Below are positions 1 through 64,000 of a DNA stretch of 64,000 nucleotides, piece by piece. Origin of the DNA: Faecalibacterium sp. I3-3-33. Lineage in GTDB: Bacteria; Bacillota; Clostridia; Oscillospirales; Ruminococcaceae. A program made the translations under genes and the position numbers. The stretch is from contig NZ_CP094469.1 of NCBI RefSeq assembly GCF_023347295.1, positions 992,001-1,056,000 of the forward strand, read 5' to 3'. Under the pieces are notes generated by a model, which had not been told where the DNA came from, ran no database searches, and worked only from the letters and a program-made list of their open reading frames with translations. Each line of letters starts with the position of its first letter. Position 1 is the stretch's first letter.

Positions 1-810
1 GAAAAGACTTTTCAAACTCGATGCGGAACGATTCACTATTGGGCAAGCGTGTCAAACCCGGATGCACTTACTCTTGTTTTTCTGCCGGGTTTGACTGCGG
101 ATCATCGATTGTTTGATAAGCAGATTCAGCATTTCGAGAACAGGCAGAATGTTATCGTCTGGGATGCACCGGCACACGGTTCCTCATGGCCGTTTCGGTT
201 CGATTTTGATCTGTTCGATAAAGCAAAATGGCTGAACGATATCTTAAACCAAGAAGGAATTACAAAGCCTGTTATGATCGGGCAGTCTATGGGTGGATAT
301 GTGGGACAGGCTTATGCGCAGCTTTATCCTGACAAAATGAAAGGTTTTGTCTCCATTGACTCTGCACCGCTGCAACGAAGTTATGTGACGGCAGTTGAAC
401 TTTGGCTTTTGAAACGGATGGAACCGGTATATGCTCACTATCCGTGGAAATGGCTCCTGAAATCGGGGTCGGAAGGCGTTGCCACGTCTGATTACGGTAG
501 AAATCTCATGCGCGAAATAATGCTGACTTATGACGGCAATCAGAAACGCTATGCACAAATTGCCGGACATGGTTTTCGTATTTTGGCAGCGGCTATGGAA
601 AAAGATCTGCCGTATGAGATCAAGTGTCCAGCTTTATTGATATGCGGCACACAAGATCACGCTGGTTCATGTATACGCTATAACAAGGCATGGCATTGCA
701 ATACAAAAATTCCTTTGACGTGGATTGAAGGAGCGGGACATAATTCCAATACAGACAAACCTGAACAGGTGAATCGTTTGATAGAAGAATTTATTGCAAA
801 TATTTTATAA
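1..810 (+). CDS. alpha/beta-fold hydrolase, 5' end outside the window
   Basis: The reading frame is open from base 1, so the true start lies upstream; the GTG at 49 is only the first start-like codon. The protein shows the alpha/beta-hydrolase order: an LPGLTADHR oxyanion-loop segment, the nucleophile elbow GQSMGG, a late acid in CGTQDHAG and the catalytic His in GAGHNSNTDKPEQ near the C-terminus. No signal peptide or membrane segment is visible, so it is probably cytoplasmic. The substrate cannot be read from sequence; esterases, lactonases and peptidases share this fold. A strong terminator follows within 50 bases, so it ends its own transcription unit. Confidence 0.85.
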   Translation, partial: EKTFQTRCGTIHYWASVSNPDALTLVFLPGLTADHRLFDKQIQHFENRQNVIVWDAPAHGSSWPFRFDFDLFDKAKWLNDILNQEGITKPVMIGQSMGGYVGQAYAQLYPDKMKGFVSIDSAPLQRSYVTAVELWLLKRMEPVYAHYPWKWLLKSGSEGVATSDYGRNLMREIMLTYDGNQKRYAQIAGHGFRILAAAMEKDLPYEIKCPALLICGTQDHAGSCIRYNKAWHCNTKIPLTWIEGAGHNSNTDKPEQVNRLIEEFIANIL

Positions 811-856
811 CAGGCAACTTCCCGCTGATCAAGTGACGAATGCAATCCATCCCTCT

Positions 857-890
857 GCGGACGACCCTAAAACGGTTGTCCGCTTTTTTA
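857..890 (+). terminator. intrinsic terminator after the hydrolase gene
   Basis: GCGGACGACC pairs with GGTTGTCCGC (one G-T pair) across a 7-base loop and is followed by a run of T. It separates the hydrolase from the convergent DUF454 gene. Confidence 0.8.
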
Positions 891-919
891 TGCCCTGCCG
901 CAGCTTTGCAAAGCTTGAT

Positions 920-1324
920 TTACTCTGCGTTTTCCTGTTCTTGTTCAGCAGGCTTTATGGTCTTGACCCGCAGGGCGAAGTACAGCAAATGACAGGCCCA
1001 CACCACTGCAATGCAGACCCTGCCGATGGGCGCGTTTTTCATGCAAAGAAAGCCGATGGCCATAACAGCGGTGACCATTGCGATGATCTTGCATTTTGTT
1101 CCGGCTGTCATGGCTTTTTTCTGAATGAAGCTGTCCAGATGCTTTTTGTACAAGTTCGTACCTACGAACCAATCGTGTAGTTTTTGAGAGCTTTTCGCAA
1201 AGCAGAGCAGGGTCGCCATGTAGAAGGGAACAGTGGGCAGAATGGGGAGCACGATTCCCACAGTGCCCAGAACCATGCAAAGAAAGCCCAGTACGATCCA
1301 AAATGCTTTTAAGAGTTTTTTCAT
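920..1324 (-). CDS. DUF454 (YbaN-like) inner-membrane protein
   Basis: A 134-residue protein with the DUF454 pattern: an N-terminal hydrophobic segment with [15 protein letters not shown], then a middle part with [13 protein letters not shown], and two closely spaced hydrophobic helices before a short acidic tail. It is expected in the cytoplasmic membrane; the family function is unknown. Two ATGs are adjacent; the second (1324) is chosen because AGGAG lies 6 bases before it. A TTAG/CTAA palindrome about 90 bases upstream resembles the operator of the TetR gene at 21889. Confidence 0.8.
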
Positions 1325-1411
1325 CATCTTCTCCTGTTGATTTTTTGTGTTGCTGTACGGCAGTGCAGGGCGAGCGTCTCCGTCATAGTTTCAAAACAGA
1401 GACTTTGAATA

Positions 1412-1425
1412 TTAGCTATAACTAA
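1412..1425 (-). promoter_or_regulatory. possible TetR-type operator upstream of the DUF454 gene
   Basis: TTAGCTATAACTAA is a near-perfect inverted repeat. It shares the AACTAAC and GAATATTAG blocks with the site between the promoter and start of the TetR gene at 21889. No convincing -35/-10 pair could be placed around it, so the role is inferred from similarity alone. Confidence 0.3.
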
Positions 1426-1527
1426 CTTCTTGGCTTGTGAAAAGCCGCCCGTTGGCGACTTTTCTGGAGAGATAATACGATATTCTGGAAACTTTGTCAA
1501 GATGCACTTTGCGGAGCGTTGCGCCTG

Positions 1528-2328
1528 TTACCCGTATATTTTCCCTACGATCTTTCCGCGCGCTGCGGCGGGCAGAAGCTTGCACAAAAGGCTCAGGAAT
1601 TTATACTGCGCACCGGCAACATAAACGACTGCCGGGTTCTTTTTCTCCACAATGCCGGCGATGTAACGTCCAATGCGTGCCGGGTCCATGCCGTTTTGAT
1701 CGTCATGCTCCATCTGACTGACGCTCCGGGAGATGCGCCCGCCGTATTCATCATCGTCGAGAATGCTTTTTTGACGTGCTTTTGTAAACCCGGTGCAGAT
1801 GTCACCCAATTCTACGACGGTAACATGGATGCCGTAGGGTTTGACTTCATTTGCCAGCGCATAAGAGTAAGAGGAAACAGCGGCTTTGCTTGCGGAGTAG
1901 AAGGTCTGGAACGGAATGTGTGCTACGGCAGCAACAGAGCTGATGTTCACGATATGTCCCTTCCCCTGACGGCGCAGGAAGGGGAGAACCGCTTTATTTA
2001 TAGTGACTGTCCCGAAAAAGTTCACATCAAACTGCGCTTTGGCCTGCTCCATGGATGTAAACTCCACCGCACCGGAAATGCCAAAACCTGCACAGTTGAT
2101 TACTGCATCAATTTTGGTCTCTTTTTGGATGACCTGCTGCACAGCGGCGTTGACCGCATCTTCATTGGTCACATCGACGGATAGATGGGTGACGCCCTCC
2201 ATGGGGATATTTCTGCGGCTGAACTCGTAGACAATGCAGCCGTTCTCTTTCAGAGCGGATGCCGTACACCGCCCGATGCCGGAGCTTCCGCCGGTAACAA
2301 TGACGACCTTGTTGTTTTCTCCCGACAT
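1528..2328 (-). CDS. short-chain dehydrogenase/reductase
   Basis: A 266-residue classical SDR. The Rossmann motif TGGSSGIG is near residue 12, the NNAG-equivalent reads INCAGFG, and the catalytic YSASK segment follows SSVAAVAHIPFQ. It should be a cytoplasmic NAD(P)-dependent oxidoreductase; the substrate is not evident. The start at 2328 is set by AGGAGG 7 bases upstream. A 105-codon in-frame extension further upstream is low-complexity antisense translation of the GH36 end and is rejected. It is transcribed in the same direction as the sugar operon but about 100 bases beyond its last stop, so co-transcription is possible. Confidence 0.9.
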   Translation of the reverse strand: MSGENNKVVIVTGGSSGIGRCTASALKENGCIVYEFSRRNIPMEGVTHLSVDVTNEDAVNAAVQQVIQKETKIDAVINCAGFGISGAVEFTSMEQAKAQFDVNFFGTVTINKAVLPFLRRQGKGHIVNISSVAAVAHIPFQTFYSASKAAVSSYSYALANEVKPYGIHVTVVELGDICTGFTKARQKSILDDDEYGGRISRSVSQMEHDDQNGMDPARIGRYIAGIVEKKNPAVVYVAGAQYKFLSLLCKLLPAAARGKIVGKIYG

Positions 2329-2434
2329 GATTTTCCTCCTGAAAATCTTTGATTTGTTTAGAGTATACCGCATTGCACAGCGGCTGTCTATACACGGGCG
2401 GGTGTTGTTGTTTTGTTGTGATCTGTTCGCACTG

Positions 2435-4036
2435 TCAGAGCAGGTCGAAACATAATTTTTGCGGTGTTCCATCCAGCAGATACCGGATATAGAGGCGGCC
2501 GTTTTCCACTTCTGCCTGCACCTGCGCGGCGTGCTCAAAGAGAGTGCGCAGACGGCGGTACTCGTCCCGCTGCGCTTGTGTGTAGCAGGACGGCATATCC
2601 GAGGTAAGGAACACATTGCCCAGCAAGGCATTGACCGTGGCAAGGGCGCGTTTTTGTTCTGCCGTCAGCTTGCAGTTTTCCTCCCGGAGGAAGAACACAT
2701 CCGGGTCGCTGCCATAGGCGCGGCCATTGAGCTGCCGCCGGAATACCGTGTTGTTGATGGCCTGTTTTGTGGACACCCGCTCCCGGTGGAACAGGCGCAT
2801 ATACCACACATCGTCCCAGTCCAAGCTCACGTCACAACTGACACGGCAGTAATCCACCAGCCCGAAGGCAGGCATCACCGGTACGCCGCAGCCAAGGATC
2901 TGCTTTTGCCCACACCAGCTGCGCAGCAGCTCCATGGCATGGTACATCCGGGCTGCCCGGCTCTCATGGGTATTGCCAAAGGGAGCGGCGCCGTACAGAA
3001 AATCCAGCTTGACAAGGTCGAAGCCCCAGTCGTTCAGCACCCGGTCGAATACCCGGCGCAGATAGTCCAGCACGGCTGGGTTGTCGATATCCAACGCATA
3101 AAAACTGCTCCAGTTGCTGCCGCAGCACCACGGCGCACCGTCCACTTTCAGCAGCCAGTCCGGGTGCTGCCGGAAAAGGGCAGAGTTCTTTTCGCACACA
3201 AAGGGTGCAAGCCATAACCCAGCCTGAAATCCGGCGGCGTGGATCTCCTGCACCATGCTTTTCAGCCCGTGGGGGAATTTCTGTGCATCTGTTTCCAGCC
3301 AGTCGCCCACCTTCGGCTCCCAGCCATCGTCGATCTGGAACAGGTCTCCCGGGCAAAGCAGGCTGCGGCATCCGGTCAGGTCCTCCCGGATGGTATCCGC
3401 GGTGATGTCCTGATAGCGGTTGTACCAGCTGGAATAGCCTGCCAGTTTCTTCTCGGTCCGGGGCTTGATGCCCATAGACTGAAACCAGCCGTCGAACACC
3501 GCTGCCTCGCTGCCCTCGGCAAGAAACAGGTCGAACAGGGCAAAACTGCCGCCGGGATGCTCCACCCCGGCGCAATCCCGCTCCAGCGTCAGCAGGGCTT
3601 CGCCGCTGTCGTAGCGGAGGATGGTGTAGCCCGGCTTCTCGTCCAACGATGCCACCAGCCGGAACTGCGCTCCCTTGCGGAAATAGCAGTAGGAAAAGCC
3701 GTGGCTCTGCCCTTTTTTATGCCCGTAAGGCGCAAAATGATAATCGCCGTAGCGGTCAAAGGCATATTTTTTGCGAAGAAAGGCGGGAATGTGGTCGGTG
3801 CCGCGCAGCTTACCGTTCCGGTCCAGCTCCGGGCTGTATGTCCATGTTTGGTAGCCGTTCATGAATAAGCGCTCCTCGACGATCATCTTCCACGGCAGCT
3901 CAGCACGCACCGTTTTCAGCGTCCCGGCGGGCAGGTCGGCATTCAGGTGCACCGCGCCGCAGCCCGGGTGCACCGGGGCATTGCCCTGCCGCACGCCGCC
4001 GGAAGTTTCCGCATACCAGTGCAGCGTTTCAGTCAT
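2435..4036 (-). CDS. GH36-type alpha-galactosidase
   Basis: A 533-residue glycoside hydrolase related to GH36/melibiase. The TIM-barrel signatures FQIDDGWEPKVGDW, GLWLAPF and DLVKLDFLYG are visible, the last carrying the presumed nucleophile Asp345; the acid/base Asp is likely in SCDVSLDW. It is shorter than the usual 700-residue GH36 enzymes but has an N-terminal beta-rich region before the barrel. No signal peptide is seen, so it should hydrolyse alpha-galactosides after uptake. The start at 4036 has GGAGG upstream and overlaps the end of the transporter gene by 8 bases, so it is translationally coupled to it. Confidence 0.88.
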   Translation of the reverse strand: MTETLHWYAETSGGVRQGNAPVHPGCGAVHLNADLPAGTLKTVRAELPWKMIVEERLFMNGYQTWTYSPELDRNGKLRGTDHIPAFLRKKYAFDRYGDYHFAPYGHKKGQSHGFSYCYFRKGAQFRLVASLDEKPGYTILRYDSGEALLTLERDCAGVEHPGGSFALFDLFLAEGSEAAVFDGWFQSMGIKPRTEKKLAGYSSWYNRYQDITADTIREDLTGCRSLLCPGDLFQIDDGWEPKVGDWLETDAQKFPHGLKSMVQEIHAAGFQAGLWLAPFVCEKNSALFRQHPDWLLKVDGAPWCCGSNWSSFYALDIDNPAVLDYLRRVFDRVLNDWGFDLVKLDFLYGAAPFGNTHESRAARMYHAMELLRSWCGQKQILGCGVPVMPAFGLVDYCRVSCDVSLDWDDVWYMRLFHRERVSTKQAINNTVFRRQLNGRAYGSDPDVFFLREENCKLTAEQKRALATVNALLGNVFLTSDMPSCYTQAQRDEYRRLRTLFEHAAQVQAEVENGRLYIRYLLDGTPQKLCFDLL

Positions 4037-5414
4037 GGTGCGTTTCCTCCCCGTGGAGCTGTGCGCTGATCTCGGCAGCGCGGGCATCGGTCAGAACGAA
4101 CTTGCGGCGGAACAGCACCAGCACACCTGCCAGCACCAGCATGGGTAGCACGGTCATCATCAGGCGCAGACCCAGCAGCGTTCCGGCGCTCTGTACTGCT
4201 ACGGGGCCGGCCTCCTCCGTGTTGCCCACAAGACCGATGAGATCCAGCCCGATGCCGGTCAGGAACACCGCCACGCCGGAGGCAGCCTTGACCACAAAGG
4301 TCTGCATGGAAAAGATGACGCTCTCCTCCCGGCGTCCGGTCTTGAGCTGGCCGTAATCCACACTGTTGGAAAGGAACAGGGTGGTCAGCACGGTCAGCAT
4401 CCCGTTGCAGGCAAACACCACCACGCCCGGGATGCACAGCAGGGCAAGGCTATGGGAAAGCCCGGTCAGGCAGAACACCAGCAGGGTGCCGTAGCCGCAC
4501 AGCGCCAGCACAAGACTCAGGTGAAATACCTGCGTGCTGCTGAACTTTTTGCGCAGCAAGGGGTAAAGCACCATCATGCCAAGGATCTGTGCCGCACCGC
4601 CCACGGTGGAAAACAGGGTGTAGGTGGCTTTCCAGCCTGCGCCGCCAAGGTCATATTTAAAGAAATAGATGATGAAGTTGGAGGTAAGGTACAGCGCCGA
4701 GTTGATCAGTACGATGCTGCCCACCACTACCATAGCCTGATCGTTGCGGAACAGGGCGGAGAACATCTCCTTCACGGTGGCGGTCTTCATCTCACTGGGG
4801 GTGGTTTCTTTCATGGAAATGCAGCACACCAGCTCTGTCACTGCAAAAATTACCGCTACGATCAATGCCACCCAGCGGAAGCCTGCGCGCTCGCTGTCGC
4901 CGCCGAGTGCGCCCACCAGCAGCATGGTGAACATGGCGATGAGGGCTGAACCAACGCCCGCACAGGTACGCCCCACCATGGAAAGGTTCTCCCGGTCTTT
5001 GGGGGTCCGGGTCACGGCAGGGATCATGGACCAGTAGGGGATATCCATCATGGTGTAGGTGACGCCCCACAGGATGTACACCACGCTGAAGTAGACCATC
5101 AGCGCTGCTTCGTCCAGCACCGGGGCGGCAAACAGGGCGTAGAGCACCAGCGCATTGAGCAGCGTACCGGAAAAGATCCACGGACGGAAACGCCCCCAGC
5201 GGGTGCGGGTCTTTGCCACCAGAACGCCCATAAAGGGGTCGTTGAAGGCATCAAAGAACCGGGCAGCCATGAGCACGATGCCCACAAAGCTTGCCGAGAG
5301 CCCCAGCACATCCTGATAATAATACATGACGTAAGAAGCCGACAGGGCATATACCATATCCTTGCCCACGGCACCAATGCCGAATGCGGTTTTTTGTTTC
5401 AGGGTCAGTTCCAT
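4029..5414 (-). CDS. GPH-family sugar:cation symporter (MFS fold)
   Basis: A 461-residue membrane protein with about twelve hydrophobic helices. The start KQKTAFGIGAVGKDMVYAL and the motif FFDAFNDPFMGVLVAKTRTRWGRFRPW (here two adjoining blocks) are hallmarks of the glycoside-pentoside-hexuronide:cation symporter family (MelB/YicJ type). It should import a glycoside or oligosaccharide with Na+ or H+. It lies between GH2 and GH36 genes, overlapping each by 8-10 bases, so transport and hydrolysis of a galactoside are probably made together. The exact sugar is inferred only from the neighbours. Confidence 0.92.
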   Translation of the reverse strand: MELTLKQKTAFGIGAVGKDMVYALSASYVMYYYQDVLGLSASFVGIVLMAARFFDAFNDPFMGVLVAKTRTRWGRFRPWIFSGTLLNALVLYALFAAPVLDEAALMVYFSVVYILWGVTYTMMDIPYWSMIPAVTRTPKDRENLSMVGRTCAGVGSALIAMFTMLLVGALGGDSERAGFRWVALIVAVIFAVTELVCCISMKETTPSEMKTATVKEMFSALFRNDQAMVVVGSIVLINSALYLTSNFIIYFFKYDLGGAGWKATYTLFSTVGGAAQILGMMVLYPLLRKKFSSTQVFHLSLVLALCGYGTLLVFCLTGLSHSLALLCIPGVVVFACNGMLTVLTTLFLSNSVDYGQLKTGRREESVIFSMQTFVVKAASGVAVFLTGIGLDLIGLVGNTEEAGPVAVQSAGTLLGLRLMMTVLPMLVLAGVLVLFRRKFVLTDARAAEISAQLHGEETHHD

Positions 5415-7786
5415 ACAGCATCCTCCTTTTCAATGGTGAACCGCAGCACAACGGGCTGGGTCTGCGGGGCAGAAACGGTCAGCAGGGCTTCTCCGGCAGT
5501 GCCCACGGTGCGCAGATAGGTTCCGGTCATGCCGCCTTCTGCCACGGCGGTCTGCGGACCCACAAGGGCGGCGTTTCCCTCTACCGTAAACTGCACCGGG
5601 AACTGTGCGTAGGGGGCAGGGGTGTCGTTCTCGTCCAGAATGCGCACCCGGACAGCCGCCATATCGTAAGTGTCTTTTTCCTGAAGAGCCGTCCGGCTGG
5701 CCTTGACCTCCAAGTGCAGCTTTGCACTGGGGCAAAGGGTCACGCTGCGCACCACGTTGCCGTCCTGCACGGCGTCGAACCGCCAGCGGGTGGCTTCGCC
5801 GCCCCAGTTGCCCACATATTTGCCGTAAAGCGCCACGCCATCTTCAAAGCTCATTTTGTAGCGCAGCATACACCAGCCGAATTTGACCTTGTAGGCCATC
5901 GGCAGTCCTGCCAAGCCGTATTTCCCAGCAGCCAGCAGGCAATCCCGCACAGCGGCTGCCTTGGAGGGAGAAAAGTGTTCCTGCGTTTCCAGCAGCTCGC
6001 CGATGGTGTCGTCCATCACAAAGGGCGGATGGGGCAGCGCTGTCCACTCGCTTTGGCGCAGGGCAGTGACAAACACATCGTTTTTGTAAAGCCTTACCTG
6101 CTGGGCATTGCTGAAAACGTAGGCTGTGCCCAACTGCCCGGCGGGGTTGTCGCCGATGTCCATGGAAGAGCTGACCACCAGCACCGGGTCAGCATCGCCC
6201 TGACTGGCATAGACCGCCGCCGCCAGCTTCGGGTTGCGGAAGCTGTCCAGCACGCCGTGGTAGCAGATACGGTCTCCGGAGCCAAAGTCCTTGTGGGTCT
6301 GGTAATCGAACATGCACCAGCCGAAGCACCCGGCGTGCTCTCCGCTGGCATAGGCGGCGTTCTGAACCCGGACATGCCGCAGGGCGTGTTCCTGTCGATG
6401 GGGACCATCGTCAAAGGCTTTTGTGGGGTACATGTGACCGTTGCACTCCGAGATGAGCAGCGCCTTGCCCATATCCGGGGTCACGTCCTTTTTGGGCTTT
6501 GCGCCGGGCGTTGTGCCGTTGTGGGAAAAATCGTTGTAGGCATAGACATCCTCCAGCAGATGGCTTTTTTCCAGATACCGCACGCCGGAGGTGGCACGGC
6601 TGGGGTCCAGTTGATGGGCAATCTTGTTGGTGCGGGTGTAGAAGGCATCATCGTCCACGCTCTCGTTGATGCGCACGCCCCACAGGATGATGCTGGGGTG
6701 ATTGCGGTTCTGCAAGATCATCTCCCGCAGCATTTCACAGGCGGCGTCTTTCCATGCAGCATCTCCGATGTGCTGCCAGCCCGGCAGCTCGGTGAACACC
6801 AGCAGACCCCGCCGGTCGCATTCGTCCAGAAAATATGGGCTTTGGGGGTAGTGGCTGGTGCGCACGGCGGTGCAGTGCAGTTCCTCCTGCAAAATGCGGG
6901 CATCCTCCCGCTGCAGACTTTCCGGGGCGGCATAGCCGATGTAAGGATAACTCTGGTGTCGGTTCAACCCCCGCAGAAAGGTCTTTTTGCCGTTGAGGTA
7001 AAAGCCATCTGCCCGGAACTCCGCCGTGCGGAAACCAAACGTCACCTGTTTGCGGTCGATGGGTTGTCCGGCTGCGTTCAAAAGCTCTGCCACGGCATGA
7101 TGCAAAACCGGATGCTCTGTATCCCACGGCTGTGCGTCCGGGACGGAAAGCTGCATCTTCCCGGTTTCTGCCGCCTGTGCGGTCTGCTCTGCCAGCAGGG
7201 TGCCGTCTGCGGTCTCCAGCCGGATGCGTACTGCCACGGCTGCGGGCGTAAGCTCTGCTGTCCACTGCACCACAGCCTCATGCAGGGTGGGCGTGTAGAC
7301 GAACAGGTCGGTCAGGCGGCTTTCTGCCGTGGCTTCCAGCCAGACCTCCCGGTATAGCCCACCGTAGGTCAGGTAGTCGATGACAAAGCCAAAGGGCGGG
7401 ATGGCCGGGTCTTCACGGGTGTCCAGCTGCACGGTCAGCAGGTTTTCGCCCTCCCGGTCCACAAGGTCGGTGATCTCCACCGCAAAGCCGGTGTAGCCGC
7501 CCCGGTGCTGCCCGGCAACCCTGCCGTTGACCCGCACCACCGCCTGATGAGCAGCGCCGTCAAAGCGGACAAACAGCCGGGGTGCAGCCTGTACCGGCGG
7601 TACCCGGAACCGTTTGCGGTAGCCGCAGACCATCTCGTAATCGGCAGGCGAGGCATAGTGCAGCGGCACCTCCCGGCAGGTATGGGGCAAGCGGACGGCT
7701 TCCTGTTTTGGCACCGGCAGCCCCTTGCCAAAGGCTTCCGTCCAGTGTCGTGTAAACTCCCAATCCTCGCAAAAGCTGTGTCTCAT
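5405..7786 (-). CDS. GH2 glycosidase (beta-galactosidase/beta-glucuronidase-like)
   Basis: A 793-residue GH2 enzyme. An N-terminal jelly-roll sugar-binding domain is followed by an immunoglobulin-like domain and the barrel, which has GLNRHQSYPYIGYA, the acid/base Glu375 in NHPSIILWGVRINES and a likely nucleophile Glu447 in LLISECNGH. A C-terminal beta domain resembling the DUF4982/big-like region of large GH2 proteins follows. No signal peptide is seen, so action is intracellular. The start overlaps the TetR stop as ATGA, and the stop overlaps the symporter start. The specificity (beta-galactoside, glucuronide or other) cannot be fixed from the sequence. Confidence 0.9.
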   Translation of the reverse strand: MRHSFCEDWEFTRHWTEAFGKGLPVPKQEAVRLPHTCREVPLHYASPADYEMVCGYRKRFRVPPVQAAPRLFVRFDGAAHQAVVRVNGRVAGQHRGGYTGFAVEITDLVDREGENLLTVQLDTREDPAIPPFGFVIDYLTYGGLYREVWLEATAESRLTDLFVYTPTLHEAVVQWTAELTPAAVAVRIRLETADGTLLAEQTAQAAETGKMQLSVPDAQPWDTEHPVLHHAVAELLNAAGQPIDRKQVTFGFRTAEFRADGFYLNGKKTFLRGLNRHQSYPYIGYAAPESLQREDARILQEELHCTAVRTSHYPQSPYFLDECDRRGLLVFTELPGWQHIGDAAWKDAACEMLREMILQNRNHPSIILWGVRINESVDDDAFYTRTNKIAHQLDPSRATSGVRYLEKSHLLEDVYAYNDFSHNGTTPGAKPKKDVTPDMGKALLISECNGHMYPTKAFDDGPHRQEHALRHVRVQNAAYASGEHAGCFGWCMFDYQTHKDFGSGDRICYHGVLDSFRNPKLAAAVYASQGDADPVLVVSSSMDIGDNPAGQLGTAYVFSNAQQVRLYKNDVFVTALRQSEWTALPHPPFVMDDTIGELLETQEHFSPSKAAAVRDCLLAAGKYGLAGLPMAYKVKFGWCMLRYKMSFEDGVALYGKYVGNWGGEATRWRFDAVQDGNVVRSVTLCPSAKLHLEVKASRTALQEKDTYDMAAVRVRILDENDTPAPYAQFPVQFTVEGNAALVGPQTAVAEGGMTGTYLRTVGTAGEALLTVSAPQTQPVVLRFTIEKEDAVWN

Positions 7787-8346
7787 CGCGGCAGCACTCC
7801 TTCCAGTAAAATCGAGATCATTTCTTCCAGTACAGCCACATACTGCACCCCGCTTTCTGCCAGACTGCGGTCTGCCAGAAAACTCTCGATGGATGCAGTG
7901 ATCATCTGCCGCAGCACCGGCAGGGACACCGGACGCATGACCCCTTCAGCCACAGCCTGCTCCAACAGCGCCATGGTGGGCTCCCACCCGTTTTCCAGCT
8001 GACTGCGAACCCGTGCCGCTACCACCGGGTATTTCTCGTCCAGTTCCTTCATCTGCCGCAGGTCCAGCGCGGCGTATTCCGTCGGCATGGCAATGATGAC
8101 TGCCCGGAGCTTTTCCTGCAAAGTACCGCCGCCCGCCAGAATTTCCTGCTTGCAGCGGTGGATGTCCGCAAAGGCGTGGTCTACCATGTCCAGCAGAAGG
8201 GCCTCCTTGGAGGGGTAAACGGTGTAGATGGTCTTTTTGCTGATGTGCAGCGGCTCTGCCACCTGTTGCATGGTGAAATGCAGCCCCTGTTGACGGAACA
8301 GCTGCATGGCCTGTGTGCGCACCAGCGCATCGAGCTTTTCCTGCAT
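7783..8346 (-). CDS. TetR-family repressor of the glycoside operon
   Basis: A 187-residue TetR regulator. The N-terminal helix-turn-helix reads FTMQQVAEPLHISKKTIYTVYPSKEALL; the rest is an all-helical ligand-binding and dimer domain. The start at 8346 is preferred because AGGAGG lies 6 bases upstream. An in-frame ATG at 8391 overlaps the -10 box and cannot be in the transcript. It is the first gene of the four-gene operon and its promoter is covered by an 11-base inverted repeat, so autoregulation with induction by a glycoside or metabolite is likely. The ligand is unknown. Confidence 0.9.
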   Translation of the reverse strand: MQEKLDALVRTQAMQLFRQQGLHFTMQQVAEPLHISKKTIYTVYPSKEALLLDMVDHAFADIHRCKQEILAGGGTLQEKLRAVIIAMPTEYAALDLRQMKELDEKYPVVAARVRSQLENGWEPTMALLEQAVAEGVMRPVSLPVLRQMITASIESFLADRSLAESGVQYVAVLEEMISILLEGVLPR

Positions 8347-8382
8347 GAGCGTCCTCCTTGTGGAAACTGTATTTGTCTTTCT

Positions 8383-8430
8383 GGTTTCCATTCTAGTGCG
8401 GAAACCGAGCTAAATCAAGCGGTTTCCGCA
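8383..8430 (-). promoter_or_regulatory. TetR operator with three half-sites
   Basis: TGCGGAAACCG (8397-8407) and CGGTTTCCGCA (8420-8430) form a perfect 11-base inverted repeat with a 12-base centre that contains the -35 box. A further GGTTTCC at 8383-8389 pairs with the same GGAAACC at 10-base spacing, next to the transcription start. A repressor bound here would block RNA polymerase. Assignment to the adjacent TetR protein is inferred from position. Confidence 0.7.
8390..8418 (-). promoter_or_regulatory. promoter of the TetR-GH2-symporter-GH36 operon
   Basis: On the minus strand TTGATT (8418-8413) and TAGAAT (8395-8390) are separated by exactly 17 bases. This places transcription start near 8383, about 37 bases before the chosen TetR start codon. 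Confidence 0.75.
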
Positions 8431-8478
8431 TTTTCTGCGTTCTGCTGAGAAAGTGCAGATGTTTTGCAGCAGAATGAC

Positions 8479-8518
8479 AAAAAAGAACCCCGGCGTGGCT
8501 TGCGTGCCCGCCGGGGGA
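8479..8518 (-). terminator. intrinsic terminator after the DctP-like gene
   Basis: On the minus strand a CCCCGGCG/CGCCGGGG stem closes a GC-rich loop and is followed by TTCTTTTTTG. It stands about 80 bases after the DctP stop and before the TetR promoter region. Confidence 0.75.
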
Positions 8519-8597
8519 TATTTATTAAACGGTACCCTTTGTCAGGGACGACCGCAAAGCTATGGGCCTGTTTATTTGAATCGTTCCTTTTTTGCTG

Positions 8598-9581
8598 TCA
8601 CTCTGCCTGTATCTCTTCCACCAGCGGCAGATAGTCGGCACAGTATTTCCGGTACAGCGGCTGCACCAGCTGCCGGAAGTTCTGCATTTCTTCTTCGGGC
8701 AGCGGCAGCTCAAAGCAGCCGCCTGCAATGGCTGCCTTGCGGGCGGCAGTTTCTTCCTGCGCCCAGAGCTGGCGCTCGTACTGCGCCGATGCCCGGGCGC
8801 ACGCTTGCAGGATCTGCCGGTATTCCTCCGGCAGTGCGTCCCATGTGCGGCCGGAAGCCAGCTGCACCTCCGGTACGCGGCTGTGCTCATCGGTCATATA
8901 GTACCGCGCAACCTTGTAGTGCTCCATGGAATAGTAGGCCGGCCAGTTGTTCTCAGCGGCATCGACCTGCCCGGTCTCAAGCGCCGAGTACACATCGCTG
9001 TACGCCGTGGTCTCCGGCACTGCACCCAGCAGGCGGATCATGTCGATCACAATCTGCGAATCCTGCACGCGGATGGTCTTGCCCTGTAAATCGTTCAGGC
9101 TGCGCACTGGCTGACGGGCATAAAACGAGCGGGCACCCGCGTCGTACCAGCTCAGGCCCACCCGCCCCTGTGCGGTAAAGTCCTGCAAAAACTCTGCCCC
9201 GATGCTGCCGTCCAGCACGCGCCACATGTGGTCGGCATCCCGGTAGAGATACGGCAGCAGCACGTTGAGCCGGGGCAGATCGTCCGTGGCCACCGAGAGC
9301 GACACACGCGCAAAATCTACGCCGCCAATGGCAAGCTGTTCCCACACCTGCTGTTCCGAGCCGTACTCGCCGTTCGCTTTGACCTGAATGACCACCTTGC
9401 CCCCGGTCTGCTGCTGCACAAGGTCCGCAAAATACTGTGCGCCCTGCGTAGTGGGGTACCCGGCGGGCTGGTTATCGGCATAGGTCAGCACATAGTCCGG
9501 TGTGGTCGGCAGCTTTGCGGTACAGCCTGCCAGCTGCAAAGCCGCAAAGCCCAGCCCGGCTAAAAAAGTCCGTCTGCGCAT
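8598..9581 (-). CDS. dctP: TRAP-type C4-dicarboxylate/acid substrate-binding lipoprotein (DctP family)
   Basis: A 327-residue extracytoplasmic solute receptor. The N-terminus MRRRTFLAGLGFAALQLAGC carries a lipobox with Cys20 and an RRxFL start that resembles a Tat signal. The body has the DctP pattern: GAQYFADLVQQQTGGKV, the GGVDFARV segment and DLQGKTIRVQDSQI with the ligand-carboxylate Arg, then a long terminal helix. DctP works with the DctQ and DctM membrane subunits, but neither is intact here; only 30 codons of a dctM-like gene remain upstream. It may serve a permease elsewhere or be an orphan. Substrate unknown. Confidence 0.85.
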   Translation of the reverse strand: MRRRTFLAGLGFAALQLAGCTAKLPTTPDYVLTYADNQPAGYPTTQGAQYFADLVQQQTGGKVVIQVKANGEYGSEQQVWEQLAIGGVDFARVSLSVATDDLPRLNVLLPYLYRDADHMWRVLDGSIGAEFLQDFTAQGRVGLSWYDAGARSFYARQPVRSLNDLQGKTIRVQDSQIVIDMIRLLGAVPETTAYSDVYSALETGQVDAAENNWPAYYSMEHYKVARYYMTDEHSRVPEVQLASGRTWDALPEEYRQILQACARASAQYERQLWAQEETAARKAAIAGGCFELPLPEEEMQNFRQLVQPLYRKYCADYLPLVEEIQAE

Positions 9582-9641
9582 GGTGTCTCCCTCCCTTTGC
9601 AGATAGTATAGCGCACAAGACTGCCTTTGTGCAAGAGACAG

Positions 9642-9681
9642 AAAAAGGCGGTGCCTGCCGCAAAGCAGGTACCGCCTTTTT
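9642..9681. terminator. bidirectional intrinsic terminator
   Basis: AAAAAGGCGGT/ACCGCCTTTTT with an inner CCTGC/GCAGG stem and a short loop, A-run on one side and T-run on the other. It separates the dctM remnant from dctP on the minus strand, so the two were not one transcript in this arrangement. Confidence 0.8.
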
Positions 9682-9719
9682 AGGAGAAGAAGAATACGAA
9701 CAAGAAGGAGATGTCTCAG

Positions 9720-9812
9720 TTACATCAGGCCCATTGCCTGCGGCAGTGCGGTAGACACTGCCGGGATAAAGGTGACCAGCAGCAGGCCGCCGATGATGGC
9801 CACATAGTACAT
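9720..9812 (-). pseudogene. 3' remnant of a TRAP large permease (dctM-like)
   Basis: Thirty codons plus stop read MYYVAIIGGLLLVTFIPAVS followed by TALPQAMGLM. This is the hydrophobic last helix and tail that end DctM-type TRAP permeases. The rest of the gene is missing: immediately upstream lie the terminator and 3' end of a hybrid kinase gene. The remnant shows that a TRAP transporter operon once stood here and was cut by deletion or by arrival of the kinase locus. Confidence 0.6.
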
Positions 9813-9819
9813 AGGGTAT

Positions 9820-9853
9820 AAAAATAGCGGGCAGCCTTTTTGTGGTCGCCCGC
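9820..9853 (-). terminator. intrinsic terminator after hybrid kinase 1
   Basis: On the minus strand GCGGGCGACC pairs with GGCTGCCCGC and is followed by TATTTTTATA. It lies 35 bases after the kinase stop codon. Confidence 0.8.
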
Positions 9854-9887
9854 TTGGGGGAAATATGTAGGTATTAATCCGCTGGAG

Positions 9888-12731
9888 TTACGGCCTGTTC
9901 AAGTTACGCTCAATAACTTTGGTTACTTCTTCCATGTTAAGAGGCTTGGAAACATGACCGTTCATGCCTGCGTCCAGAGATGCCTGAACGTCCTCCGAAA
10001 AAGCATTTGCCGACAATGCGATGATGGGAATCTCTTCTGCATCCGAGCGGTCAGCATACATTGCTCGGATCGCCTTTGCCGCCTGATGTCCATCCATTTT
10101 AGGCATCATAATGTCCATCAGGATAATATCATAAGTGCCCGCCGGATGCTCTGCGAACAGATCAACAACTTCCTGCCCATCTGCTGCACGCGTTACTGTC
10201 ATTCCCAAATCTTCCAACAGAATCGTGGCAAGTTCGGCGTTCAGATCATTATCTTCTGCCAGAAGCACCTTGATCCCCTTCAGGTCATTGTGCTGTACAA
10301 GCGGCTTTGTTTTTTCGACTTTCTCAGCATTTGTCAATTCCATGGGAATCTCTACGGTAAAGGTTGTACCGACGCCCTTCCGGCTGTCTACTGTGATCGT
10401 GCCGCCCATCAGTTCAACATACTTCTTTGAGATGGGCATTCCCAGACCCGTGCCCTTATACTGTGTCCGTACGCCATTTTCTTCCTGTGCAAATTCGTCA
10501 AAGAGCTTTTTCTGGAACTCTTCGCTCATACCGATGCCGGTATCTTTGATCCGATAGCAAATCACGATGTGCTGTGCATCGGCTCCCGGACGGCTGCCTG
10601 CATCAAAACGGATGGTGCCGCCATCCTTGGTAAATTTCACGGCATTGTTCAGGATATTGACCAGAATTTCCCGGATACGGACGGGTTCCGTCATGACATA
10701 GGGATTTTGCAGCGGTTCACGATGCACTTCAAAGTTCAGTTCCCGGTTCAGAAGCATCCCCTTCACGATCTCAATCACGCTGTCTGTAACTGCGGTGATA
10801 TTCGCCGGAACAGGGGAAAACTCCACCTTTCCGCTCTCGATGCGGCTTATATCCAGCACATCATTCAGCAGGGACAGCAGATGGTCCGAGCTTTCCTCGA
10901 TCTTCTTCAGACAATTGTGCATTTCCGGCACAGAATCCTGATGCAATGCAATATTTGTAAAGCCGATGATGGCGTTCATAGGGGTGCGGATGTCGTGGGA
11001 CATATTGGAAAGGAATGTGCTTTTGGCTTTGCTGGCTGCTTGCGCCTGCTCTGCAAGGACAGTCATTTCTTTCGCTTTCTGCTGGGCTGCAAGCTGTAAT
11101 TTTCTGCGTGTCCGCAAGCGGTTCACGATAATGATCATTGTGACCGCCATCCACGAGATAAATACGGTGATGGCGACAGCTGTGACCGGATGCAGACGGA
11201 TCATATCTGCAAGTGTCAGATTCGTTGCTTTATAAGTGGTGTACTGTGTTGCAAGGTCTTCAACAAGATTATCCGGCATTGCGTACATTGCTTTTGTCAG
11301 GATACCTGCCAGCGCATGGTTTTCCGTAGAGGAAACCACCATGCGGTAGCTGAATGTGGGTTGTTCCAGCAGCGTGTAGGTCATTGTACCTGTTGTGTCG
11401 CTGTTGACGAATGCCTGTGCCATGCGATAGTAGACAAAGGCTGCATCCGCTTTGCCATTGCGGACAGCTTCCATCATCTCCTGACGGGTACTGCACATCA
11501 GTTTTTCCGCACCGGGTGCCAGCACATCTTCGATCGATGTGGATGCGGTCTGATTGACTGTGGTGACAACATTGATCTTCCCATCAAAGTCTCTCCGCGT
11601 CACTCTTGCCATTCGCATCGTGATATAGGGAGCGGTCAATCCCCATTCTTTGGTCTCTGCGTAATTATCCGTATCCAATCGTGCATCAATACTGATGTTT
11701 ACCGCATCCTTATTGCTTTGATATGCGATATACTCATCTCTGGTCGCAGGAACAAGAAACTCATACGAGAGTCCTGCATAGTCTGCTATCTTCCGAAAAT
11801 AGTCCGGGAGAATGCCCTTTACTTCGCCATTTTCTGTATAGGAATAGGGATACCGGGTCGGGTCGCACAGAACATGAAGGGGATTTTCCTTGGAATATTG
11901 GGCAATGATACGCTTTTCTTCTTCCGTGTACTCCAGATTTTTGGTATCGGTAGTTTCGTAGTTTTTGTTATAGAGGGTCGTTTTCCAGCTGCCTTCGGCA
12001 GCGTTCATCTGATCAATCGCATAATTTATCTTATTCAGAAGTTCAGTGTTTCCTTTTTTGACGATCACATAAAAATCACTGCTGCCGAATTTTTCAAGGG
12101 TGCGCTCATTGTTCGTTTTGCGCAGGGAACTGGTGACAATGGCATCAACCGTTCCATTCTGAAGTGCCTCTGCTATCTCCTCAGCCGAATCGAAATAGAC
12201 CGGTTTGTAAGTGAAGCCTTTGGTTCGTGCATACTCCGCAAATTCATCGTTCCGGGAGTTTCCGCGCAGGAGTGCAACACGCATCCCATCGTAGGTACTA
12301 TACTTTCCCTCAACGATGGTGCTATTATCGCTGCGGACAGTCAGGATACCATTGTTGGTTCCGATCGGACGGGAAAAATCAAATAATTCTTCGCGCTCAG
12401 GCGTTCTGCGGGCAGAAGTTACCATGTCGATCTCGCCGTCGATCAGCATCTGCTGCATTTCTTCCCAGCTTTTGTCATAGCCGACGTATTCATAGTCTAC
12501 ATCCCAGTAGCGCGCCATCAAGCGGAGAAAATCGTAGCCATAACCGCTGCGGTTTCCGTCCTCGTCCATCATGTGATAGCCGTCCATTGCAAAAAAGCCA
12601 ACCCTCACACGCTCATGCTGGCTTACTGTTTCTGCTGCGCTTGCCGAAAGAGACAGCAATGCCGTCAGCAGAAGCATCGTCATTAGAATTGCCAGACCCC
12701 CGCAAGTTCTGGCTCGCTTTGTAACATTCAT
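9888..12731 (-). CDS. hybrid histidine kinase with two periplasmic SBP_bac_3 sensor domains
   Basis: A 947-residue BvgS-like protein. A signal/TM helix (about 12-32) is followed by two solute-binding-protein-family-3 domains (about 40-260 and 285-500), the second starting after PLHVLCDPTRYPYSY. Then come a TM helix near 520, HisKA with [19 protein letters not shown], HATPase with VNILNNAVKFT, DTGIGMS and GTGLGM, and a C-terminal receiver with the phospho-acceptor Asp near 872 in LMDIMMP. It should sense a small ligand outside the membrane and pass phosphate to its own receiver. No Hpt protein or DNA-binding regulator is adjacent. Its leader carries a c-di-GMP riboswitch. Confidence 0.92.
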   Translation of the reverse strand: MNVTKRARTCGGLAILMTMLLLTALLSLSASAAETVSQHERVRVGFFAMDGYHMMDEDGNRSGYGYDFLRLMARYWDVDYEYVGYDKSWEEMQQMLIDGEIDMVTSARRTPEREELFDFSRPIGTNNGILTVRSDNSTIVEGKYSTYDGMRVALLRGNSRNDEFAEYARTKGFTYKPVYFDSAEEIAEALQNGTVDAIVTSSLRKTNNERTLEKFGSSDFYVIVKKGNTELLNKINYAIDQMNAAEGSWKTTLYNKNYETTDTKNLEYTEEEKRIIAQYSKENPLHVLCDPTRYPYSYTENGEVKGILPDYFRKIADYAGLSYEFLVPATRDEYIAYQSNKDAVNISIDARLDTDNYAETKEWGLTAPYITMRMARVTRRDFDGKINVVTTVNQTASTSIEDVLAPGAEKLMCSTRQEMMEAVRNGKADAAFVYYRMAQAFVNSDTTGTMTYTLLEQPTFSYRMVVSSTENHALAGILTKAMYAMPDNLVEDLATQYTTYKATNLTLADMIRLHPVTAVAITVFISWMAVTMIIIVNRLRTRRKLQLAAQQKAKEMTVLAEQAQAASKAKSTFLSNMSHDIRTPMNAIIGFTNIALHQDSVPEMHNCLKKIEESSDHLLSLLNDVLDISRIESGKVEFSPVPANITAVTDSVIEIVKGMLLNRELNFEVHREPLQNPYVMTEPVRIREILVNILNNAVKFTKDGGTIRFDAGSRPGADAQHIVICYRIKDTGIGMSEEFQKKLFDEFAQEENGVRTQYKGTGLGMPISKKYVELMGGTITVDSRKGVGTTFTVEIPMELTNAEKVEKTKPLVQHNDLKGIKVLLAEDNDLNAELATILLEDLGMTVTRAADGQEVVDLFAEHPAGTYDIILMDIMMPKMDGHQAAKAIRAMYADRSDAEEIPIIALSANAFSEDVQASLDAGMNGHVSKPLNMEEVTKVIERNLNRP

Positions 12732-12779
12732 AACATGTCCCCCTCCATTTTTATAACCCTGCCGCCGGAAAACAAATAA

Positions 12780-12817
12780 ACGCTTTCAAGGCATGGCGAA
12801 CCCATGACCGAAAGCGT
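12780..12817 (-). terminator. leader terminator, likely expression platform of the riboswitch
   Basis: On the minus strand ACGCTTTC pairs with GAAAGCGT around an inner TCATGG/CCATG stem with a TTCG loop, followed by TTATTTGTTTTCC. It stands about 50 bases before the kinase start codon, downstream of the aptamer, the position expected for a transcription-terminating platform. Confidence 0.6.
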
Positions 12818-12875
12818 CATCTGACTTCATAAAGCGATATTTACGGACAGCAGAAAACAGCAGGACATTATAGGT

Positions 12876-12895
12876 GCTCTGCTCTGCTCTGCTCT
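12876..12895 (-). repeat. four tandem GCTCT units in the kinase leader
   Basis: Four exact copies of the 5-mer GCTCT on the plus strand, in the untranslated leader between aptamer and terminator hairpin. Slippage here would change the leader length, not a reading frame. Confidence 0.9.
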
Positions 12896-12984
12896 GCTGT
12901 CAGTGTATCGCTGGGTATTCACCTTTGTCAACTCCTGTTTCTGGAAAACCCGCAAATCTGCTGATGACAGCAAAACAGCAATTT

Positions 12985-13062
12985 CTTACTGGCAACTGGC
13001 TGACCCGGTGGGTCCCTATAGCTTTGCGTCGCCGACTTGCGCCGGGTTTGCCTATGAACTTT
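12985..13062 (-). ncRNA. cyclic di-GMP-I (GEMM) riboswitch aptamer
   Basis: On the minus strand the leader reads GGCAAACC, then a CGGC-GCAAG-TCGG hairpin, then GACGCAAAGCTATAGGG, then a second hairpin ending in CAGCCAGTTGCC. These are the conserved parts of the GEMM-I aptamer in the right order: the tetraloop hairpin P1b, the GACGCAAAGC junction and the receptor arm ending in GCC. It lies immediately after a sigma-70 promoter and 250 bases before the hybrid kinase gene, so c-di-GMP should control that gene, probably through the terminator at 12780-12817. Confidence 0.82.
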
Positions 13063-13069
13063 TACAAAA

Positions 13070-13098
13070 AGTTTACCATAGAAATAAATCCTTGCCAA
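13070..13098 (-). promoter_or_regulatory. promoter of the riboswitch-kinase transcript
   Basis: TTGGCA (13098-13093) and TAAACT (13075-13070) are separated by 17 bases on the minus strand. Predicted transcription start near 13063 coincides with the 5' edge of the aptamer, which supports both calls. Confidence 0.7.
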
Positions 13099-13214
13099 GA
13101 CGTTTTTGAAAAAAGTCGAAAAATGTTTTGAAACAGCAAACAGAGGGGAGTGATACACCATAATCACATAGTTGAGGGAAAGAGTATATGTACGCCGCCC
13201 GCAGGCGGCAAAAG

Positions 13215-13340
13215 TCAGTCCGGGGTAAATTCCAGTTCGGCAAACTCCGCATCCGTCAGCCGTTTCAGCTTTTCGCTGGTCAGGCCGTAGACCTGCACGA
13301 TCTGCTTTCCGCTGTACCGCCTGCCGAAGGTTATGACTTT
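13215..13340 (-). pseudogene. 3' remnant of a conjugative-element gene
   Basis: The frame reads ITFGRRYSGKQIVQVYGLTS and then EKLKRLTDAEFAELEFTPD before a stop. The last 19 residues match the end of the protein at 58535-58738 (EKLKLLTDAEFAELEFPPD), and the following bases (TTTTGCCGCC, then GGGCGGCGTACATA) are shared too. No start or upstream part is present. It is a footprint of a related element in the chromosome between two kinase loci. Confidence 0.65.
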
Positions 13341-13363
13341 ATACCTACATAACGAAAAAATTC

Positions 13364-13392
13364 TTGATGGATTTCCATGGCAATGCTATAAT
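13364..13392 (+). promoter_or_regulatory. sigma-70 promoter of hybrid kinase 2
   Basis: TTGATG (13364-13369) and TATAAT (13387-13392) with a 17-base spacer. It leaves a leader of about 220 bases before the kinase start. Confidence 0.75.
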
Positions 13393-13520
13393 ACATATTA
13401 TATACACAGGTAAAAACTGTTCAAAAATGCTGCTGACAACCTGACGAGATCAATGCTGCAATGACCTTTCTATCGCAATTTTCAAAAATAGTGCCAATTA
13501 AAACGGCATCTTTGCGATAT

Positions 13521-13562
13521 GCAGTTTGCGGATGTTGCTTGTGCATTAAAAACGCAAACTGC
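13521..13562 (+). repeat. 10-base inverted repeat in the kinase 2 leader
   Basis: GCAGTTTGCG (13521-13530) and CGCAAACTGC (13553-13562) are perfectly complementary with a 22-base loop. No T-run follows, so it is not a normal terminator; it may be an RNA hairpin or a protein site in the leader. Confidence 0.6.
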
Positions 13563-13620
13563 TATAAAATCGGCAGTACGGAAATGAACTCAAACTGCGA
13601 CCGTCTGGGGCGGAGAAAGA

Positions 13621-16476
13621 TTGGATAAAATGAAAAACTCTGGAACGAGCGAAACCATGCAGACCTTGACGCGGAAAAGCGCCTGTGTGATGCTGAGCCT
13701 ACTGTTGCTACTGTCAGCCGTGCTCCCTGTGAAAGCTGCCGCGGAAACCGCCCCTGCAAAGGTTGTTCGTGTCGGCTCGTTTGAGGACACCTTCAACTAT
13801 GTCAACGAAAAGGGCGCAAGAAAGGGCTACGGCTACGAATTGCTGGCGACCTTATCCGGCTATACAGGCTGGCAGTTCGAGTATGTGACCTGCGACTGGT
13901 CAGACTGCTTTGAAAAGCTCAAAAGCGGCGAGATCGACATTATGGGCGATATTTCCTATACGGAGGACCGCGCTGAGGAGATGCTGTTTTCAGACGAGCC
14001 GATGGGAGTGGAAAAATATTACCTCTACGCCGATCTCGCGCGCGCAGACATCTCCGCCTCCGACTTCAAGACGCTGAACGGCAAAAAGATCGGCGTTCTG
14101 ATGGGAACGGAGCCGGAAGTGATGCTGACCGAGTGGGAAGAAAAATACGGTCTGGAAACGGAACACGTCAACATCTCCAACAACGAGGATGTGAAGCAAA
14201 AGCTGGCAAATCACGAGATCGACTGTTTTGTTTCGCTGGAAGAATCCTTCTGGGCAGAGCGTGGCATCTCGACCATAACCCGTGTGGGAGAATCCGGCAT
14301 CTACTATGTGATCAACAAAAACCGTCCTGATCTCAAGGAAGAACTGGACAGTGCCATGCGCGCATTGGACGAAGCTGCGCCTTTTTATACGGCGGATCTG
14401 TACAAACGATATTTCTCAATGGATTATACGCCCATCCTTACAGGGGAGGAAAAGGCGTGGCTCAAAGAGCACGGCACCATCAAGATGGGCTTTCTGACGA
14501 GTGACAGCGGCGTCAGCACCTTTGACCCTGCTACCGGGGAGCTTACCGGGGTAATCACGGACTATATTCTGTTTGCAGCAGATTGTCTGGGCAATCAGGA
14601 ACTGGAATTCCAGCTGGTCGGCTATGACAGCAAGGAAGCAGAACTGGATGCGCTGAAATCGGGCGAGATCGACATGATCTTCCATTGCGACCAGAACCCC
14701 AATCTGGCGGAAGAGTATCACTTTGCCTGTACCAACACAACGTGGACCTCCAACCTGATGGCGGTCACGAACAAACAGCACTTTAACGAAAACAATGTAA
14801 ACCGCATTGCCGTGCCCCAAAACAGTCTCTCTCTGAAAAAGTACCTTACGTTTTATTATCCGCAGTGGGAGATCGTGGACTGCGATACACAGGAGGATGC
14901 CGCAAAGCTGGTCAAAGACGGACAGGCAGATTGCTTTGTTACCGGGATCAGCAGTGAGGAAAATTATAGCAAGAAATACAGCTTTTACAGCGTTCCGCTA
15001 TTGAACCCTGTAAAATCCTGTTTTGCGGTCAATAGCGGAAACAGCAGCCTGCTGTCCATCCTGAACAAAACGATCAAGGCAATGCCGGTCAATATGCTTG
15101 TCGGCTCTATTGCTATGTATAAGAGCTCCGCGCGGAAGGTTACCCTGAGCGAATTTATAAAGGATAACTTCTTCATGGTTCTGCTGCTCAGCAGCATTGC
15201 TGTTGCAGCTGTTCTGCTCACGATTTTAAAGCTGCTCCAGAAGGCGCGTAAAGCCGAAGCTGCTGCAAGGAAAGCCGCAAACGATACGCAGGAACTGAAT
15301 GCAAAATTGCAGGTCGCCGTGGAAAAAGCGGAGAGCGCGAACCGCGCCAAGTCCACCTTCCTGTTCAATATGTCGCACGATATCCGCACCCCCATGAACG
15401 CCATTATTGGTTACGCAGACCTTGCCTCCCGGCATCTGGACGCCCCTGCAAAGCTGGAAAAATACATGGAGAACATTCAGATATGCGGACAGAACCTGCT
15501 GGTGCTGCTGAACAATGTGCTGGACCTTGCCCGCATTGAGAACGACAAGACAGAGATCGAGTATTCGGTTTCGGATGTCGAAAAAGATTTCCGTAACTGC
15601 ATTGCGATGTTCCAGAATCAGGCAGACAGCAAGGGGCAGACGCTTACGGTGACAACACATCTGCTGTATCCGTATGTCTATGTGGATATTCCGCACCTGA
15701 CCGAGATCTGCACGAACCTTGTCAGCAACGCGGTCAAATACACAGGTGCCTGCGGCACGATTCGCTGCGATGTCACGCAGAAACCCGGCAAAAAAGAGGG
15801 CTGGTGCGATACGGTGATCACGGTTGCCGATAACGGCATCGGGATGTCGCAGGAGTTCCAGAAGCACATCTTTGAGCCCTTTGAGCGGGAACGCACCTCC
15901 ACCGTCAGCAAAGTGGAGGGCAGCGGCATCGGAATGGGCATCGTGAAAAAGCTGGTCGGGCTGATGGGCGGCACTGTGGAAGTGGAGAGTAAAATCGGTG
16001 TTGGCTCCACATTTACCGTGACCATTCCCTGCCGCATTGCATCGCAGGAGGAAACACAGGCGAAACGAGAGACCACTCCTTCGGACGAAAAGAGCCTGTG
16101 CGGTGTAAAGATCCTGCTGACCGAGGACAACGACCTGAATGCAGAGATCGCCACCGAGCTGCTGCGGGAAGAAGGCTGCGCGGTAGACCGCGCAAAAGAT
16201 GGCGTGGAATGCGTGGATATGCTGGAAAAGGCTGCGAACGGAACTTACCGGCTGATCCTTATGGATATCCAGATGCCGGTGATGAACGGCTACGATGCGG
16301 CAAAAAAGATACGGCAGATGGACGACCCTCAAAAGGCAGGCATCCCCATCATTGCTATGACTGCAAATGCCTTCTCCGAAGATAAACAGGCGGTGCTGGA
16401 TGCCGGGATGAACGACCATGTTGCAAAGCCGATCAATATGAACATCCTTGTGCCGACCATCCGGAAATACCTTTGA
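13621..16476 (+). CDS. hybrid histidine kinase with two periplasmic SBP_bac_3 sensor domains
   Basis: A 951-residue protein of the same plan as the kinase at 9888-12731 but diverged. It has a signal/TM segment rich in Leu near 25-45, two SBP_bac_3 domains (about 47-270 and 285-500), a TM helix near 520-540 (FFMVLLLSSIAVAAVLLTIL), a coiled linker, HisKA ([19 protein letters not shown]), HATPase (NLVSNAVKYT, DNGIGMS, GSGIGMG) and one receiver with Asp near 881 in LMDIQMP. The start is TTG at 13621, 5 bases after GGAG; the ATG at 13630 is 14 bases away and less likely. Divergent from kinase 1; both may answer amino-acid-like ligands. Confidence 0.92.
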   Translation: MDKMKNSGTSETMQTLTRKSACVMLSLLLLLSAVLPVKAAAETAPAKVVRVGSFEDTFNYVNEKGARKGYGYELLATLSGYTGWQFEYVTCDWSDCFEKLKSGEIDIMGDISYTEDRAEEMLFSDEPMGVEKYYLYADLARADISASDFKTLNGKKIGVLMGTEPEVMLTEWEEKYGLETEHVNISNNEDVKQKLANHEIDCFVSLEESFWAERGISTITRVGESGIYYVINKNRPDLKEELDSAMRALDEAAPFYTADLYKRYFSMDYTPILTGEEKAWLKEHGTIKMGFLTSDSGVSTFDPATGELTGVITDYILFAADCLGNQELEFQLVGYDSKEAELDALKSGEIDMIFHCDQNPNLAEEYHFACTNTTWTSNLMAVTNKQHFNENNVNRIAVPQNSLSLKKYLTFYYPQWEIVDCDTQEDAAKLVKDGQADCFVTGISSEENYSKKYSFYSVPLLNPVKSCFAVNSGNSSLLSILNKTIKAMPVNMLVGSIAMYKSSARKVTLSEFIKDNFFMVLLLSSIAVAAVLLTILKLLQKARKAEAAARKAANDTQELNAKLQVAVEKAESANRAKSTFLFNMSHDIRTPMNAIIGYADLASRHLDAPAKLEKYMENIQICGQNLLVLLNNVLDLARIENDKTEIEYSVSDVEKDFRNCIAMFQNQADSKGQTLTVTTHLLYPYVYVDIPHLTEICTNLVSNAVKYTGACGTIRCDVTQKPGKKEGWCDTVITVADNGIGMSQEFQKHIFEPFERERTSTVSKVEGSGIGMGIVKKLVGLMGGTVEVESKIGVGSTFTVTIPCRIASQEETQAKRETTPSDEKSLCGVKILLTEDNDLNAEIATELLREEGCAVDRAKDGVECVDMLEKAANGTYRLILMDIQMPVMNGYDAAKKIRQMDDPQKAGIPIIAMTANAFSEDKQAVLDAGMNDHVAKPINMNILVPTIRKYL

Positions 16477-16655
16477 TGCGGAACTGATTTTTTGCAAAAA
16501 TTTTTGTCCCTGCCGGATCACTGCATGCGATACCCGCAAAAGGGAGCTTTGCCCGGACGTTTGTCCGTGACCTGCCTTTTGCAAAAAGACGCATTCACTG
16601 CCGCAAAGAAATCGGACGCGCGTGTTTTTTGTGTGAGTAAATATGTGAAAATTGA

Positions 16656-16684
16656 TTGAAAATTCTTCCTGATAATGGTAAAAT
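16656..16684 (+). promoter_or_regulatory. promoter of the lipoprotein-kinase 3 operon
   Basis: TTGAAA (16656-16661) and TAAAAT (16679-16684) with a 17-base spacer, about 200 bases before the lipoprotein start. Confidence 0.7.
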
Positions 16685-16883
16685 ATTTTTATGTCTCTCT
16701 TGTGCTGTGCCTTTTCACGGGAAAGGGGCAGTGCAAAACAGGAAGCACGCAAAAATTGCGGCATCATTTCCGTGGGCGGGTTTTACAGCGCACACTCTTG
16801 CGGGCGGTGATGTATAAGCAGTAGGCCATAGCAGCTTTGCCGCAAAGCGGCAGCTGCCCAAGAGTTGTGAGGAGAATTATTTG
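16685..16883 (+). other. long untranslated leader with hairpins, no gene seen
   Basis: Between the promoter and the start codon is a GC-rich leader of about 195 bases. It holds a long imperfect stem (TGTGCC side near 16707 with GGGGCAGTGC near 16725) and a strong hairpin just before the ribosome binding site in which CAGCTTTGCCGC pairs back with GCGGCAGCTG. I could not match it to a riboswitch class. No coding capacity is evident. Confidence 0.5.
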
Positions 16884-18749
16884 ATGAATAAAAGAACACG
16901 GCACCGCCTTGTTTCTGCGCTTTTGGCGCTGGTGGTGGGGCTGTCCCTGCTGACCGGCTGCGGCACAAAAAGCCCGGAAGAGGTGGAAAAACAGGAGGAC
17001 GCCCAGACCATTCAGGTGTATCTGTGGAGCACCAGCCTGTACGGGACCTATGCGCCTTATATCCAGTCCCAGCTGCCGGATGTGAACATTGAGTTCATCG
17101 TGGGCAACAATGATCTGGATTTTTACAAGTTTTTGCAGCAGAACGGCGGTCTGCCGGATATCATCACCTGCTGCCGGTTCTCACTGCACGACGCTGCACC
17201 CCTGAAGGACAGCCTGATGAACCTTGCCATGACCAACGAGGCGGGCGCTGTGTACAACACCTACCTCAACAGCTTTAAAAACGAGGACGGCAGCGTGAAC
17301 TGGCTGCCGGTCTGCGCGGATGCCCACGGCTTTGTGGTCAACCGCAGCCTTTTTGAGCAGTACGATATTCCGCTGCCCACCGATTACGCAAGCTTTGTTT
17401 CCGCCTGTCAGGCATTTGAAGCGGTGGGCATCCGCGGCTTTACCGCCGATTATGCCTACGACTACACCTGCATGGAAACCCTGCAGGGGCTTTCCGCTGC
17501 CGAGCTTACCACGATGGAAGGGCGCAAGTGGCGCACCGCATACAGCGACCCCGCCAGCACCGCGCGGGTGGGTCTGGACGATACCGTGTGGCCGGGTGCC
17601 TTTGAGCGGATGGAGCAGTTCATTCAGGATACCCACCTCACAGCAGACGACCTTGCACAGACTTACGATCCCGTGATGAATCTGTTCCGGAACGGGGAGG
17701 TTGCCATGTACTTTGGCAGCTCTGCCGGGGTCAAGATGTTTCAGGATGAGGGCATCGACACCATTTTTATGCCCTTCTTCAGCCAGAACGGCGAAAAGTG
17801 GATCATGACCACCCCGTATTTCCAAGTTGCCCTGAACCGAGATCTCGAGCAGGACACCGCGCGCCGCGAAATAGCCATGAAGGTGCTGAACGTTATGCTC
17901 TCTGAGGAGGCGCAGAACCGCATTATCTCCGATGGACAGGACATGCTGAGCTACAGCCAGAACGTCCCCCTGCGCCTGACCGAGTACATGAAGGATGTGC
18001 GCGATGTGGTGGAAGAAAACCACATGTATATCCGCATTGCCTCCAACGATTTCTTTGCTATCTCTAAGGATGTCGTCTCCAAAATGATCGCGGGCGAGTA
18101 CACGGCAAAACAGGCGTATCAGGCATTCAATGCGCAGCTTCTCGCCGAAGAGGAGCCTGCTGCGGACGAGCCCGTGTTGACCAGCGAGAAGAGCTATTCC
18201 AACGTGTTCCACGCAAACGGCGGCAACGCTGCCTTCTCGGTTATGGCAAACACGCTGCGCGGCGTTTACGGCACGGATGTGCTGCTGGCCACCGCAAACA
18301 GCTTTACCGGCAGTGTGCTGAAAGCGGATTATAACCAGAAAATGGCAGCTTCCATGATCATGCCCAACAGTCTGATGTCCCGCCAACGCACCATGACCGG
18401 TGCTGAGCTGAAGGAAACTGTCCGCGCCTTTGTGGAAGGCTGCGAGGGCGGCTTTGTGCCCTTCAATCGTGGTTCTCTGCCGATCGTCAGCGGTATTGCC
18501 GTGGAGGTAAAGGAGAATAACGGCAGCTATACCCTGACTGGCATCACCCGGAACGGGCAGCCGCTGCGGGATGACGACACCGTTACCGTGACCTGTCTGG
18601 CAGCGGAAAAGCAGATGGAAGCGCTGCCTGCAAGCGGAAGCGGTACGTCTGCGGGCGAAGATACATGGGTGAAAAACACATGGCGTGATCACGTTTCCGG
18701 CGGCGGCGCAGCGCTTGCAGAGCCTGAAAACTACATGACACTGAGGTGA
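16884..18749 (+). CDS. lipoprotein: family-1 solute-binding domain fused to a 5'-nucleotidase C-terminal-like domain
   Basis: A 621-residue secreted lipoprotein; lipobox LLTGC with Cys26. Residues about 40-400 look like an extracellular solute-binding protein family 1 ([63 protein letters not shown]). Residues about 430-600 resemble the C-terminal domain of secreted 5'-nucleotidases (NANTLRG-like start, [27 protein letters not shown]). No metallophosphatase domain is present. ATG at 16884 is used; TTG at 16881 is an alternative. It precedes and is coupled to the kinase at 18755, so it is probably that kinase's ligand-binding partner rather than an ABC importer subunit. Confidence 0.8.
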
Positions 18750-18754
18750 GCGGA

Positions 18755-21703
18755 ATGGCAGACGAAAAGCGTAAACCAAAACGGAGCTGCCATCCCCGGC
18801 AAAAGTGGCTGCCTGCCGCTGCCGCTATCCTTCTGCTGGTCTTACTGGCAGTCGGGCTCAGCGTGCGGTACATCTCGTTTGTGTCGCAGACCATCTATCA
18901 GGAAAGCACCTCGCATCTGGAAGAGGTGCTGCATAAATCCAACAATATGCTGAAGGAGATGGTGCGCAAAAACCTGACCTATCTGCACTTGTACAACGAT
19001 TTTTTGGAAAACACCTCCGATGAAGCCGAAATTCAGGCGTATATCGAGAAAGCGCAGCAGAATACCGGATTTGCCGACTTTTACTTTCTTACCTACGACG
19101 GCAACTACATGACCGTGACCGGAGAGACCGGCTATCTTGGCTTGCAGACCAATCTGGACGAAAAGCTCGCCCATGATGAGGATGTCGTTGTGAACACGGC
19201 GCTGCCCGGCAAGCCCCAGATGCTTGCGTTCATCTGTCCCGAAACGCAGGGCAGCTACCGGGGCTTTGCCTACGATGCCATTGCCATCTCTTATTATAAT
19301 GATGCGGTGCTTAGATTGCTGGACAACTCTGCCTTTGAGGGCAATGCCAGCAACTATGTCATCTACCCGGACGGGCGAGTGGTTATCGACAACTCCGTAA
19401 ACCGCAAGGAGACCGTTTACAACTTCATTGCGATGCTGCGAAGCTATTCCGATCTTTCCGAGAAACAGATCACGGAGCTGTCCAATGCTTTTGCGCAGGG
19501 CAGCAGCGGAAACCTGAGGGTGACGCTGGGCGGCATCAGCTATTATCTGGTCTACGAGGGCACGGCAGTCCAGAACTGGACGATGGTGGGGCTTGTGCCG
19601 GTCAGGGTCGTCAATGCCAGTCTGGATAAGCTGTGGTTCCATACCATACAGATCGTGGCGGGCATTGCCGCCGGTTTTGCTCTGATGATCATTCTGCTCA
19701 TTGTGCGCAGAAACCATACGACCCTGCGCCGGAAGAATACCGAGATCTCGTACCGGGACGAGCTGTTCCAGAAGCTTTCGCTGAACGTGGACGACGTTTT
19801 CCTGATGCTGGACGCAGAGACCGCCAAGGTGGATTACGTCAGCCCGAACATTGAGCGGCTGCTGGGTATCCCATGGAGAGAAGTCCGGCAGGATGCCCGT
19901 GTTCTGGCAGCGCTGCACCCGAAGGATGACCCGGAACGCGATAAAAACTATCTGGAAGGGCTTCTCAGCGGGCAGCAGCGCGAATGGGATGATGAGTATG
20001 TGCATCTGGAAACCGGGGAGCGGCGCTGGTTCCACATCGTTGCCATGGGCAGCGAGGTGGAGGGCAGAACCAAACACATCCTTGTCATGTCCGACCGCAC
20101 CGCCGACAAGCAGGTGAATCAGGCGCTTTCCAATGCCGTTGCTGCCGCCGAGACTGCCAACCGCGCCAAGAGTACCTTCCTTTCCAATATGTCCCACGAT
20201 ATCCGCACCCCCATGAACGCCATCATCGGCTTTACTACGCTGGCGCTCAGCAATATCAACGATACAGAGCGGGTGAAGGATTATCTTGGCAAGACCCTTG
20301 CATCCAGCAACCATCTGCTCTCCCTCATCAACGATGTGCTGGATATGAGCCGCATTGAAAGCGGAAAGATCCATCTGGAAGAGGTGGAAGTCAACCTTTC
20401 GGATGTGCTGCACGATTTAAAAACCATCGTCAGCGGGCAAATTTATGCAAAGCAACTGGAGCTTTACATGGACGTCATGGACGTGACCGACGAGGACGTC
20501 TACTGCGACAAGACCCGGCTGAATCAGATTTTGCTGAACCTGCTGTCCAACGCCATCAAGTTTACCCCGGCGGGCGGCACGGTCTCGGTACGGGTGCGGC
20601 AGCTTGCCGGTAAGGTGCGCGGCTGCGGACAGTACGAGTTCCGCATCAAGGATAACGGCATCGGCATGAGCCCGGAGTTTGCCAAAAAGATCTTTGAGCC
20701 CTTCGAGCGGGAGCGCACCTCCACGGTAAGCCGCATCCAAGGCACCGGCCTTGGTATGGCGATTACCAAAAACATCGTGGATATGATGGGCGGCACCATC
20801 GAGGTGCAGACAGCGCAGGGCAAGGGCACCGAGTTTACCGTCTGCGTGCCCATGCGCGCACAGACCGAGCAGCGTCCGGTGGAAAAGATCACCGAGCTGG
20901 AAGGCCTGAAAGCACTGGTGGTGGATGACGACTTCAACACCTGCGACAGCGTGACAAAGATGCTGGTCAAGGTGGGTATGCGCGCCGAGTGGACCCTTTC
21001 CGGCAAGGAAGCGGTGCTGCGTGCACGGCAGTCCATCGAGATGAGCGATGCCTACCACGCCTATATCATCGACTGGCGTCTGCCGGATATGAACGGCATC
21101 GAGGTCACCCGCCGCATCCGCAGCCTGCACGATGATACGCCCATTATCATCCTGACCGCCTACGACTGGTCGGATATCGAGGTGGAGGCAAAAGCTGCCG
21201 GTGTGACCGCCTTCTGCTCCAAGCCCATGTTCATGTCCGACCTGCGCGAGACCCTGATGAGCGCACTCGGCCAGAAACAGACGGATGTGGCGCAGGGGCT
21301 TCTGCCGGATAAGAACGCCGACTTCAAGGGCAAGAACATCCTGCTGGTGGAGGATAACGAGCTGAACCGCGAGATCGCACAGGAAATTCTGCGGGAGTAC
21401 GGCTTCCTTGTTGATTCAGCGGAAAACGGCGCAGTAGCGGTGGAAAAGGTAAGCACCGCCGCGCCGGGCAGCTACGATCTGGTGCTGATGGACGTGCAGA
21501 TGCCGATCATGGACGGCTATACCGCCACCCGGAAAATTCGCGCGCTGGACGACCCTGCGCGGGCAAAGCTGCCGATCCTTGCCATGACCGCCAACGCCTT
21601 TGACGAGGATCGCCGCAACGCCTTGGAAAGCGGCATGAACGGCTTTTTGTCCAAGCCCATCGTGATCGGCGACCTTGTGCAGGAACTGCACAAAATTTTG
21701 TGA
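18755..21703 (+). CDS. hybrid histidine kinase with dCache-like sensor, PAS and two receivers
   Basis: A 982-residue kinase. TM helix near 20-38, an extracytoplasmic Cache-like region to about 295, TM helix near 305-325, PAS domain ([20 protein letters not shown]), HisKA ([19 protein letters not shown]), HATPase ([24 protein letters not shown]), then receiver 1 (phospho-Asp in YIIDWRLPD) and receiver 2 (Asp in LMDVQMP). ATG at 18755 follows GAGGTGA; a GTG at 18746 overlapping the previous stop is the alternative. It is translationally linked to the lipoprotein gene, so that protein likely delivers the signal. No Hpt or DNA-binding output gene is adjacent. Confidence 0.92.
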
Positions 21704-21735
21704 ACCAACCGCCGGTCAGGTGAATAAAAAAGAAT

Positions 21736-21797
21736 GCACCCGCAGCATTTGCGTCCGGAGGCCAAAACCTCTGAAAAGCCTGCTGCGGGTGCTTTTT
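21736..21797 (+). terminator. intrinsic terminator after hybrid kinase 3
   Basis: GCACCCGCAGCA (21736-21747) pairs perfectly with TGCTGCGGGTGC (21781-21792), followed by TTTTTG; the loop has a smaller hairpin. Confidence 0.85.
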
Positions 21798-21821
21798 GTT
21801 CCCATTGTCTTTAAAAACCTC

Positions 21822-21850
21822 TTGACAATGAGAACTTTTTTGATTATAGT
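21822..21850 (+). promoter_or_regulatory. sigma-70 promoter of the TetR gene
   Basis: TTGACA (21822-21827) and TATAGT (21845-21850) with a 17-base spacer. Confidence 0.8.
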
Positions 21851-21852
21851 AG

Positions 21853-21870
21853 AACTAACGAATATTAGTT
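21853..21870 (+). promoter_or_regulatory. TetR autoregulatory operator
   Basis: AACTAA and TTAGTT flank a 6-base centre, directly after the -10 box and before the start codon, where a repressor would block initiation. The inverted repeat resembles the site at 1412-1425. Confidence 0.6.
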
Positions 21871-21888
21871 AGCAAAGGGCAAAGGAAA

Positions 21889-22518
21889 ATGGAAGATACC
21901 AAGCAGCGCATTCTGGAAAAATCTCTAGAACTGTTTTCGACCAAAGGATACGACGCCGTCAGTGTGGGTGAAATTGCAAAGGCGGTCGGCATCAAGGCAC
22001 CCTCGCTGTACAACCATTTCCCCAGCAAGCAGGCGATTTTTGATGCAATTTTAGAGACGACTTCGGCGCACTACCAAAAAGACACTGCTGAAATTTCAGT
22101 CCATGTACAGGATTCCCAAAAGGACATCCCAGTTTTCTCCCACATCTCGGAGGAGCTGCTGGTTGAAAAAGTCCGGCAGATTTTCCTTTATTCGCTGCAT
22201 GATAAAACCATCAGCCAGTTCCGCCGGATGATGACACTGGAGCAGTTCCGTTCCCCCCAATTTGCCGAACTGCTTTCCAAACGCTATGTGGATTGGATGA
22301 TCTCCTACCATGCAGGCATCTTCCGTGCGCTGGTTGCAAACGGCGAACTGCGAAACGAAGACCCTGATACGCTGGCGTGGATGTATGTTTCACCGATCAT
22401 CGTCCTACTGAGCGTCTGCGACCGCCAGCCGGAACGGGAAGCCGAAAGTCTTGCAAAGCTGGACGCCCATGTAAGGCTGTTCTTCCGTACTTTTAACATC
22501 GAGGGAGGTGAAAAATAA
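21889..22518 (+). CDS. TetR/AcrR-family transcriptional regulator
   Basis: A 209-residue regulator. The N-terminal DNA-binding domain reads DAVSVGEIAKAVGIKAPSLY followed by NHFPSKQAIFDAI, the standard TetR helix-turn-helix; the rest is a helical ligand domain with no recognised signature. Start at 21889 follows AAAGGA. It has its own strong promoter with an operator-like inverted repeat between -10 and ATG, so autorepression is likely. No efflux or enzyme gene is divergent to it; a similar operator lies far away before the DUF454 gene. The effector is unknown. Confidence 0.9.
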   Translation: MEDTKQRILEKSLELFSTKGYDAVSVGEIAKAVGIKAPSLYNHFPSKQAIFDAILETTSAHYQKDTAEISVHVQDSQKDIPVFSHISEELLVEKVRQIFLYSLHDKTISQFRRMMTLEQFRSPQFAELLSKRYVDWMISYHAGIFRALVANGELRNEDPDTLAWMYVSPIIVLLSVCDRQPEREAESLAKLDAHVRLFFRTFNIEGGEK

Positions 22519-22561
22519 AGGAATTTTTGAATTTTATATTGAAGTAGAAAAACGCCATAAA

Positions 22562-22570
22562 TGCTATGAT
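22562..22570 (+). promoter_or_regulatory. extended -10 promoter before the RNHCP leader
   Basis: TGCTATGAT matches the extended -10 pattern TGnTATnAT. The nearest -35-like box (TTGAAG at 22539) is 20 bases away, so recognition would rely on the TG element. Predicted start near 22577. Confidence 0.45.
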
Positions 22571-22584
22571 CAAAGGAGAGCTTT

Positions 22585-22623
22585 TTGAAACATACAACAT
22601 TTGCACTGGGACTTGTGGGCTGA
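22585..22623 (+). CDS. possible 12-residue leader peptide
   Basis: TTG start, 6 bases after AAGGAG (22573-22578), encodes MKHTTFALGLVG and stops at TGA. The last codons overlap the 5' strand of the first helix of the predicted pseudoknot, so ribosomes translating it would melt that helix. It is a short candidate supported by its ribosome binding site and position only. Confidence 0.35.
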   Translation: MKHTTFALGLVG

Positions 22624-22661
22624 CCGGGAGGTCTGGCAAATACCACAAGCCACTCCTCCCG
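22611..22661 (+). ncRNA. predicted H-type pseudoknot in the RNHCP leader
   Basis: CTTGTGG (22612-22618) pairs with CCACAAG (22643-22649), and CGGGAGG (22625-22631) pairs with CCTCCCG (22655-22661). The strands alternate A-B-A'-B', which makes an H-type pseudoknot with loops of 6, 11 and 5 bases. It sits 38 bases before the start codon of the RNHCP gene. I do not recognise it as a known riboswitch class. Confidence 0.5.
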
Positions 22662-22698
22662 AGGACGAACAGACACAACTCTTCAGGAGGACGATACC

Positions 22699-23124
22699 AT
22701 GAACCGTGAAAATAAACGAAAGACCTTTGAAAAAGGTTACTATAAGACCCACGCCTGCAACGACACCTTTACCTGCAAAGTCTGCGGACGGGTCTGCACC
22801 CCGCAAAATGCCGGGAGCGACCACCGCAACCATTGCCCCAACTGCCTGTCCAGCCTTCATGTGGACGAAGAACCCGGCGACCGTGCCTCCGATTGCGGCG
22901 GCATCATGGAGCCGGTGGCCGTCTGGGTACGCAAGGGCGGCGAGTGGGCCATCATCCACCGCTGCAAACGCTGTGGAAAACTCAGCTCCAACCGGGTGGC
23001 GGCAGACGATAACCCCATGAAGCTTATGAGCATTGCCATGAAGCCGCTGTGCTCGCCGCCGTTCCCGCTGGATTATATTGAGGAAATGACCGCCTTGATG
23101 GGCGGCGATGGACGGATGCGGTAA
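22699..23124 (+). CDS. RNHCP domain-containing zinc-ribbon protein
   Basis: A 141-residue cytoplasmic protein. Two zinc-ribbon Cys pairs are visible: CKVCGRVC with HRNHCPNCL (the RNHCP motif that names the family) and CKRCGKLSSNR. The family is small and its function unknown; a nucleic-acid or ribosome-related role is only a guess. ATG at 22699 lies 8 bases after AGGAGGA. The leader with a short peptide and pseudoknot upstream suggests attenuation-like control. Two GNAT acetyltransferase genes follow in the same direction with gaps of 20 and 16 bases. Confidence 0.85.
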   Translation: MNRENKRKTFEKGYYKTHACNDTFTCKVCGRVCTPQNAGSDHRNHCPNCLSSLHVDEEPGDRASDCGGIMEPVAVWVRKGGEWAIIHRCKRCGKLSSNRVAADDNPMKLMSIAMKPLCSPPFPLDYIEEMTALMGGDGRMR

Positions 23125-23144
23125 GCCGCAGGAGGAATTGCAAG

Positions 23145-23891
23145 ATGGACTATATCAGAGTTACCAAGGAAAACATCGACAAGGAACACATCTGCTGTGC
23201 CATGTCCGGCAAACAGAGCCTTGCCAAGAAGGAATGGCTCAAGCAGCGCTTTGAGGAGGGGCTTGTTTTTTACCGCAGTGCAGAGCGCGGCAAGTGCTTT
23301 ATCGAGTACATCCCGGCAGAAAACGCATGGGTGCCCATTGATGCGGCAGGCTGGCTTTATATCAACTGTCTGTGGGTCTCCGGCTCCATGAAGGGACACG
23401 GCTATTCCGGCGAACTGCTGGAAGAATGTCTTCGGGATGCCAAGGCGCAGGGCAAAAACGGCGTTTGTATTCTGTGTGCCGAGGGGCGCAAACGGGAGTT
23501 TCTCGCTGACCCCAAGTTTTTGACCCATAAGGGCTTTAAGGTCTCGGACACCTCCGATTGCGGAATCAACCTCATGTACCTGCCCCTTGCAGAGAATGCC
23601 CAGCCGCCAAAATTCAAAGCCTGCGCCAAGTACCCCAAGGTGGAGGAGAACGGCTTTGTCCTTTATTATACCGACCAGTGCCCTTACACCTATTATTGGG
23701 TGCCAAAGGTGCAGGAGGCGGCAAAGGAACACGGGATTCCGTTCAAAGCCATCCACATCACAGAGAAAGAAACGGCACAGAATGTGCCTGCACCTGTTAC
23801 CACCTATGCACTGTTCAGGGATGGGAAGTTTGTGACCCAGAGCATCCAGTCGGACAAGAAATTCTTGAAATTAGCAGGCGCAGCGGATTGA
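23145..23891 (+). CDS. GNAT acetyltransferase with C-terminal YoaP domain
   Basis: A 248-residue two-domain protein. Residues about 1-145 have the GNAT order, including INCLWVSGSMKGHGYSGELL with the acetyl-CoA loop. Residues about 150-248 fit the YoaP-like domain, with FVLYYTDQCPYTYYWVPKVQ followed by PVTTYALFRDGKFVT, a thioredoxin-like C-terminal module. The acceptor substrate is unknown. It lies 20 bases after the RNHCP gene with AGGAGG upstream of its ATG, and is probably co-transcribed. Confidence 0.88.
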   Translation: MDYIRVTKENIDKEHICCAMSGKQSLAKKEWLKQRFEEGLVFYRSAERGKCFIEYIPAENAWVPIDAAGWLYINCLWVSGSMKGHGYSGELLEECLRDAKAQGKNGVCILCAEGRKREFLADPKFLTHKGFKVSDTSDCGINLMYLPLAENAQPPKFKACAKYPKVEENGFVLYYTDQCPYTYYWVPKVQEAAKEHGIPFKAIHITEKETAQNVPAPVTTYALFRDGKFVTQSIQSDKKFLKLAGAAD

Positions 23892-23907
23892 AGGATTCAG
23901 GAAAAAA

Positions 23908-24453
23908 ATGAAATACGATCAAACGATTATCACTCCAAAAGGATTGGAAGTCCACATCCGAAACGGCGTGGCATCCGATGGAAGTGCCGTGCTTGAAAAC
24001 TTTGATCTGACACACGCAGAAACAGATTATCTGCTGAGTTATCCCGACGAAAATCACCTTGACGCGGAACAGGAAAGCCGCTACTTGGAGAAAAAAGAAA
24101 CCAGCCCGAATGAAATTGAGCTGATCGCCTTTGTGGATGGTAAAGTGGCAGGAACTGCCGGGATCGATGCGATCGGACCGCAGTATAAAGTGGCACATCG
24201 TGCTGAATTTGGCATCAGTATCCTAAAAGCGTATTGGGGTCTGGGCATTGGGCGAGCCTTGATGGAAGTCTGTATCCAATGTGCCAAAGCCGCCGGATAC
24301 GCTCAGTTGGAGCTGGAGGTAGTGGCGGAAAATGCAAAAGCAATCTCCATGTACCAGATGGCAGGGTTTGTGGAATATGGCAGAAACCCAAAAGGTTTTC
24401 GCTCTCGGAACGCTGGATATCAGGAACTGATCTCCATGCGGCTGGAATTATAA
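23908..24453 (+). CDS. GNAT-family N-acetyltransferase
   Basis: A 181-residue single-domain acetyltransferase. The core strands are followed by the acetyl-CoA pyrophosphate loop in AYWGLGIGRALMEVCI (Q/RxxGxG/A pattern) and the C-terminal EVVAENAKAISMYQMAGF helix, typical of RimI/RimL-like and small-molecule acetyltransferases. Sixteen bases separate it from the preceding GNAT-YoaP gene, so they are likely one operon. A strong terminator follows. Confidence 0.9.
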   Translation: MKYDQTIITPKGLEVHIRNGVASDGSAVLENFDLTHAETDYLLSYPDENHLDAEQESRYLEKKETSPNEIELIAFVDGKVAGTAGIDAIGPQYKVAHRAEFGISILKAYWGLGIGRALMEVCIQCAKAAGYAQLELEVVAENAKAISMYQMAGFVEYGRNPKGFRSRNAGYQELISMRLEL

Positions 24454-24464
24454 ATTTTATCATA

Positions 24465-24509
24465 AAAAACAAAACGCCCTGCCGGGACACGGCAGGACGT
24501 TTTGTTTTT
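24465..24509 (+). terminator. intrinsic terminator after the acetyltransferase operon
   Basis: AAAACGCCCTGCCG pairs with CGGCAGGACGTTTT (one mismatch) over a 5-base loop, with A and T runs on either side. It ends 2 bases before the tRNA fragment. Confidence 0.85.
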
Positions 24510-24510
24510 A

Positions 24511-24570
24511 TGGACCTAGAGGGATTCGAACCCTTGACCTCTCGGATGCGAACCGAACGCTCTCCCAACA
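24511..24570 (-). tRNA. 3' fragment of a tRNA gene (integration scar)
   Basis: On the minus strand the sequence runs from the D-loop (TTGGGAGAGCG) through a 5-base anticodon stem TTCGG/CCGAG with loop TTCGCAT, the T arm GGGTTCGAATCCC and acceptor TAGGTCC plus A. The 5' part that should supply GGACCTA and the first D-stem strand is replaced by unrelated sequence. The loop would give anticodon CGC, but the acceptor lacks an alanine identity pair, so no isotype is assigned. A truncated tRNA of this shape usually marks one att site of an element that entered a tRNA gene. Confidence 0.7.
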
Positions 24571-24889
24571 GTCTCGCTTTTGTGCACACCTTATGCAATG
24601 TGAGAAAAGAAAAATAAACGTATATTCGTCCATATGAAAGGCGCGGTCATGCTGATAGACTTTCTTGGTCGCAAGTATGGTCTCCAAGCCGCTGATTATC
24701 AAGATGAAGCTGTTTGGGGCGTAATATGGTTGGCGGACAAGTGAGCTACAGGCCCTTGAGATGTAACTCACATGGGATTCAGATGTATCGCATCCCAATT
24801 TACAATAAAATACGATATAACGTAAAAGCGCAACTTCTACTCTTGATGAATGGAAGATGAGCTTTTTACATTTGACAACGAGTTATAGA
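24571..24889. other. gene-free junction right of the tRNA fragment
   Basis: AT-rich sequence without a convincing gene. A 36-codon frame at 24634-24744 has no ribosome binding site. The base composition changes here from the GC-rich chromosome to the AT-richer island. Confidence 0.5.
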
Positions 24890-24918
24890 TTGACAATAGG
24901 ACACATACACGATAAACT
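24890..24918 (+). promoter_or_regulatory. promoter of the VbhA-RES-Fic genes
   Basis: TTGACA (24890-24895) and TAAACT (24913-24918) with a 17-base spacer, 38 bases before the antitoxin start codon. Confidence 0.65.
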
Positions 24919-24955
24919 TTATATAGTATTATGTAAATCAGAAGGAGGCCAAACC

Positions 24956-25144
24956 ATGAGCGCCAAGCACACTACCCCTGCCCAGCATAAGAGCAACCTC
25001 CGCAATGTGTATGGAACCTTTGCCATTGAGGGCATGACCATCAGCAAAGATACACGAAGCAACCTTGACCGCATTGGCAGCGGTCAGGCCAGCTATCAGC
25101 AGGTCGTGAATGAACTGCGCGCAAAGTACGCGAAGAAGGGCTGA
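24956..25144 (+). CDS. VbhA-like Fic antitoxin
   Basis: A 62-residue protein. The helix around VYGTFAIEGM contains the class I Fic inhibition motif (S/T)xxxE(G/N) as Thr21-Phe-Ala-Ile-Glu25-Gly26; Glu25 would block ATP binding in the Fic active site. The C-terminal part (SYQQVVNELRAKYAKKG) matches the end of VbhA antitoxins. ATG at 24956 is set by GGAGG 8 bases upstream. The cognate Fic gene is not adjacent, as usual, but 1.46 kb downstream, with a RES-domain gene between them. Confidence 0.8.
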   Translation: MSAKHTTPAQHKSNLRNVYGTFAIEGMTISKDTRSNLDRIGSGQASYQQVVNELRAKYAKKG

Positions 25145-25190
25145 ACAGACTCCCCATGATAAATAGGTGGAAAAATGTAGGAGATTAAAT

Positions 25191-26558
25191 ATGCCAAGTG
25201 CATTTGATTGGAACTGTGAGCTTTCATGGATAAAAGAATATCGATTTCCGCTAGACCAAGGTATGCAAACAGTTTATGAGTGCTTGAAGAATTGGATGGA
25301 TGATTACAATAGGAATATCATGATAACTACCTTCATGACCTCTGAAGAAAAAGAACAAATTAAAATTTTTTCTGATAGACTGATGCAAGCGTATGAGCTT
25401 TATGTAGATAACCGCTACATCGAAGCTTTTAATATTTTCAATCAGGCCATGGATAGTGCGAAGAATCATCTGCCGACCGCTCCAGTTGGGCAGTCAAGTG
25501 CTTATGTGGCTGATGCTATTCCATACTATCGGATTATAGCGGGAAATAATAAATATAACCGACTTCAATTCCTGCACATTCCATGCAATTTAAGATACTT
25601 GGCATCTGCAAATCGATTTAGTGTTCCCGGAATGCCATGTAGCTATATGGCAAGTGCTAAACGAGTAGCATGGTATGAGTGTGAAATGCCTGATTCATTT
25701 CAATGGGCGAAATTTGAGGCCGTCAAGCATGACAAAAAATTGATTCAATTAGATCTCAATCCTTTAACATCGACACGTAGTCTTATTTCTGAACTTCCAA
25801 AAGATCGTTGGACGGAAGATGAACGCAAGTCTTTTGCCAGAGGATATTGTTTTATCCTTCCACTGATTGCTTCTTGTTCAGTCATTGCAAAAGAAAAGGG
25901 GAAATCGTTTGTTGAAGCTTATATTATTCCCCAAATGCTTATGATTTGGATAAAAAACAGTACGGATTACATCGGTGTGCGGTATTATTCAAGTTCTGAT
26001 AATGAGTTGGTACGAAACGATTGTGGATATAATATTGCCATGCCCGCAAAACATCCTGACAAAAACGGATATTGTGTTGACCTTCAAGAAATTTTTGGAG
26101 TTAACGATACAAACAAAACTGATGAAATGGAATTCTTGGATTTCACGGAGAAATTTTACAACCACCATAAGGTACAAATAGACAGACTAGAAACTTTTTA
26201 CAAAGAAATTCTCTACACACGGCAGCATACGCATTATCATAAACAAGGAACCTTGTATGAACGCTACTGCTCGGTTTGCAAAGTATTAATTGCACTAATA
26301 AAAGCATTTCGGCCAGAAAAAGGTTCCAGCAGATATGCTTTAGTAATGTCACTTTCTGAAGCTTGGTATCTTTGTATGGATATTCAAGAATTAACAAGAG
26401 CAAAATTTGAGAAAATCAAAGAAGAAAATACTCCAGGCGCAGATTCTCTCCCCGATGATATAATTATCGAAATTGAGAATGATATTGATTCCTTTGAAAA
26501 CACTGTTATAGACTTGGCCCATGACTTTAATTTGTTTGTAACAGTTGGTATAACGTGA
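25191..26558 (+). CDS. RES domain-containing protein
   Basis: A 455-residue protein with no signal peptide. An N-terminal region of about 120 residues of unknown type precedes a RES-like core: YYRIIAGNNKYNRL, then NRFSVPGMPCSYMASAKRVA with ECEMP, matching the RES signature (GRFN-PG-P-lY-A ... A--E). RES domains in toxin-antitoxin pairs degrade NAD+ and are related to ADP-ribosyltransferases. A long helical C-terminal part follows. ATG at 25191 has GGAG 8 bases upstream. Much longer than stand-alone RES toxins and without an Xre-type antitoxin next to it, it may be an effector controlled differently. AT-rich codon use sets it apart from its two neighbours. Confidence 0.6.
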   Translation: MPSAFDWNCELSWIKEYRFPLDQGMQTVYECLKNWMDDYNRNIMITTFMTSEEKEQIKIFSDRLMQAYELYVDNRYIEAFNIFNQAMDSAKNHLPTAPVGQSSAYVADAIPYYRIIAGNNKYNRLQFLHIPCNLRYLASANRFSVPGMPCSYMASAKRVAWYECEMPDSFQWAKFEAVKHDKKLIQLDLNPLTSTRSLISELPKDRWTEDERKSFARGYCFILPLIASCSVIAKEKGKSFVEAYIIPQMLMIWIKNSTDYIGVRYYSSSDNELVRNDCGYNIAMPAKHPDKNGYCVDLQEIFGVNDTNKTDEMEFLDFTEKFYNHHKVQIDRLETFYKEILYTRQHTHYHKQGTLYERYCSVCKVLIALIKAFRPEKGSSRYALVMSLSEAWYLCMDIQELTRAKFEKIKEENTPGADSLPDDIIIEIENDIDSFENTVIDLAHDFNLFVTVGIT

Positions 26559-26603
26559 CGTGTTACATATGAACTAGATGCAGTATATCAAGAAAGGCTG
26601 ATT

Positions 26604-27212
26604 ATGTTCTCGAAGTATGATGTCTACACCACGGTGCAATCCATGTACTGCTACCCCGATACGGATGTTTTGATCAACAAGCTGAATATCCATGACAAAG
26701 CAGAACTGAAACAGGCCGAAGAAGAATTTACGGCGGTTAAACAGATGGCTCTGTTGCAGGAGCCAATCAAGGGACGTTTTACCAAAACTCACCTGTTTCG
26801 GATTCACCGTTTCCTTTTTGAAGATGTGTACCCCTTTGCAGGACATATCCGCAAGGAACAGATCAGCAAGGGTGACACGATGTTCTACCCTCCAGACCTG
26901 ATTGACCGAGAATTGGAGCGCGTGTTCAAGAATATTCGCTCCAAGAAGCTGCTTGCCGAACAAGATGAAGAAAAGCAGATTCAAAATCTGTCGCAGACAA
27001 TGGCGGAACTGAATATCATTCACCCTTTCCGTGAGGGAAATGGCCGCAGCACCCGTGAACTGATTCGCTGCATGGCATTGGAATATGGCTTGCACATCAA
27101 CTGGGGCAACACCGACCGGGAAACCTTGATCAACGCCGCAATCGCTGCCGTAGACGATGATATGGCATTCTGTGATGTTCTACGGCAGTGCATCGAAAAG
27201 AAAGATACATAA
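26604..27212 (+). CDS. Fic-family protein (probable AMPylating toxin)
   Basis: A 202-residue protein with the complete Fic motif HPFREGNGRS starting at His140, and the upstream flap region KGDTMFYPPDLI that positions the target. The motif is intact, so it should transfer AMP (or another nucleotide part) to a hydroxyl group on a target protein, as VbhT and related toxins do to gyrase and topoisomerase IV; this target is inferred from the family. ATG at 26604 follows AAAGG. It ends 35 bases before a terminator. The inhibiting partner is the VbhA-like protein at 24956. Confidence 0.88.
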   Translation: MFSKYDVYTTVQSMYCYPDTDVLINKLNIHDKAELKQAEEEFTAVKQMALLQEPIKGRFTKTHLFRIHRFLFEDVYPFAGHIRKEQISKGDTMFYPPDLIDRELERVFKNIRSKKLLAEQDEEKQIQNLSQTMAELNIIHPFREGNGRSTRELIRCMALEYGLHINWGNTDRETLINAAIAAVDDDMAFCDVLRQCIEKKDT

Positions 27213-27246
27213 TAATAGTCTACGAACCAGAATGCATAATCTGTAT

Positions 27247-27288
27247 AAAAAGCCGCTTCTTTTCATTTTGAATCGAAGCGGCTTTTTA
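27247..27288. terminator. bidirectional terminator between Fic and the S8 protease genes
   Basis: AAAAAGCCGCTTC pairs with GAAGCGGCTTTTT across a 15-base loop, between two convergent genes. Confidence 0.85.
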
Positions 27289-27366
27289 TATTAACAATTC
27301 AAGAGCACCTGTAAAACAACGAGTACAACTTTCATGAATCTTATAGTTGATAATATACGGTTGCTG

Positions 27367-29916
27367 TCAACTATCCTGAATTTCAACACGCTGATGAATT
27401 TTTGTAGCCACATCGGTATAGAGGTCTACATCAAAACCTTCTGCGACTTCAAAACTAACGAACAAACAATAAGGTATTGCTGTTTTTACTTTTTTACAAG
27501 CATCAGCTTTGCAGTTCACTTTGATGATAAGATCCTCATCGTTCCAGACAATTGCTTTTTCACCAACAAAAATCTCGTGCTGCAACGAGCCCTTCCGAAC
27601 GGCTTGCCATTCAGTATTTAGTCGGTCAGGTACGAGACCTTTTCCATTATCATCAACGTCAAACCACAACTGTATGCCGCGATAAGCCTGTTTATTAGGA
27701 ACAACAGGAGAAAGATAGGCCAATGTAACGGTTAGCTTTCTTTTCATCAATCGAGACGAAAAATCTACTGGCAGAGGTAGTCTAAAAACTTCGCCCTCAT
27801 CGATTTTAACTTCTCCTAATCCGATGAGAGTTATACGTTCTTTCGTACACTCAACAACACGGTCTATATTGGGTATTCCATTCCCAAGCCATTTACTCAA
27901 TTGTTTCGGTGAACTTCCCATTGCAAGGGAAAGTTTTTCAGCAATAGGTTCCCATGAAGCACCATGGGTAAGCATAGCTTTCAACAGAATAGCTGTGGAT
28001 TCGGGAAGTATACCTACTCCCGTTTCTTCGAGAAACAACTGATTTAGAACATCATAACATTTCGCAGCTTCATGTGTTATTTGAGCTGCTGCATCGCTTG
28101 TTCCTGAATAGAAAGCGCAACCATCCTTACTACCAGCTTCATACGGTGCAGCGGATAAACATCCCGGTTCGCGTGTAGACGTAATCCATGTGCTTGTTCC
28201 GTCATGATTTTTTCTGATGAATTTTCTACCACCGTAATAAAACAGATCTGGAGCAATAGTTGATCGATACCCTTTTCCAATTGCAGACATTGGAGATGGC
28301 ATTCCTTTATCGACCGCCCAAATGCAACGAGAATTTTCAGCGGGGTTTGTGAAATCATCGTACAATGCGCCAATTGTCAATCCGTTCAAGCTTTCAGAGG
28401 GGGAAAGTATTTTTAGATTCCATTGGTTATTATTAATGGCATCGCCAAAAACTTTGTTTCGCTGACTCATATTAAGAGCTTTTAATTCATCGAACGGCTT
28501 GTTCACAAAATCTATGATTTCAGGATGATTTCCAGCACTTATTATGAACAGAATTTTATATTTATAAGCAAGAAAATCGAGCAAACGCGCAATTGGACTC
28601 ATTATCCCTGTTAGTTGACGCACAGGATCACCAATAGACAAATTGATTACTTTAGTATTTGGTGCGGTAGCTGGTGATTCTCCATCTCCTTCCATCATTC
28701 GCTTTATTGCTCGGTGAAGAGTATCAATGAGCATATGATCATCAGGGATGCCTTCTTCCATTCCCTCAAAGCAAGGCTTCGGGCGTAAAATCGGACGCAC
28801 ATATACAGGACTGCTAATAGGCGTATCATTTCTATTAAGATCCCCGTAAATAGCAAGCGATACCATAGAAGTACCATGAATGCGATATTTACTCTCATAG
28901 TCTGTGGCATAATCATCTGGATCATCAATAATAACACGGTTCCGAAGCAATCGATGATTTTGCATAGGCATTCCATCGAAAACAGCGACAACAGCGTCGC
29001 CCACTGGCAGCGGCGATTCCTTTGTTAGTGTACATACTTCTGAATCGTTTTCGGAGATAAATGCAGACTGGCAAACAGGCCGAAAAAACATAATGTCGTC
29101 AACCTTTGACAACTCAATTTCTTCATAGTTATTAACCAATTCTTCAATAGCTATCCTAGGAAGTTCAACCAACATACCATGATAAAATATATCACTTATT
29201 ACACACTCCTGAATTATACGTCCCCCTAAAGATTGTATTTCACGAGAAATTGTATCCACTGCTATATGCCTTTTTTGAAAATCAGATCTAAAGAATAATT
29301 CGATTTCAAAAGGGACTGGAGAATTTCCGTCAAATTCCAATGATTCACGCCAATAATCTATAGCATGCGTTTCTGCAATCCTGTCCTGCGCATTCCACCT
29401 TCTTATATTTTTTATATGGGTAAAGACATCACGAAGTCCTGCAAAACCACGTTTAAATACATCGGTTTCACCATCCTGATACCTTTGCCACAGTGACAAC
29501 AGCTGAGACATCGCCTGTTGGTTAGACATTATGCAATATAGTTTGCCATTTAAAAGACCTTCATCTCTTTGGCCATTTCTCGAAATCGAGTAAAAATCAT
29601 CATCTGGTAAAAAAGAGTCTGTTTCAATATCAAACATCCATTCGAGACCATCTGTGTTTTTTACTGCAGTATAAAAATTATCGACTGTTCCAATTATTTC
29701 AAAAACAAGAGCAAATTCGGGATTTATCCCTGTTGGTGATTGCTGGATTTTTAGATTTTTCTGTTCAAAAGCAGCTTGGAGAACATTAAAAGACGGTTGC
29801 AATCGAGCAAATTGTCTACTGAAAGAAGGCTTCATAATTCTTGGAAATGACGGGGCTTTGCGTTCGCGATCTGCGCGTTCCGGAGACGGAAACAATATTA
29901 AAGGTCTGTCTGGCAT
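27367..29916 (-). CDS. ietS: S8 subtilisin-like serine protease, IetS type
   Basis: An 849-residue protein without a signal peptide. The N-terminal 300 residues have no recognisable enzyme motif; the S8 catalytic triad follows as Asp314 (VAVFDG), His347 (RIHGTSM) and Ser607 (YSGTSDAA), with NLSIGD and SAGN blocks between. A beta-rich domain of 200 residues ends the protein. ATG at 29916 follows AGGAAGGAG; the gene overlaps the upstream AAA+ ATPase gene by 19 bases. An intracellular S8 protease paired with this ATPase matches the IetAS anti-phage system, in which both proteins are needed. Confidence 0.8.
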   Translation of the reverse strand: MPDRPLILFPSPERADRERKAPSFPRIMKPSFSRQFARLQPSFNVLQAAFEQKNLKIQQSPTGINPEFALVFEIIGTVDNFYTAVKNTDGLEWMFDIETDSFLPDDDFYSISRNGQRDEGLLNGKLYCIMSNQQAMSQLLSLWQRYQDGETDVFKRGFAGLRDVFTHIKNIRRWNAQDRIAETHAIDYWRESLEFDGNSPVPFEIELFFRSDFQKRHIAVDTISREIQSLGGRIIQECVISDIFYHGMLVELPRIAIEELVNNYEEIELSKVDDIMFFRPVCQSAFISENDSEVCTLTKESPLPVGDAVVAVFDGMPMQNHRLLRNRVIIDDPDDYATDYESKYRIHGTSMVSLAIYGDLNRNDTPISSPVYVRPILRPKPCFEGMEEGIPDDHMLIDTLHRAIKRMMEGDGESPATAPNTKVINLSIGDPVRQLTGIMSPIARLLDFLAYKYKILFIISAGNHPEIIDFVNKPFDELKALNMSQRNKVFGDAINNNQWNLKILSPSESLNGLTIGALYDDFTNPAENSRCIWAVDKGMPSPMSAIGKGYRSTIAPDLFYYGGRKFIRKNHDGTSTWITSTREPGCLSAAPYEAGSKDGCAFYSGTSDAAAQITHEAAKCYDVLNQLFLEETGVGILPESTAILLKAMLTHGASWEPIAEKLSLAMGSSPKQLSKWLGNGIPNIDRVVECTKERITLIGLGEVKIDEGEVFRLPLPVDFSSRLMKRKLTVTLAYLSPVVPNKQAYRGIQLWFDVDDNGKGLVPDRLNTEWQAVRKGSLQHEIFVGEKAIVWNDEDLIIKVNCKADACKKVKTAIPYCLFVSFEVAEGFDVDLYTDVATKIHQRVEIQDS

Positions 29917-30923
29917 GTTTCTACTCCTTCCTGATTTTTGTGTGCAGTAATTACTTGTGACTGCCAACTACGAATGGATTTCTCCGTGATTTCTTTTGCA
30001 TTCCCATTTGGCAAACTTAAAATATATTGTCTGTAAATTGATAGTGCAAATTCTTCGGCTTCTGCATAACTTACTCCTAGTGTTTTTTTTGCTAGTGTGC
30101 TTGATTGCAAACCAAATCGAAAATCTTTCTCCTTTTCAAAGAAACGATAATATTCATCCAAATTACTTCGAGTTGGCTTCGGAATTTCTAAACGAATCTG
30201 AAATCTTCGCCAAGCCGCTTTATCAAGTAGAGTATCATGGTTTGTAGCAGCAACCACGACAACATAGCTTGGAAGCGCATCGATTTGCATTAGTAAAGAG
30301 CTTACAACACGCTTAATTTCACCTGTTTCATGGACATCGCCACGTTCTTTTCCAAGTGTTTCAAATTCATCAAAGAACAGAACGCATTCTCTTGTTTTAG
30401 CATATTCAAATAATTTAGAAAGCCTTGATGCGGTTTCTCCGAGGTAAGAACCAATAATTCCTTCATATCTAACTGTAAGCAATGGAACCATTAGAGATTC
30501 AGCTATTGCCTCGGCTAGTGAAGTCTTTCCATTTCCGGGAGGGCCAATTAGTAATAACTTGTTTCGCGGCTCAATACCATAGGATTGCAATAAATCAGAA
30601 CGATTTTGCTCGTTAATTAAATCTCGGCAAGCCGTTTTAACATATTCTGGCAGAATCAGATGCTCCATTCTTTTTCGCGGGATTTTTTCAGAAAAAAGCA
30701 GTTGTTCATTTATATTTCCGCGAACAATAGAGGGTGCGCTTGTACTTTCCCTTGCGATTGGTCTGCGAGAGTTTTTTAATAGCTCATCAATCTTTGTTGC
30801 AAGAACTGTATGCTGTTTCGCACGTTCCTCAGCGCATAAAGCTTCTGCTGCTTTTCTAAAACTCGTGGGATCATTAATTAATCCATATTTCACCAATTCA
30901 CATAGCAAATCTGCTCTTGCCAT
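29898..30923 (-). CDS. ietA: AAA+ ATPase, IetA type
   Basis: A 341-residue single AAA+ ATPase. Walker A GPPGNGKT is at 127-134, Walker B VLFFDEFE follows, then sensor 1 in VVAATNHD and an arginine-finger region AAWRRFQIRLEIP. The layout resembles the AAA+ proteins that pair with S8 proteases in IetAS defence. It probably recognises or remodels something during infection and licenses the protease; this is family knowledge, not visible here. ATG at 30923 has AGGAGG 9 bases upstream. It is the middle gene of the XRE-ATPase-protease operon. Confidence 0.8.
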   Translation of the reverse strand: MARADLLCELVKYGLINDPTSFRKAAEALCAEERAKQHTVLATKIDELLKNSRRPIARESTSAPSIVRGNINEQLLFSEKIPRKRMEHLILPEYVKTACRDLINEQNRSDLLQSYGIEPRNKLLLIGPPGNGKTSLAEAIAESLMVPLLTVRYEGIIGSYLGETASRLSKLFEYAKTRECVLFFDEFETLGKERGDVHETGEIKRVVSSLLMQIDALPSYVVVVAATNHDTLLDKAAWRRFQIRLEIPKPTRSNLDEYYRFFEKEKDFRFGLQSSTLAKKTLGVSYAEAEEFALSIYRQYILSLPNGNAKEITEKSIRSWQSQVITAHKNQEGVETCQTDL

Positions 30924-30972
30924 AATTGAATACCTCCTAAAATTTCCAATAATTCATAATTGGCAAGCGGCA

Positions 30973-31173
30973 TTACAGCAGGCCATTAGGAATATCAATG
31001 AAATTATTCTCACAAAAATCAAGAAAACTTTTGGTTGCCAGATTACTTGGTATAACGTGACCATTTTCCCAACGGTTAATTGTCGAGTAGCTTACGTTAA
31101 TCGCGGCAGCTAATTGTTTTTGACTCAAGTTGAGATTCTTACGTACAGAAATAACAAATTCAGAAAATGTCAC
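30973..31173 (-). CDS. XRE-family repressor of the IetAS-like operon
   Basis: A 66-residue single-domain Cro/CI-type protein: the helix-turn-helix is LSQKQLAAAINVSYSTINRW followed by ENGHVIP. The start is GTG at 31173, 7 bases after GGAGG; an upstream in-frame ATG lies inside the operator and is rejected. It is the first gene of the operon and two identical 16-base near-palindromes lie over its promoter and leader, so it most likely represses its own operon and keeps the ATPase-protease pair low. Confidence 0.85.
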   Translation of the reverse strand: MTFSEFVISVRKNLNLSQKQLAAAINVSYSTINRWENGHVIPSNLATKSFLDFCENNFIDIPNGLL

Positions 31174-31188
31174 AATCGGTCCTCCAGA

Positions 31189-31204
31189 TATAGCATGTGC
31201 TATA
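31189..31204 (-). promoter_or_regulatory. operator copy 1 of the XRE repressor
   Basis: TATAGCATGTGCTATA, a near-palindrome located between the -10 box and the ribosome binding site of the repressor gene. An identical copy lies 34 bases away (three turns of the helix plus about 2 bases). Confidence 0.7.
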
Positions 31205-31220
31205 TTATATCTACTGTTAT

Positions 31221-31249
31221 AGTATAGCATGTGCTATACTTCTTTACAA
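31221..31249 (-). promoter_or_regulatory. promoter of the XRE-IetAS operon with operator copy 2 in its spacer
   Basis: On the minus strand TTGTAA (31249-31244) and TATACT (31226-31221) are 17 bases apart. The second TATAGCATGTGCTATA copy (31223-31238) covers the -10 box and most of the spacer, so a bound repressor would exclude RNA polymerase. Confidence 0.7.
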
Positions 31250-31306
31250 TAGAGATAATATAAACTTTTAGGGCCTATTGATGATTTATAAAAAAGGGGG
31301 ATGCCA

Positions 31307-31561
31307 ATGGATAAAGACTTTATGCTGAACTATTTTAACAAAGCCGTACAGCCTGAATGGGAGGAACTGCTGAAAACACCGCGCTACCAACCGGCAGCAA
31401 GTAAGCGTGACGCAATCGAACGGGAGTTCTTTCGGATGCTGAACGATGAACAGAAACGCAAGTACCTTGATTTGGAATCCGCAGTCATACTGGCAGAATG
31501 TGACATCGCAGAAGCTATGTATATGAAAGGTGCCGCAGATCGTGAGCTGATGATCCGTTAA
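31307..31561 (+). CDS. small conjugative-element protein, function unknown
   Basis: An 84-residue acidic, mostly helical protein (DAIEREFFRMLNDEQKRKYL). I do not recognise a domain. ATG at 31307 is chosen over ATG 31301 because GGGGG lies 6 bases before it. It ends 4 bases before the RepA start, as the first gene of the element's replication block, so it may take part in its control. Confidence 0.6.
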   Translation: MDKDFMLNYFNKAVQPEWEELLKTPRYQPAASKRDAIEREFFRMLNDEQKRKYLDLESAVILAECDIAEAMYMKGAADRELMIR

Positions 31562-31565
31562 TGCC

Positions 31566-32432
31566 ATGAGTTACGACTACTTCTACGGGCAGTCGGGCGA
31601 ACTGTTTTCCTACTTCCGTATTCCGAAAGCACTCTTTCAGGACTGCCGCTTCCGGCAGCTCTCCACCGATGCCCGGACGCTGTACGGCATCCTGCTGGAC
31701 CGCATGAGCCTGTCGGTCAAGAACGGCTGGCTGGACGAGCAGGGGCGGGTGTATATCATCTACACCGTCCGGGAAGTACAGGAATCCCTCTGCTGCGCCG
31801 AACACAAGGCGGTCAAGCTGTTCCGGGAACTGGAGGAGATGGACCTCATTGAGCGCAAACGCCGTGGTCTGGGCAGACCCAGCCTGATCTACGTCAAGGA
31901 CTTTTCGTCTGGACTGCAAAAAGCGCAAGTACAGAATTGCCCAAATAGCAATTCTGGTGCTGTCGAAAGCGCAATTCTGGAGCAGTCAAAACCGCAAGCA
32001 AATAAGACTGATAAGAATAAGACAGAGTGGAACGATCCTGACCCTATCTATTCCGTGGGAATCCGGGAGCAGCTTGAGGATTATTTTTATCAGGCGTTAG
32101 AGGTAGAACTTCTGCTCCGGCTCTGCCCGGACGAGGAGGACACCATCTACCAGATCGTGGACTTACTTGTGGACACCTGTTCTACCAAACGCAAGATGTT
32201 GCGGATTGCCGGAGATGACAAGCCTGCCGAGGTGGTACGCAGCTGGTTTATGAAACTGAACGCCGACCACATCCGCTTCGTGCTGGAATCTCTGGCAGAG
32301 AACACCGCCCCGGTGCGGAACATGAAGCAGTATCTGCTGGCGATGCTCTACAATGCGCCCACCACCATGAACCTCTACTATCAGAACAAGACGAACCACG
32401 ACTTTGCGCGCGGTTCATCGAAAGCGGGGTGA
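31566..32432 (+). CDS. RepA_N-type replication initiator
   Basis: A 288-residue protein. The N-terminal 90 residues are the RepA_N winged-helix domain found in initiators of Gram-positive plasmids and conjugative elements (FRIPKALFQDCRFRQLSTDA, then RVYIIYTVREVQESLCCAEH). A charged linker with a Gln/Asn-rich tract follows, then a helical C-terminal domain (about 170-280) similar to the DUF6017 region of element-encoded Rep proteins. It should bind an origin and permit autonomous replication of the circular element. ParA and ParB genes follow directly, as in plasmid-like integrative elements. Confidence 0.85.
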   Translation: MSYDYFYGQSGELFSYFRIPKALFQDCRFRQLSTDARTLYGILLDRMSLSVKNGWLDEQGRVYIIYTVREVQESLCCAEHKAVKLFRELEEMDLIERKRRGLGRPSLIYVKDFSSGLQKAQVQNCPNSNSGAVESAILEQSKPQANKTDKNKTEWNDPDPIYSVGIREQLEDYFYQALEVELLLRLCPDEEDTIYQIVDLLVDTCSTKRKMLRIAGDDKPAEVVRSWFMKLNADHIRFVLESLAENTAPVRNMKQYLLAMLYNAPTTMNLYYQNKTNHDFARGSSKAG

Positions 32433-33264
32433 TGTTATCGCAAAGAAAGCTACGATTATCGCAGTCACCAATCAAAAAGGTGGTGTGGGGAAAAGCACCA
32501 CCTGTGAAAATCTGGGCATCGGGCTGGCGATGGAGGGCAAGAAAGTTCTGCTGGTGGACACTGACCCACAGGGCAGTTTGACCATCAGCATGGGCTGGCA
32601 GCAACCCGATGAACTGCCCACCACTCTTTCCACCCTGATGGCAAAAGCCATGAACGACCAGCCCATCCAGCCCGGTGAGGGCATTCTGCACCACGCGGAG
32701 GGCGTTGACCTGATTCCGGCAAACATCGAACTGGCAGGGCTGGAAGTGGCTCTGGTGAACAGCATGAATCGGGAAAAGATACTGAAACAGGTGCTGGAAG
32801 GTGCCAAACGGGAGTACGATTTTATTCTGCTGGACTGTATGCCCTCGCTGGGGATGCTCACCATCAACGCACTGGCGGCGGCAGATGCTGCCCTGATTCC
32901 TGTGCAGGCACAGTATCTTTCGGCAAAGGGCTTGGAGCAGCTGCTCCAGACCGTGCAGAAAGTGCGGCGACAGATCAACCCAAAGCTGAAAATCGAGGGT
33001 ATTCTGCTCACCATGACCGACAGCCGCACCAATTATGGAAAGCAGATCAGCAATCTGATCCGGCAGGCATACGGAAAGCACCTGAAGGTGTTTGAGCAGA
33101 CCATCCCACGGTCTGTCCGAGCGGCTGAAACCAGTGCGGCAGGCAAAAGCATTTTCCAGCATGACCCCAAAGGCAAGGTGGCAGAAGCCTACAAATCTCT
33201 TGCGAAGGAGGTGCTGGCGGATGCCGATCGACAGCGGAAACTTAGCTCTGAAAGGGCTAGATGA
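32404..33264 (+). CDS. parA: ParA-family partition ATPase
   Basis: The deviant Walker A is KGGVGKSTT and the P-loop partner motif is LVDTDPQGS; Walker B is FILLDCMPS. Length from the core start is near 275 residues, normal for small ParA proteins. It should partition the replicating circular element with the ParB protein encoded next. The start is uncertain: in frame there is only TTG at 32404, inside repA and without a good ribosome binding site. The position where relatives begin (before AKKATIIAVTNQ) carries GTT ATC, with GGGGTG 5 bases before the ATC at 32437. The gene overlaps parB by 44 bases. Confidence 0.9.
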   Translation: MRAVHRKRGDVIAKKATIIAVTNQKGGVGKSTTCENLGIGLAMEGKKVLLVDTDPQGSLTISMGWQQPDELPTTLSTLMAKAMNDQPIQPGEGILHHAEGVDLIPANIELAGLEVALVNSMNREKILKQVLEGAKREYDFILLDCMPSLGMLTINALAAADAALIPVQAQYLSAKGLEQLLQTVQKVRRQINPKLKIEGILLTMTDSRTNYGKQISNLIRQAYGKHLKVFEQTIPRSVRAAETSAAGKSIFQHDPKGKVAEAYKSLAKEVLADADRQRKLSSERAR

Positions 33265-34153
33265 CCTGTTCTCCACCGAAGAAAACCGACAGGAGGAACA
33301 ACGGGAGCAGGTACAGCAGATTCCCATTGATGCGCTGCACCCCTTCACCAACCACCCTTTCAAGGTGCTGGACGATGAAGCCATGACCCGGACGGTGGAG
33401 AGCATCGCACAGTACGGCGTACTGGCTCCGCTGATTGCCCGACCTCGCCCGGACGGTGACGGCTACGAGATCATCTCCGGGCACCGCCGCCAGTATGCAG
33501 CTAAACTTGCCGGGCTGGATACCCTGCCGGTCATTGTGCGGCAGATGTCGGACGATGCTGCTGTGATATTGATGGTGGACAGCAACCTTCAGCGTGAACA
33601 CATTTTACCCAGTGAACGCGCCTTGGCGTACAAGATGAAACTGGATGCCATGCGAAGAACTAGCGGTAGACCGTCAAAAGAAAATGTGTCCCAAATTGGG
33701 ACACAAAAACGTTCCGACCAAATCATGGCCGAAGAACTTGGTGAAAGTCGCAACCAAATCCAGCGTTTTATCCGCCTGACCAACCTTATCCCGGAACTGC
33801 TGGACATGGTAGACGAAAAGAAAATCGCTTTTAATCCCGCTGTGGAATTGTCCTATCTGGACGAAAGCCAACAGCGGGATTTTTTAGAAGCCATGGAGGA
33901 CACCCAGAATGCGCCGTCTTTATCGCAGGCGCAGCAACTGAAAAAGATGGCACAGCAAGGAGAGTTCAGCTACGAAAAAGCCTTTGATGTGATGGGACAG
34001 GAGAAAAAGAGCGAGAAAGACACCGTGACCATCAAAAACGAGACCCTACGGAAGTATTTCCCCCGCAGCTACACGCCCAAACAGATGGAGGAGAAGATCA
34101 TCCAGCTTCTGGATGCGTGGCAGAAAAAGCAGCAGCGCCGCAACGAGCGCTGA
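33221..34153 (+). CDS. parB: ParB-family partition protein
   Basis: A 310-residue ParB. The N-terminal ParB/Srx CTPase domain has IPIDALHPFTNHPFKVLDDE, then GYEIISGHRRQYAAKLAGL and DSNLQREHILPSERALAYKM, the standard boxes. The helix-turn-helix domain (ELGESRNQIQRFIRLTNLIP) follows. ATG at 33221 is placed by GGAGG 9 bases upstream; a longer frame from 33092 is antisense-like noise. It overlaps parA and is followed by a short terminator. Confidence 0.92.
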   Translation: MPIDSGNLALKGLDDLFSTEENRQEEQREQVQQIPIDALHPFTNHPFKVLDDEAMTRTVESIAQYGVLAPLIARPRPDGDGYEIISGHRRQYAAKLAGLDTLPVIVRQMSDDAAVILMVDSNLQREHILPSERALAYKMKLDAMRRTSGRPSKENVSQIGTQKRSDQIMAEELGESRNQIQRFIRLTNLIPELLDMVDEKKIAFNPAVELSYLDESQQRDFLEAMEDTQNAPSLSQAQQLKKMAQQGEFSYEKAFDVMGQEKKSEKDTVTIKNETLRKYFPRSYTPKQMEEKIIQLLDAWQKKQQRRNER

Positions 34154-34165
34154 CCCGTAACGTAA

Positions 34166-34190
34166 GACCCGATGGGGTCTTTTTTGTTTG
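34166..34190 (+). terminator. intrinsic terminator between parB and the next element gene
   Basis: AAGACC pairs with GGGTCTT over a 4-base loop and is followed by TTTTTTG, 22 bases before the next start codon's ribosome binding site region. Confidence 0.65.
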
Positions 34191-34212
34191 CAAGAATTTG
34201 GAGGTAACGCCT

Positions 34213-34662
34213 ATGAACAATACGATTCCTTTTCACTCCGCAACTCACGCCCCGCAGATCACGGTGGATGTGAACATCCTGACCATGCTGAAGCAGGCGG
34301 CATCCTGTTTGACCAAGGCAGCAGGCAAGGATGTGTACCTTGCCGCCATCGGTCCCGATATGGAGCTGACCATTATCATGGAGGAGGATGCCCCTTCCGT
34401 TCTGCCTTGTTTTGACGAGGACGATGCCCTGATTTCCGTGAAGGGTGCGCCGCTGTTTATCAGCTACAATCCGGCGCAGGTTCTCAAGCTGGCAGGCAAG
34501 CGGTACCTGACAGGTCCGGTCATCTTCTACCGCACCAATGGGCACAGTACCATCGTGTCCCTGACAGTGGAGGACATTTATCGCTTTCAGACCTATCTGG
34601 AAAGTCACAGCACCACCCTGATGGCAGATGGGCAGAAGCTGACCTGCATCTGCATCGACTGA
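34213..34662 (+). CDS. conjugative-element protein, function unknown
   Basis: A 149-residue cytoplasmic protein I cannot assign. It contains the block VNILTMLKQAASCLTKAAGK and a beta-rich second half (GPVIFYRTNGHSTIVSLTVE). ATG at 34213 has GGAGG 8 bases upstream. It follows a terminator and starts a tightly packed row of genes leading to PcfB and VirD4, so it belongs to the transfer or maintenance block. Confidence 0.7.
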   Translation: MNNTIPFHSATHAPQITVDVNILTMLKQAASCLTKAAGKDVYLAAIGPDMELTIIMEEDAPSVLPCFDEDDALISVKGAPLFISYNPAQVLKLAGKRYLTGPVIFYRTNGHSTIVSLTVEDIYRFQTYLESHSTTLMADGQKLTCICID

Positions 34663-34669
34663 GGTGTGA

Positions 34670-35107
34670 ATGGAACAGAATGAAAACACCCTGTCCGTGC
34701 TGAAAATTGCACCGGGACAGCATCCGCAGCAGGTCGAGATTGACAACGACCTGAAAGCCTTGCAGCAGGCTGTGGGTGGCTCGATTGATGCTGTTTACCC
34801 CTTTGCAGACCCGGTGGCCATCATCTGCAATGACGAGGGCAAGCTCATGGGACTGCCCCTGAACCGTGCCCTGCGGGATGAGGACGGGCAGATGTACGAT
34901 GCCGTTGCCGGAACCTTTTTGGTTGTGGGGCTGGGCGAGGAGGATTTTGCATCCCTGACCCCGGAACTGGTGCAGAAGTACGAGCAGCTTTTTCATCAGC
35001 CGGAAGCCTTTCTGAAGTTGGGCAACCGTCTGCTGGTGCTGCCGGTGCCGGATGAACCTCCCGCAGAAAAGCCCCGCACCAAGCCCTCGGCAGAGCATGA
35101 CCGCTAA
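34670..35107 (+). CDS. DUF3846 domain protein
   Basis: A 145-residue protein of the DUF3846 type: DLKALQQAVGGSIDAVYPF, then VAIICNDEGKLMGLPLNRAL and FLVVGLGEEDFASLTPE. The family is frequent on Firmicutes conjugative elements and phages; function unknown. Eight bases separate it from the preceding stop. Confidence 0.85.
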   Translation: MEQNENTLSVLKIAPGQHPQQVEIDNDLKALQQAVGGSIDAVYPFADPVAIICNDEGKLMGLPLNRALRDEDGQMYDAVAGTFLVVGLGEEDFASLTPELVQKYEQLFHQPEAFLKLGNRLLVLPVPDEPPAEKPRTKPSAEHDR

Positions 35108-35137
35108 AATCACCCTGCGGCACGGGAGGTGATGGCA

Positions 35138-35596
35138 GTGCAGGAAGAAATCGAACAGAAGTCATTCAACATTATGATCTCCACCACAAAGCTGTCCGCC
35201 CGGACTGTCCTCCGGGCGGTAAAGGCGGCGTTTCGGCTGTACCAGTCCAAAGCATCCCAAGGTAAGCAAAGCGTCCGCACCCTTCTGCGGCAAAACCGGG
35301 GTGTGTCCAGCGTAGAGATCAGCAAGACCGGCATCCGTGGGCTGGAACGCTATGCCAAAAAGTACGGCATCGACTACGCTATCCGCAAGGACAGCTCTGA
35401 AGTGCCGCCCCGGTATCTGGTCTTTTTCAAAGCCCCGGACGCAGAAGCCTTCAACTCGGCGTTCAAAGAGTATTCGGCATCTCTACTGAACAAAGACAAA
35501 CGCCCCTCGGTGCTGGCAAAACTGCATGAACTGGTGCAGGCGGCGGCAGAACTCCCCGGCAAAGTCCGGCATAAGGAACAGGAGCGTGGGCTGTGA
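35138..35596 (+). CDS. PcfB-family protein (DUF3801)
   Basis: A 152-residue protein of the PcfB family. It has MQEEIEQKSFNIMISTTKLS, then ARTVLRAVKAAFRLYQ and the later YLVFFKAPDAEAFNSAFKEY block. PcfB of the enterococcal plasmid pCF10 is a transfer protein encoded beside the PcfC coupling protein; here too the VirD4 gene follows, with a 4-base overlap. The GTG at 35138 lies 8 bases after GGAGG and fits the family start, whereas ATG 35132 is only 2 bases away. Confidence 0.8.
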   Translation: MQEEIEQKSFNIMISTTKLSARTVLRAVKAAFRLYQSKASQGKQSVRTLLRQNRGVSSVEISKTGIRGLERYAKKYGIDYAIRKDSSEVPPRYLVFFKAPDAEAFNSAFKEYSASLLNKDKRPSVLAKLHELVQAAAELPGKVRHKEQERGL

Positions 35597-36129
35597 CCAC
35601 GAAAAAGCTGACAAAACTGCTGGCGCTGTATTTGCCCTATATTTTGCTGGGGCTGGTGGCAACCAACTTTGGTGAAGCATGGCGGCTTGCCGAGGGCAAA
35701 GAACTTGGCGATAAGATCATGTCCATGATGGGCACCGTTCCGCTGGCGTTTGCAAACCCTCTGCCCAGCCTGCATCCGCTTGATATTCTGGTGGGTTTGT
35801 GCTGCGGCGCAGGGCTGCGGCTGGCGGTCTATCTGCGTGGAAAAAACGCAAAAAAGTACCGGCATGGTATGGAATACGGCTCTGCCCGGTGGGGCACCGC
35901 CAAGGACATTGAGCCGTTCATGGCTCCCAAGTTTGCAGACAACATCATCCTGACCAAAACGGAAAGGTTGATGATGTCCAATCGTCCGCCTGACCCCAAG
36001 AATGCCCGGAACAAAAACGTGCTGGTGGTGGGCGGCTCCGGCAGCGGAAAGACCCGGTTTTGGCTCAAGCCCAACCTTTTACAATGTCACAGTTCCTATG
36101 TGGTAACAGACCCCAATGGGAAAAACTGA
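35593..36129 (+). pseudogene. 5' part of the VirD4/TraG (PcfC) coupling protein
   Basis: The frame gives 178 residues: two N-terminal membrane helices (LLALYLPYILLGLVAT and PLDILVGLCCGAGLRLAVYL), the HGMEYGSARWGTAKDIEPFM block and Walker A GGSGSGKTRF. It then ends after SYVVTDPNG with a stop. Intact proteins run to about 600 residues with Walker B further on. The junction is at about 36115-36125, where the sequence leading to a serine recombinase begins. The 3' part is not found in this window, so the element cannot make its own coupling protein from this gene. Confidence 0.85.
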
Positions 36130-36210
36130 GTACAATAGAATATAGAAGGAACAAAACCTTCTGAAAGACCGAAAGGTCTTTACATGAAAACGGAAAGGGA
36201 GGTGAAAAAA

Positions 36211-38733
36211 GTGCCTGACAAAGAGAAAAAACGCTATACGGCTCTGTATGAGCGGCTTTCCCGTGATGATGAGCTGCAAGGCGAATCCAACTCCATTTTG
36301 AACCAGAAAAAGTATCTAGAGGACTACGCCCGACAGATGGGTTTTTCCCACATCCGGCACTTCACAGACGATGGCTATACCGGAACAAATTTCAATCGCC
36401 CCGGATTTCAGGCCATGCTGGAAGAAGTGGAAGCCGGAAATATCGCCACCGTCATCGTGAAGGATATGAGCCGCTTTGGACGGAACTATCTTCTGGTCGG
36501 CAACTATACCGAGCTGTTATTCCCCAACAAGGGTGTCCGGTTTATTGCCGTCAACAACGGCGTAGACAGCGCAAACCCCACATCCAGCGACTTTACTCCG
36601 TTTTTGAACATCATGAACGAGTGGTACGCCAAGGACACCAGCAATAAGATCAAGACTGTGTTCCGCAACCGGATGAAGGAAGGAAACCGTGTCAGCGGTT
36701 CCATTCCCTATGGCTACTACCGCAAACCGGACGATAAGCAGACCTTATATGTAGACGAAGAAGCCGCCGCCGTTGTCCGCAAGATCTTCGATATGGCTGC
36801 ACATGGAGCCGGACTGACGGAGATCTCCGACACCCTGACCTGTGACAAGGTGCTGATTCCGTCTGCATACAGCCAGAAGTATCAACCGCAGAATAACCGC
36901 AACACATCCTTTCACGACCCATACTGCTGGAACAATACGACCGTAAGCTATATTCTTGACCGTCAGGAATATCTGGGACACACGATCCTTGGCAAGACGA
37001 TCAGCGAGAATTTCAAAATCAAGAAACGCCGCAAGGCATCCGAGGACGAGCTGATCATTTTTCGAAATACCCATGAACCCATCATCACGCAGGAGGTCTG
37101 GGATGCAGCGCAGAAGCTGCGGAAGCGTTCTCCGAGAAAACTCCAGAACGGCACCTACTCGCATCGGCTGTCCGGTCTGATTTTCTGTGCAGACTGCGGA
37201 CACCGAATGTCGTACAAAAGTCCGGATTCCGTTCGCCGCCCGGACAACAGACACTTCGATTCCGATTCAGGCTTCCAATGTGTCCGGTATCGAAACCGAT
37301 ACGATGGCTGCACATCTCATTCCATTAAGGTGTCCGTTCTGGAAGAAGCCATCCTGAAAAGCATTCAGGCGGTGTCGGATTATGTTCTGGAAGATGAGGA
37401 CGCATTTATTGAAGAATTGCAGGCGCAATGGCAGAGCCAGAAGCAGGGATTATCCGCTGAGAACAAAAAAGACCTTGCCAATGCCAAAAAGCGGATGGAT
37501 GAGCTGGACAACCTGATCCGTGGTCTGTACGAAAGCAATCTGTCCGGCAAGCTGCCTGACCGTCAGTTTCAGCGCCTGATGGCGCAGTATGACGAGGAAC
37601 AGGAGCAATGCGAAAACCGCATCAAGGAGTTAGAAGCAAAAGCCGGAGATTCTATGACATCCAAGGTTGACCCGAAACGTTTTGTTGCGCTGGTTCGTAA
37701 ATATCAGGATTGCGAAGTCCTGACCGATGATATGCTGTATGCGTTTATCGAGAAGGTGGAAGTCCATGCGCCGACCGGAGGCCGGACACGATACCGGCAG
37801 CAGCGCATCGACATCTATTTCAACTTCATCGGGGAGTATCATCCCCCTGCCGAAGAAATCAGCGAGGAAGAGCGTGTTCGGAAAATCGACGAGCAGGCAG
37901 AAGCGAAGAAAAACGAAAAGCGGCAGAAGTCAGTGCAACGGTATCGGGAACGGCAGAACGAGCTGAAAGCTGCTGCACAAGCCGGAGACCCGGAGGCCAT
38001 TGCAAAGCTGGAATCTGAGCGGGAACGAAAAAGACTGCAGGGTGCAAAGCGGCGGGCAGAACTGAAAGCGATACGAGAAGCCGACCCTGAGTATCTCCGC
38101 ACGATGGAGGAAAAAGAGCGCATCCGGCTGGAAAAGATGCAGGAAGCCGAACGCTGGAAGGCAGAAAAACAGAAGAATAAGGCAAAGCGCACCCGCAAGG
38201 AATTGAAAGCCCTTGCAGAAGCCGGTGACCCGGAAGCAATCGCCGAACGAGATGCAATGCTAGCGAAGGACGCCGAAGCCCGCAAGCGCAAGAAAAAGCG
38301 TTATGCAGAGCGCATGGCAAATGACCCGGAGTATGCCGAAAAAATCCGCCAACGGCAGCGGGCGTATAACAAAGCCCACGCAGACAAGCGGAAAGCGGAC
38401 TATGCCGACCTTATCAAACGTGCGGAAACCGACCCGGAAGCCGCCAGAAAATTGGCAGAGATACGGGCTTACCAAAGCCGGAAAACGGTAGAGTGCTATC
38501 AGAATCTTGTGGAGAGAGCCAAGACAGACTCTGCCGCCGCAGAAAAGCTGGCGCAAAAGCGTCAGAAACAGAATGAGAGTGCAAAAGCAGCCTACAACCA
38601 TCTGAAGGAACAGGCAAAGACCGATCCGGAGGCTGCAAAAAAGCTGGAAGAACGGAGGTCGAAGCAACGGAAAGCAACCAATAAGTATCTCGAAAAACGA
38701 AAAAACAACGTACAGGAGGACAATGCAGCATGA
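36211..38733 (+). CDS. large serine recombinase with DUF4368 and a repetitive charged tail
   Basis: An 840-residue TnpX-type recombinase. The resolvase domain starts YTALYERLSRDDE (catalytic Ser in RLSRDD), continues with VIVKDMSRFGRNYL, then the recombinase domain (PYGYYRK), a zinc ribbon (LIFCADCGHRM with a later Cys pair), a coiled coil and the DUF4368 region (FIEKVEVHAP, IDIYFNFIGEY). Relatives end near 540 residues; here about 280 Lys/Glu/Ala-rich residues follow with about seven degenerate ADPEA-KL units. GTG at 36211 follows GGGAGG by 8 bases; ATG at 36184 has no site. It cut the VirD4 gene and probably mobilised its own segment. Confidence 0.85.
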   Translation: MPDKEKKRYTALYERLSRDDELQGESNSILNQKKYLEDYARQMGFSHIRHFTDDGYTGTNFNRPGFQAMLEEVEAGNIATVIVKDMSRFGRNYLLVGNYTELLFPNKGVRFIAVNNGVDSANPTSSDFTPFLNIMNEWYAKDTSNKIKTVFRNRMKEGNRVSGSIPYGYYRKPDDKQTLYVDEEAAAVVRKIFDMAAHGAGLTEISDTLTCDKVLIPSAYSQKYQPQNNRNTSFHDPYCWNNTTVSYILDRQEYLGHTILGKTISENFKIKKRRKASEDELIIFRNTHEPIITQEVWDAAQKLRKRSPRKLQNGTYSHRLSGLIFCADCGHRMSYKSPDSVRRPDNRHFDSDSGFQCVRYRNRYDGCTSHSIKVSVLEEAILKSIQAVSDYVLEDEDAFIEELQAQWQSQKQGLSAENKKDLANAKKRMDELDNLIRGLYESNLSGKLPDRQFQRLMAQYDEEQEQCENRIKELEAKAGDSMTSKVDPKRFVALVRKYQDCEVLTDDMLYAFIEKVEVHAPTGGRTRYRQQRIDIYFNFIGEYHPPAEEISEEERVRKIDEQAEAKKNEKRQKSVQRYRERQNELKAAAQAGDPEAIAKLESERERKRLQGAKRRAELKAIREADPEYLRTMEEKERIRLEKMQEAERWKAEKQKNKAKRTRKELKALAEAGDPEAIAERDAMLAKDAEARKRKKKRYAERMANDPEYAEKIRQRQRAYNKAHADKRKADYADLIKRAETDPEAARKLAEIRAYQSRKTVECYQNLVERAKTDSAAAEKLAQKRQKQNESAKAAYNHLKEQAKTDPEAAKKLEERRSKQRKATNKYLEKRKNNVQEDNAA

Positions 38734-39116
38734 CTACCATGAAAAAATCCATCCATGACAATGCCAACGGTCTGGACTACACTCTTGTCAATGACCACTA
38801 TCTGCCGAATCTGACCGCAGCAGCCCCGGCAGAGCACCCCACCGGGCGGTGGGGCCGCTTACATAAGACGTATCTGAAGGAGCAGCACCCCATCCGGTAC
38901 AACCAACTGCTCCTGTCCGGTGTGCTGGGCAGCTACCTTGCCAAGCTGGACAAGCAGGCCGAAGAACAGCTTGCATTGACCATCCGGCAGATGCAGGAAG
39001 CCGAGGGTGTGACCGAAGCCCTGAAAGCTGCCGATCAACTGGAATGGGTGCGCCGGATGAACAGCATCCGCAACCGTGCTGAGGAAATCATCAAGTCTGA
39101 GCTGATTTTTGTATAA
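38730..39116 (+). CDS. TnpV-family transposon-encoded protein
   Basis: A 128-residue TnpV protein, recognised by YLPNLTAAAP, GRWGRLHKTYLKEQHPIRYN and the terminal NRAEEIIKSELIFV. The same family is encoded at 63292-63645. TnpV genes accompany TnpX-type recombinases; the function is unknown. ATG at 38730 overlaps the recombinase stop by 4 bases and has GGAGG 10 bases upstream. Confidence 0.85.
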   Translation: MTTMKKSIHDNANGLDYTLVNDHYLPNLTAAAPAEHPTGRWGRLHKTYLKEQHPIRYNQLLLSGVLGSYLAKLDKQAEEQLALTIRQMQEAEGVTEALKAADQLEWVRRMNSIRNRAEEIIKSELIFV

Positions 39117-39129
39117 GGAGGTGCCCACG

Positions 39130-39429
39130 ATGGCTGTGCTGAAACCGATGCTGAAACTTGCCCTTCTCCCGCTGCTTCTGCTGCTGATTCTGGCGCAGTG
39201 GGTGGGCATCTTCCTCACGACCTTCTCCATTGTCCTGACGAATCTGCTGGCGGGACTGTTCTTCTTCGTGGCTCTGGCAAGCTGGATCATGAAGCTGGCA
39301 GACGGCGGCGAAGTCCTGAAAATGCTGATTACCGCATTTGTGGTTTTCGTCCTGCCTTACATAGCGATAGCTGCTATCGCAAAAATCTCCTTTTTCGCTG
39401 AGGAACTCCGGGATTTTCTCCAATCCTGA
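39130..39429 (+). CDS. CD1845-family membrane protein
   Basis: A 99-residue very hydrophobic protein with about three membrane helices (LLPLLLLLILAQWVGIFL, FVALASWIMKL, AFVVFVLPYIAIAAIA). It resembles the CD1845 family of Clostridia conjugative transposons, of unknown role. ATG at 39130 has GGAGG 8 bases upstream. A terminator follows. Confidence 0.7.
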   Translation: MAVLKPMLKLALLPLLLLLILAQWVGIFLTTFSIVLTNLLAGLFFFVALASWIMKLADGGEVLKMLITAFVVFVLPYIAIAAIAKISFFAEELRDFLQS

Positions 39430-39433
39430 GTTC

Positions 39434-39467
39434 AAGACCGCCCTGCGCAATGCACGGCGGTCTTTTT
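39434..39467 (+). terminator. intrinsic terminator in the element backbone
   Basis: AAGACCGCC pairs with GGCGGTCTT around a 14-base loop, then TTTG. Confidence 0.8.
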
Positions 39468-39521
39468 GTTACATCGGGTCTGCACAGGGCAGGCCCTTTT
39501 TTAATACGGAGGTACAAGCCT

Positions 39522-39839
39522 ATGAAACTGACTTTTGACGAAAAGAAGTTGCTCTACGCCTACGGTAACCCCGATCTGGAACTGACCCGCAAGCGGCTGT
39601 GCGGAGTTGCCGGGCTGACGGTTGACCCCGACCAGAACAAGCTGGTGCTTGACTTCTGCCGGAAGTTGGAAGACGAAACACTGGCAGACTGGTACGACCA
39701 GATGTTCTACTTTGTCCGTTCCGAGATGGAGCATTATACCATGATGCAGAAAATGTCACGGGACATCGAGGAGGACGAGGACTGGGGACCGACCATCTTT
39801 GACGAATCTGAGGAGGGAGAACTGATTGACGATGTTTAA
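39522..39839 (+). CDS. acidic conjugative-element protein, function unknown
   Basis: A 105-residue acidic protein (KKLLYAYGNPDLELTRKRLC, later RDIEEDEDWGPTIFDESEEG). No domain recognised. ATG at 39522 has GGAGG 9 bases upstream. It lies in the backbone between the CD1845-like gene and the DUF6061 gene. Confidence 0.7.
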   Translation: MKLTFDEKKLLYAYGNPDLELTRKRLCGVAGLTVDPDQNKLVLDFCRKLEDETLADWYDQMFYFVRSEMEHYTMMQKMSRDIEEDEDWGPTIFDESEEGELIDDV

Positions 39840-39876
39840 GCTGGAGACCATGATCTACGCCAGCGATGCAGGATAG
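39832..39876 (+). pseudogene. 14-codon truncated element gene
   Basis: ATG overlapping the previous stop encodes MFKLETMIYASDAG and ends at TAG. The start and overlap look like a normal operon gene, but the frame ends at once. It is probably the leading edge of a gene whose remainder was removed before the DUF6061 gene. Weak evidence. Confidence 0.3.
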
Positions 39877-39961
39877 TGCGGTTGGGTGACTCAAGAGAAA
39901 GAAAAAAGAGACCTCATCTCGTTGAAAATCAAATTTCAAAATCATTAAGGGAGCTATTCAA

Positions 39962-40267
39962 ATGAAACAAAATCAGAATTTCGACCATAATCACTCTCAA
40001 AAAGTGCTTTCCTGTCGCTACAACATGGACACCAACCGGGTGGAAGCCCGGTTTGAAGATGGCACTACCCTTGCCATCGACTGCATCGCTATTGAGGATG
40101 AATACGGCAACACCCCTGCGCAGCGAGCAGAGCTGGATCGGCTGCTCTACAACAAGCCCTTGGAGTATGCCCAGCTTGTGCTGGGTGGTGAGATTGAGCA
40201 TTATCTTTCGCTCGGCTGTGACCATGGCAGATTGGAAGATTGGCTTTTAATTATAGCAATCCAATAA
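39962..40267 (+). CDS. DUF6061-family protein with altered C-terminus
   Basis: A 101-residue protein: SCRYNMDTNRVEARFEDGTT, ALDCIAIEDEYG-like block, QRAELDRLLYNKPLEYAQLV and GCDHGRLED. In the second copy at 47740-47901 the protein ends right after RLED; here that stop has become TGG and translation continues through the target site into the left end of the IS630 element (WLLIIAIQ). ATG at 39962 follows AAGGGAG. Function unknown; common on Clostridia conjugative elements. Confidence 0.75.
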   Translation: MKQNQNFDHNHSQKVLSCRYNMDTNRVEARFEDGTTLAIDCIAIEDEYGNTPAQRAELDRLLYNKPLEYAQLVLGGEIEHYLSLGCDHGRLEDWLLIIAIQ

Positions 40268-40268
40268 A

Positions 40269-40919
40269 TTAGCGTGAATAGCCACAAACGCGAAACCATC
40301 CAGAACAGTCATGTGAAGAAATCGTTTTGAAAGCAGCACGAACGGCATCCGGCAGCTTCTCCAACAAACGAACTTTTGCCTTTCTCAGAAAAGCCTTGAG
40401 GTTAGACCACATCTTCTCAATAGGATTCAAATCAGGGCTGTACGGTGGCAGATAGAGGTATTGAACGCCAGCCTGCTCCAATAAATCCTTTACTGCCTGT
40501 GTATGGTGAGAACGCATATTGTCCATCACAACGACCGAGTCGGGAGAAAGTGTCGGAATAAGAATGTTTCTCAGATAATCAACAAATCTTTCTGAAGTTG
40601 TTCCTCCTGAATATGTTGTATAGGCAGTTTCGCCGTTCAGTTGAATCGAAGATAGGACAGTCATATTTTGAGGTTTCCACAGAGGTACAGCATCAACTGC
40701 GCGAGAACCACCCTTGGAACGGGCATAAAATCTCGTCATATTGACATTGATTCCACTTTCATCCAGAAAAACAAGCTTTTCAGGGGCGTACCCGGACATA
40801 TTCTCTTTCCATGCTTTGCGTTTTTCCTTCACATCGGGGACGCTCCTGTTCGCTGGCGTGAAGAGATTTCTTTTTACGACGATATCCAAGTTTGAGCACT
40901 GCTTTACGAACTGTTTCAT
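40269..40919 (-). CDS. IS630 transposase, C-terminal DDE part
   Basis: 216 codons with the catalytic triad: first Asp in LVFLDESGINVN, second in VVVMDNMRSHH, Glu in YSPDLNPIEKMWSNLK. The frame joins the N-terminal part near 40880 and is offset by +1 (or -2), at a run of five A in GTAAAAAG. Either programmed shifting or an inactivating indel would explain this. Confidence 0.8.
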   Translation of the reverse strand: MKQFVKQCSNLDIVVKRNLFTPANRSVPDVKEKRKAWKENMSGYAPEKLVFLDESGINVNMTRFYARSKGGSRAVDAVPLWKPQNMTVLSSIQLNGETAYTTYSGGTTSERFVDYLRNILIPTLSPDSVVVMDNMRSHHTQAVKDLLEQAGVQYLYLPPYSPDLNPIEKMWSNLKAFLRKAKVRLLEKLPDAVRAAFKTISSHDCSGWFRVCGYSR

Positions 40920-41196
40920 TACAGGCTTTGAGTTGAAGTGTATCTATGATTTCTGCAATCGTGATGTCGGGCTTCTCTTTCAGCAACTGTTCAATGTTGC
41001 GGATACCTTCCCGGCTCAAAGCTGATTTACGTCCGCGAGGATAGGTTCTGGTTTCGATGGAACCAGTTTCTTCCAGCTGTCTTTTCAGGCGATATACCGT
41101 GCCTCGATTGACAGAGAAGTTTTCAGCGACTTCTCTTGCATTGTGTGTTTTCTCCAATGCCTGAATCAGAAGTTTTCTTGCTTCATTGTGCAACAT
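40780..41196 (-). CDS. IS630 transposase, N-terminal helix-turn-helix part
   Basis: 138 codons carrying two helix-turn-helix units: ETAHNAREVAENF-type start with NVSVNRGTVYRLKRQ-like motif (FSVNRGTVYRLKRQLEETGS) and a second around ITIAEIIDTLQLKACNETVR. It binds the inverted repeats. The frame leaves the transposase at YRRKKKSLH; the catalytic part continues in another frame at 40919-40269. Confidence 0.8.
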   Translation of the reverse strand: MLHNEARKLLIQALEKTHNAREVAENFSVNRGTVYRLKRQLEETGSIETRTYPRGRKSALSREGIRNIEQLLKEKPDITIAEIIDTLQLKACNETVRKAVLKLGYRRKKKSLHASEQERPRCEGKTQSMEREYVRVRP

Positions 41197-41245
41197 TTCA
41201 ATCGCCTCTTTGACTCAATTTTACACCTTTTGTCAAGCTGTAACT

Positions 41246-41956
41246 TTATTTGATTGGACTGCTATAATATGTTCCTCCCAAAAAGGATTCAATGATTTTT
41301 CCATCACAGATATGTATTTGCCTACTTGCGTACGCTGCCACATCTGGAGAGTGCGTTACCATAACAATCGTCATGCCACTGCGATTGAAACTTGAAAACA
41401 GTTCCATAATGGCGAGGCTGTTAGCTTTGTCTAAGTTGCCGGTAGGTTCATCGGCCAGTAACACACGCGGCGAACGAGCCAGCGCTCTTGCAATGGCAAC
41501 GCGCTGTTGTTCACCGCCAGAAAGATTTACTGGTCGCTTGTTGGCTTTTTCGGCCATGCCAACGCGTGCGAGCAGTTCATGTGCAACCGCATCTCTTTCC
41601 CGTTTGGACACACCCGCATAACCAAGCGGCATACAGACGTTTTCAAGCGCGCTAATTTCATTAACCAAGTTGAATGCTTGGAATACATAGCCAATTTTCT
41701 CGTTACGTAATGCCGCGCCGGCTCTACTTTTCAGTCGTGTAATGTCCTCGCCGTCAAAGAAATAACTGCCGCTTGTCAGTTCATCCATACAGCCTAAAAT
41801 GTTTAGCAGAGTCGATTTGCCGCAGCCTGAACGACCTGTAATAGCGACAAAATCGTGAGGATAGATTTCAAGGTTTACCGCCTCGATCCCTACAGTTTTC
41901 ACACCACCCTGCCGATAAATTTTACTTGCATCTTGCAGCTTTAGAATCGGTTTCAT
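41246..41956 (-). CDS. ABC transporter ATPase (MacB/LolD-like), 3' end altered by IS630
   Basis: A 236-residue ATPase: Walker A GRSGCGKSTLL, signature [15 protein letters not shown], Walker [13 protein letters not shown] and H-loop VMVTHSP. It belongs to the type that energises FtsX/MacB-fold exporters and peptide-resistance pumps. The last codons (SSPIK and the stop) lie inside the right end of the IS630 element, so the insertion replaced the natural C-terminus, which should be tolerated. It follows two FtsX-like permease genes on the same strand, which supply the membrane part. Confidence 0.88.
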   Translation of the reverse strand: MKPILKLQDASKIYRQGGVKTVGIEAVNLEIYPHDFVAITGRSGCGKSTLLNILGCMDELTSGSYFFDGEDITRLKSRAGAALRNEKIGYVFQAFNLVNEISALENVCMPLGYAGVSKRERDAVAHELLARVGMAEKANKRPVNLSGGEQQRVAIARALARSPRVLLADEPTGNLDKANSLAIMELFSSFNRSGMTIVMVTHSPDVAAYASRQIHICDGKIIESFLGGTYYSSPIK

Positions 41957-41973
41957 TTTTGCTCCTTTTAACG

Positions 41974-43149
41974 CTATAAAATCTTCGTTGGGTAGCGACT
42001 ACGCGTGCCGAGGATCGTACATACACAACATATAAGCGTGATTCCAAATGCTATGCCTATTGCAAGTATCGCGCATGTCCAGGAAAAACGCACTGTGAAT
42101 GTCACAGTGGAAAGCTGCGGTGCAATAAATATTGTTAACAGCAAACTTATTACACCTCCCAAAAGTGAAAAAAGCAACACTTCGCAAAACAGTTCAAAAA
42201 TAAGCGTACCGTGTGTTGCCCCCAAAGTCAACGCAATAACGAATTCTCGTCTGCGCTGTTCTACATAGATAAGTAAAACTCCAATGATGCCCACCGTTGT
42301 AATGACAAGCGAACATTTTGCTACCCATACAAACAGCTCCATCCATTGCGTTATATCGCGGATGGATTTTTTGAGTTCCGCGCGTTGGTCAGACACCGTA
42401 TAACTGTAGGACGGATGACGGCTTTGTAGCCAATCGGCAATTCTCTGTACATCGTCAATACCCTGTCCGCTTTGTAAAAATACGCTCAAATAGGCCATGG
42501 GGGCGTCAGCATTGGCAGTCAACATATTTAGCTGCGAAAACGGCAAAACGATAAGCTGCGCGGTATCCACATTTTCACTTTCCATAGCGCTCAATAGTAA
42601 GAAATCAGAATTGTCGGGTAAGGTTGCTGTGTGCAGTAGCTGTCCGTTTATCGTTGCGCCTTGTTCATCAAGCAAAAACCAATCACGCCCAAAAAACAAT
42701 CTGTTGGGCAAGTCCTTTTCTATTTGCGCACCGAAATAAACAGTATCCGGTTCTGGCTGTACGCCGAAGAAGAATTCAAAAGTGTTCTCATCCATAGAAG
42801 ATAATATGACATCTTGTACCTTATCCTCTTGTAGCTCAAATGTATAGATTGTTCGTTCAAACAACAGATATGAAAAGCTATACTCCGAGCCATATATTTC
42901 GCATAATTTGGCATAATCTTCAGGTGTTACGGCAGCATTGAGACCATCGCCGCCATAATACTGAATGGATATACTGTTTTTTCTGCTCTGCATTTCGTAG
43001 GCTTCCAAACGGTATGTGGCGGCTCTGCCGGACAAATATCCACAAAGTACAACTGTCGTGCCAAGCACAAACTCTATAAGCAGAAAAAGATAGGTTTTAC
43101 GGTTCAGCCACAGCTTTTGCACCGCACGGTAGAGCGGATATAACATCAT
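41974..43149 (-). CDS. FtsX/MacB-fold ABC permease
   Basis: A 391-residue permease. One N-terminal helix (TYLFLLIEFVLGTTVVLCGY), a long extracytoplasmic domain, then three helices at the end (SLVITTVGIIGVLLIYV, FSLLGGVISLLLTIFI, CAILAIGIAFGITLICCVC), with the QRRREFVIALTLGATHG motif of FtsX-like proteins before the second. ATG at 43149 overlaps the stop of the preceding permease as ATGA. With that protein and the ATPase at 41246 it should form one exporter. Confidence 0.85.
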   Translation of the reverse strand: MMLYPLYRAVQKLWLNRKTYLFLLIEFVLGTTVVLCGYLSGRAATYRLEAYEMQSRKNSISIQYYGGDGLNAAVTPEDYAKLCEIYGSEYSFSYLLFERTIYTFELQEDKVQDVILSSMDENTFEFFFGVQPEPDTVYFGAQIEKDLPNRLFFGRDWFLLDEQGATINGQLLHTATLPDNSDFLLLSAMESENVDTAQLIVLPFSQLNMLTANADAPMAYLSVFLQSGQGIDDVQRIADWLQSRHPSYSYTVSDQRAELKKSIRDITQWMELFVWVAKCSLVITTVGIIGVLLIYVEQRRREFVIALTLGATHGTLIFELFCEVLLFSLLGGVISLLLTIFIAPQLSTVTFTVRFSWTCAILAIGIAFGITLICCVCTILGTRSRYPTKIL

Positions 43150-44258
43150 GACACCCTCTCCATCAATTCTACAAGCTTTCTTCTTTTCAAATTTCGCATG
43201 GTGGCCCACGTGACAAGCAATACCATTCCTGCTCCGAAGACAAACGCTCCGATGTATACACCAGCAGTAAGGGCAAGAGCAAAGGTTTGGGGAACCGTTG
43301 GCCGCAAAAGTTGCACAAGCGCCAAATCAAGGATAAACGCAGCAGCGAAACACAACAGGTTTTCTACCAATGCGGAGAAAAGTTCCGTGCTGTAAGAAGA
43401 GCCCAGCGCCATATGTATGCCAATGAGCCGCTTATTGTGTAGGATTTTTCCGGTAAGCACGAGCCCAATGTTAAGACCTGCAAACAGCAGGCTGACAGCC
43501 CCCGCACTGAATATGAGAACTGACTGTTGGATGCACTGACTGAGAAGCTTTTGAAAGTCCTGCTCACCATTGCGAACGCTACGAACTTTCAGTCCAATGG
43601 TTTCGAGCGCAGTGCACAAACGCTCTAAATCACTTTGTTGCGTATTGCGAAAATAGATTCGACTGTACTGTAAAGCGCCTTTACTGGTCTGCGGCGCAAG
43701 CGGAAGGAAAATTTTGCCGTTGTTGCGCACAGAAGAATAAACACCCGCCAGCTTGTATGCTTGACCGTCAACCGTGACAGTATCGCCTATAGACAACTCA
43801 CCATATTGCTCCAAATCCGCTTTTTCTATAATGCATGTATTTTGATTTTTAGAAAATACGGATTCTCCTGCTACAGGTACAAACATTTCAAAGTCTGTGA
43901 TGTTTTCAGTTGTATAATAGACCACCTCACTGTGACGCTCATCGTTCCAGTCTACAGTACTATTGCAATACGCAATGAGGGCAAAATCTGCCGACTTTAT
44001 TCCTACGTTTTGTATAGCTCTTTGAACATCCTGAAATGCGACATCCACGCCATATAAAGTAAGCACGGTTGTATCTGCTCCCCCCTGAATACGCATAGTC
44101 TCGACGTTCTGTACGAATACATTAATGTTGCCAAGACAAAAAATAGGGAACAGTAGCCCTAATGCCATAGAAACAATCAAAATCACATTGATTTTAAATT
44201 CATGACAAAATTGCACGGTTGAAAGCCAAATGTAATAAGAAAAACTATTCATTTTCAT
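43146..44258 (-). CDS. FtsX/MacB-fold ABC permease
   Basis: A 370-residue permease with the same plan as its downstream partner: first helix (INVILIVSMALGLLFPIFCL), an extracytoplasmic domain of about 200 residues and three C-terminal helices, with KRLIGIHMALGSSYSTELFS as the FtsX-type motif. ATG at 44258 overlaps the stop of a 48-residue frame. AT-rich codon use resembles the partner permease and differs from the ATPase and permease at 44414-47583, so two exporters of different origin seem to have been joined here. Confidence 0.85.
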   Translation of the reverse strand: MKMNSFSYYIWLSTVQFCHEFKINVILIVSMALGLLFPIFCLGNINVFVQNVETMRIQGGADTTVLTLYGVDVAFQDVQRAIQNVGIKSADFALIAYCNSTVDWNDERHSEVVYYTTENITDFEMFVPVAGESVFSKNQNTCIIEKADLEQYGELSIGDTVTVDGQAYKLAGVYSSVRNNGKIFLPLAPQTSKGALQYSRIYFRNTQQSDLERLCTALETIGLKVRSVRNGEQDFQKLLSQCIQQSVLIFSAGAVSLLFAGLNIGLVLTGKILHNKRLIGIHMALGSSYSTELFSALVENLLCFAAAFILDLALVQLLRPTVPQTFALALTAGVYIGAFVFGAGMVLLVTWATMRNLKRRKLVELMERVS

Positions 44259-44404
44259 CAAGATACCTCAGAGGGAGAATTTGAGCGTTTTATATGATAG
44301 AGAGTGCCTTGTGTAGCATCAGATACCCAAAATCCATCTTCAGTACGTACAAGATAAGATTCCGGAGATAATTCTTCAAATTCTATTAAGGTTTCAACAT
44401 ACAA
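44258..44404 (-). CDS. 48-residue orphan frame at the junction of two ABC operons
   Basis: TTG-started frame [20 protein letters not shown], then [13 protein letters not shown] and a charged tail, stopping as TGATG onto the next permease start. The composition looks coding, and the stop/start overlap is that of an operon gene, but no ribosome binding site is seen and the frame begins 10 bases after the stop of the other ABC cluster. I read it as the 3' end of a truncated gene of the downstream exporter operon. Confidence 0.4.
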
Positions 44405-44413
44405 TCAAATCGA

Positions 44414-45091
44414 TCAAATGTTGCTCAGAATTTGTCCATCCTCGATCCGAATGATCTGCTGCGCCTTCTGCGCAATTTCCGGGTTATGCGTGACAACGAT
44501 AAGCGTTTGCCCGAACTCCGCAGCACATTCCATTAGCAGCCGCATCGTATCCTCACCCGTCCGTGTATCCAGATTTCCGGTTGGTTCATCGGCAAAAACG
44601 ATACGCGGTTTTGCGATGAGCGCACGAGCAATCGCCACACGCTGCTGCTGTCCACCGGAGAGCTGCGCTGGGCGGGAATGCAGTTTGCCAGCAATACCCA
44701 AGATCTCGGTCAGCTTATGGAGCATCTGTTCATCCGGTGCTCTATGATCCAGATAGAACGGAATCAGAATATTATCCCGCACCGTGTACTCCGGGAACAG
44801 GCGGAAGTCCTGAAAAATAAATCCGATCTTTTGCCGCCGCACCTGTGCCAGCTGCTCCGCATTCATCGCATAAATGTCCTGCCCATCCAGCAGAACTTTT
44901 CCGGTGGTGGGCGGCAGAAGTCCTCCCAGAATTTTCAGGAGCGTGGATTTTCCGCTGCCGCTGGAACCGATGATGGACGCAAATGTACCGTTTTCAAGGG
45001 TCAGGTCGCTATTTCTGAGGGCGTGAACAGCGCTTTCTCCTTCCCCGTAGGTTTTGGAGATCTGTACAGCTTCCAGAATTTTATCTTTCAT
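44414..45091 (-). CDS. ABC transporter ATPase (MacB/LolD-like)
   Basis: A 225-residue ATPase: Walker [13 protein letters not shown]-loop [10 protein letters not shown], signature [15 protein letters not shown], Walker [14 protein letters not shown]-loop VVTHNPE. The start overlaps the end of the large permease gene by 4 bases, so the two are one transporter. GC-richer than the ABC genes that follow. Confidence 0.9.
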
Positions 45092-47583
45092 AAAATGTCC
45101 CCCTTGGATGCTTTTTTACGAATAAAAGAGAAGATCGGCAGCAACGCTGCGGACAACCAAAACACCATCAGCAGAATGCTGACCATGATCTGACTTCCCA
45201 CGGGTTTATGGAATTCAAACACCCGTCCGCTTGTATGGATACGGATCAGGTCTAGAATGCTCTGGATCGGAACGATGCGCGAGACCGCCGCATAGACAAC
45301 GATATTCACAAGCAGCGTTGTCCCAACGATGACCGGGAGCAGCAGCTTTGCATAGGACAGCACCAGTTTTTTCGGGGAAACGCCCAGCGTCAGGAGAAGC
45401 GACAGCCGCTGCTGCTGGACTTCATAAGCCGAAAGATTCAAAACCACCAGCAGCGCACACCCCAGAAGGACCCCGAATACAGCAAGGATGCCGACAAGGA
45501 AAGCGCTCTGTGTGCCCTCGGTGTAGCTCTGGCTGAGCAGATCGTAGTTGTCTGCGCTCAGAATCCCATTTCTGCGTGTGGCAATGGATGCAATGGAACG
45601 CCGCAGCGAGAAGTTATTGTCGGCAGCCAGCTTTACATTCAGGCTGCTGTATCCTTCTTTTTCCATATGGTAGCTTCCTGCGCTCTCAAACATTTTATGA
45701 TAAAGAGCCGTACTGACAAAAATCGTGCCGCTGAAAATGATCCGGTCTGTTGTCAGCAGTGTGTAATTGCTTGCAGACTTTACGACACCGGCAATGGGCA
45801 GCTGGGCGGTGTACGTCCGGTAGACCTCATTCCCGGCTTCATCCTGCCCGGTATAACGCCGGTATTGGATGCTCAACTTGTCTCCGGCCGCAAAAACCGG
45901 TTCAACCAACGTACTGCCATCCGGTTGGAAGCCCTGATAATACTCATCCGCAGCGGGGTCATAATAGCAATCTCTCCACAGGGTCAAAACAGAATCCCCT
46001 GCCAGCAGCGTCTCTATTTCCTCGTCCGAAACGCCGGCATCTGCGGCAATGCGGCGCAGTTCATCATCCGGCAAGGCGCAGACGGCCGTATTCAGCGTTC
46101 CTTTTTCTGCATTTTGCATCAAGTTCGAAATGTCCGTATAGAAACCGTTGCCCTTGACCCAGATATCGGCAAGCATCTGGCTGGACTGGATTTTGTCGGA
46201 CGTCACGGTATAGATATCGGTCAGATCAATTGCGGCGGAAACCTCTTCCACGCCGGGCAATGCAGCGAGGTCATCCTTTAAAGAAAACGGCATCCCGGAG
46301 GTTCCGTTCATCTTGATGGACAGACAGGCATACGGTGCATCCAGATCATACGGCAGCATGACACGCCAGCCGACATACAGACAACTGACGGCAATCAGCA
46401 ATACCGCGCAGCCGACACCGATCTGCGGTGCAAGCGGCAGCTGTGCCAAGCGGAATTTTTTTGCAGGCTTCTCTTGGGGTTTTGCGGTCTGCGGGCGAAC
46501 CAGCACCGCAGGCAAAAGTGCGCCCAGCAGTACGGAGAGCAGAAACAGCACCGCCAGTGGCACAAGAGATGCAGCGGGGACCACTAAGAACGAAAGGTGC
46601 TTCTGCAACCCCAGACCGACTGCCGCAGCACCGCAGCCCAGTGCAAACCCAGCAGCAACTGCTGCAAGCCCGGCAAAAAGCGCCTCCCACAGGCACATGA
46701 GACGGAGATCCCGATTCTTAGCCCCCAGCGTCAGGAAGGTATTGATGGTATGTACACGCTTGTGCAGAACGATCAGGAAATACTGCGCCACTGCAAAAAA
46801 GCTGACCAGAATCGCTGCGACCAGCAAAAAGCGCAGGGAGGACGAAACGGTATCCTCCTGCGGGTAGGCATACTCGTTTGCCACTAAAGCAGGGTCGGTC
46901 GAAGCGGTCACGGGTGCGGTTGCATTCAGATAATAAAACGTCTGGAACTTTTGCCCGTCCAAGGCAAGCGGCTCTGCTACAATGCCGCTGACGGTGAGAT
47001 TGCCGTTCAGATTCCAATAAACATCATAGGCAGGAAGAACACCGCACAGGGTATAGGCCTTTTCCATCACTGTGCCGGAGCCTGCCAGCGGGTCGTAATC
47101 ATTGGCAGCGACCTTCAGCGTGACCGTCTGCCCTACGTCATAGGAGCAGCCCAGCGCATCCAACAGTGTCGTTGTCATGGCGATCTCATCGGGCTGCATG
47201 GGAAAATCACCGCTGATCGGCACGATACGTCCCAGCTGTGTAAAGGTATCGTCTACCGTTCCGATCCCGCCCGCCACGCCATCGTCTGCGCCGAGAACGA
47301 TTCCATTCTGGATCACTGTGCTGACCTGTGCGGATGCGGGCAAGGTGTTTTGTGCCTGTGCAGCGTCCGCAGCAGTATCCGACAAACGCAGGTACTGCCA
47401 CGCGCCGTATAGTTCGCAGCGGGTGTCCTGCAATACCTGTGCAGAGCTGACGGAGTAGATCACCGCCGCCGTCAGGAACGAGAAAACCAGTGTCAGCAAA
47501 AGCAGCAATAGGCTGGTCTGCTTCTTGCGGCCAAGCATCCCATGAAACGCCAGAATGATCGATGGACTTTCTTTGATTTTCAT
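45088..47583 (-). CDS. large FtsX-like ABC permease
   Basis: An 831-residue permease with two FtsX-type halves. The first helix (TSLLLLLLTLVFSFLTAAVI) is followed by an outer domain, three helices around 240-370, another helix near 410, a second outer domain and three final helices (FLVGILAVFGVLLGCALLVV and later). The length and plan resemble lantibiotic- or bacitracin-resistance permeases and putative peptide exporters. ATG at 47583 follows GAGG by 7 bases; a start at 47613 is rejected. Substrate not evident. Confidence 0.88.
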   Translation of the reverse strand: MKIKESPSIILAFHGMLGRKKQTSLLLLLLTLVFSFLTAAVIYSVSSAQVLQDTRCELYGAWQYLRLSDTAADAAQAQNTLPASAQVSTVIQNGIVLGADDGVAGGIGTVDDTFTQLGRIVPISGDFPMQPDEIAMTTTLLDALGCSYDVGQTVTLKVAANDYDPLAGSGTVMEKAYTLCGVLPAYDVYWNLNGNLTVSGIVAEPLALDGQKFQTFYYLNATAPVTASTDPALVANEYAYPQEDTVSSSLRFLLVAAILVSFFAVAQYFLIVLHKRVHTINTFLTLGAKNRDLRLMCLWEALFAGLAAVAAGFALGCGAAAVGLGLQKHLSFLVVPAASLVPLAVLFLLSVLLGALLPAVLVRPQTAKPQEKPAKKFRLAQLPLAPQIGVGCAVLLIAVSCLYVGWRVMLPYDLDAPYACLSIKMNGTSGMPFSLKDDLAALPGVEEVSAAIDLTDIYTVTSDKIQSSQMLADIWVKGNGFYTDISNLMQNAEKGTLNTAVCALPDDELRRIAADAGVSDEEIETLLAGDSVLTLWRDCYYDPAADEYYQGFQPDGSTLVEPVFAAGDKLSIQYRRYTGQDEAGNEVYRTYTAQLPIAGVVKSASNYTLLTTDRIIFSGTIFVSTALYHKMFESAGSYHMEKEGYSSLNVKLAADNNFSLRRSIASIATRRNGILSADNYDLLSQSYTEGTQSAFLVGILAVFGVLLGCALLVVLNLSAYEVQQQRLSLLLTLGVSPKKLVLSYAKLLLPVIVGTTLLVNIVVYAAVSRIVPIQSILDLIRIHTSGRVFEFHKPVGSQIMVSILLMVFWLSAALLPIFSFIRKKASKGDIL

Positions 47584-47739
47584 ACGCCGTCCTCCCCTAT
47601 GTCTTACACGCACCTAGAAAATGAATTTTTCTATTACAATAACGCTTTTAGAGGAAGTTTGTTACACTTGTTTTAAAACATCGTATGACTGCACATAAAT
47701 TCATGGAAAAATTGTTGCATAATCACAGTTTTGTTTATC

Positions 47740-47901
47740 TGCATCGCTATTGAGGATGAATACGGCAACACTCCGGCACAGCGGGCAGAGCTGGACTGGC
47801 TGCTATACAACAATCCCTTGGAGTATGCCCAGCTTGTGCTGGGTGGTGAGATTGAGCATTATCTCTCACTTAGCTGTGACCATGGCAGACTAGAAGACTA
47901 A
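47740..47901 (+). pseudogene. 5'-truncated second copy of DUF6061
   Basis: Fifty-three codons from CIAIEDEYGNTPAQRAELDW to CDHGRLED and a stop match residues 41-93 of the protein at 39962 with high nucleotide identity. The first 40 codons are absent and the upstream 120 bases are unrelated. The homology starts abruptly at 47739, in the same orientation as the first copy, on the other side of the IS630-ABC block. Confidence 0.75.
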
Positions 47902-47920
47902 CCTTTAATTAAAATATTCC

Positions 47921-47963
47921 CAACAGCCCTCTACTTGCAGTCGTTGCAAATAGAGGGCTGTTG
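47921..47963. terminator. strong hairpin, possible terminator
   Basis: CAACAGCCCTCTA (47921-47933) pairs perfectly with TAGAGGGCTGTTG (47951-47963), extended by TTGCA/TGCAA. The flanks are AT-rich but lack a clean T-run, so termination is plausible, not certain. Confidence 0.55.
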
Positions 47964-47999
47964 TACATTATTGTTCTTTTGCTTCAGAACCGATTCTCT

Positions 48000-48089
48000 T
48001 CAAATCTGAATGACCGGCAGTTCTCTTTGCATAATATCTGAGTTATGTGTAACAACAAATAGCGTGCAACCAAGCTTCTTAAAACGATC
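48000..48089 (-). pseudogene. 3' remnant of an ABC transporter ATPase
   Basis: Twenty-nine codons and a stop read DRFKKLGCTLFVVTHNSDIM followed by QRELPVIQI. LFVVTHNSDI is the H-loop segment of LolD/MacB-type ATPases and the tail is their usual ending. The rest of the gene is missing; the frame meets the stop of the secreted protein gene. A third ABC exporter once stood here. Confidence 0.65.
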
Positions 48090-48819
48090 AGTTTTCAAAG
48101 GAGAAACTATCCAGTAAGGTCAGCAGATAATCGTTTGGAATACCAGCCGTCTCACTTTTTTGAGCATTTTCATTGCGGACATAAAGGGCATAGTCTGTTG
48201 CATGGTGTTGGAACATGGTATACTGTGCAGTTGTACAGCCAGCACGATCCTGTACTGTATAGATTTCAAAGCACTTTCCTGACTTCGATGTGTAAAGCTT
48301 TTTGGAAATGCTGTAATTCTGTTCAGGGAATGTTTTCGTATACATTTTCTGAGAACCACACATTCCATCCACATCATAAAATGTGTTGGCGCAAAGTGAA
48401 ATACTTACATTTCCGTCCAGCCAGTATCTTGTATATTCCGTCTCCATGACTTTGGTGGAGGAATTGAAAAAGACATTCATTTGATCTTTTTGGGCAATGC
48501 TATGCTCCATGGTATCCAGCAAAGCGTTTTCCACAAAATGAACGCCGAACAGCTGCTCGATCTGCTCCTGCGATTCTGGTGTTATAGAGTAGAAAGTTGC
48601 TCCGGTGCGGGCTCGTTCCTTCACGGTTTGTCGAACCGATTTGTCAATTTCCGTATTGCTTATAACCTCATCTATTTCAGAGACATAGCAAATCTGTGTA
48701 TCCTCCGGCCTATACGTAATTGAACTGCTCATATCTGCTTCAAGTGCATTTGAGACCGGACTTAGAAGAACTACTACCCCCAGTAACATAGCAAAGGAGA
48801 ATGTTAAACTTTTCTTCAT
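48088..48819 (-). CDS. secreted protein of unknown function
   Basis: A 243-residue protein with a clear Sec signal peptide (MKKSLTFSFAMLLGVVVLLS, cleavage likely after SNALEA). No lipobox. The mature part is beta/alpha mixed with Cys residues and no domain I know. It sits beside an ABC ATPase remnant and is divergent from a LytTR two-component system, so it may have been an accessory protein of a peptide-resistance or bacteriocin-type module. Confidence 0.7.
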   Translation of the reverse strand: MKKSLTFSFAMLLGVVVLLSPVSNALEADMSSSITYRPEDTQICYVSEIDEVISNTEIDKSVRQTVKERARTGATFYSITPESQEQIEQLFGVHFVENALLDTMEHSIAQKDQMNVFFNSSTKVMETEYTRYWLDGNVSISLCANTFYDVDGMCGSQKMYTKTFPEQNYSISKKLYTSKSGKCFEIYTVQDRAGCTTAQYTMFQHHATDYALYVRNENAQKSETAGIPNDYLLTLLDSFSFEN

Positions 48820-49292
48820 AAGACACTCCTATTCAACCGATTCATAGTAAGATGAAATATGGAACCCGAATTGAATTCGATTCTAGACGATTGATTCGGG
48901 GACGTCCAGCTGATGCTGTAAAGTTTTTAGATGCTATTTACGTTTACGACAGCAAATGCCGTTACAAAGGTGTGTGTGATTCTTTCAGAACAATCAAATC
49001 TTTTGAACTTCACCATCTGAATGTACATGCGCGAAATTGGTTAATGCGTTAAGTTCTGCATCGGAATCTCCCTTTCATCTCAAATTCCACTCTAGCTATT
49101 ATCAATGATATCAAAGCACAAGAACCCGTCAAAGTCCACGATTTTGTATCAAAATAGAGAAAACTTGTAACGAAATCGGTGTGCGTACAGATAGTATGCT
49201 CCCTAACAGTGGACATCCAGCATTAGGGGAGCACACCAAAGCTACCTTTCGCCATATTACAAGTCAATCGTCAACCAAAGGCTTTTGACTAT
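48820..49292. other. intergenic region with a hairpin, no supported gene
   Basis: This stretch separates the divergent secreted-protein gene and the LytTR system. TGCTCCCTAA (49197-49206) and TTAGGGGAGCA (49223-49233) form a hairpin of about 10 pairs. A 66-codon frame at 48852-49052 lacks a ribosome binding site and any similarity I recognise. Confidence 0.5.
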
Positions 49293-49321
49293 TTGAAGTT
49301 TTGGCATAATCGTATTATACT
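49293..49321 (+). promoter_or_regulatory. promoter of the LytTR two-component operon
   Basis: TTGAAG (49293-49298) and TATACT (49316-49321) with a 17-base spacer, 66 bases before the regulator start. Confidence 0.65.
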
Positions 49322-49387
49322 TGTGAGGAGCAGGGCTGTATGTTGTGTGATAAAAAGCATTCCCATGTGCAATGGAGGGATTTCAAA

Positions 49388-50104
49388 ATGAATGTCTTGG
49401 TTTGTGACGATGAACGGCAGATCGTTGATTCTATCATTGAAACACTTGAAAAGAAAACCGAAGAAACACAGGTGTCATCAAAATTTTATGGAGTTTCGCA
49501 GCCAGGTCAAATAGACTTCTCTCGTCCTTATGATATTGCGCTTCTGGATATTGATATGGGCGAAACAAATGGGATTGAGCTTGCCAGAAAGTTACGAGCA
49601 GAAAATGAAAACATTGTGATTATCTTTATTACAAATTTTATTCAGTATGCTCCAGAGGGATTTGAAGTTCAAGCCTTTCGCTACTTACTAAAAGCAGATC
49701 TCTCTGCTAAACTTGATTCCTACTTTGATTCAGCTGTCCAAGAAGTACTTCGGCGGAAACAGCTTGTCACAATTTCAATCAACTCTGAAATTATCGATGT
49801 ACCTGTAAATGACATTCTGTATTTAGAATCTCATCGAAGAATCATTGTTATGCACTTGTTGGACGAAAAAAGCCCAGCATACCAATTTTACGGCAACATA
49901 ACGGAACTATCCGAAAAAATCGAGCCACTCGGTTTCCTTCGTATTCAAAAAAGCTATCTTGTCAATATGCACTATGTCGAAATCTTTCAATACAATAAAG
50001 TCCAATTGCGCGGTGGTCTTTGTCTGGCTCCAAGCGAAAAGAATTATAGTGAGCTAAAACAGAAATATTTACATTGGCGAGGTAAAAGTAGATGGATGCT
50101 TTGA
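49388..50104 (+). CDS. LytTR-family response regulator
   Basis: A 238-residue regulator. The receiver domain has the acidic pair CDDER, the phospho-acceptor Asp in ALLDIDMGETNG and the Lys in LLKADL. Residues about 135-235 are a LytTR DNA-binding domain (ILYLESHRRIIVMHL, FLRIQKSYLVNMHYVE). This is the AgrA/ComE type that usually answers peptide signals or antibiotics. ATG at 49388 has GGAGG 9 bases upstream; a start at 49340 is rejected. The kinase gene overlaps its end by 13 bases. Confidence 0.92.
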   Translation: MNVLVCDDERQIVDSIIETLEKKTEETQVSSKFYGVSQPGQIDFSRPYDIALLDIDMGETNGIELARKLRAENENIVIIFITNFIQYAPEGFEVQAFRYLLKADLSAKLDSYFDSAVQEVLRRKQLVTISINSEIIDVPVNDILYLESHRRIIVMHLLDEKSPAYQFYGNITELSEKIEPLGFLRIQKSYLVNMHYVEIFQYNKVQLRGGLCLAPSEKNYSELKQKYLHWRGKSRWML

Positions 50105-51414
50105 TCAGTTTGGTTTACACAATCGTAGATTCCGTCTGCGTATGTCTATTTTTAGATGCCTTTGCTTCGCGTCGTTGGAGGGATCATAGATTCCTTATTG
50201 GTGTAATAGTTCAGACCATTTTAACGTATGCGTCCATTGAATTCAGTGTTATTGCCTTAAATCGAAACAAAATCGTCAAAATTCTTTTGATTCTACTATC
50301 CTGCTTTATGGTTGCCAGAACTCTATATGAGAATATCTCAGGAAAATTTTTATTATTTCTTATCGTTATAGAATATCTCTTGACTTACAGCTTATCTTTT
50401 GCAGTCGGAATGCTTGCAACTACAGTTTGTGGGATGGATGCTCAGACGTTTCAAGCCGACAAAACATTATCTCTAATCTATGGAATCTCTTATTATTCTG
50501 CTGAATTATTTATTATTGCGCTATTTCGTAAAATGATGCTTCAGCGTATGGACAACAGACCCAGAAGCGATGCTCAACATTCGCAGCTGATACTCTACTT
50601 TCTATTTCCATGCGCATCGTTTGTAATGCTTGTGATCCTACTTTACGTTACAAGCGGTCATAATATAGAAGAGTTTGTTTCTGCAGGTTGCTGTATTCTT
50701 ATTTTTATTTCAAACATTGCAATTCTCTTTTTATTGGAGCGAATGGAGTATACCGCATCGGAAAGAGAACAGTTATTGATGCTTAACCAGCAGATTCAGC
50801 TGCAATCGAAAAACATGACTTCGGCAAGCGAACTTTATTCTGCCCAAAGAAAAAAAGTTCACGATTTTCGGGCGCACCTAAATATCCTAAATCAATTGAT
50901 GAAGAATCAAGAATATTCTGCCGCTGAAGAATATCTTGAAAAAATCACCGAACAGCAAACAGATCGACTTTTTCTTGTCAACACACATCATCCCATCTTG
51001 GACGCACTTTTCAATACAAAAGCCGCCGAAGCAACTCAGAAAAAAATCAATATTGATTTTGAAGTGAATGATCTATCCAAGCTTCCATTTGATGCCTCTG
51101 ATATGGTAGTGCTTCTATCAAACCTTTTGGATAATGCCATTGAAGCGTGTCAGCAGTATGATAAGGGTGACAAATCGATTCATGTCATGGCCGTTGCGCA
51201 GCAAGACTTTTTTATCTCTGTCCGAAACACATCGGAACCTGTTGTAATTATAAATGGCTCCATTCCAACTACAAAACCAGAACCACAGCTGCATGGTTTT
51301 GGACTTGCGAACATCCGACTGATTCTTGAAAAATACAGTGGAGAGTATACGATGTTCTATGAAAATGGGTGGTTCCAGTTCACCGCTGATATACCGTTCA
51401 CTCCGATTTCGTGA
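50092..51414 (+). CDS. AgrC/ComD-like sensor histidine kinase (GHKL ATPase)
   Basis: A 440-residue kinase. Six or seven membrane helices fill residues 1-220; the phospho-acceptor His is in RKKVHDFRAHLNILNQLM; the GHKL ATPase domain shows LLSNLLDNAIEAC and HGFGLANIRLI. This design is that of peptide-sensing kinases. It partners the LytTR regulator encoded just before it. The signal is unknown; no typical autoinducer precursor gene is seen nearby, though two very small genes follow. Confidence 0.9.
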   Translation: MDALISLVYTIVDSVCVCLFLDAFASRRWRDHRFLIGVIVQTILTYASIEFSVIALNRNKIVKILLILLSCFMVARTLYENISGKFLLFLIVIEYLLTYSLSFAVGMLATTVCGMDAQTFQADKTLSLIYGISYYSAELFIIALFRKMMLQRMDNRPRSDAQHSQLILYFLFPCASFVMLVILLYVTSGHNIEEFVSAGCCILIFISNIAILFLLERMEYTASEREQLLMLNQQIQLQSKNMTSASELYSAQRKKVHDFRAHLNILNQLMKNQEYSAAEEYLEKITEQQTDRLFLVNTHHPILDALFNTKAAEATQKKINIDFEVNDLSKLPFDASDMVVLLSNLLDNAIEACQQYDKGDKSIHVMAVAQQDFFISVRNTSEPVVIINGSIPTTKPEPQLHGFGLANIRLILEKYSGEYTMFYENGWFQFTADIPFTPIS

Positions 51415-51555
51415 CAGATTTTCTCCATGTTAGTACAAAAGCATGGACGAAATCTTCTATTATATGTATAGTAACAATAAGATGCAGATGATTTCAACGC
51501 ATCTATAAGAATTCGCATATAGTGGTTTGTTTCTTGAAGAAGGGAGTGTGTCAGC

Positions 51556-51744
51556 ATGAAAAAATTGAAACCGATCCTATTTGCAATTGTGATTCTAATA
51601 TTGCTTTTATTTATTATTGGTGGAATGCTGGGACTGCTTCCTCAACCGCTTTTCGTCTTGTCATCACAAACCATTCTGGTTATATTAGTCTGTGGCGGTG
51701 CATTGATAATCGGACTTCTGCTGAAATTTTTCGACAAGAAGTGA
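51556..51744 (+). CDS. 62-residue membrane protein
   Basis: Two hydrophobic helices (LFAIVILILLLFIIGGMLG and ILVILVCGGALIIGLLLKF) with a Lys-rich start and end. GGGAG lies 9 bases before the ATG. It follows the sensor kinase by 140 bases. Function unknown; small hydrophobic proteins in this place can be immunity or kinase-modulating proteins, which is only a guess. Confidence 0.6.
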   Translation: MKKLKPILFAIVILILLLFIIGGMLGLLPQPLFVLSSQTILVILVCGGALIIGLLLKFFDKK

Positions 51745-51761
51745 GATTCTTAGGAGTTTCT

Positions 51762-52019
51762 ATGTTGCCATTTTTCAATCAAAAAGAGCTGGTTGTTTGC
51801 TCGAATCAATCTCAATACCAAAAATACACATCTCTTTTAGAAAAAGAAGGAATCGGATATAGAACAAAAGTACGCGATTTATCATCACCGTCTCTGTTTT
51901 CAATGGGAACCCGTGAAAGAGCCGGAACGGCATTTCAAAAGGTCAATTATCAAATGCTCTACACAATATATGTTCGCAAAGCCGATTACGAACGCGCTGT
52001 TCACGTTATCACTGTTTGA
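51762..52019 (+). CDS. 85-residue DUF2007-like protein
   Basis: A short cytoplasmic protein: KELVVCSNQSQYQKYTSLLE, KEGIGYRTKVRD, then VNYQMLYTIYVRKADYERAV. The beta-alpha-beta pattern resembles DUF2007-type signal-related domains; similarity is weak. AGGAG lies 5 bases before the ATG. It is the last gene of the insert; a terminator follows and the conjugative backbone resumes. Confidence 0.55.
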   Translation: MLPFFNQKELVVCSNQSQYQKYTSLLEKEGIGYRTKVRDLSSPSLFSMGTRERAGTAFQKVNYQMLYTIYVRKADYERAVHVITV

Positions 52020-52052
52020 TTAAACCACCAAAACCATATACGCTTTTCCTCG

Positions 52053-52100
52053 CCAAACAATCAGTTGCAAAGCAGGTCTGATTGTTTGGCTCTTTATTTT
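52053..52100 (+). terminator. intrinsic terminator at the right end of the insert
   Basis: CCAAACAATCAG pairs perfectly with CTGATTGTTTGG over a 13-base loop, followed by CTCTTTATTTT. It precedes the DUF3847 gene by 20 bases. Confidence 0.75.
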
Positions 52101-52118
52101 GCAAAGGAGCGTGATGCC

Positions 52119-52436
52119 ATGACCGAACCCAAATCCGACCTTGCCTATCTCCGCAACGAAAAAGCCAAAGCAGAACAGAAGCTGCGCGCTTGTCAGCACC
52201 GGGAGAAAATCCTTGAACGCCAGATGTCGGAGCTGAACCGGAGAGAGCGTGTGCACCGTCTTTGTACCCGTGCTGGAATGCTGGAAAGCTTTCTGGTCTG
52301 TCCGGGAGAACTGACCGATGATCAGGTGATGGAACTGCTGAAGATCTCGTTCCGTCAACCGGAAGTCGTGCTGGCACTTGCAAAGATGGTGCATGACGTT
52401 CACGAACGCAGCAACGTCCGAAACCCTTTAGAATAA
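52119..52436 (+). CDS. DUF3847-family protein
   Basis: A 105-residue charged helical protein: YLRNEKAKAEQKLRACQHRE, then RRERVHRLCTRAGMLESFL. It is the small protein that stands directly before MobA/MobL relaxases on Clostridia elements and is annotated DUF3847. It may be a relaxosome accessory DNA-binding protein (inference). AGGAG lies 9 bases before ATG 52119. Confidence 0.75.
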   Translation: MTEPKSDLAYLRNEKAKAEQKLRACQHREKILERQMSELNRRERVHRLCTRAGMLESFLVCPGELTDDQVMELLKISFRQPEVVLALAKMVHDVHERSNVRNPLE

Positions 52437-52500
52437 AGGGCGCAATTATACACCATTCCGGTGAAATTGCGGTCTTGCAGACGGCTCGATGAAATCGAAG

Positions 52501-52568
52501 CTGGCGTTTGTGCGCCAGCCCGATTCCATCCCAAGGAAAACTGCATTTTCCTTGCGCTGCTTTGCAGC
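52501..52568 (+). repeat. cluster of inverted repeats before the relaxase (candidate oriT)
   Basis: Three hairpins in 68 bases: CTGGCG/CGCCAG (52501-52518), CAAGGAAAA/TTTTCCTTG (52532-52554, perfect, 5-base loop) and GCTGC/GCAGC (52556-52568). They lie in the non-coding gap between the accessory gene and the relaxase gene, the usual place of oriT for MobA/MobL systems. A nic site cannot be named from sequence alone. Confidence 0.45.
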
Positions 52569-52648
52569 TATCCTTTTGCGGCTCCCGCCTGAAACCGAAG
52601 CGCACAGCACTCCGTTCCAAGGTGGCGAGCACAACCGAATACGATTCC

Positions 52649-52688
52649 AGACCGTTCACAAGAGCAATCTTGTTGGGCGGTCTTTTTG
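52649..52688 (+). terminator. intrinsic terminator directly before the relaxase gene
   Basis: AGACCG pairs with CGGTCT around an inner ACAAGA/TCTTGT hairpin, followed by TTTTG. The T-run ends about 12 bases before the relaxase start. Confidence 0.7.
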
Positions 52689-52698
52689 TTTGGGGGTG

Positions 52699-54153
52699 AT
52701 GCCTATTCCGTGTCCGCATTTCAAAATCACCATCGTCAAGCGCAGCCAAGGGCAGTCCGCTGTTGCCGGGGCCGCTTACCAAAGCGGCGAACGGCTATTC
52801 AGTGAGTACGACCAGAAAACGAAATTCTACAACAAGAAGAAAGAACTTGTCCACGCCGAGATCATGCTGCCGTCCCATGCGCCACCCGGATATGCAGACC
52901 GGGCAACGCTTTGGAACGCCGTGGAAGCCGTGGAGAACCAGTGGAACTCCCAGCTTGCCCGGCGCATCGTGCTGGCGTTTCCGGTGGAAGTCCCGAAAGA
53001 GCGGTATCTGTCCATGATAAAGGAATTCTGTCAGGAGCAGTTTGTTTCCAAGGGCATGATTGCCGACTTTGCCATTCACGACAAGGGAGATGGAAACCCA
53101 CACGCCCACATTCTGCTGACGCTCCGGGCAATGGACGAACACGGTAAATGGTTGCCGAAAGCCCGAAAGGTTTACGACCTTGACGAGAACGGCGAGCGCA
53201 TCCAGCTCCCCTCCGGCAACTGGAAGTGCCACAAGGAAAACACCGTGGACTGGAACGACCAGAAGTACGCCGAGGTCTGGCGGCATGGTTGGGAAACCAT
53301 CACCAACCGCTATCTGGAAGCTGCTGACCGCCCAGAGCGTGTTGATCTCCGCTCATTCGAGCGTCAGGGAGTGCAGCAGATTCCGACCGTGCATCTCGGC
53401 CCCGCTGCTCACCAGATGGAAAAGCGGGGAATCGAAACCTTTCTCGGAAATCTCAACCGGGATATTCGTGCAGCCAACAGCTTGATGCAGTCCATCCGCA
53501 GCACCATTCGTGGTCTGCAACACTGGATTGCAGACCTGACCGAAAAGAAGCAGATTCTTTTGGATGCACTGGAACAAGCCAAGGAGACAACGCTGTCCGA
53601 TCTGCTGGTGGACTATTTCAATCTCCGCAACGAACAGCGCAGCGATTGGTCTGGCAAGGCAAAACTGAAATGCACTGTCCGGGACTTTGAGGAAGTCAAA
53701 CGGGCGGTGGACTACCTGAAAGCCCATTCCTTGAACACCATCGAGGATTTGGACACCGCAATTTCTAACTTGAACCAGACTGCCGCCCCTCTCCGCAGAC
53801 AGTTGAAGCAGAACGAGAACCGGATGTGGGCAATCGCCCAGATCAAGGATGCTGCCGCCGTCCATGCCAAGTTGAAGCCCATCCACGATACCTTCATCAA
53901 AAAGAACTTCAAGCTGACCAAGGACGCTTATGCTGCCCAGCACAAGGAGGAGCTGGACACCTTTAATAAAGCTGTCCGCACCCTGATGAAGCTGAACGGC
54001 AGCACAGCGGTGGATTTTTCGGCATTGGATGCCGAATTTTCTGCGCTGCAATCCGGCAGCGCAGAGCTGCGCAGCCAACTGGAAACCTTGCAGCCGGACA
54101 TCTCCGCACTGAAAAATATCCGCAAGTATATCGACATGGTGCTGAATAAGTAG
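52699..54153 (+). CDS. MobA/MobL-family relaxase, ended by an in-frame TAG
   Basis: A 484-residue relaxase. The N-terminal region has ITIVKRSQGQSAVAGAAYQS and the catalytic Tyr region; motif III is HDKGDGNPHAHI with His135 and His137 binding the metal. The C-terminal 250 residues are helical. It should nick oriT and lead the DNA strand. The frame stops at TAG (54151-54153), but the same frame runs on for 40 more codons with sensible residues to a TAA at 54276. The lost tail is outside the catalytic domain. ATG at 52699 lies very close to GGGGG; GTG 52696 is an alternative. Confidence 0.88.
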   Translation: MPIPCPHFKITIVKRSQGQSAVAGAAYQSGERLFSEYDQKTKFYNKKKELVHAEIMLPSHAPPGYADRATLWNAVEAVENQWNSQLARRIVLAFPVEVPKERYLSMIKEFCQEQFVSKGMIADFAIHDKGDGNPHAHILLTLRAMDEHGKWLPKARKVYDLDENGERIQLPSGNWKCHKENTVDWNDQKYAEVWRHGWETITNRYLEAADRPERVDLRSFERQGVQQIPTVHLGPAAHQMEKRGIETFLGNLNRDIRAANSLMQSIRSTIRGLQHWIADLTEKKQILLDALEQAKETTLSDLLVDYFNLRNEQRSDWSGKAKLKCTVRDFEEVKRAVDYLKAHSLNTIEDLDTAISNLNQTAAPLRRQLKQNENRMWAIAQIKDAAAVHAKLKPIHDTFIKKNFKLTKDAYAAQHKEELDTFNKAVRTLMKLNGSTAVDFSALDAEFSALQSGSAELRSQLETLQPDISALKNIRKYIDMVLNK

Positions 54154-54276
54154 CAACTTTCCGTACCGGGCGACAAGACCTCGGAGAAAGAATCTGTGCT
54201 GAAGAAGCTGCATGAAGCCAAAGCCACCGCCGCCCCGAAGAGACCGGAGCAGCAGAAGAACACACCGGAACTTTAA
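54154..54276 (+). pseudogene. relaxase C-terminal tail behind the amber codon
   Basis: In the relaxase frame the codons after TAG read QLSVPGDKTSEKESVLKKLH then EAKATAAPKRPEQQ and end PEL before TAA. The charged composition continues that of the relaxase. The next gene starts 12 bases later with AGGAGG, so this tail was once the normal gene end. Confidence 0.6.
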
Positions 54277-54288
54277 GGAGGAAGGAAT

Positions 54289-56154
54289 ATGACCTACACG
54301 CAAGCCCAAATTGACCGTGCAAACGCCGCCAATCTGGAAGATTTTCTCCGTGCGCAGGGCGAAACGCTGGTGCGCAGCGGAAAAGAATATCGCTGGAAAG
54401 CTCACGACAGTCTGACCGTGTGCGGAAACAAATGGTTCCGGCACAGCCAGAGCAAGGGCGGCTATCCGGTCGATTTTGTGATGGAGTTTTACGGCAAGTC
54501 CTTCCCTGAAGCGGTGCAGATGCTGACCGGAGAGCTGGGTGGAGTCCAGCCGGAGGTTGACCCCACCCCCTCTCCGGCATTTCGCTTGCCGCTGCGGAAC
54601 GTCACCAATGCCAACATCCTGAACTATCTGACACAGGAACGTAAACTCAGCCCGTCACTGGTGAACTTCTTTGTTTCTACCGGTGACATCTATGAGGATG
54701 CCGCCCACCACAATGTGGTCTTTGTGGGACGGGATGCAGACGAACACCCACGCTATGCAAGCAGCCGTGGCATTTATGAGAAGTTCCGGCAGGATGCAGC
54801 CGGCGCAGAAAAGGCATTTGGCTTTGCCCATCGTGGCACCGACAAGCAGTTGCTGGTCTTTGAAGCCCCCATCGACCTGCTGTCCTTCATTGAGCTGTTT
54901 CCGAAAAACTGGCAGCAGCACAGTTATCTGGCACTGGGCGGCGTGTCTGCAAAGGCATTGCAGCAGTTTCTTTCTGAACGTCCGGACGTGGAGCGTGTGT
55001 TCCTCTGTCTGGATGCCGACAAAGCCGGAGAGGATGCCTGCAAGCGGCTGACGGCTCTGCTGCCGGACACCGTGAGCGTGACCCGCATCCAGCCCTGCAT
55101 GAAGGATTGGAACGATGTTTTGGTGCATCGGGCAGAAATCCTGAACCGGGATTATTTCAAAAGCACCGTTCTGAAAGAGCCGCCGAAAAAGGATTCTGTC
55201 AAGATCATTCGCATGAGCGACGTGGAGCTGACCCCGGTGGACTGGCTCTGGAAACCGTATCTTCCCTTTGGAAAGCTAAGTGTGCTGCAAGGAAATCCCG
55301 GTGAGGGAAAAACCTATTTTGCCATGCACCTTGCCGCCGCCTGCACCAACGGAAAACTGCTGCCCAACATGGAGCGTATGGAACCCTTCAACGTGATCTA
55401 CCAGACAGCAGAGGACGGTCTGGGCGATACGGTCAAGCCCCGCCTGATCGAAGCGGGTGCAGACCTTGACCGGGTGCTGGTCATTGACGACAGTGAGGTG
55501 CAGCTTACTCTTTCGGATGAACGAATTGAAAAAGCCATTATCGAGAACAACGCCCGACTGGTCATCATCGACCCGATCCAGGCGTATCTCGGTGCCGACG
55601 TGGACATGAACCGGGCAAACGAAGTGCGCCCTATCTTCATGCGGCTGGGACAGGTAGCGCAGCGAACAGGCTGCGCTATTTTGCTGATTGGACACCTGAA
55701 CAAAGCCGCCGGAATGCAGAGCCTGCAGAGGGGTCTCGGCTCCATCGACATCGCCGCCGCCGTGCGCAGCGTCCTGTTCATCGGCAAACTTAAGCACGAC
55801 CCGACCATGCGCATCCTCACCCACGAGAAAAGCTCCCTTGCCCCGCCGGGCGTGTCGCTGGCGTTCTCTCTTGGGGACGAGGGTGGCTTCCGCTGGGTCG
55901 GCGAGTACGACATTACCGCAGACGAAATGCTGTCCGGCATCGAGCCGCAGCGGGAAACCAAAACGCAGCAGGCTAAAGACCTGATTTGCACCCTGCTTGC
56001 CGGAGGAAAGCAGGTGTTCAGCGAGGACATCGACAAGGCGGCGCTGGAAAGGGGCATCCCCGGCCGAACTGTCCGGGATGCCAAGCGGGAACTGGGCGAT
56101 GCCCTGAAAAGCAAGATCGTGGAAGGCCGCAAAAAGGTCTTTTGGATGGAATGA
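54289..56154 (+). CDS. primase-helicase: zinc/TOPRIM-type primase fused to RepA-like AAA_25 helicase
   Basis: A 621-residue fusion. Residues 1-100 have a CHC2-like zinc-binding-type start (DFLRAQGETLVRSGKEYRWK and WFRHSQSKGGYPVDFVM); 100-290 fit DUF3991 plus a TOPRIM fold (LLVFEAPIDLLSF, FLCLDADKAGED). After residue 310 comes a RecA-fold helicase: Walker A GNPGEGKTYFAM, Walker B LVIIDPIQAYLG, and LLIGHLNKAAG, like RepA of RSF1010. A short winged helix ends the protein. It probably primes and unwinds the element's circular or transferred strand. AGGAGG precedes ATG 54289. Confidence 0.85.
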   Translation: MTYTQAQIDRANAANLEDFLRAQGETLVRSGKEYRWKAHDSLTVCGNKWFRHSQSKGGYPVDFVMEFYGKSFPEAVQMLTGELGGVQPEVDPTPSPAFRLPLRNVTNANILNYLTQERKLSPSLVNFFVSTGDIYEDAAHHNVVFVGRDADEHPRYASSRGIYEKFRQDAAGAEKAFGFAHRGTDKQLLVFEAPIDLLSFIELFPKNWQQHSYLALGGVSAKALQQFLSERPDVERVFLCLDADKAGEDACKRLTALLPDTVSVTRIQPCMKDWNDVLVHRAEILNRDYFKSTVLKEPPKKDSVKIIRMSDVELTPVDWLWKPYLPFGKLSVLQGNPGEGKTYFAMHLAAACTNGKLLPNMERMEPFNVIYQTAEDGLGDTVKPRLIEAGADLDRVLVIDDSEVQLTLSDERIEKAIIENNARLVIIDPIQAYLGADVDMNRANEVRPIFMRLGQVAQRTGCAILLIGHLNKAAGMQSLQRGLGSIDIAAAVRSVLFIGKLKHDPTMRILTHEKSSLAPPGVSLAFSLGDEGGFRWVGEYDITADEMLSGIEPQRETKTQQAKDLICTLLAGGKQVFSEDIDKAALERGIPGRTVRDAKRELGDALKSKIVEGRKKVFWME

Positions 56155-56161
56155 GCCATTT

Positions 56162-56231
56162 GACTGGCAGAAAAATTTGGCTGGCAAGAAAATCATGGTA
56201 CACCCACAGTTGCCAGTCTGCCAGCCAAATT
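56162..56231 (+). repeat. alternating complementary repeats after the primase-helicase gene
   Basis: GACTGGCA (56162-56169) is complementary to TGCCAGTC (56211-56218), and AATTTGGCTGGCA (56174-56186) to TGCCAGCCAAATT (56219-56231). The four arms alternate A-B-A'-B' and share a TGGCA core. It lies between the helicase and TnpW genes; it could be an origin-type iteron set or a structured RNA. Confidence 0.6.
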
Positions 56232-56260
56232 GGGAAAATGACGATTTAAGGAGGAATTGA

Positions 56261-56437
56261 ATGGAGAATGTGAAAGTGCCCGAAAACAAGAACCTCACCC
56301 CTGACGGGTCTTTTAAGACGAAGGATGGCCGTACCACCTATCTGGTGAGCGTGTTTTTTAATCACGACAGCACAGAAACCGCTGAAAGCAAGGTGAAGCG
56401 GCTTATCATTACCGACCTGAAAAAGAAATGTGGTTAA
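56261..56437 (+). CDS. TnpW-family transposon-encoded protein
   Basis: A 58-residue protein: TYLVSVFFNHDSTETAESKV followed by KRLIITDLKK, matching the short TnpW family of Clostridia transposons (a YxVSVxF strand, then ETxExKLxRLI). AGGAGG lies 7 bases before ATG 56261. Function unknown. It is followed by the truncated topoisomerase gene, in the usual order for these elements. Confidence 0.75.
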   Translation: MENVKVPENKNLTPDGSFKTKDGRTTYLVSVFFNHDSTETAESKVKRLIITDLKKKCG

Positions 56438-56465
56438 AATCCACTTCCCACCTTGACAACTCTAA

Positions 56466-57134
56466 TCAGAAGATACCCTCCTGTCAGCTATGCAGGCGGC
56501 GGGTACAGACAGTATGCCAGAGGGCGTGGAGCGTCAGGGCATCGGCACCCCGGCAACCAGAGCTGCCACCATTGAAAAACTGGTGCAGAAGGGCTTTCTG
56601 GAACGCAAGGGCACCAAGAAAACCAAGGTGCTGCTGCCCACCGACAAAGGCAAAGCCCTCATCACTGTGATTCCCGAAGAAATCCAATCCCCGGAAATGA
56701 CCGCCGATTGGGAAACGAAATTGCTACAAATCGAACGCGGCGAAATGGAGCCGAATGAATTTATGATCGAAATCAATACGATGATCTCCTCGCTGGTAAA
56801 AACCACTGAGGCTGCGAAAGGAGCGAATGCGCTTATGAAAAACAAAATCATTGGTGTCTGCCCGAACTGTGGTGCAAATGTTGTGGAGCGTGAAAAAGGC
56901 TGGTTCTGCGAATCCAACCCTTGCCGTTTCGTGCTGTGGAAGGACAATGCGTTCTTTAAGCGTCTGGGCAAGCGGCTGGACGCTCATGTGGCGGACAAGT
57001 TGCTGCGGGATGGCCGGGTCCGCCTGAAGGACTGCAAGAGTGCCAAGGGCAAGACCTACAACGCTACCGTGCTGCTGGGCACTGAACCCGATGGCCGCAG
57101 CAAGTTTTCGCTGGAATTTGAAGGTGGGTGCTGA
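56466..57134 (+). pseudogene. topB: C-terminal part of DNA topoisomerase III
   Basis: The frame from 56466 reads SEDTLLSAMQAAGTDSMPEG and GIGTPATRAATIEKL, the end of the TopB core, followed by the accessory region and a zinc-binding Cys cluster (GVCPNCGANVVERE, CRFVLW). The first roughly 480 residues with the TOPRIM domain and catalytic Tyr are absent. A TAA in frame stands just before the homology and the first ATG is 56490. Unless the tail is used as a separate DNA-binding protein, this is a decayed gene. Confidence 0.8.
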
Positions 57135-58021
57135 TGGAGCAGATAAAAGAAGCGGTCTACCTTATCAACGATGAACGCTATCTCCATCTCCGGGAAAACG
57201 GTGCAGGAGTCGGCTTTGCCACCTACAACAAGGTGACCGGCGAGCCACTGGAAAGCGGGCAGATCTCCGAAAAGAATCTGCCACCGGATGGACGGAATGC
57301 CATCCCTGCCGCCCGGAACTGGTATCTGTTTGAACTTTCGGACGATGACCGCAAGGTCATCCAACAGGAAAGCGTAAAGATCCTCGAAAACATCCCGCAG
57401 GCGGGCATCGGCAGACGGCGCATCTGGGAGCCGGAAACGCTGCCGAAGGATATTCGTCTCATCAACAGCCACTATGACGACCTCTACCGCATTCCCGATG
57501 GCGGAGTTGTACAGGTGGATTACCCGGATGGGCGCAGCTTTACGGCACGGCTGGAACATCTGGATGATTACCACTTTGACATGGGCGGTCTGGGCAATGT
57601 GTTCCACATCTGCCAGTTTTCCGAGGTCATGGAGCGGAACCATGCCGACTTCTACCCGGAGATCCAGACACAGGACGAGCAGGCTGCATGGGAACTGGGC
57701 GGCAAGGGCTATCTTGCAGTCCAGTCCTGTGAGGATGGCTGGGACTACACCCTCTACCACAGCGATTATTCTGTGATGGACGGCGGGCAGTTGGATGCCC
57801 CGGAACTGACCATTCAGGAAGCCCGTGAGCAGATTCTGGAAGCACACCACATGGAAAAGGGGCGGCGGCTGTTGCAGGACTACGATGCCGTCATGGATAA
57901 AGTTGCGGAAGCCGAGGAACTGAGTGCAGACCATCGCCCTTCCACACTGGAAAAGCTGGCAGAACTGGCAAGTGATACGTCTGCGCCAAAATCCTCTGCA
58001 CGTTCTGCACCGGAACTGTGA
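57134..58021 (+). CDS. conjugative-element protein with LPD16/DUF4316-like features, function unknown
   Basis: A 295-residue cytoplasmic protein. Its first part (YLINDERYLHLRENGAGVGF, later NAIPAARNWYLFELSDDDRK) resembles domains carried by large polyvalent proteins of conjugative elements; the middle has RLINSHYDDLYRIPDGGVVQ with a beta-rich block. The family link is tentative. ATG at 57134 overlaps the TopB stop as TGATG. A YodL-domain gene follows 8 bases later. Confidence 0.65.
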   Translation: MEQIKEAVYLINDERYLHLRENGAGVGFATYNKVTGEPLESGQISEKNLPPDGRNAIPAARNWYLFELSDDDRKVIQQESVKILENIPQAGIGRRRIWEPETLPKDIRLINSHYDDLYRIPDGGVVQVDYPDGRSFTARLEHLDDYHFDMGGLGNVFHICQFSEVMERNHADFYPEIQTQDEQAAWELGGKGYLAVQSCEDGWDYTLYHSDYSVMDGGQLDAPELTIQEAREQILEAHHMEKGRRLLQDYDAVMDKVAEAEELSADHRPSTLEKLAELASDTSAPKSSARSAPEL

Positions 58022-58029
58022 GGTGGACG

Positions 58030-58545
58030 ATGCAGCAAAAATGGGATCAGAATTTTGACGGTGAACCCATGACGGACATCCCGCAGAAGTTTCTGAACGC
58101 AGGGTGCGATGTTTATATGGTGATGCAGCTGCGGCATGACGAAAAAATCCTCGATGAAAGATTTGCTTCTATGCGGGAACTGCATCGTCGGGGCAAAACG
58201 CCAGACCCGGAGCATTATGAGGTCACCTACTATGCTGATTTGCCCGCCATGTGGCAGGATGTGCCGGACAACGAGGTTCTGGAAGAACTGTTTCAGATGT
58301 TCAACCTCTCCCGTCCGCAGGATTTTGAGGGGCACAGCCTGTCCGTCAGCGATGTGATCGCACTCAAACGCAATGGCGAGATATCTGTGCATTATGTGGA
58401 CAGCATCGGCTTCAAGGAACTGCCGGGGTTTCTGGACAAGCAGCCGGAACGCCCTTCGGTGCTGATGAATCTCAAGGAAAAGTGCGATGCCCCGGAGTGC
58501 AATCCCACGGTATGCCGGAAAGTGAGGGCTGAACATGAACTTTAA
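58030..58545 (+). CDS. YodL domain-containing protein
   Basis: A 171-residue protein. The diagnostic run is LEELFQMFNLSRPQDFEGHS with LSVSDVIALKRNGE and YVDSIGFKELPGFL, the YodL domain of element-encoded proteins. Earlier it has VYMVMQLRHDEKILDERFAS. Function unknown. ATG at 58030 follows GAGGTGG; its end overlaps the next gene by 11 bases. Confidence 0.8.
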   Translation: MQQKWDQNFDGEPMTDIPQKFLNAGCDVYMVMQLRHDEKILDERFASMRELHRRGKTPDPEHYEVTYYADLPAMWQDVPDNEVLEELFQMFNLSRPQDFEGHSLSVSDVIALKRNGEISVHYVDSIGFKELPGFLDKQPERPSVLMNLKEKCDAPECNPTVCRKVRAEHEL

Positions 58546-58738
58546 CCATGAGGAACTGATGCTGATGATACTCTACAACACCGGCACCCGGCTGGGGCTT
58601 GTCCACGAACTGCGGCTCATGCAGTGCTACCTGATGCCCGATGAAACCGCCCTGCGGGAACTGTCGGAGGGTGTTATCGAAAAGCTGAAACTGCTGACTG
58701 ATGCGGAGTTTGCCGAACTGGAATTTCCACCGGACTGA
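58535..58738 (+). CDS. small conjugative-element protein, function unknown
   Basis: A 67-residue helical protein (LMILYNTGTRLGLVHELRLM, then EKLKLLTDAEFAELEFPPD). The end is also present as a remnant at 13215-13340 together with the GC-rich bases that follow the stop. It ends the YodL row of genes. Confidence 0.7.
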   Translation: MNFNHEELMLMILYNTGTRLGLVHELRLMQCYLMPDETALRELSEGVIEKLKLLTDAEFAELEFPPD

Positions 58739-58848
58739 TTTTTGCCGCCTACGGGCGGCGTACATAAGAGCTTTCGCATCCTGCAAAGGTATGATATACT
58801 GAAGCTGACAGCTTTCAGGTCGCAGATAAAAGATGAGAGGTGCTTTTT

Positions 58849-59598
58849 ATGGCAGGTTTGAAGGGAAAGACCGGTATCGTGACCGGCGGCAGCAGCGGGA
58901 TCGGTTTCCAGATCGCAAATGTGCTGGCTCAGGCCGGCGCGACAGTTTATGTCATCAGCCGCACCGGAAAGCCCAAAGAGGGTGTAGGCGAAAGTGCACC
59001 GGGCGTTGTCCATCTGCGGGGTGACATCGGCAATGCAGAAGCTATGAAAACACTGGTGGCGGAGCTGGCCGCAAAGCATAACGGCTGTCTGGATTTTCTG
59101 GTAAACAACGCAGGCGTCAGCTATAAATGCCGGGCCGAGGACTTTCCCATGGAGCAGTTTGATAATATCATGAATGTGAATGTCAAATATCTGTTCCAGA
59201 TGAGTGTGATTTGCTACCCCTATCTGAAGAAAAGTGTGGACAAGGGCCGCATCATCAACATCACCAGCATGAGCGCCCATCTGGGCTTCAGCGAGGTGGT
59301 GCCGTACTGTGCCAGCAAGGGCGCTGTGCTGGCGATGACCCGCGCTCTGGCCGTGGAGTGGGCGCAGGACAACATCACCGTCAACAGCATTGCGCCGGGG
59401 TGGTTCCGCAGCAAAATGAACGAGCAGGTAGTGGACGCAGCCCGGGAGCAGAAAATTCTGAACCGGATGCCGCTGCACGCCTACGGTGACACCCGCGACT
59501 TGGGTAAGATGGCCGAGTTCCTGGTGGGCGATGGTGCCGCTTATATCACCGGACAGGATTTTGCCGTGGATGGCGGCGCACTGGCGTTCGGTTATTGA
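58849..59598 (+). CDS. short-chain dehydrogenase (gluconate 5-dehydrogenase/FabG-like), element cargo
   Basis: A 249-residue classical SDR: GIVTGGSSGIGFQIANVLAQ, NNAGVSYKCR, catalytic Ser in ITSMS, YCASKGAVLAM and the C-terminal YITGQDFAVDGG block of FabG/gluconate-5-dehydrogenase-like enzymes. It should be a cytoplasmic NAD(P)-dependent reductase; substrate open. ATG at 58849 follows GAGGTG; GTG 58840 is rejected. It is a metabolic passenger between two element gene blocks. Confidence 0.9.
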   Translation: MAGLKGKTGIVTGGSSGIGFQIANVLAQAGATVYVISRTGKPKEGVGESAPGVVHLRGDIGNAEAMKTLVAELAAKHNGCLDFLVNNAGVSYKCRAEDFPMEQFDNIMNVNVKYLFQMSVICYPYLKKSVDKGRIINITSMSAHLGFSEVVPYCASKGAVLAMTRALAVEWAQDNITVNSIAPGWFRSKMNEQVVDAAREQKILNRMPLHAYGDTRDLGKMAEFLVGDGAAYITGQDFAVDGGALAFGY

Positions 59599-59684
59599 GA
59601 GGAGCTTCTCTGCAATTTTTCGGCAGCTTCGCTCGTATTCCAGATAAAGGAACCGAATTTCGTTGGCATAACGGAGGAACCATT

Positions 59685-60032
59685 ATGGCAATCTTTGAAA
59701 AGACCATCCGAAACAAGAATTTTGACAAACTGCTTCGGAAGCTGGAACAGGAAATTCCGGACAGCAGTTGGTCGGCAGATTTAGAGGCAGGCAGTGATTT
59801 CAAAGAGGGCGATGCCCGGTGCAGTGTCCGTGTATTTGAGCGGTACAGCATGATGGGCGGCAACCGCCTGAGCCTGACGTTGACCATGTTCCAGAATGGG
59901 GACAGCCCCATCCGGCTGTCTGCCATCACCGCAGGAGGCAGTCAAGCGGTGTTCTTCAAGGTGAACACCCTCGGAGAAGAATCTTTTCTGGACGATGTGA
60001 AGTGCCTGCTGGAAGAAATTTTGGAGGAATAA
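59685..60032 (+). CDS. DUF6054-family protein
   Basis: A 115-residue cytoplasmic protein: FDKLLRKLEQEIPDSSWSAD, then CSVRVFERYSMMGGNRLSLT and ITAGGSQAVFFKVNTLGEES. This matches the DUF6054 family, unknown in function. GGAGG lies 7 bases before ATG 59685. The next gene starts one base after its stop. Confidence 0.8.
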   Translation: MAIFEKTIRNKNFDKLLRKLEQEIPDSSWSADLEAGSDFKEGDARCSVRVFERYSMMGGNRLSLTLTMFQNGDSPIRLSAITAGGSQAVFFKVNTLGEESFLDDVKCLLEEILEE

Positions 60033-60033
60033 G

Positions 60034-60393
60034 ATGTTTTACGCTGGATTTGATATGCTGTTCAGCATTCTGTTTCCCATCCTGTTCCTTGTGGTTTTGG
60101 GTATGATCCTATACACCATCATCGGAAATATCAGCACATGGAATAAAAACAACCATTCGCCGCGGCTGACTGTTCCGGCAACGGTTGTGGCAAAGCGAAC
60201 GGAAGTTTCTCGCCACCATACAGACGATACGATGGCGCATACGTTCACGACCTATTATGTGACCTTTCAGGTAGAGAGCGGCGACCGCATGGAGCTTACC
60301 GTAAGTGGTTCGGACTACGGAATGCTTGTGGAGGGCGACATTGGAAAGCTGAGTTTTCAGGGCACCCGCTATCTTGGGTTTGAGCGGAACTAA
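60034..60393 (+). CDS. DUF2500-family membrane protein
   Basis: A 119-residue protein. One N-terminal membrane helix (LFSILFPILFLVVLGMILYT), then a beta domain with PATVVAKRTEVSRH, TTYYVTFQVESGDRMELTVS and GDIGKLSFQGTRYLGFER, the DUF2500 pattern. The domain should face the outside or the cytoplasm depending on topology. GGAGG precedes ATG 60034 by 6 bases; likely one operon with DUF6054. Confidence 0.85.
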   Translation: MFYAGFDMLFSILFPILFLVVLGMILYTIIGNISTWNKNNHSPRLTVPATVVAKRTEVSRHHTDDTMAHTFTTYYVTFQVESGDRMELTVSGSDYGMLVEGDIGKLSFQGTRYLGFERN

Positions 60394-60427
60394 GCGTTCT
60401 CCCACATTATATAGTATGGAGTGCTGT

Positions 60428-61150
60428 ATGAATGATCTGTTTATCCAAGGGCTGACCATCGACTGGAACAGAGTTCGCCCATACAATTATGTTCGTCAGA
60501 TTCCTGCCATCAGCGGAATCGACACTTTTACATTCCATAAGCCCATTACGTTCTTTGTTGGCGAAAATGGAAGCGGAAAATCTACGCTTCTGGAAGCAAT
60601 CGCTGTTGCTTACGGCTTCAACGCAGAGGGTGGAACGAAGAACTATTCATTTTCCACATACAACTCCCATTCGGAACTATGTGAGGCTATGACGATTTCC
60701 AAGGGGTATCGCAGACCAAAGTTCGGGTATTTTCTCCGAGCAGAGAGTTTCTATAATGTAGCCACCAAGGAAATCGACTATTCCGATGACGATCATCCCT
60801 CCAAAGGCTATCACCAAAAATCACACGGTGAAAGTTTCCTCGCCATTGTGCAGGACTACATGGGTGCAGATGGAGTCTATATTTTTGACGAGCCGGAAGC
60901 CGCTTTATCCCCGCAGCGGCAGCTCACGTTACTGATCAACATTTATCGGTGTGCCCAAGAAGGGGCGCAATTCATTATCGTATCACATTCACCCATTCTC
61001 CTCGGAATGCCTGATGCTGAGATTTTTAGCTTCGACAATGGCACGATTCATCCTTGTCAGTATGAAGATACGGACAGCTACGTTATCACCAAAACATTTG
61101 TAAATAATCGGCAGCATTTTTTGAACCAGCTTCTGAATGAAGAAACATAA
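60428..61150 (+). CDS. AAA/ABC-type ATPase of the AAA_21 class
   Basis: A 240-residue stand-alone ATPase: Walker [17 protein letters not shown], signature-like SHGESFLAI, Walker B VYIFDEPEAALS and H-loop IVSHSPIL. No membrane or nuclease part is attached. Such ATPases occur with diverse partners, including defence systems. ATG at 60428 follows GGAG by 6 bases. It is followed 21 bases later by a coiled-coil protein gene. Confidence 0.85.
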   Translation: MNDLFIQGLTIDWNRVRPYNYVRQIPAISGIDTFTFHKPITFFVGENGSGKSTLLEAIAVAYGFNAEGGTKNYSFSTYNSHSELCEAMTISKGYRRPKFGYFLRAESFYNVATKEIDYSDDDHPSKGYHQKSHGESFLAIVQDYMGADGVYIFDEPEAALSPQRQLTLLINIYRCAQEGAQFIIVSHSPILLGMPDAEIFSFDNGTIHPCQYEDTDSYVITKTFVNNRQHFLNQLLNEET

Positions 61151-61171
61151 TGCCGGGAAAGGACATTCCAT

Positions 61172-62107
61172 ATGAGTGATTCTACGTTGAAAGAGCTTTG
61201 GCAGCAGGTCGCTGAAAAGAAAAGCTGCGAAGCAAAACAGAAAGAACTGACCGCCCAGAGAGATACGCTTGCTGATCGCCTGAAAAAGCTGGAAAAATCC
61301 AAGCTGGCAGAGCAGGCTGATGTGGACCGTCTGGAGGAACACAGCCTTGCCGCATTTTTCTATCAGGTGATCGGAAAAATGGATGAAAAGCTGGACAAGG
61401 AACGGCAGGAAGCCTATGCAGCCCGTGTCAAGTACGATGCGGCTCTCCATGACCTTTCTTCCGTTGATGCCGACTTGGATCAGATTCAAAATAGACTGGC
61501 ACGGCTGTCCGATTGCGAAAGGCAGTATCAAGCTGCTCTTTCCGAAAAAATCAAAAGCATCAAAGCATCTGCCCACCCTGCCGCACAGCAGGTTGCGGAA
61601 AGCGAAAGCCGTATTGCCGCGCTGAAAGTCCAAAAACGGGAGCTGCTGGAAGCTATCAACGCCGGAAAGACCGCCCTGCATACGGTCAATGAAGTTCTGG
61701 AAACCCTCGACAATGCCGAGGGCTGGAGCACATGGGACGTAATGGGCGGCGGTTTGATGGCCGATCTTGCCAAGTATGAGGAACTGGACGATGCACAGGA
61801 ACAAATCGAACAGCTCCAAGTGGAACTGCGGCGGTTCAAAACTGAGCTTGCCGATGTTGAGATCACCGCAGACCTTCAGGTTACGGTGGACAGCTTTCTG
61901 AAATTTGCAGATTTCTTCTTTGACGGCCTCTTTGCAGACTGGGCGGTTCTGGATCACATCAATCAGGCACAGAGCAGGGTGGAAAACACCAAGGATCAAA
62001 TCAAGCGAGTCCTTGCACTTCTGAAAAAGATGCGCGAAGATGTTGATGTCCAAATCGCTGACGAAAAAGAAAAGCAGGAGCAGCTTGCGGTGGAAACTGA
62101 GCTGTAG
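61172..62107 (+). CDS. coiled-coil protein of unknown function
   Basis: A 311-residue almost wholly helical protein. Long heptad-rich segments flank a short central motif near residue 187, GWSTWDVMGGGLMADLAKYE, and an aromatic stretch LKFADFFFDGLFADWAVLDH. The Trp/Gly-rich motif looks conserved and may be a membrane- or partner-contact site. No signal peptide. It lies directly after the ATPase gene, suggesting a functional pair. Confidence 0.7.
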   Translation: MSDSTLKELWQQVAEKKSCEAKQKELTAQRDTLADRLKKLEKSKLAEQADVDRLEEHSLAAFFYQVIGKMDEKLDKERQEAYAARVKYDAALHDLSSVDADLDQIQNRLARLSDCERQYQAALSEKIKSIKASAHPAAQQVAESESRIAALKVQKRELLEAINAGKTALHTVNEVLETLDNAEGWSTWDVMGGGLMADLAKYEELDDAQEQIEQLQVELRRFKTELADVEITADLQVTVDSFLKFADFFFDGLFADWAVLDHINQAQSRVENTKDQIKRVLALLKKMREDVDVQIADEKEKQEQLAVETEL

Positions 62108-62176
62108 GGTTGGAGTGTTCGCTTATGTAATATGCTCAATTCGACAACTCGGAATTTGACAAAGGAACGTGACCAT

Positions 62177-62434
62177 ATGAAAAACAACAGCCCGCAAAAG
62201 CACGCTTTCATTTCTTGTCTCATCTTGGTAACAGGAATATTGCTCGTGGTAATAGGCGCAATGACAACAAAGGAGTACAAAATCAACCTGTGCCTGTTAA
62301 TCGGTGCAATAGTTGTTATTGGCGGCATTGTATATCATCTCATTATGATGAAATGTCCTTATTGTGGCTGCTCGCTTGTTGGTTATAGACCAATCCCTAA
62401 AGAGTGCCCAAAGTGTCATAAAAAGTTTGAATAA
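62177..62434 (+). CDS. 85-residue membrane protein with zinc ribbon
   Basis: Two membrane helices (AFISCLILVTGILLVVIGAM and LLIGAIVVIGGIVYHLIMM) followed by CPYCGCSLVGYRPIPKECP and KCH, a four-Cys zinc ribbon. ATG at 62177 follows AAGGAA. It closes the small cargo cluster; a terminator follows. Confidence 0.7.
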   Translation: MKNNSPQKHAFISCLILVTGILLVVIGAMTTKEYKINLCLLIGAIVVIGGIVYHLIMMKCPYCGCSLVGYRPIPKECPKCHKKFE

Positions 62435-62458
62435 TAATCGATCTTTATTACATCCCTT

Positions 62459-62493
62459 GCGGGCAACCCCAAAACGGTTGCCCGCTATTTTTA
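62459..62493 (+). terminator. intrinsic terminator before the giant element gene
   Basis: GCGGGCAACC pairs perfectly with GGTTGCCCGC over a 7-base loop, followed by TATTTTTATA. It is very similar in layout to the terminator at 857-890. Confidence 0.85.
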
Positions 62494-62522
62494 TACCCTA
62501 AAATCTGAAAAAGGAGGCCAAA

Positions 62523-64000
62523 ATGCCAAGCAAAACCGAAGAATACCTTGCCCTTGCCCAGCGCACGGCGAACGGCTTGACTCGGTACTGGGAAAGCTGG
62601 ACGGATTACCTGACCACTGCATCCCGGCTGTACAAGTACAGTTTTGCAGACCAGTTGATGATCTACGCTCAGCGACCCGATGCCACAGCCTGCGCCGATT
62701 ACGACATCTGGAACAACCGCATGAACCGGTATGTCCGGCGTGGCTCCAAGGGCATCGCCCTGTTGGACGAATCCAGCGGATACCCGCGTCTGCACTATGT
62801 GTTTGATGTGTCGGACACCGGAGTACGGCGCAATTCTCGCGACCCGGAACGATGGGAAATGAATGACGACCTTTTCAAGCCGGTGTCTGAGATGCTGACC
62901 GCAGAATACGGCATCAGCCATGAACGGCTCAGCCAGCAGCTCGTAAATATTGCGGAGAAGCTGGTTAACGATTATTGGGACAACAACAGCGGCGACATCC
63001 TCAACATCGTTGACGGCTCTTTCTTTGATGATTATGATAGTAGTGGAAAGGAACTTCAGTTCAAGGCCGCTGCGACAATGAGCGTCACCTACACTCTATT
63101 AGAACGATGCGGGTTTGAACCGGAAGGCTACTTTGACAAGGATGACTTTCAGGCCATCCACACCTTTTCCACACCCGATGCAGTCTATGCGCTGGGTGCC
63201 GCTACCAGCGACATCAGCCGCGAGGTCTTACGCAAAATCGAGCGCACCGTAAAAACCACCATCCGCCGCCGAAACAATGAAAGGAGTCAGCATGAATATG
63301 AGCAGCAATCTGAACTACACGCAGACCGGGGATTACCTTCTCCCGAACCTGACCCTGAACCAGCCCCGGAAGCCGCTGGGCAAGTACGGCAGGCTGTGCC
63401 GGACGTATCTGATGAACCATCGCCCGGTACTGTACAACACGATGCTCCTGAACGGGAGCCTGTACCCGCACCTGATGGAGGTGGAGCAGACGGCAGAGAG
63501 CCGGATGCAGCAGATGATGGCCGAACTGCTGAAGCAGAACCCGGCCCCGGACAAAGCGCAGAACCAACTGATGTGGGTGCAGCACATGAACAGTCTGAAA
63601 GCGCAGGCAGAGGAACTGGTGATGACGGAGCTGATCTACAGCTAAGTTTTCTGGATGCCGTCCTCCCCACCGAAGCCCAGCAAATCGAAAAAATCGACCG
63701 AGCGGAGAGCGAAAAAACGCCCTCCGCTTTTGTTTTGTCGCAGGCTGAAATTGAAAACGAACTGCGTAAGCATGGTTCTGGGTTTGCAGGTGGCAAGCAG
63801 CGCATTATGACACTGTACCAGACCCAGCCTGACCGCAAACTCCGTGCCAAAGCACTGGCAAAGGAGTACGGCATTGGTGGGCACTCCCACGATTTTCTGG
63901 ACGGAAGCCGGGGTTTTGTGAACCACGACTGGAAGGGACTGGAATTTGACCATTACCCTGACCACCAGAAAATCACCCTGAAATGGGCGCAGGTGGAAAA
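62523..64000 (+). CDS. N-terminal part of the giant helicase/methylase-type element protein (3' end outside the window)
   Basis: The frame is open from ATG 62523 (AAGGAGG 6 bases upstream) to the window edge, at least 492 codons. It starts EYLALAQRTANGLTRYWESW, then YKYSFADQLMIYAQRPDATA and NRYVRRGSKGIALLDESSG, the beginning of the very large element proteins that carry SNF2-like helicase and N6-adenine methylase domains (LtrC-like region). Residues about 257-375 are a Pro/Glu/Asp/Ala-rich, probably disordered linker, within which the complete tnpV gene lies in another frame. After it, LSQAEIENELRKHGSGFAGG and later GGHSHDFLDGSRGF continue the protein. The helicase part would be beyond the window. 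Confidence 0.8.
   Translation, partial: MPSKTEEYLALAQRTANGLTRYWESWTDYLTTASRLYKYSFADQLMIYAQRPDATACADYDIWNNRMNRYVRRGSKGIALLDESSGYPRLHYVFDVSDTGVRRNSRDPERWEMNDDLFKPVSEMLTAEYGISHERLSQQLVNIAEKLVNDYWDNNSGDILNIVDGSFFDDYDSSGKELQFKAAATMSVTYTLLERCGFEPEGYFDKDDFQAIHTFSTPDAVYALGAATSDISREVLRKIERTVKTTIRRRNNERSQHEYEQQSELHADRGLPSPEPDPEPAPEAAGQVRQAVPDVSDEPSPGTVQHDAPEREPVPAPDGGGADGREPDAADDGRTAEAEPGPGQSAEPTDVGAAHEQSESAGRGTGDDGADLQLSFLDAVLPTEAQQIEKIDRAESEKTPSAFVLSQAEIENELRKHGSGFAGGKQRIMTLYQTQPDRKLRAKALAKEYGIGGHSHDFLDGSRGFVNHDWKGLEFDHYPDHQKITLKWAQVE
63292..63645 (+). CDS. TnpV-family protein encoded inside the giant gene in another frame
   Basis: A 117-residue TnpV protein (YLLPNLTLNQPRKPLGKYGR, CRTYLMNHRPVLYN, AQAEELVMTELIYS), clearly homologous to the protein at 38730. 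It has its own ribosome binding site, AAAGGAG 5 bases before ATG 63292. The whole gene overlaps the linker of the giant protein, whose frame stays open without a stop through the same 354 bases. Confidence 0.75.
   Translation: MNMSSNLNYTQTGDYLLPNLTLNQPRKPLGKYGRLCRTYLMNHRPVLYNTMLLNGSLYPHLMEVEQTAESRMQQMMAELLKQNPAPDKAQNQLMWVQHMNSLKAQAEELVMTELIYS

Follow-up and report, generated by a model that had tools for sequence, protein, structure and literature searches.

Long same-strand dual coding is thought to be rare in bacteria. The overlapping genes of Escherichia coli O157:H7 described in the available text of PMC4683798 and PMC7103648 are, like the pair reported here, long bacterial overlaps omitted by annotation; they are, however, described as recent in origin or antisense, as are others of this kind, whereas in our pair, conserved across classes, both genes lie on one strand and one belongs to a Pfam family. 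A similar layout is known from the hepatitis B polymerase. According to the available text of PMC9093120, the domains of this large replication protein are separated by a presumably disordered spacer, over which a surface gene runs in another frame. That overlap belongs to a compact viral genome, whereas the present one belongs to a mobile element of bacteria and recurs across many bacterial families.

Both proteins of the pair have described relatives. For TnpV of Tn4451, a role in excision has been postulated from homology with lambda Xis (PMC3158075, available part). The TnpV studied here belongs to the same PF14198 family as those of Tn4451-type elements, and free copies in our data often stand behind a large serine recombinase. 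The cases in the portion of the literature available are free genes; here, in contrast, tnpV lies wholly within another coding frame, apparently the older state. The second protein, a giant, appears to have an architecture of the same type as the polyvalent, DarB-like proteins with ArdC-N, adenine methylase, and SWI2/SNF2 parts. In the available text of PMC5512222, ArdC-N-bearing polyvalent proteins are proposed to enter the recipient with the DNA and to protect it. A word search of that text found neither "TnpV" nor "overlapping" (0 uses each), and a second protein in the linker is not mentioned there. Our literature searches returned nothing that joins overlapping genes, TnpV, and such giants. 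Each of these is already known by itself.

The nested gene and its giant host

The window analyzed is a stretch of 64,000 nucleotides from Faecalibacterium sp. I3-3-33 (NZ_CP094469.1, positions 992,001 to 1,056,000). The following features were found toward its end.

62510..62517, + strand: AAAGGAGG, Shine-Dalgarno-like, of the giant gene (direct reading)
62523..64000, + strand: giant gene, codons 1-492 in the window (ORF list and sequence; ATG at 62523)
62523..63290, + strand: ArdC-like N-terminal region of the giant (alignment A1 of 24 sequences; an aligned relative is annotated as ArdC-like)
63280..63286, + strand: AAAGGAG ribosome-binding site of the nested tnpV, within giant codons (read directly)
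63291..63647, + strand: Pro/Glu/Ala/Gly-rich linker of the giant, approximately residues 257-375, on the same DNA as tnpV (0 stops; T-avoidance and codon-position reversal in relatives)
63292..63645, + strand: nested tnpV, 117 aa plus stop, frame +1 relative to the giant (PF14198, 8e-36)
63648..64000, + strand: giant downstream of the overlap, including HGSGFAGGKQRI...KEYGIGGHS (resembles by eye a stretch of the tnpV-less Lactococcus L226)

The phase of +1 follows from the distance between the two starts (63292-62523 = 769; 769 mod 3 = 1), and no stop interrupts this frame between 63253 and the TAA at 63643-63645, a total of 130 codons. PF14198 was matched by residues 13-120 with 122.8 bits (cut-off, 27), over profile positions 1-111 of 111. 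Among the candidate ATGs, that at 63292 is the most likely start; another lies at 63298, and the ATG at 63277 is upstream of the Shine-Dalgarno (SD) site. Across the TnpV domain, the third frame contains 18 stops at this locus. The sequence-only reading had described tnpV as nested on the same strand in another frame, with its own ribosome-binding site and with the giant frame kept open, and this was borne out by the open reading frames, the Pfam match, and 152 compiled loci. Together with the recurrence in these 152 nested loci, the 18 third-frame stops indicate that the double openness is not due to chance. A sequencing or assembly error, which the same reading had named as a possible refutation, is excluded by recurrence in many independent assemblies. 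NCBIfam gave no match to the TnpV frame or to the 492 giant residues in the window. The genome, one contig of 2,994,777 bases, holds six TnpV places, comprising five free genes and the nested copy.

The giant frame is open to the end of the window and runs beyond it to G000:C1:1060450, giving 1976 aa in total. Pfam matches to SNF2-related (PF00176; 34.3 bits, cut-off 24.9) and MutS_I domains were above the cut-offs, that to the Eco57I methylase was below (21.6 bits, cut-off 25.3), and no ArdC match was obtained for the window's giant at E 0.01. Many of the giant's relatives among the tblastn matches listed are annotated as methylase or SNF2. The giant frames of relatives reach approximately 2400-2580 aa versus 1976 aa in this genome; the giant is interrupted downstream here, and function at this copy is therefore doubtful.

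Outside the window, the giant frame stops where a large serine recombinase gene starts (L007:7378-9992, G000:C1 ~1060377-1062991). A free tnpV follows that recombinase in L007 and overlaps its stop codon. The available text of PMC12942858 describes snf2 genes as insertion targets of ICEs. Two ORFs of the window, at 52489 and 54289 (52489-56154), recur in slightly diverged form at L007:15920-19000, past the recombinase element, so that two related elements seem to be close neighbors.

Recurrence of the pair and selection on its two frames

The 152 nested loci, mostly from Bacillota elements, were compiled from several searches, including the best 80 of 555 relatives in a named genome collection. 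They share one place and one phase, with 0 stops in the giant frame. A giant frame broken over tnpV, which in the earlier reading would have pointed to two separate genes, was seen in 0 of 152 loci.

Giant residues 1-492 were matched in 43 of 197 genomes of the same family, our own included. TnpV occupied the same relative frame in 30 of the 32 same-family loci scanned; the exceptions without TnpV, L013 and L014, are partial matches (residues 10-82) in 1079-aa frames and not such giants. The giant frame was stop-free across TnpV in 30/30 loci, and the third frame had 4-18 stops. Same-family matches beyond the fetched loci were partly covered, by coordinate comparison and by fetching 18 further loci. 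Addition of more regions gave 56 giant loci with a nested TnpV, including L025, which was counted by hand because a contig end falls there. The label "nested" in this set demanded an open giant frame and was rechecked with a profile of the giant N terminus. This profile matched 56/56 nested and 0/48 stand-alone loci, so the label is not circular. The 49 stand-alone rows represent 48 places, the second copy in L007 being that of L002.

In a sample of the phylum, the N-terminal alignment matched 29 of 398 genomes, and 30 loci were fetched. Seventeen of 18 giants (own included) had a nested TnpV in the same phase and one, L139 (later L258), had none; the 12 other loci were shorter or partial matches without TnpV. 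Two extra loci that were fetched, L260 and L261, both had tnpV, and several other matches lay outside the fetched set. No openness filter was applied to the named collection, in which 80/80 loci had TnpV in the same phase and no giant-frame stop; these are the best 80 of 555 relatives, so that close relatives dominate. The TnpV domain was complete in 79 of these best 80, with L176 ending at its contig, and their titles included Faecalibacterium, Roseburia, Blautia, Holdemania, and Collinsella, among others.

Through a tblastn search of plasmids, nested TnpV was located in Cohnella, Virgibacillus, Enterococcus faecalis, Listeria seeligeri, Listeria monocytogenes, Monoglobus, Carnobacterium, and Ruminococcus albus, the last being a weak match (6e-7). 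Diverged nested frames with a strong SD were found in Streptococcus agalactiae L263 (a weak match to the TnpV profile, 1.5e-2), Anaerococcus L264, Enterococcus wangshanyuanii L262, and E. faecalis L224. When loci were collected by a methylase search, tnpV was in the same frame as the methylase in 65 of 69 genome-contig loci. In the remaining four (L153, L157, L193, and L216), the giant frame was broken between tnpV and the methylase, with the nested tnpV upstream. The pair also exposes a blind spot of annotation, with several giants of Bacilli recorded without TnpV. For Virgibacillus, Enterococcus, L. seeligeri, R. albus, and Carnobacterium, the annotation has an SNF2 giant but not TnpV; for Cohnella and Monoglobus, it has TnpV but not the giant, in a gene table that omits pseudogenes.

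A T at the end of a TnpV codon creates a stop in the giant frame if the next codon begins with AA, AG, or GA. Use of such codons was compared in a nonredundant set of 87 nested and 33 stand-alone copies; rows shorter than 85 aa or with the TnpV domain interrupted by a stop were removed before clustering at 90%, which keeps related sequences, so that the counts are not independent events. Nested copies had T in 0 of 922 pyrimidine-ending codons before AA, AG, or GA and in 866 of 2492 elsewhere. The corresponding values for stand-alone copies were 154/460 and, before other codons, 630/1336. Over the 87 nested copies, 0 giant-frame stops were observed, versus 195.8 expected from synonymous shuffling and 537 from flank codon usage; stops in the third frame were near expectation (1040 versus 1004). 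In nine diverged nested frames, several of them AT-rich, T was present in 0 of 93 stop-making places versus 111/228. The frame equivalent to the giant's contained a median of 4 stops in stand-alone copies, and 5 of 49 rows had none. It could be argued that TnpV alone is made, the giant frame being open by base composition and the giant really being two proteins, as the Cohnella and Monoglobus records might suggest. However, the zero counts of stop-making T in nested copies and diverged frames, set against the frequency in stand-alone copies, make this very unlikely.

Codon-position variability was measured in 106 pairs of 70-99% flank identity. In the flanks of the giant it decreased in the order p3 (0.406) > p1 (0.165) > p2 (0.118). 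In the overlap of the same pairs the order was p1 > p2 > p3, with 0.291 at giant p1 and 0.126 at giant p3, which is TnpV position 2. A codon-position check in both frames had been proposed in the sequence-only reading. Giant p3 is least variable in the overlap, reflecting TnpV constraint, and stop-making T is avoided, reflecting giant constraint. At 60-75% identity, change at TnpV position 3 was 0.383 in nested (308 pairs) versus 0.535 in stand-alone copies (26 pairs), as expected if the giant frame adds constraint.

A strong SD preceded the nested start in 65 of 87 copies versus 31 of 261 same-phase background windows; the other 22/87 were without one by the criterion used. The spacing was 8 nt in 48 of the 65. 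GGAG fell into three registers of giant codons (58, 4, and 3 copies), which argues that the SD site, and not the giant peptide, is conserved. This bears on programmed frameshifting, by which the N-terminal part of the giant would be fused to TnpV. Such a fusion would suit the +1 frame of TnpV and the loci L020 and L021, where the TnpV frame is open for more than 100 codons upstream, but in most of the 30 loci it is open for a few to some tens of codons, and the start codon with its SD is conserved. We regard frameshifting as extremely unlikely.

Taken together, T-avoidance, the codon-position reversal, and the conserved SD make both frames look selected. Comparison among relatives shows that the TnpV frame bears amino-acid constraint and that the giant frame is held open. 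At the level of sequence, one DNA stretch appears to encode two proteins across elements of many bacteria. A pair conserved over elements of many families opens old dual coding to study with strong statistics.

Ancestry of nested and free tnpV

A tree was built from 120 TnpV domains. All of its deepest branches were nested, and stand-alone copies formed several groups inside. Eight state changes were needed, at least four of them forced by well-supported branches. A single clade of stand-alone copies was rejected (p-AU 0.0077) in a test that compared two trees only. The tree is based on 116 columns and is midpoint-rooted with a weakly supported base (43/76), so that the nested-to-free direction rests on parsimony. 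Repeated insertion is implausible given the single position and phase common to the nested copies, and most changes were therefore read as escapes.

The sequence-only reading had offered insertion of a mobile tnpV into the giant, in a register that chanced to keep the frame open. Free tnpV genes do exist, and in 20 of the 48 loci a large serine recombinase frame precedes them (19 of these within 30 nt; one query, short flanks); giants without tnpV exist as well. One position and phase in 152 loci would, however, need a single very old event, and the nested deepest branches, the rejection of a single stand-alone clade, and the placement of three tnpV-less giants inside a tnpV-bearing clade (see below) also speak against it. 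With stand-alone copies falling inside nested diversity, a recent insertion into the linker found no support, and we consider insertion as a whole improbable.

Four giants without tnpV were found, namely, Lactococcus L226, E. faecalis L230 and L266, and L258, and tnpV is therefore not indispensable. The first three were found through the methylase domain and L258 by the methylase and N-terminal domains; among the giants that had been found by their N-terminal domain and were examined for tnpV, L258 alone lacks it. The N-terminal profile matches all four. Relatives lacking exactly the linker segment had been suggested as a check, and L226 has the post-overlap sequence (GSGIAEGKFRI versus GSGFAGGKQRI, by eye) and no TnpV-coding stretch. 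In a methylase tree of 49 of the 97 loci with a methylase match, thinned by hand, L226, L230, and L266 fell within the tnpV-bearing clade, which points to loss. L258 was placed without resolution, and L224 and L226 were flagged as long branches that meet, which leaves the placement of L226 unsure. A break in the giant frame ahead of the methylase led to a score of "none" for L265, which was not counted as tnpV-less.

These comparisons support, with less certainty, a nested state that would be ancestral in the Bacillota giant family, with few losses and several escapes of tnpV, often to a place behind a large serine recombinase. If free TnpV copies are escapees, they would provide a testable route from an overprinted gene to an independent mobile protein family; if the overprinting origin is true, a widespread protein family descends from a gene within a gene.

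Some free copies have other neighbors. In L082 and L084, a free tnpV stands directly behind the helicase part of a giant (in L084, 62-66% identical to other giants). The gene downstream of tnpV in these loci is presumably a ribosome-protection tetracycline-resistance gene. According to the available text of PMC11913394, 8 of 10 Roseburia intestinalis genomes carry tnpV directly ahead of tet(O). In L071 (G140:C6:2705544-2705864), a free tnpV match lies in an 847-aa open frame, as if fused to another protein.

Outgroup giants and the proposed partnership

Small genes in the +1 phase were also found in a low-complexity stretch before the methylase in some outgroup giants without the ArdC-like part, from Enterobacter hormaechei (L223), Campylobacter jejuni (L229), Pseudomonas syringae (L269), and Burkholderia (L270). 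The giant frame of L269 and L270 extends without a stop ahead of the point where the giant is annotated to start; in L270 it is short (456 codons). Only frames without start-plus-SD were present in L227, L231, and L232, and inspection of L267 (darB) and L268 revealed no small +1 frame of note; a nested small gene is therefore not universal in outgroup giants. Compared with shuffles, openness was clearly beyond chance in L229 (0/2000 open) and likely so in L223 (0.013), and did not reach this level in L269 (0.06), L259 (0.29), and L270 (0.44). A profile search with the outgroup small protein yielded 495 relatives, with a Pfam domain in none of the 120 matches listed. A profile comparison of this protein with TnpV was not significant; the predicted helices of the two have a similar layout.

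Further frames of this kind were noted. L259 (G520), a very long giant without the ArdC-like start, has at residue 1291 a 111-codon +1 frame with SD-like sites before the methylase. It matched TnpV weakly (1.5e-3), and its openness alone could be chance. In L228 (Mycobacterium dioxanotrophicus plasmid), a small annotated +1 gene stands directly before the start annotated for the giant, whose frame has no stop across this gene. A Helicobacter suis plasmid (L271) encodes, in phase +1 within an annotated stop-free CDS, a relative of the protein nested in the Campylobacter giant.

The outgroup giants bear on another history, in which a separate tnpV stood between ardC-like and methylase-helicase genes and the flanking genes were fused through it in the other frame. 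Dual coding would then be real, only the linker would be new, and neither protein would have been born by overprinting. In favor of this, the linker sequence is dictated by the TnpV codons, the ArdC-like part and the methylase part form distinct domains, and outgroup giants begin shortly upstream of the methylase. However, the unfused ardC-tnpV-methylase arrangement was not met among loci examined for other purposes, and the nested +1 small gene before the methylase in some outgroup giants without the ArdC part would, if homologous to TnpV, mean that the overlap predates the fusion. We treat a fusion as a serious possibility that falls somewhat short of probable. With still less confidence, and only tentatively, we propose a class of mobile-element methylase-SNF2 giants, from Bacillota to Pseudomonadota/Campylobacterota, with a small helical protein overprinted (+1) in the disordered stretch before the methylase, in which the TnpV family was born and from which it was several times freed.

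The explanation that we favor as a whole, and consider highly probable, is a true dual-coding (overprinted) pair; ancestral nesting and escapes are a less certain part of it. The giant would be a polyvalent ArdC-like/methylase/SNF2 protein of an integrative or conjugative element, and TnpV, a small helical protein, would be encoded in the +1 frame of a flexible linker after its N-terminal domain. Initiation of tnpV would occur from its own internal SD site on the giant's mRNA, other ribosomes translating the same bases as the disordered linker, and one message would give both proteins, always travelling together. We propose, with low certainty, that nested TnpV is a helper or regulator of the giant, produced alongside it and active during DNA transfer or establishment; copies outside giants would have been recruited by recombinase elements. 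The association suggests that TnpV acts with a giant methylase-helicase, a kind of protein thought, in the available text of PMC5512222, to protect incoming element DNA.

An AlphaFold2 model of TnpV consists of a hairpin and four helices (pLDDT 88.9). A fold search with this model gave no confident match, lambda Xis-type excisionase included. One viral protein model of 1093 residues, BFVD Q8W6J4_2, contains a stretch that weakly resembles TnpV (prob 0.94, E 0.82, TM 0.49).
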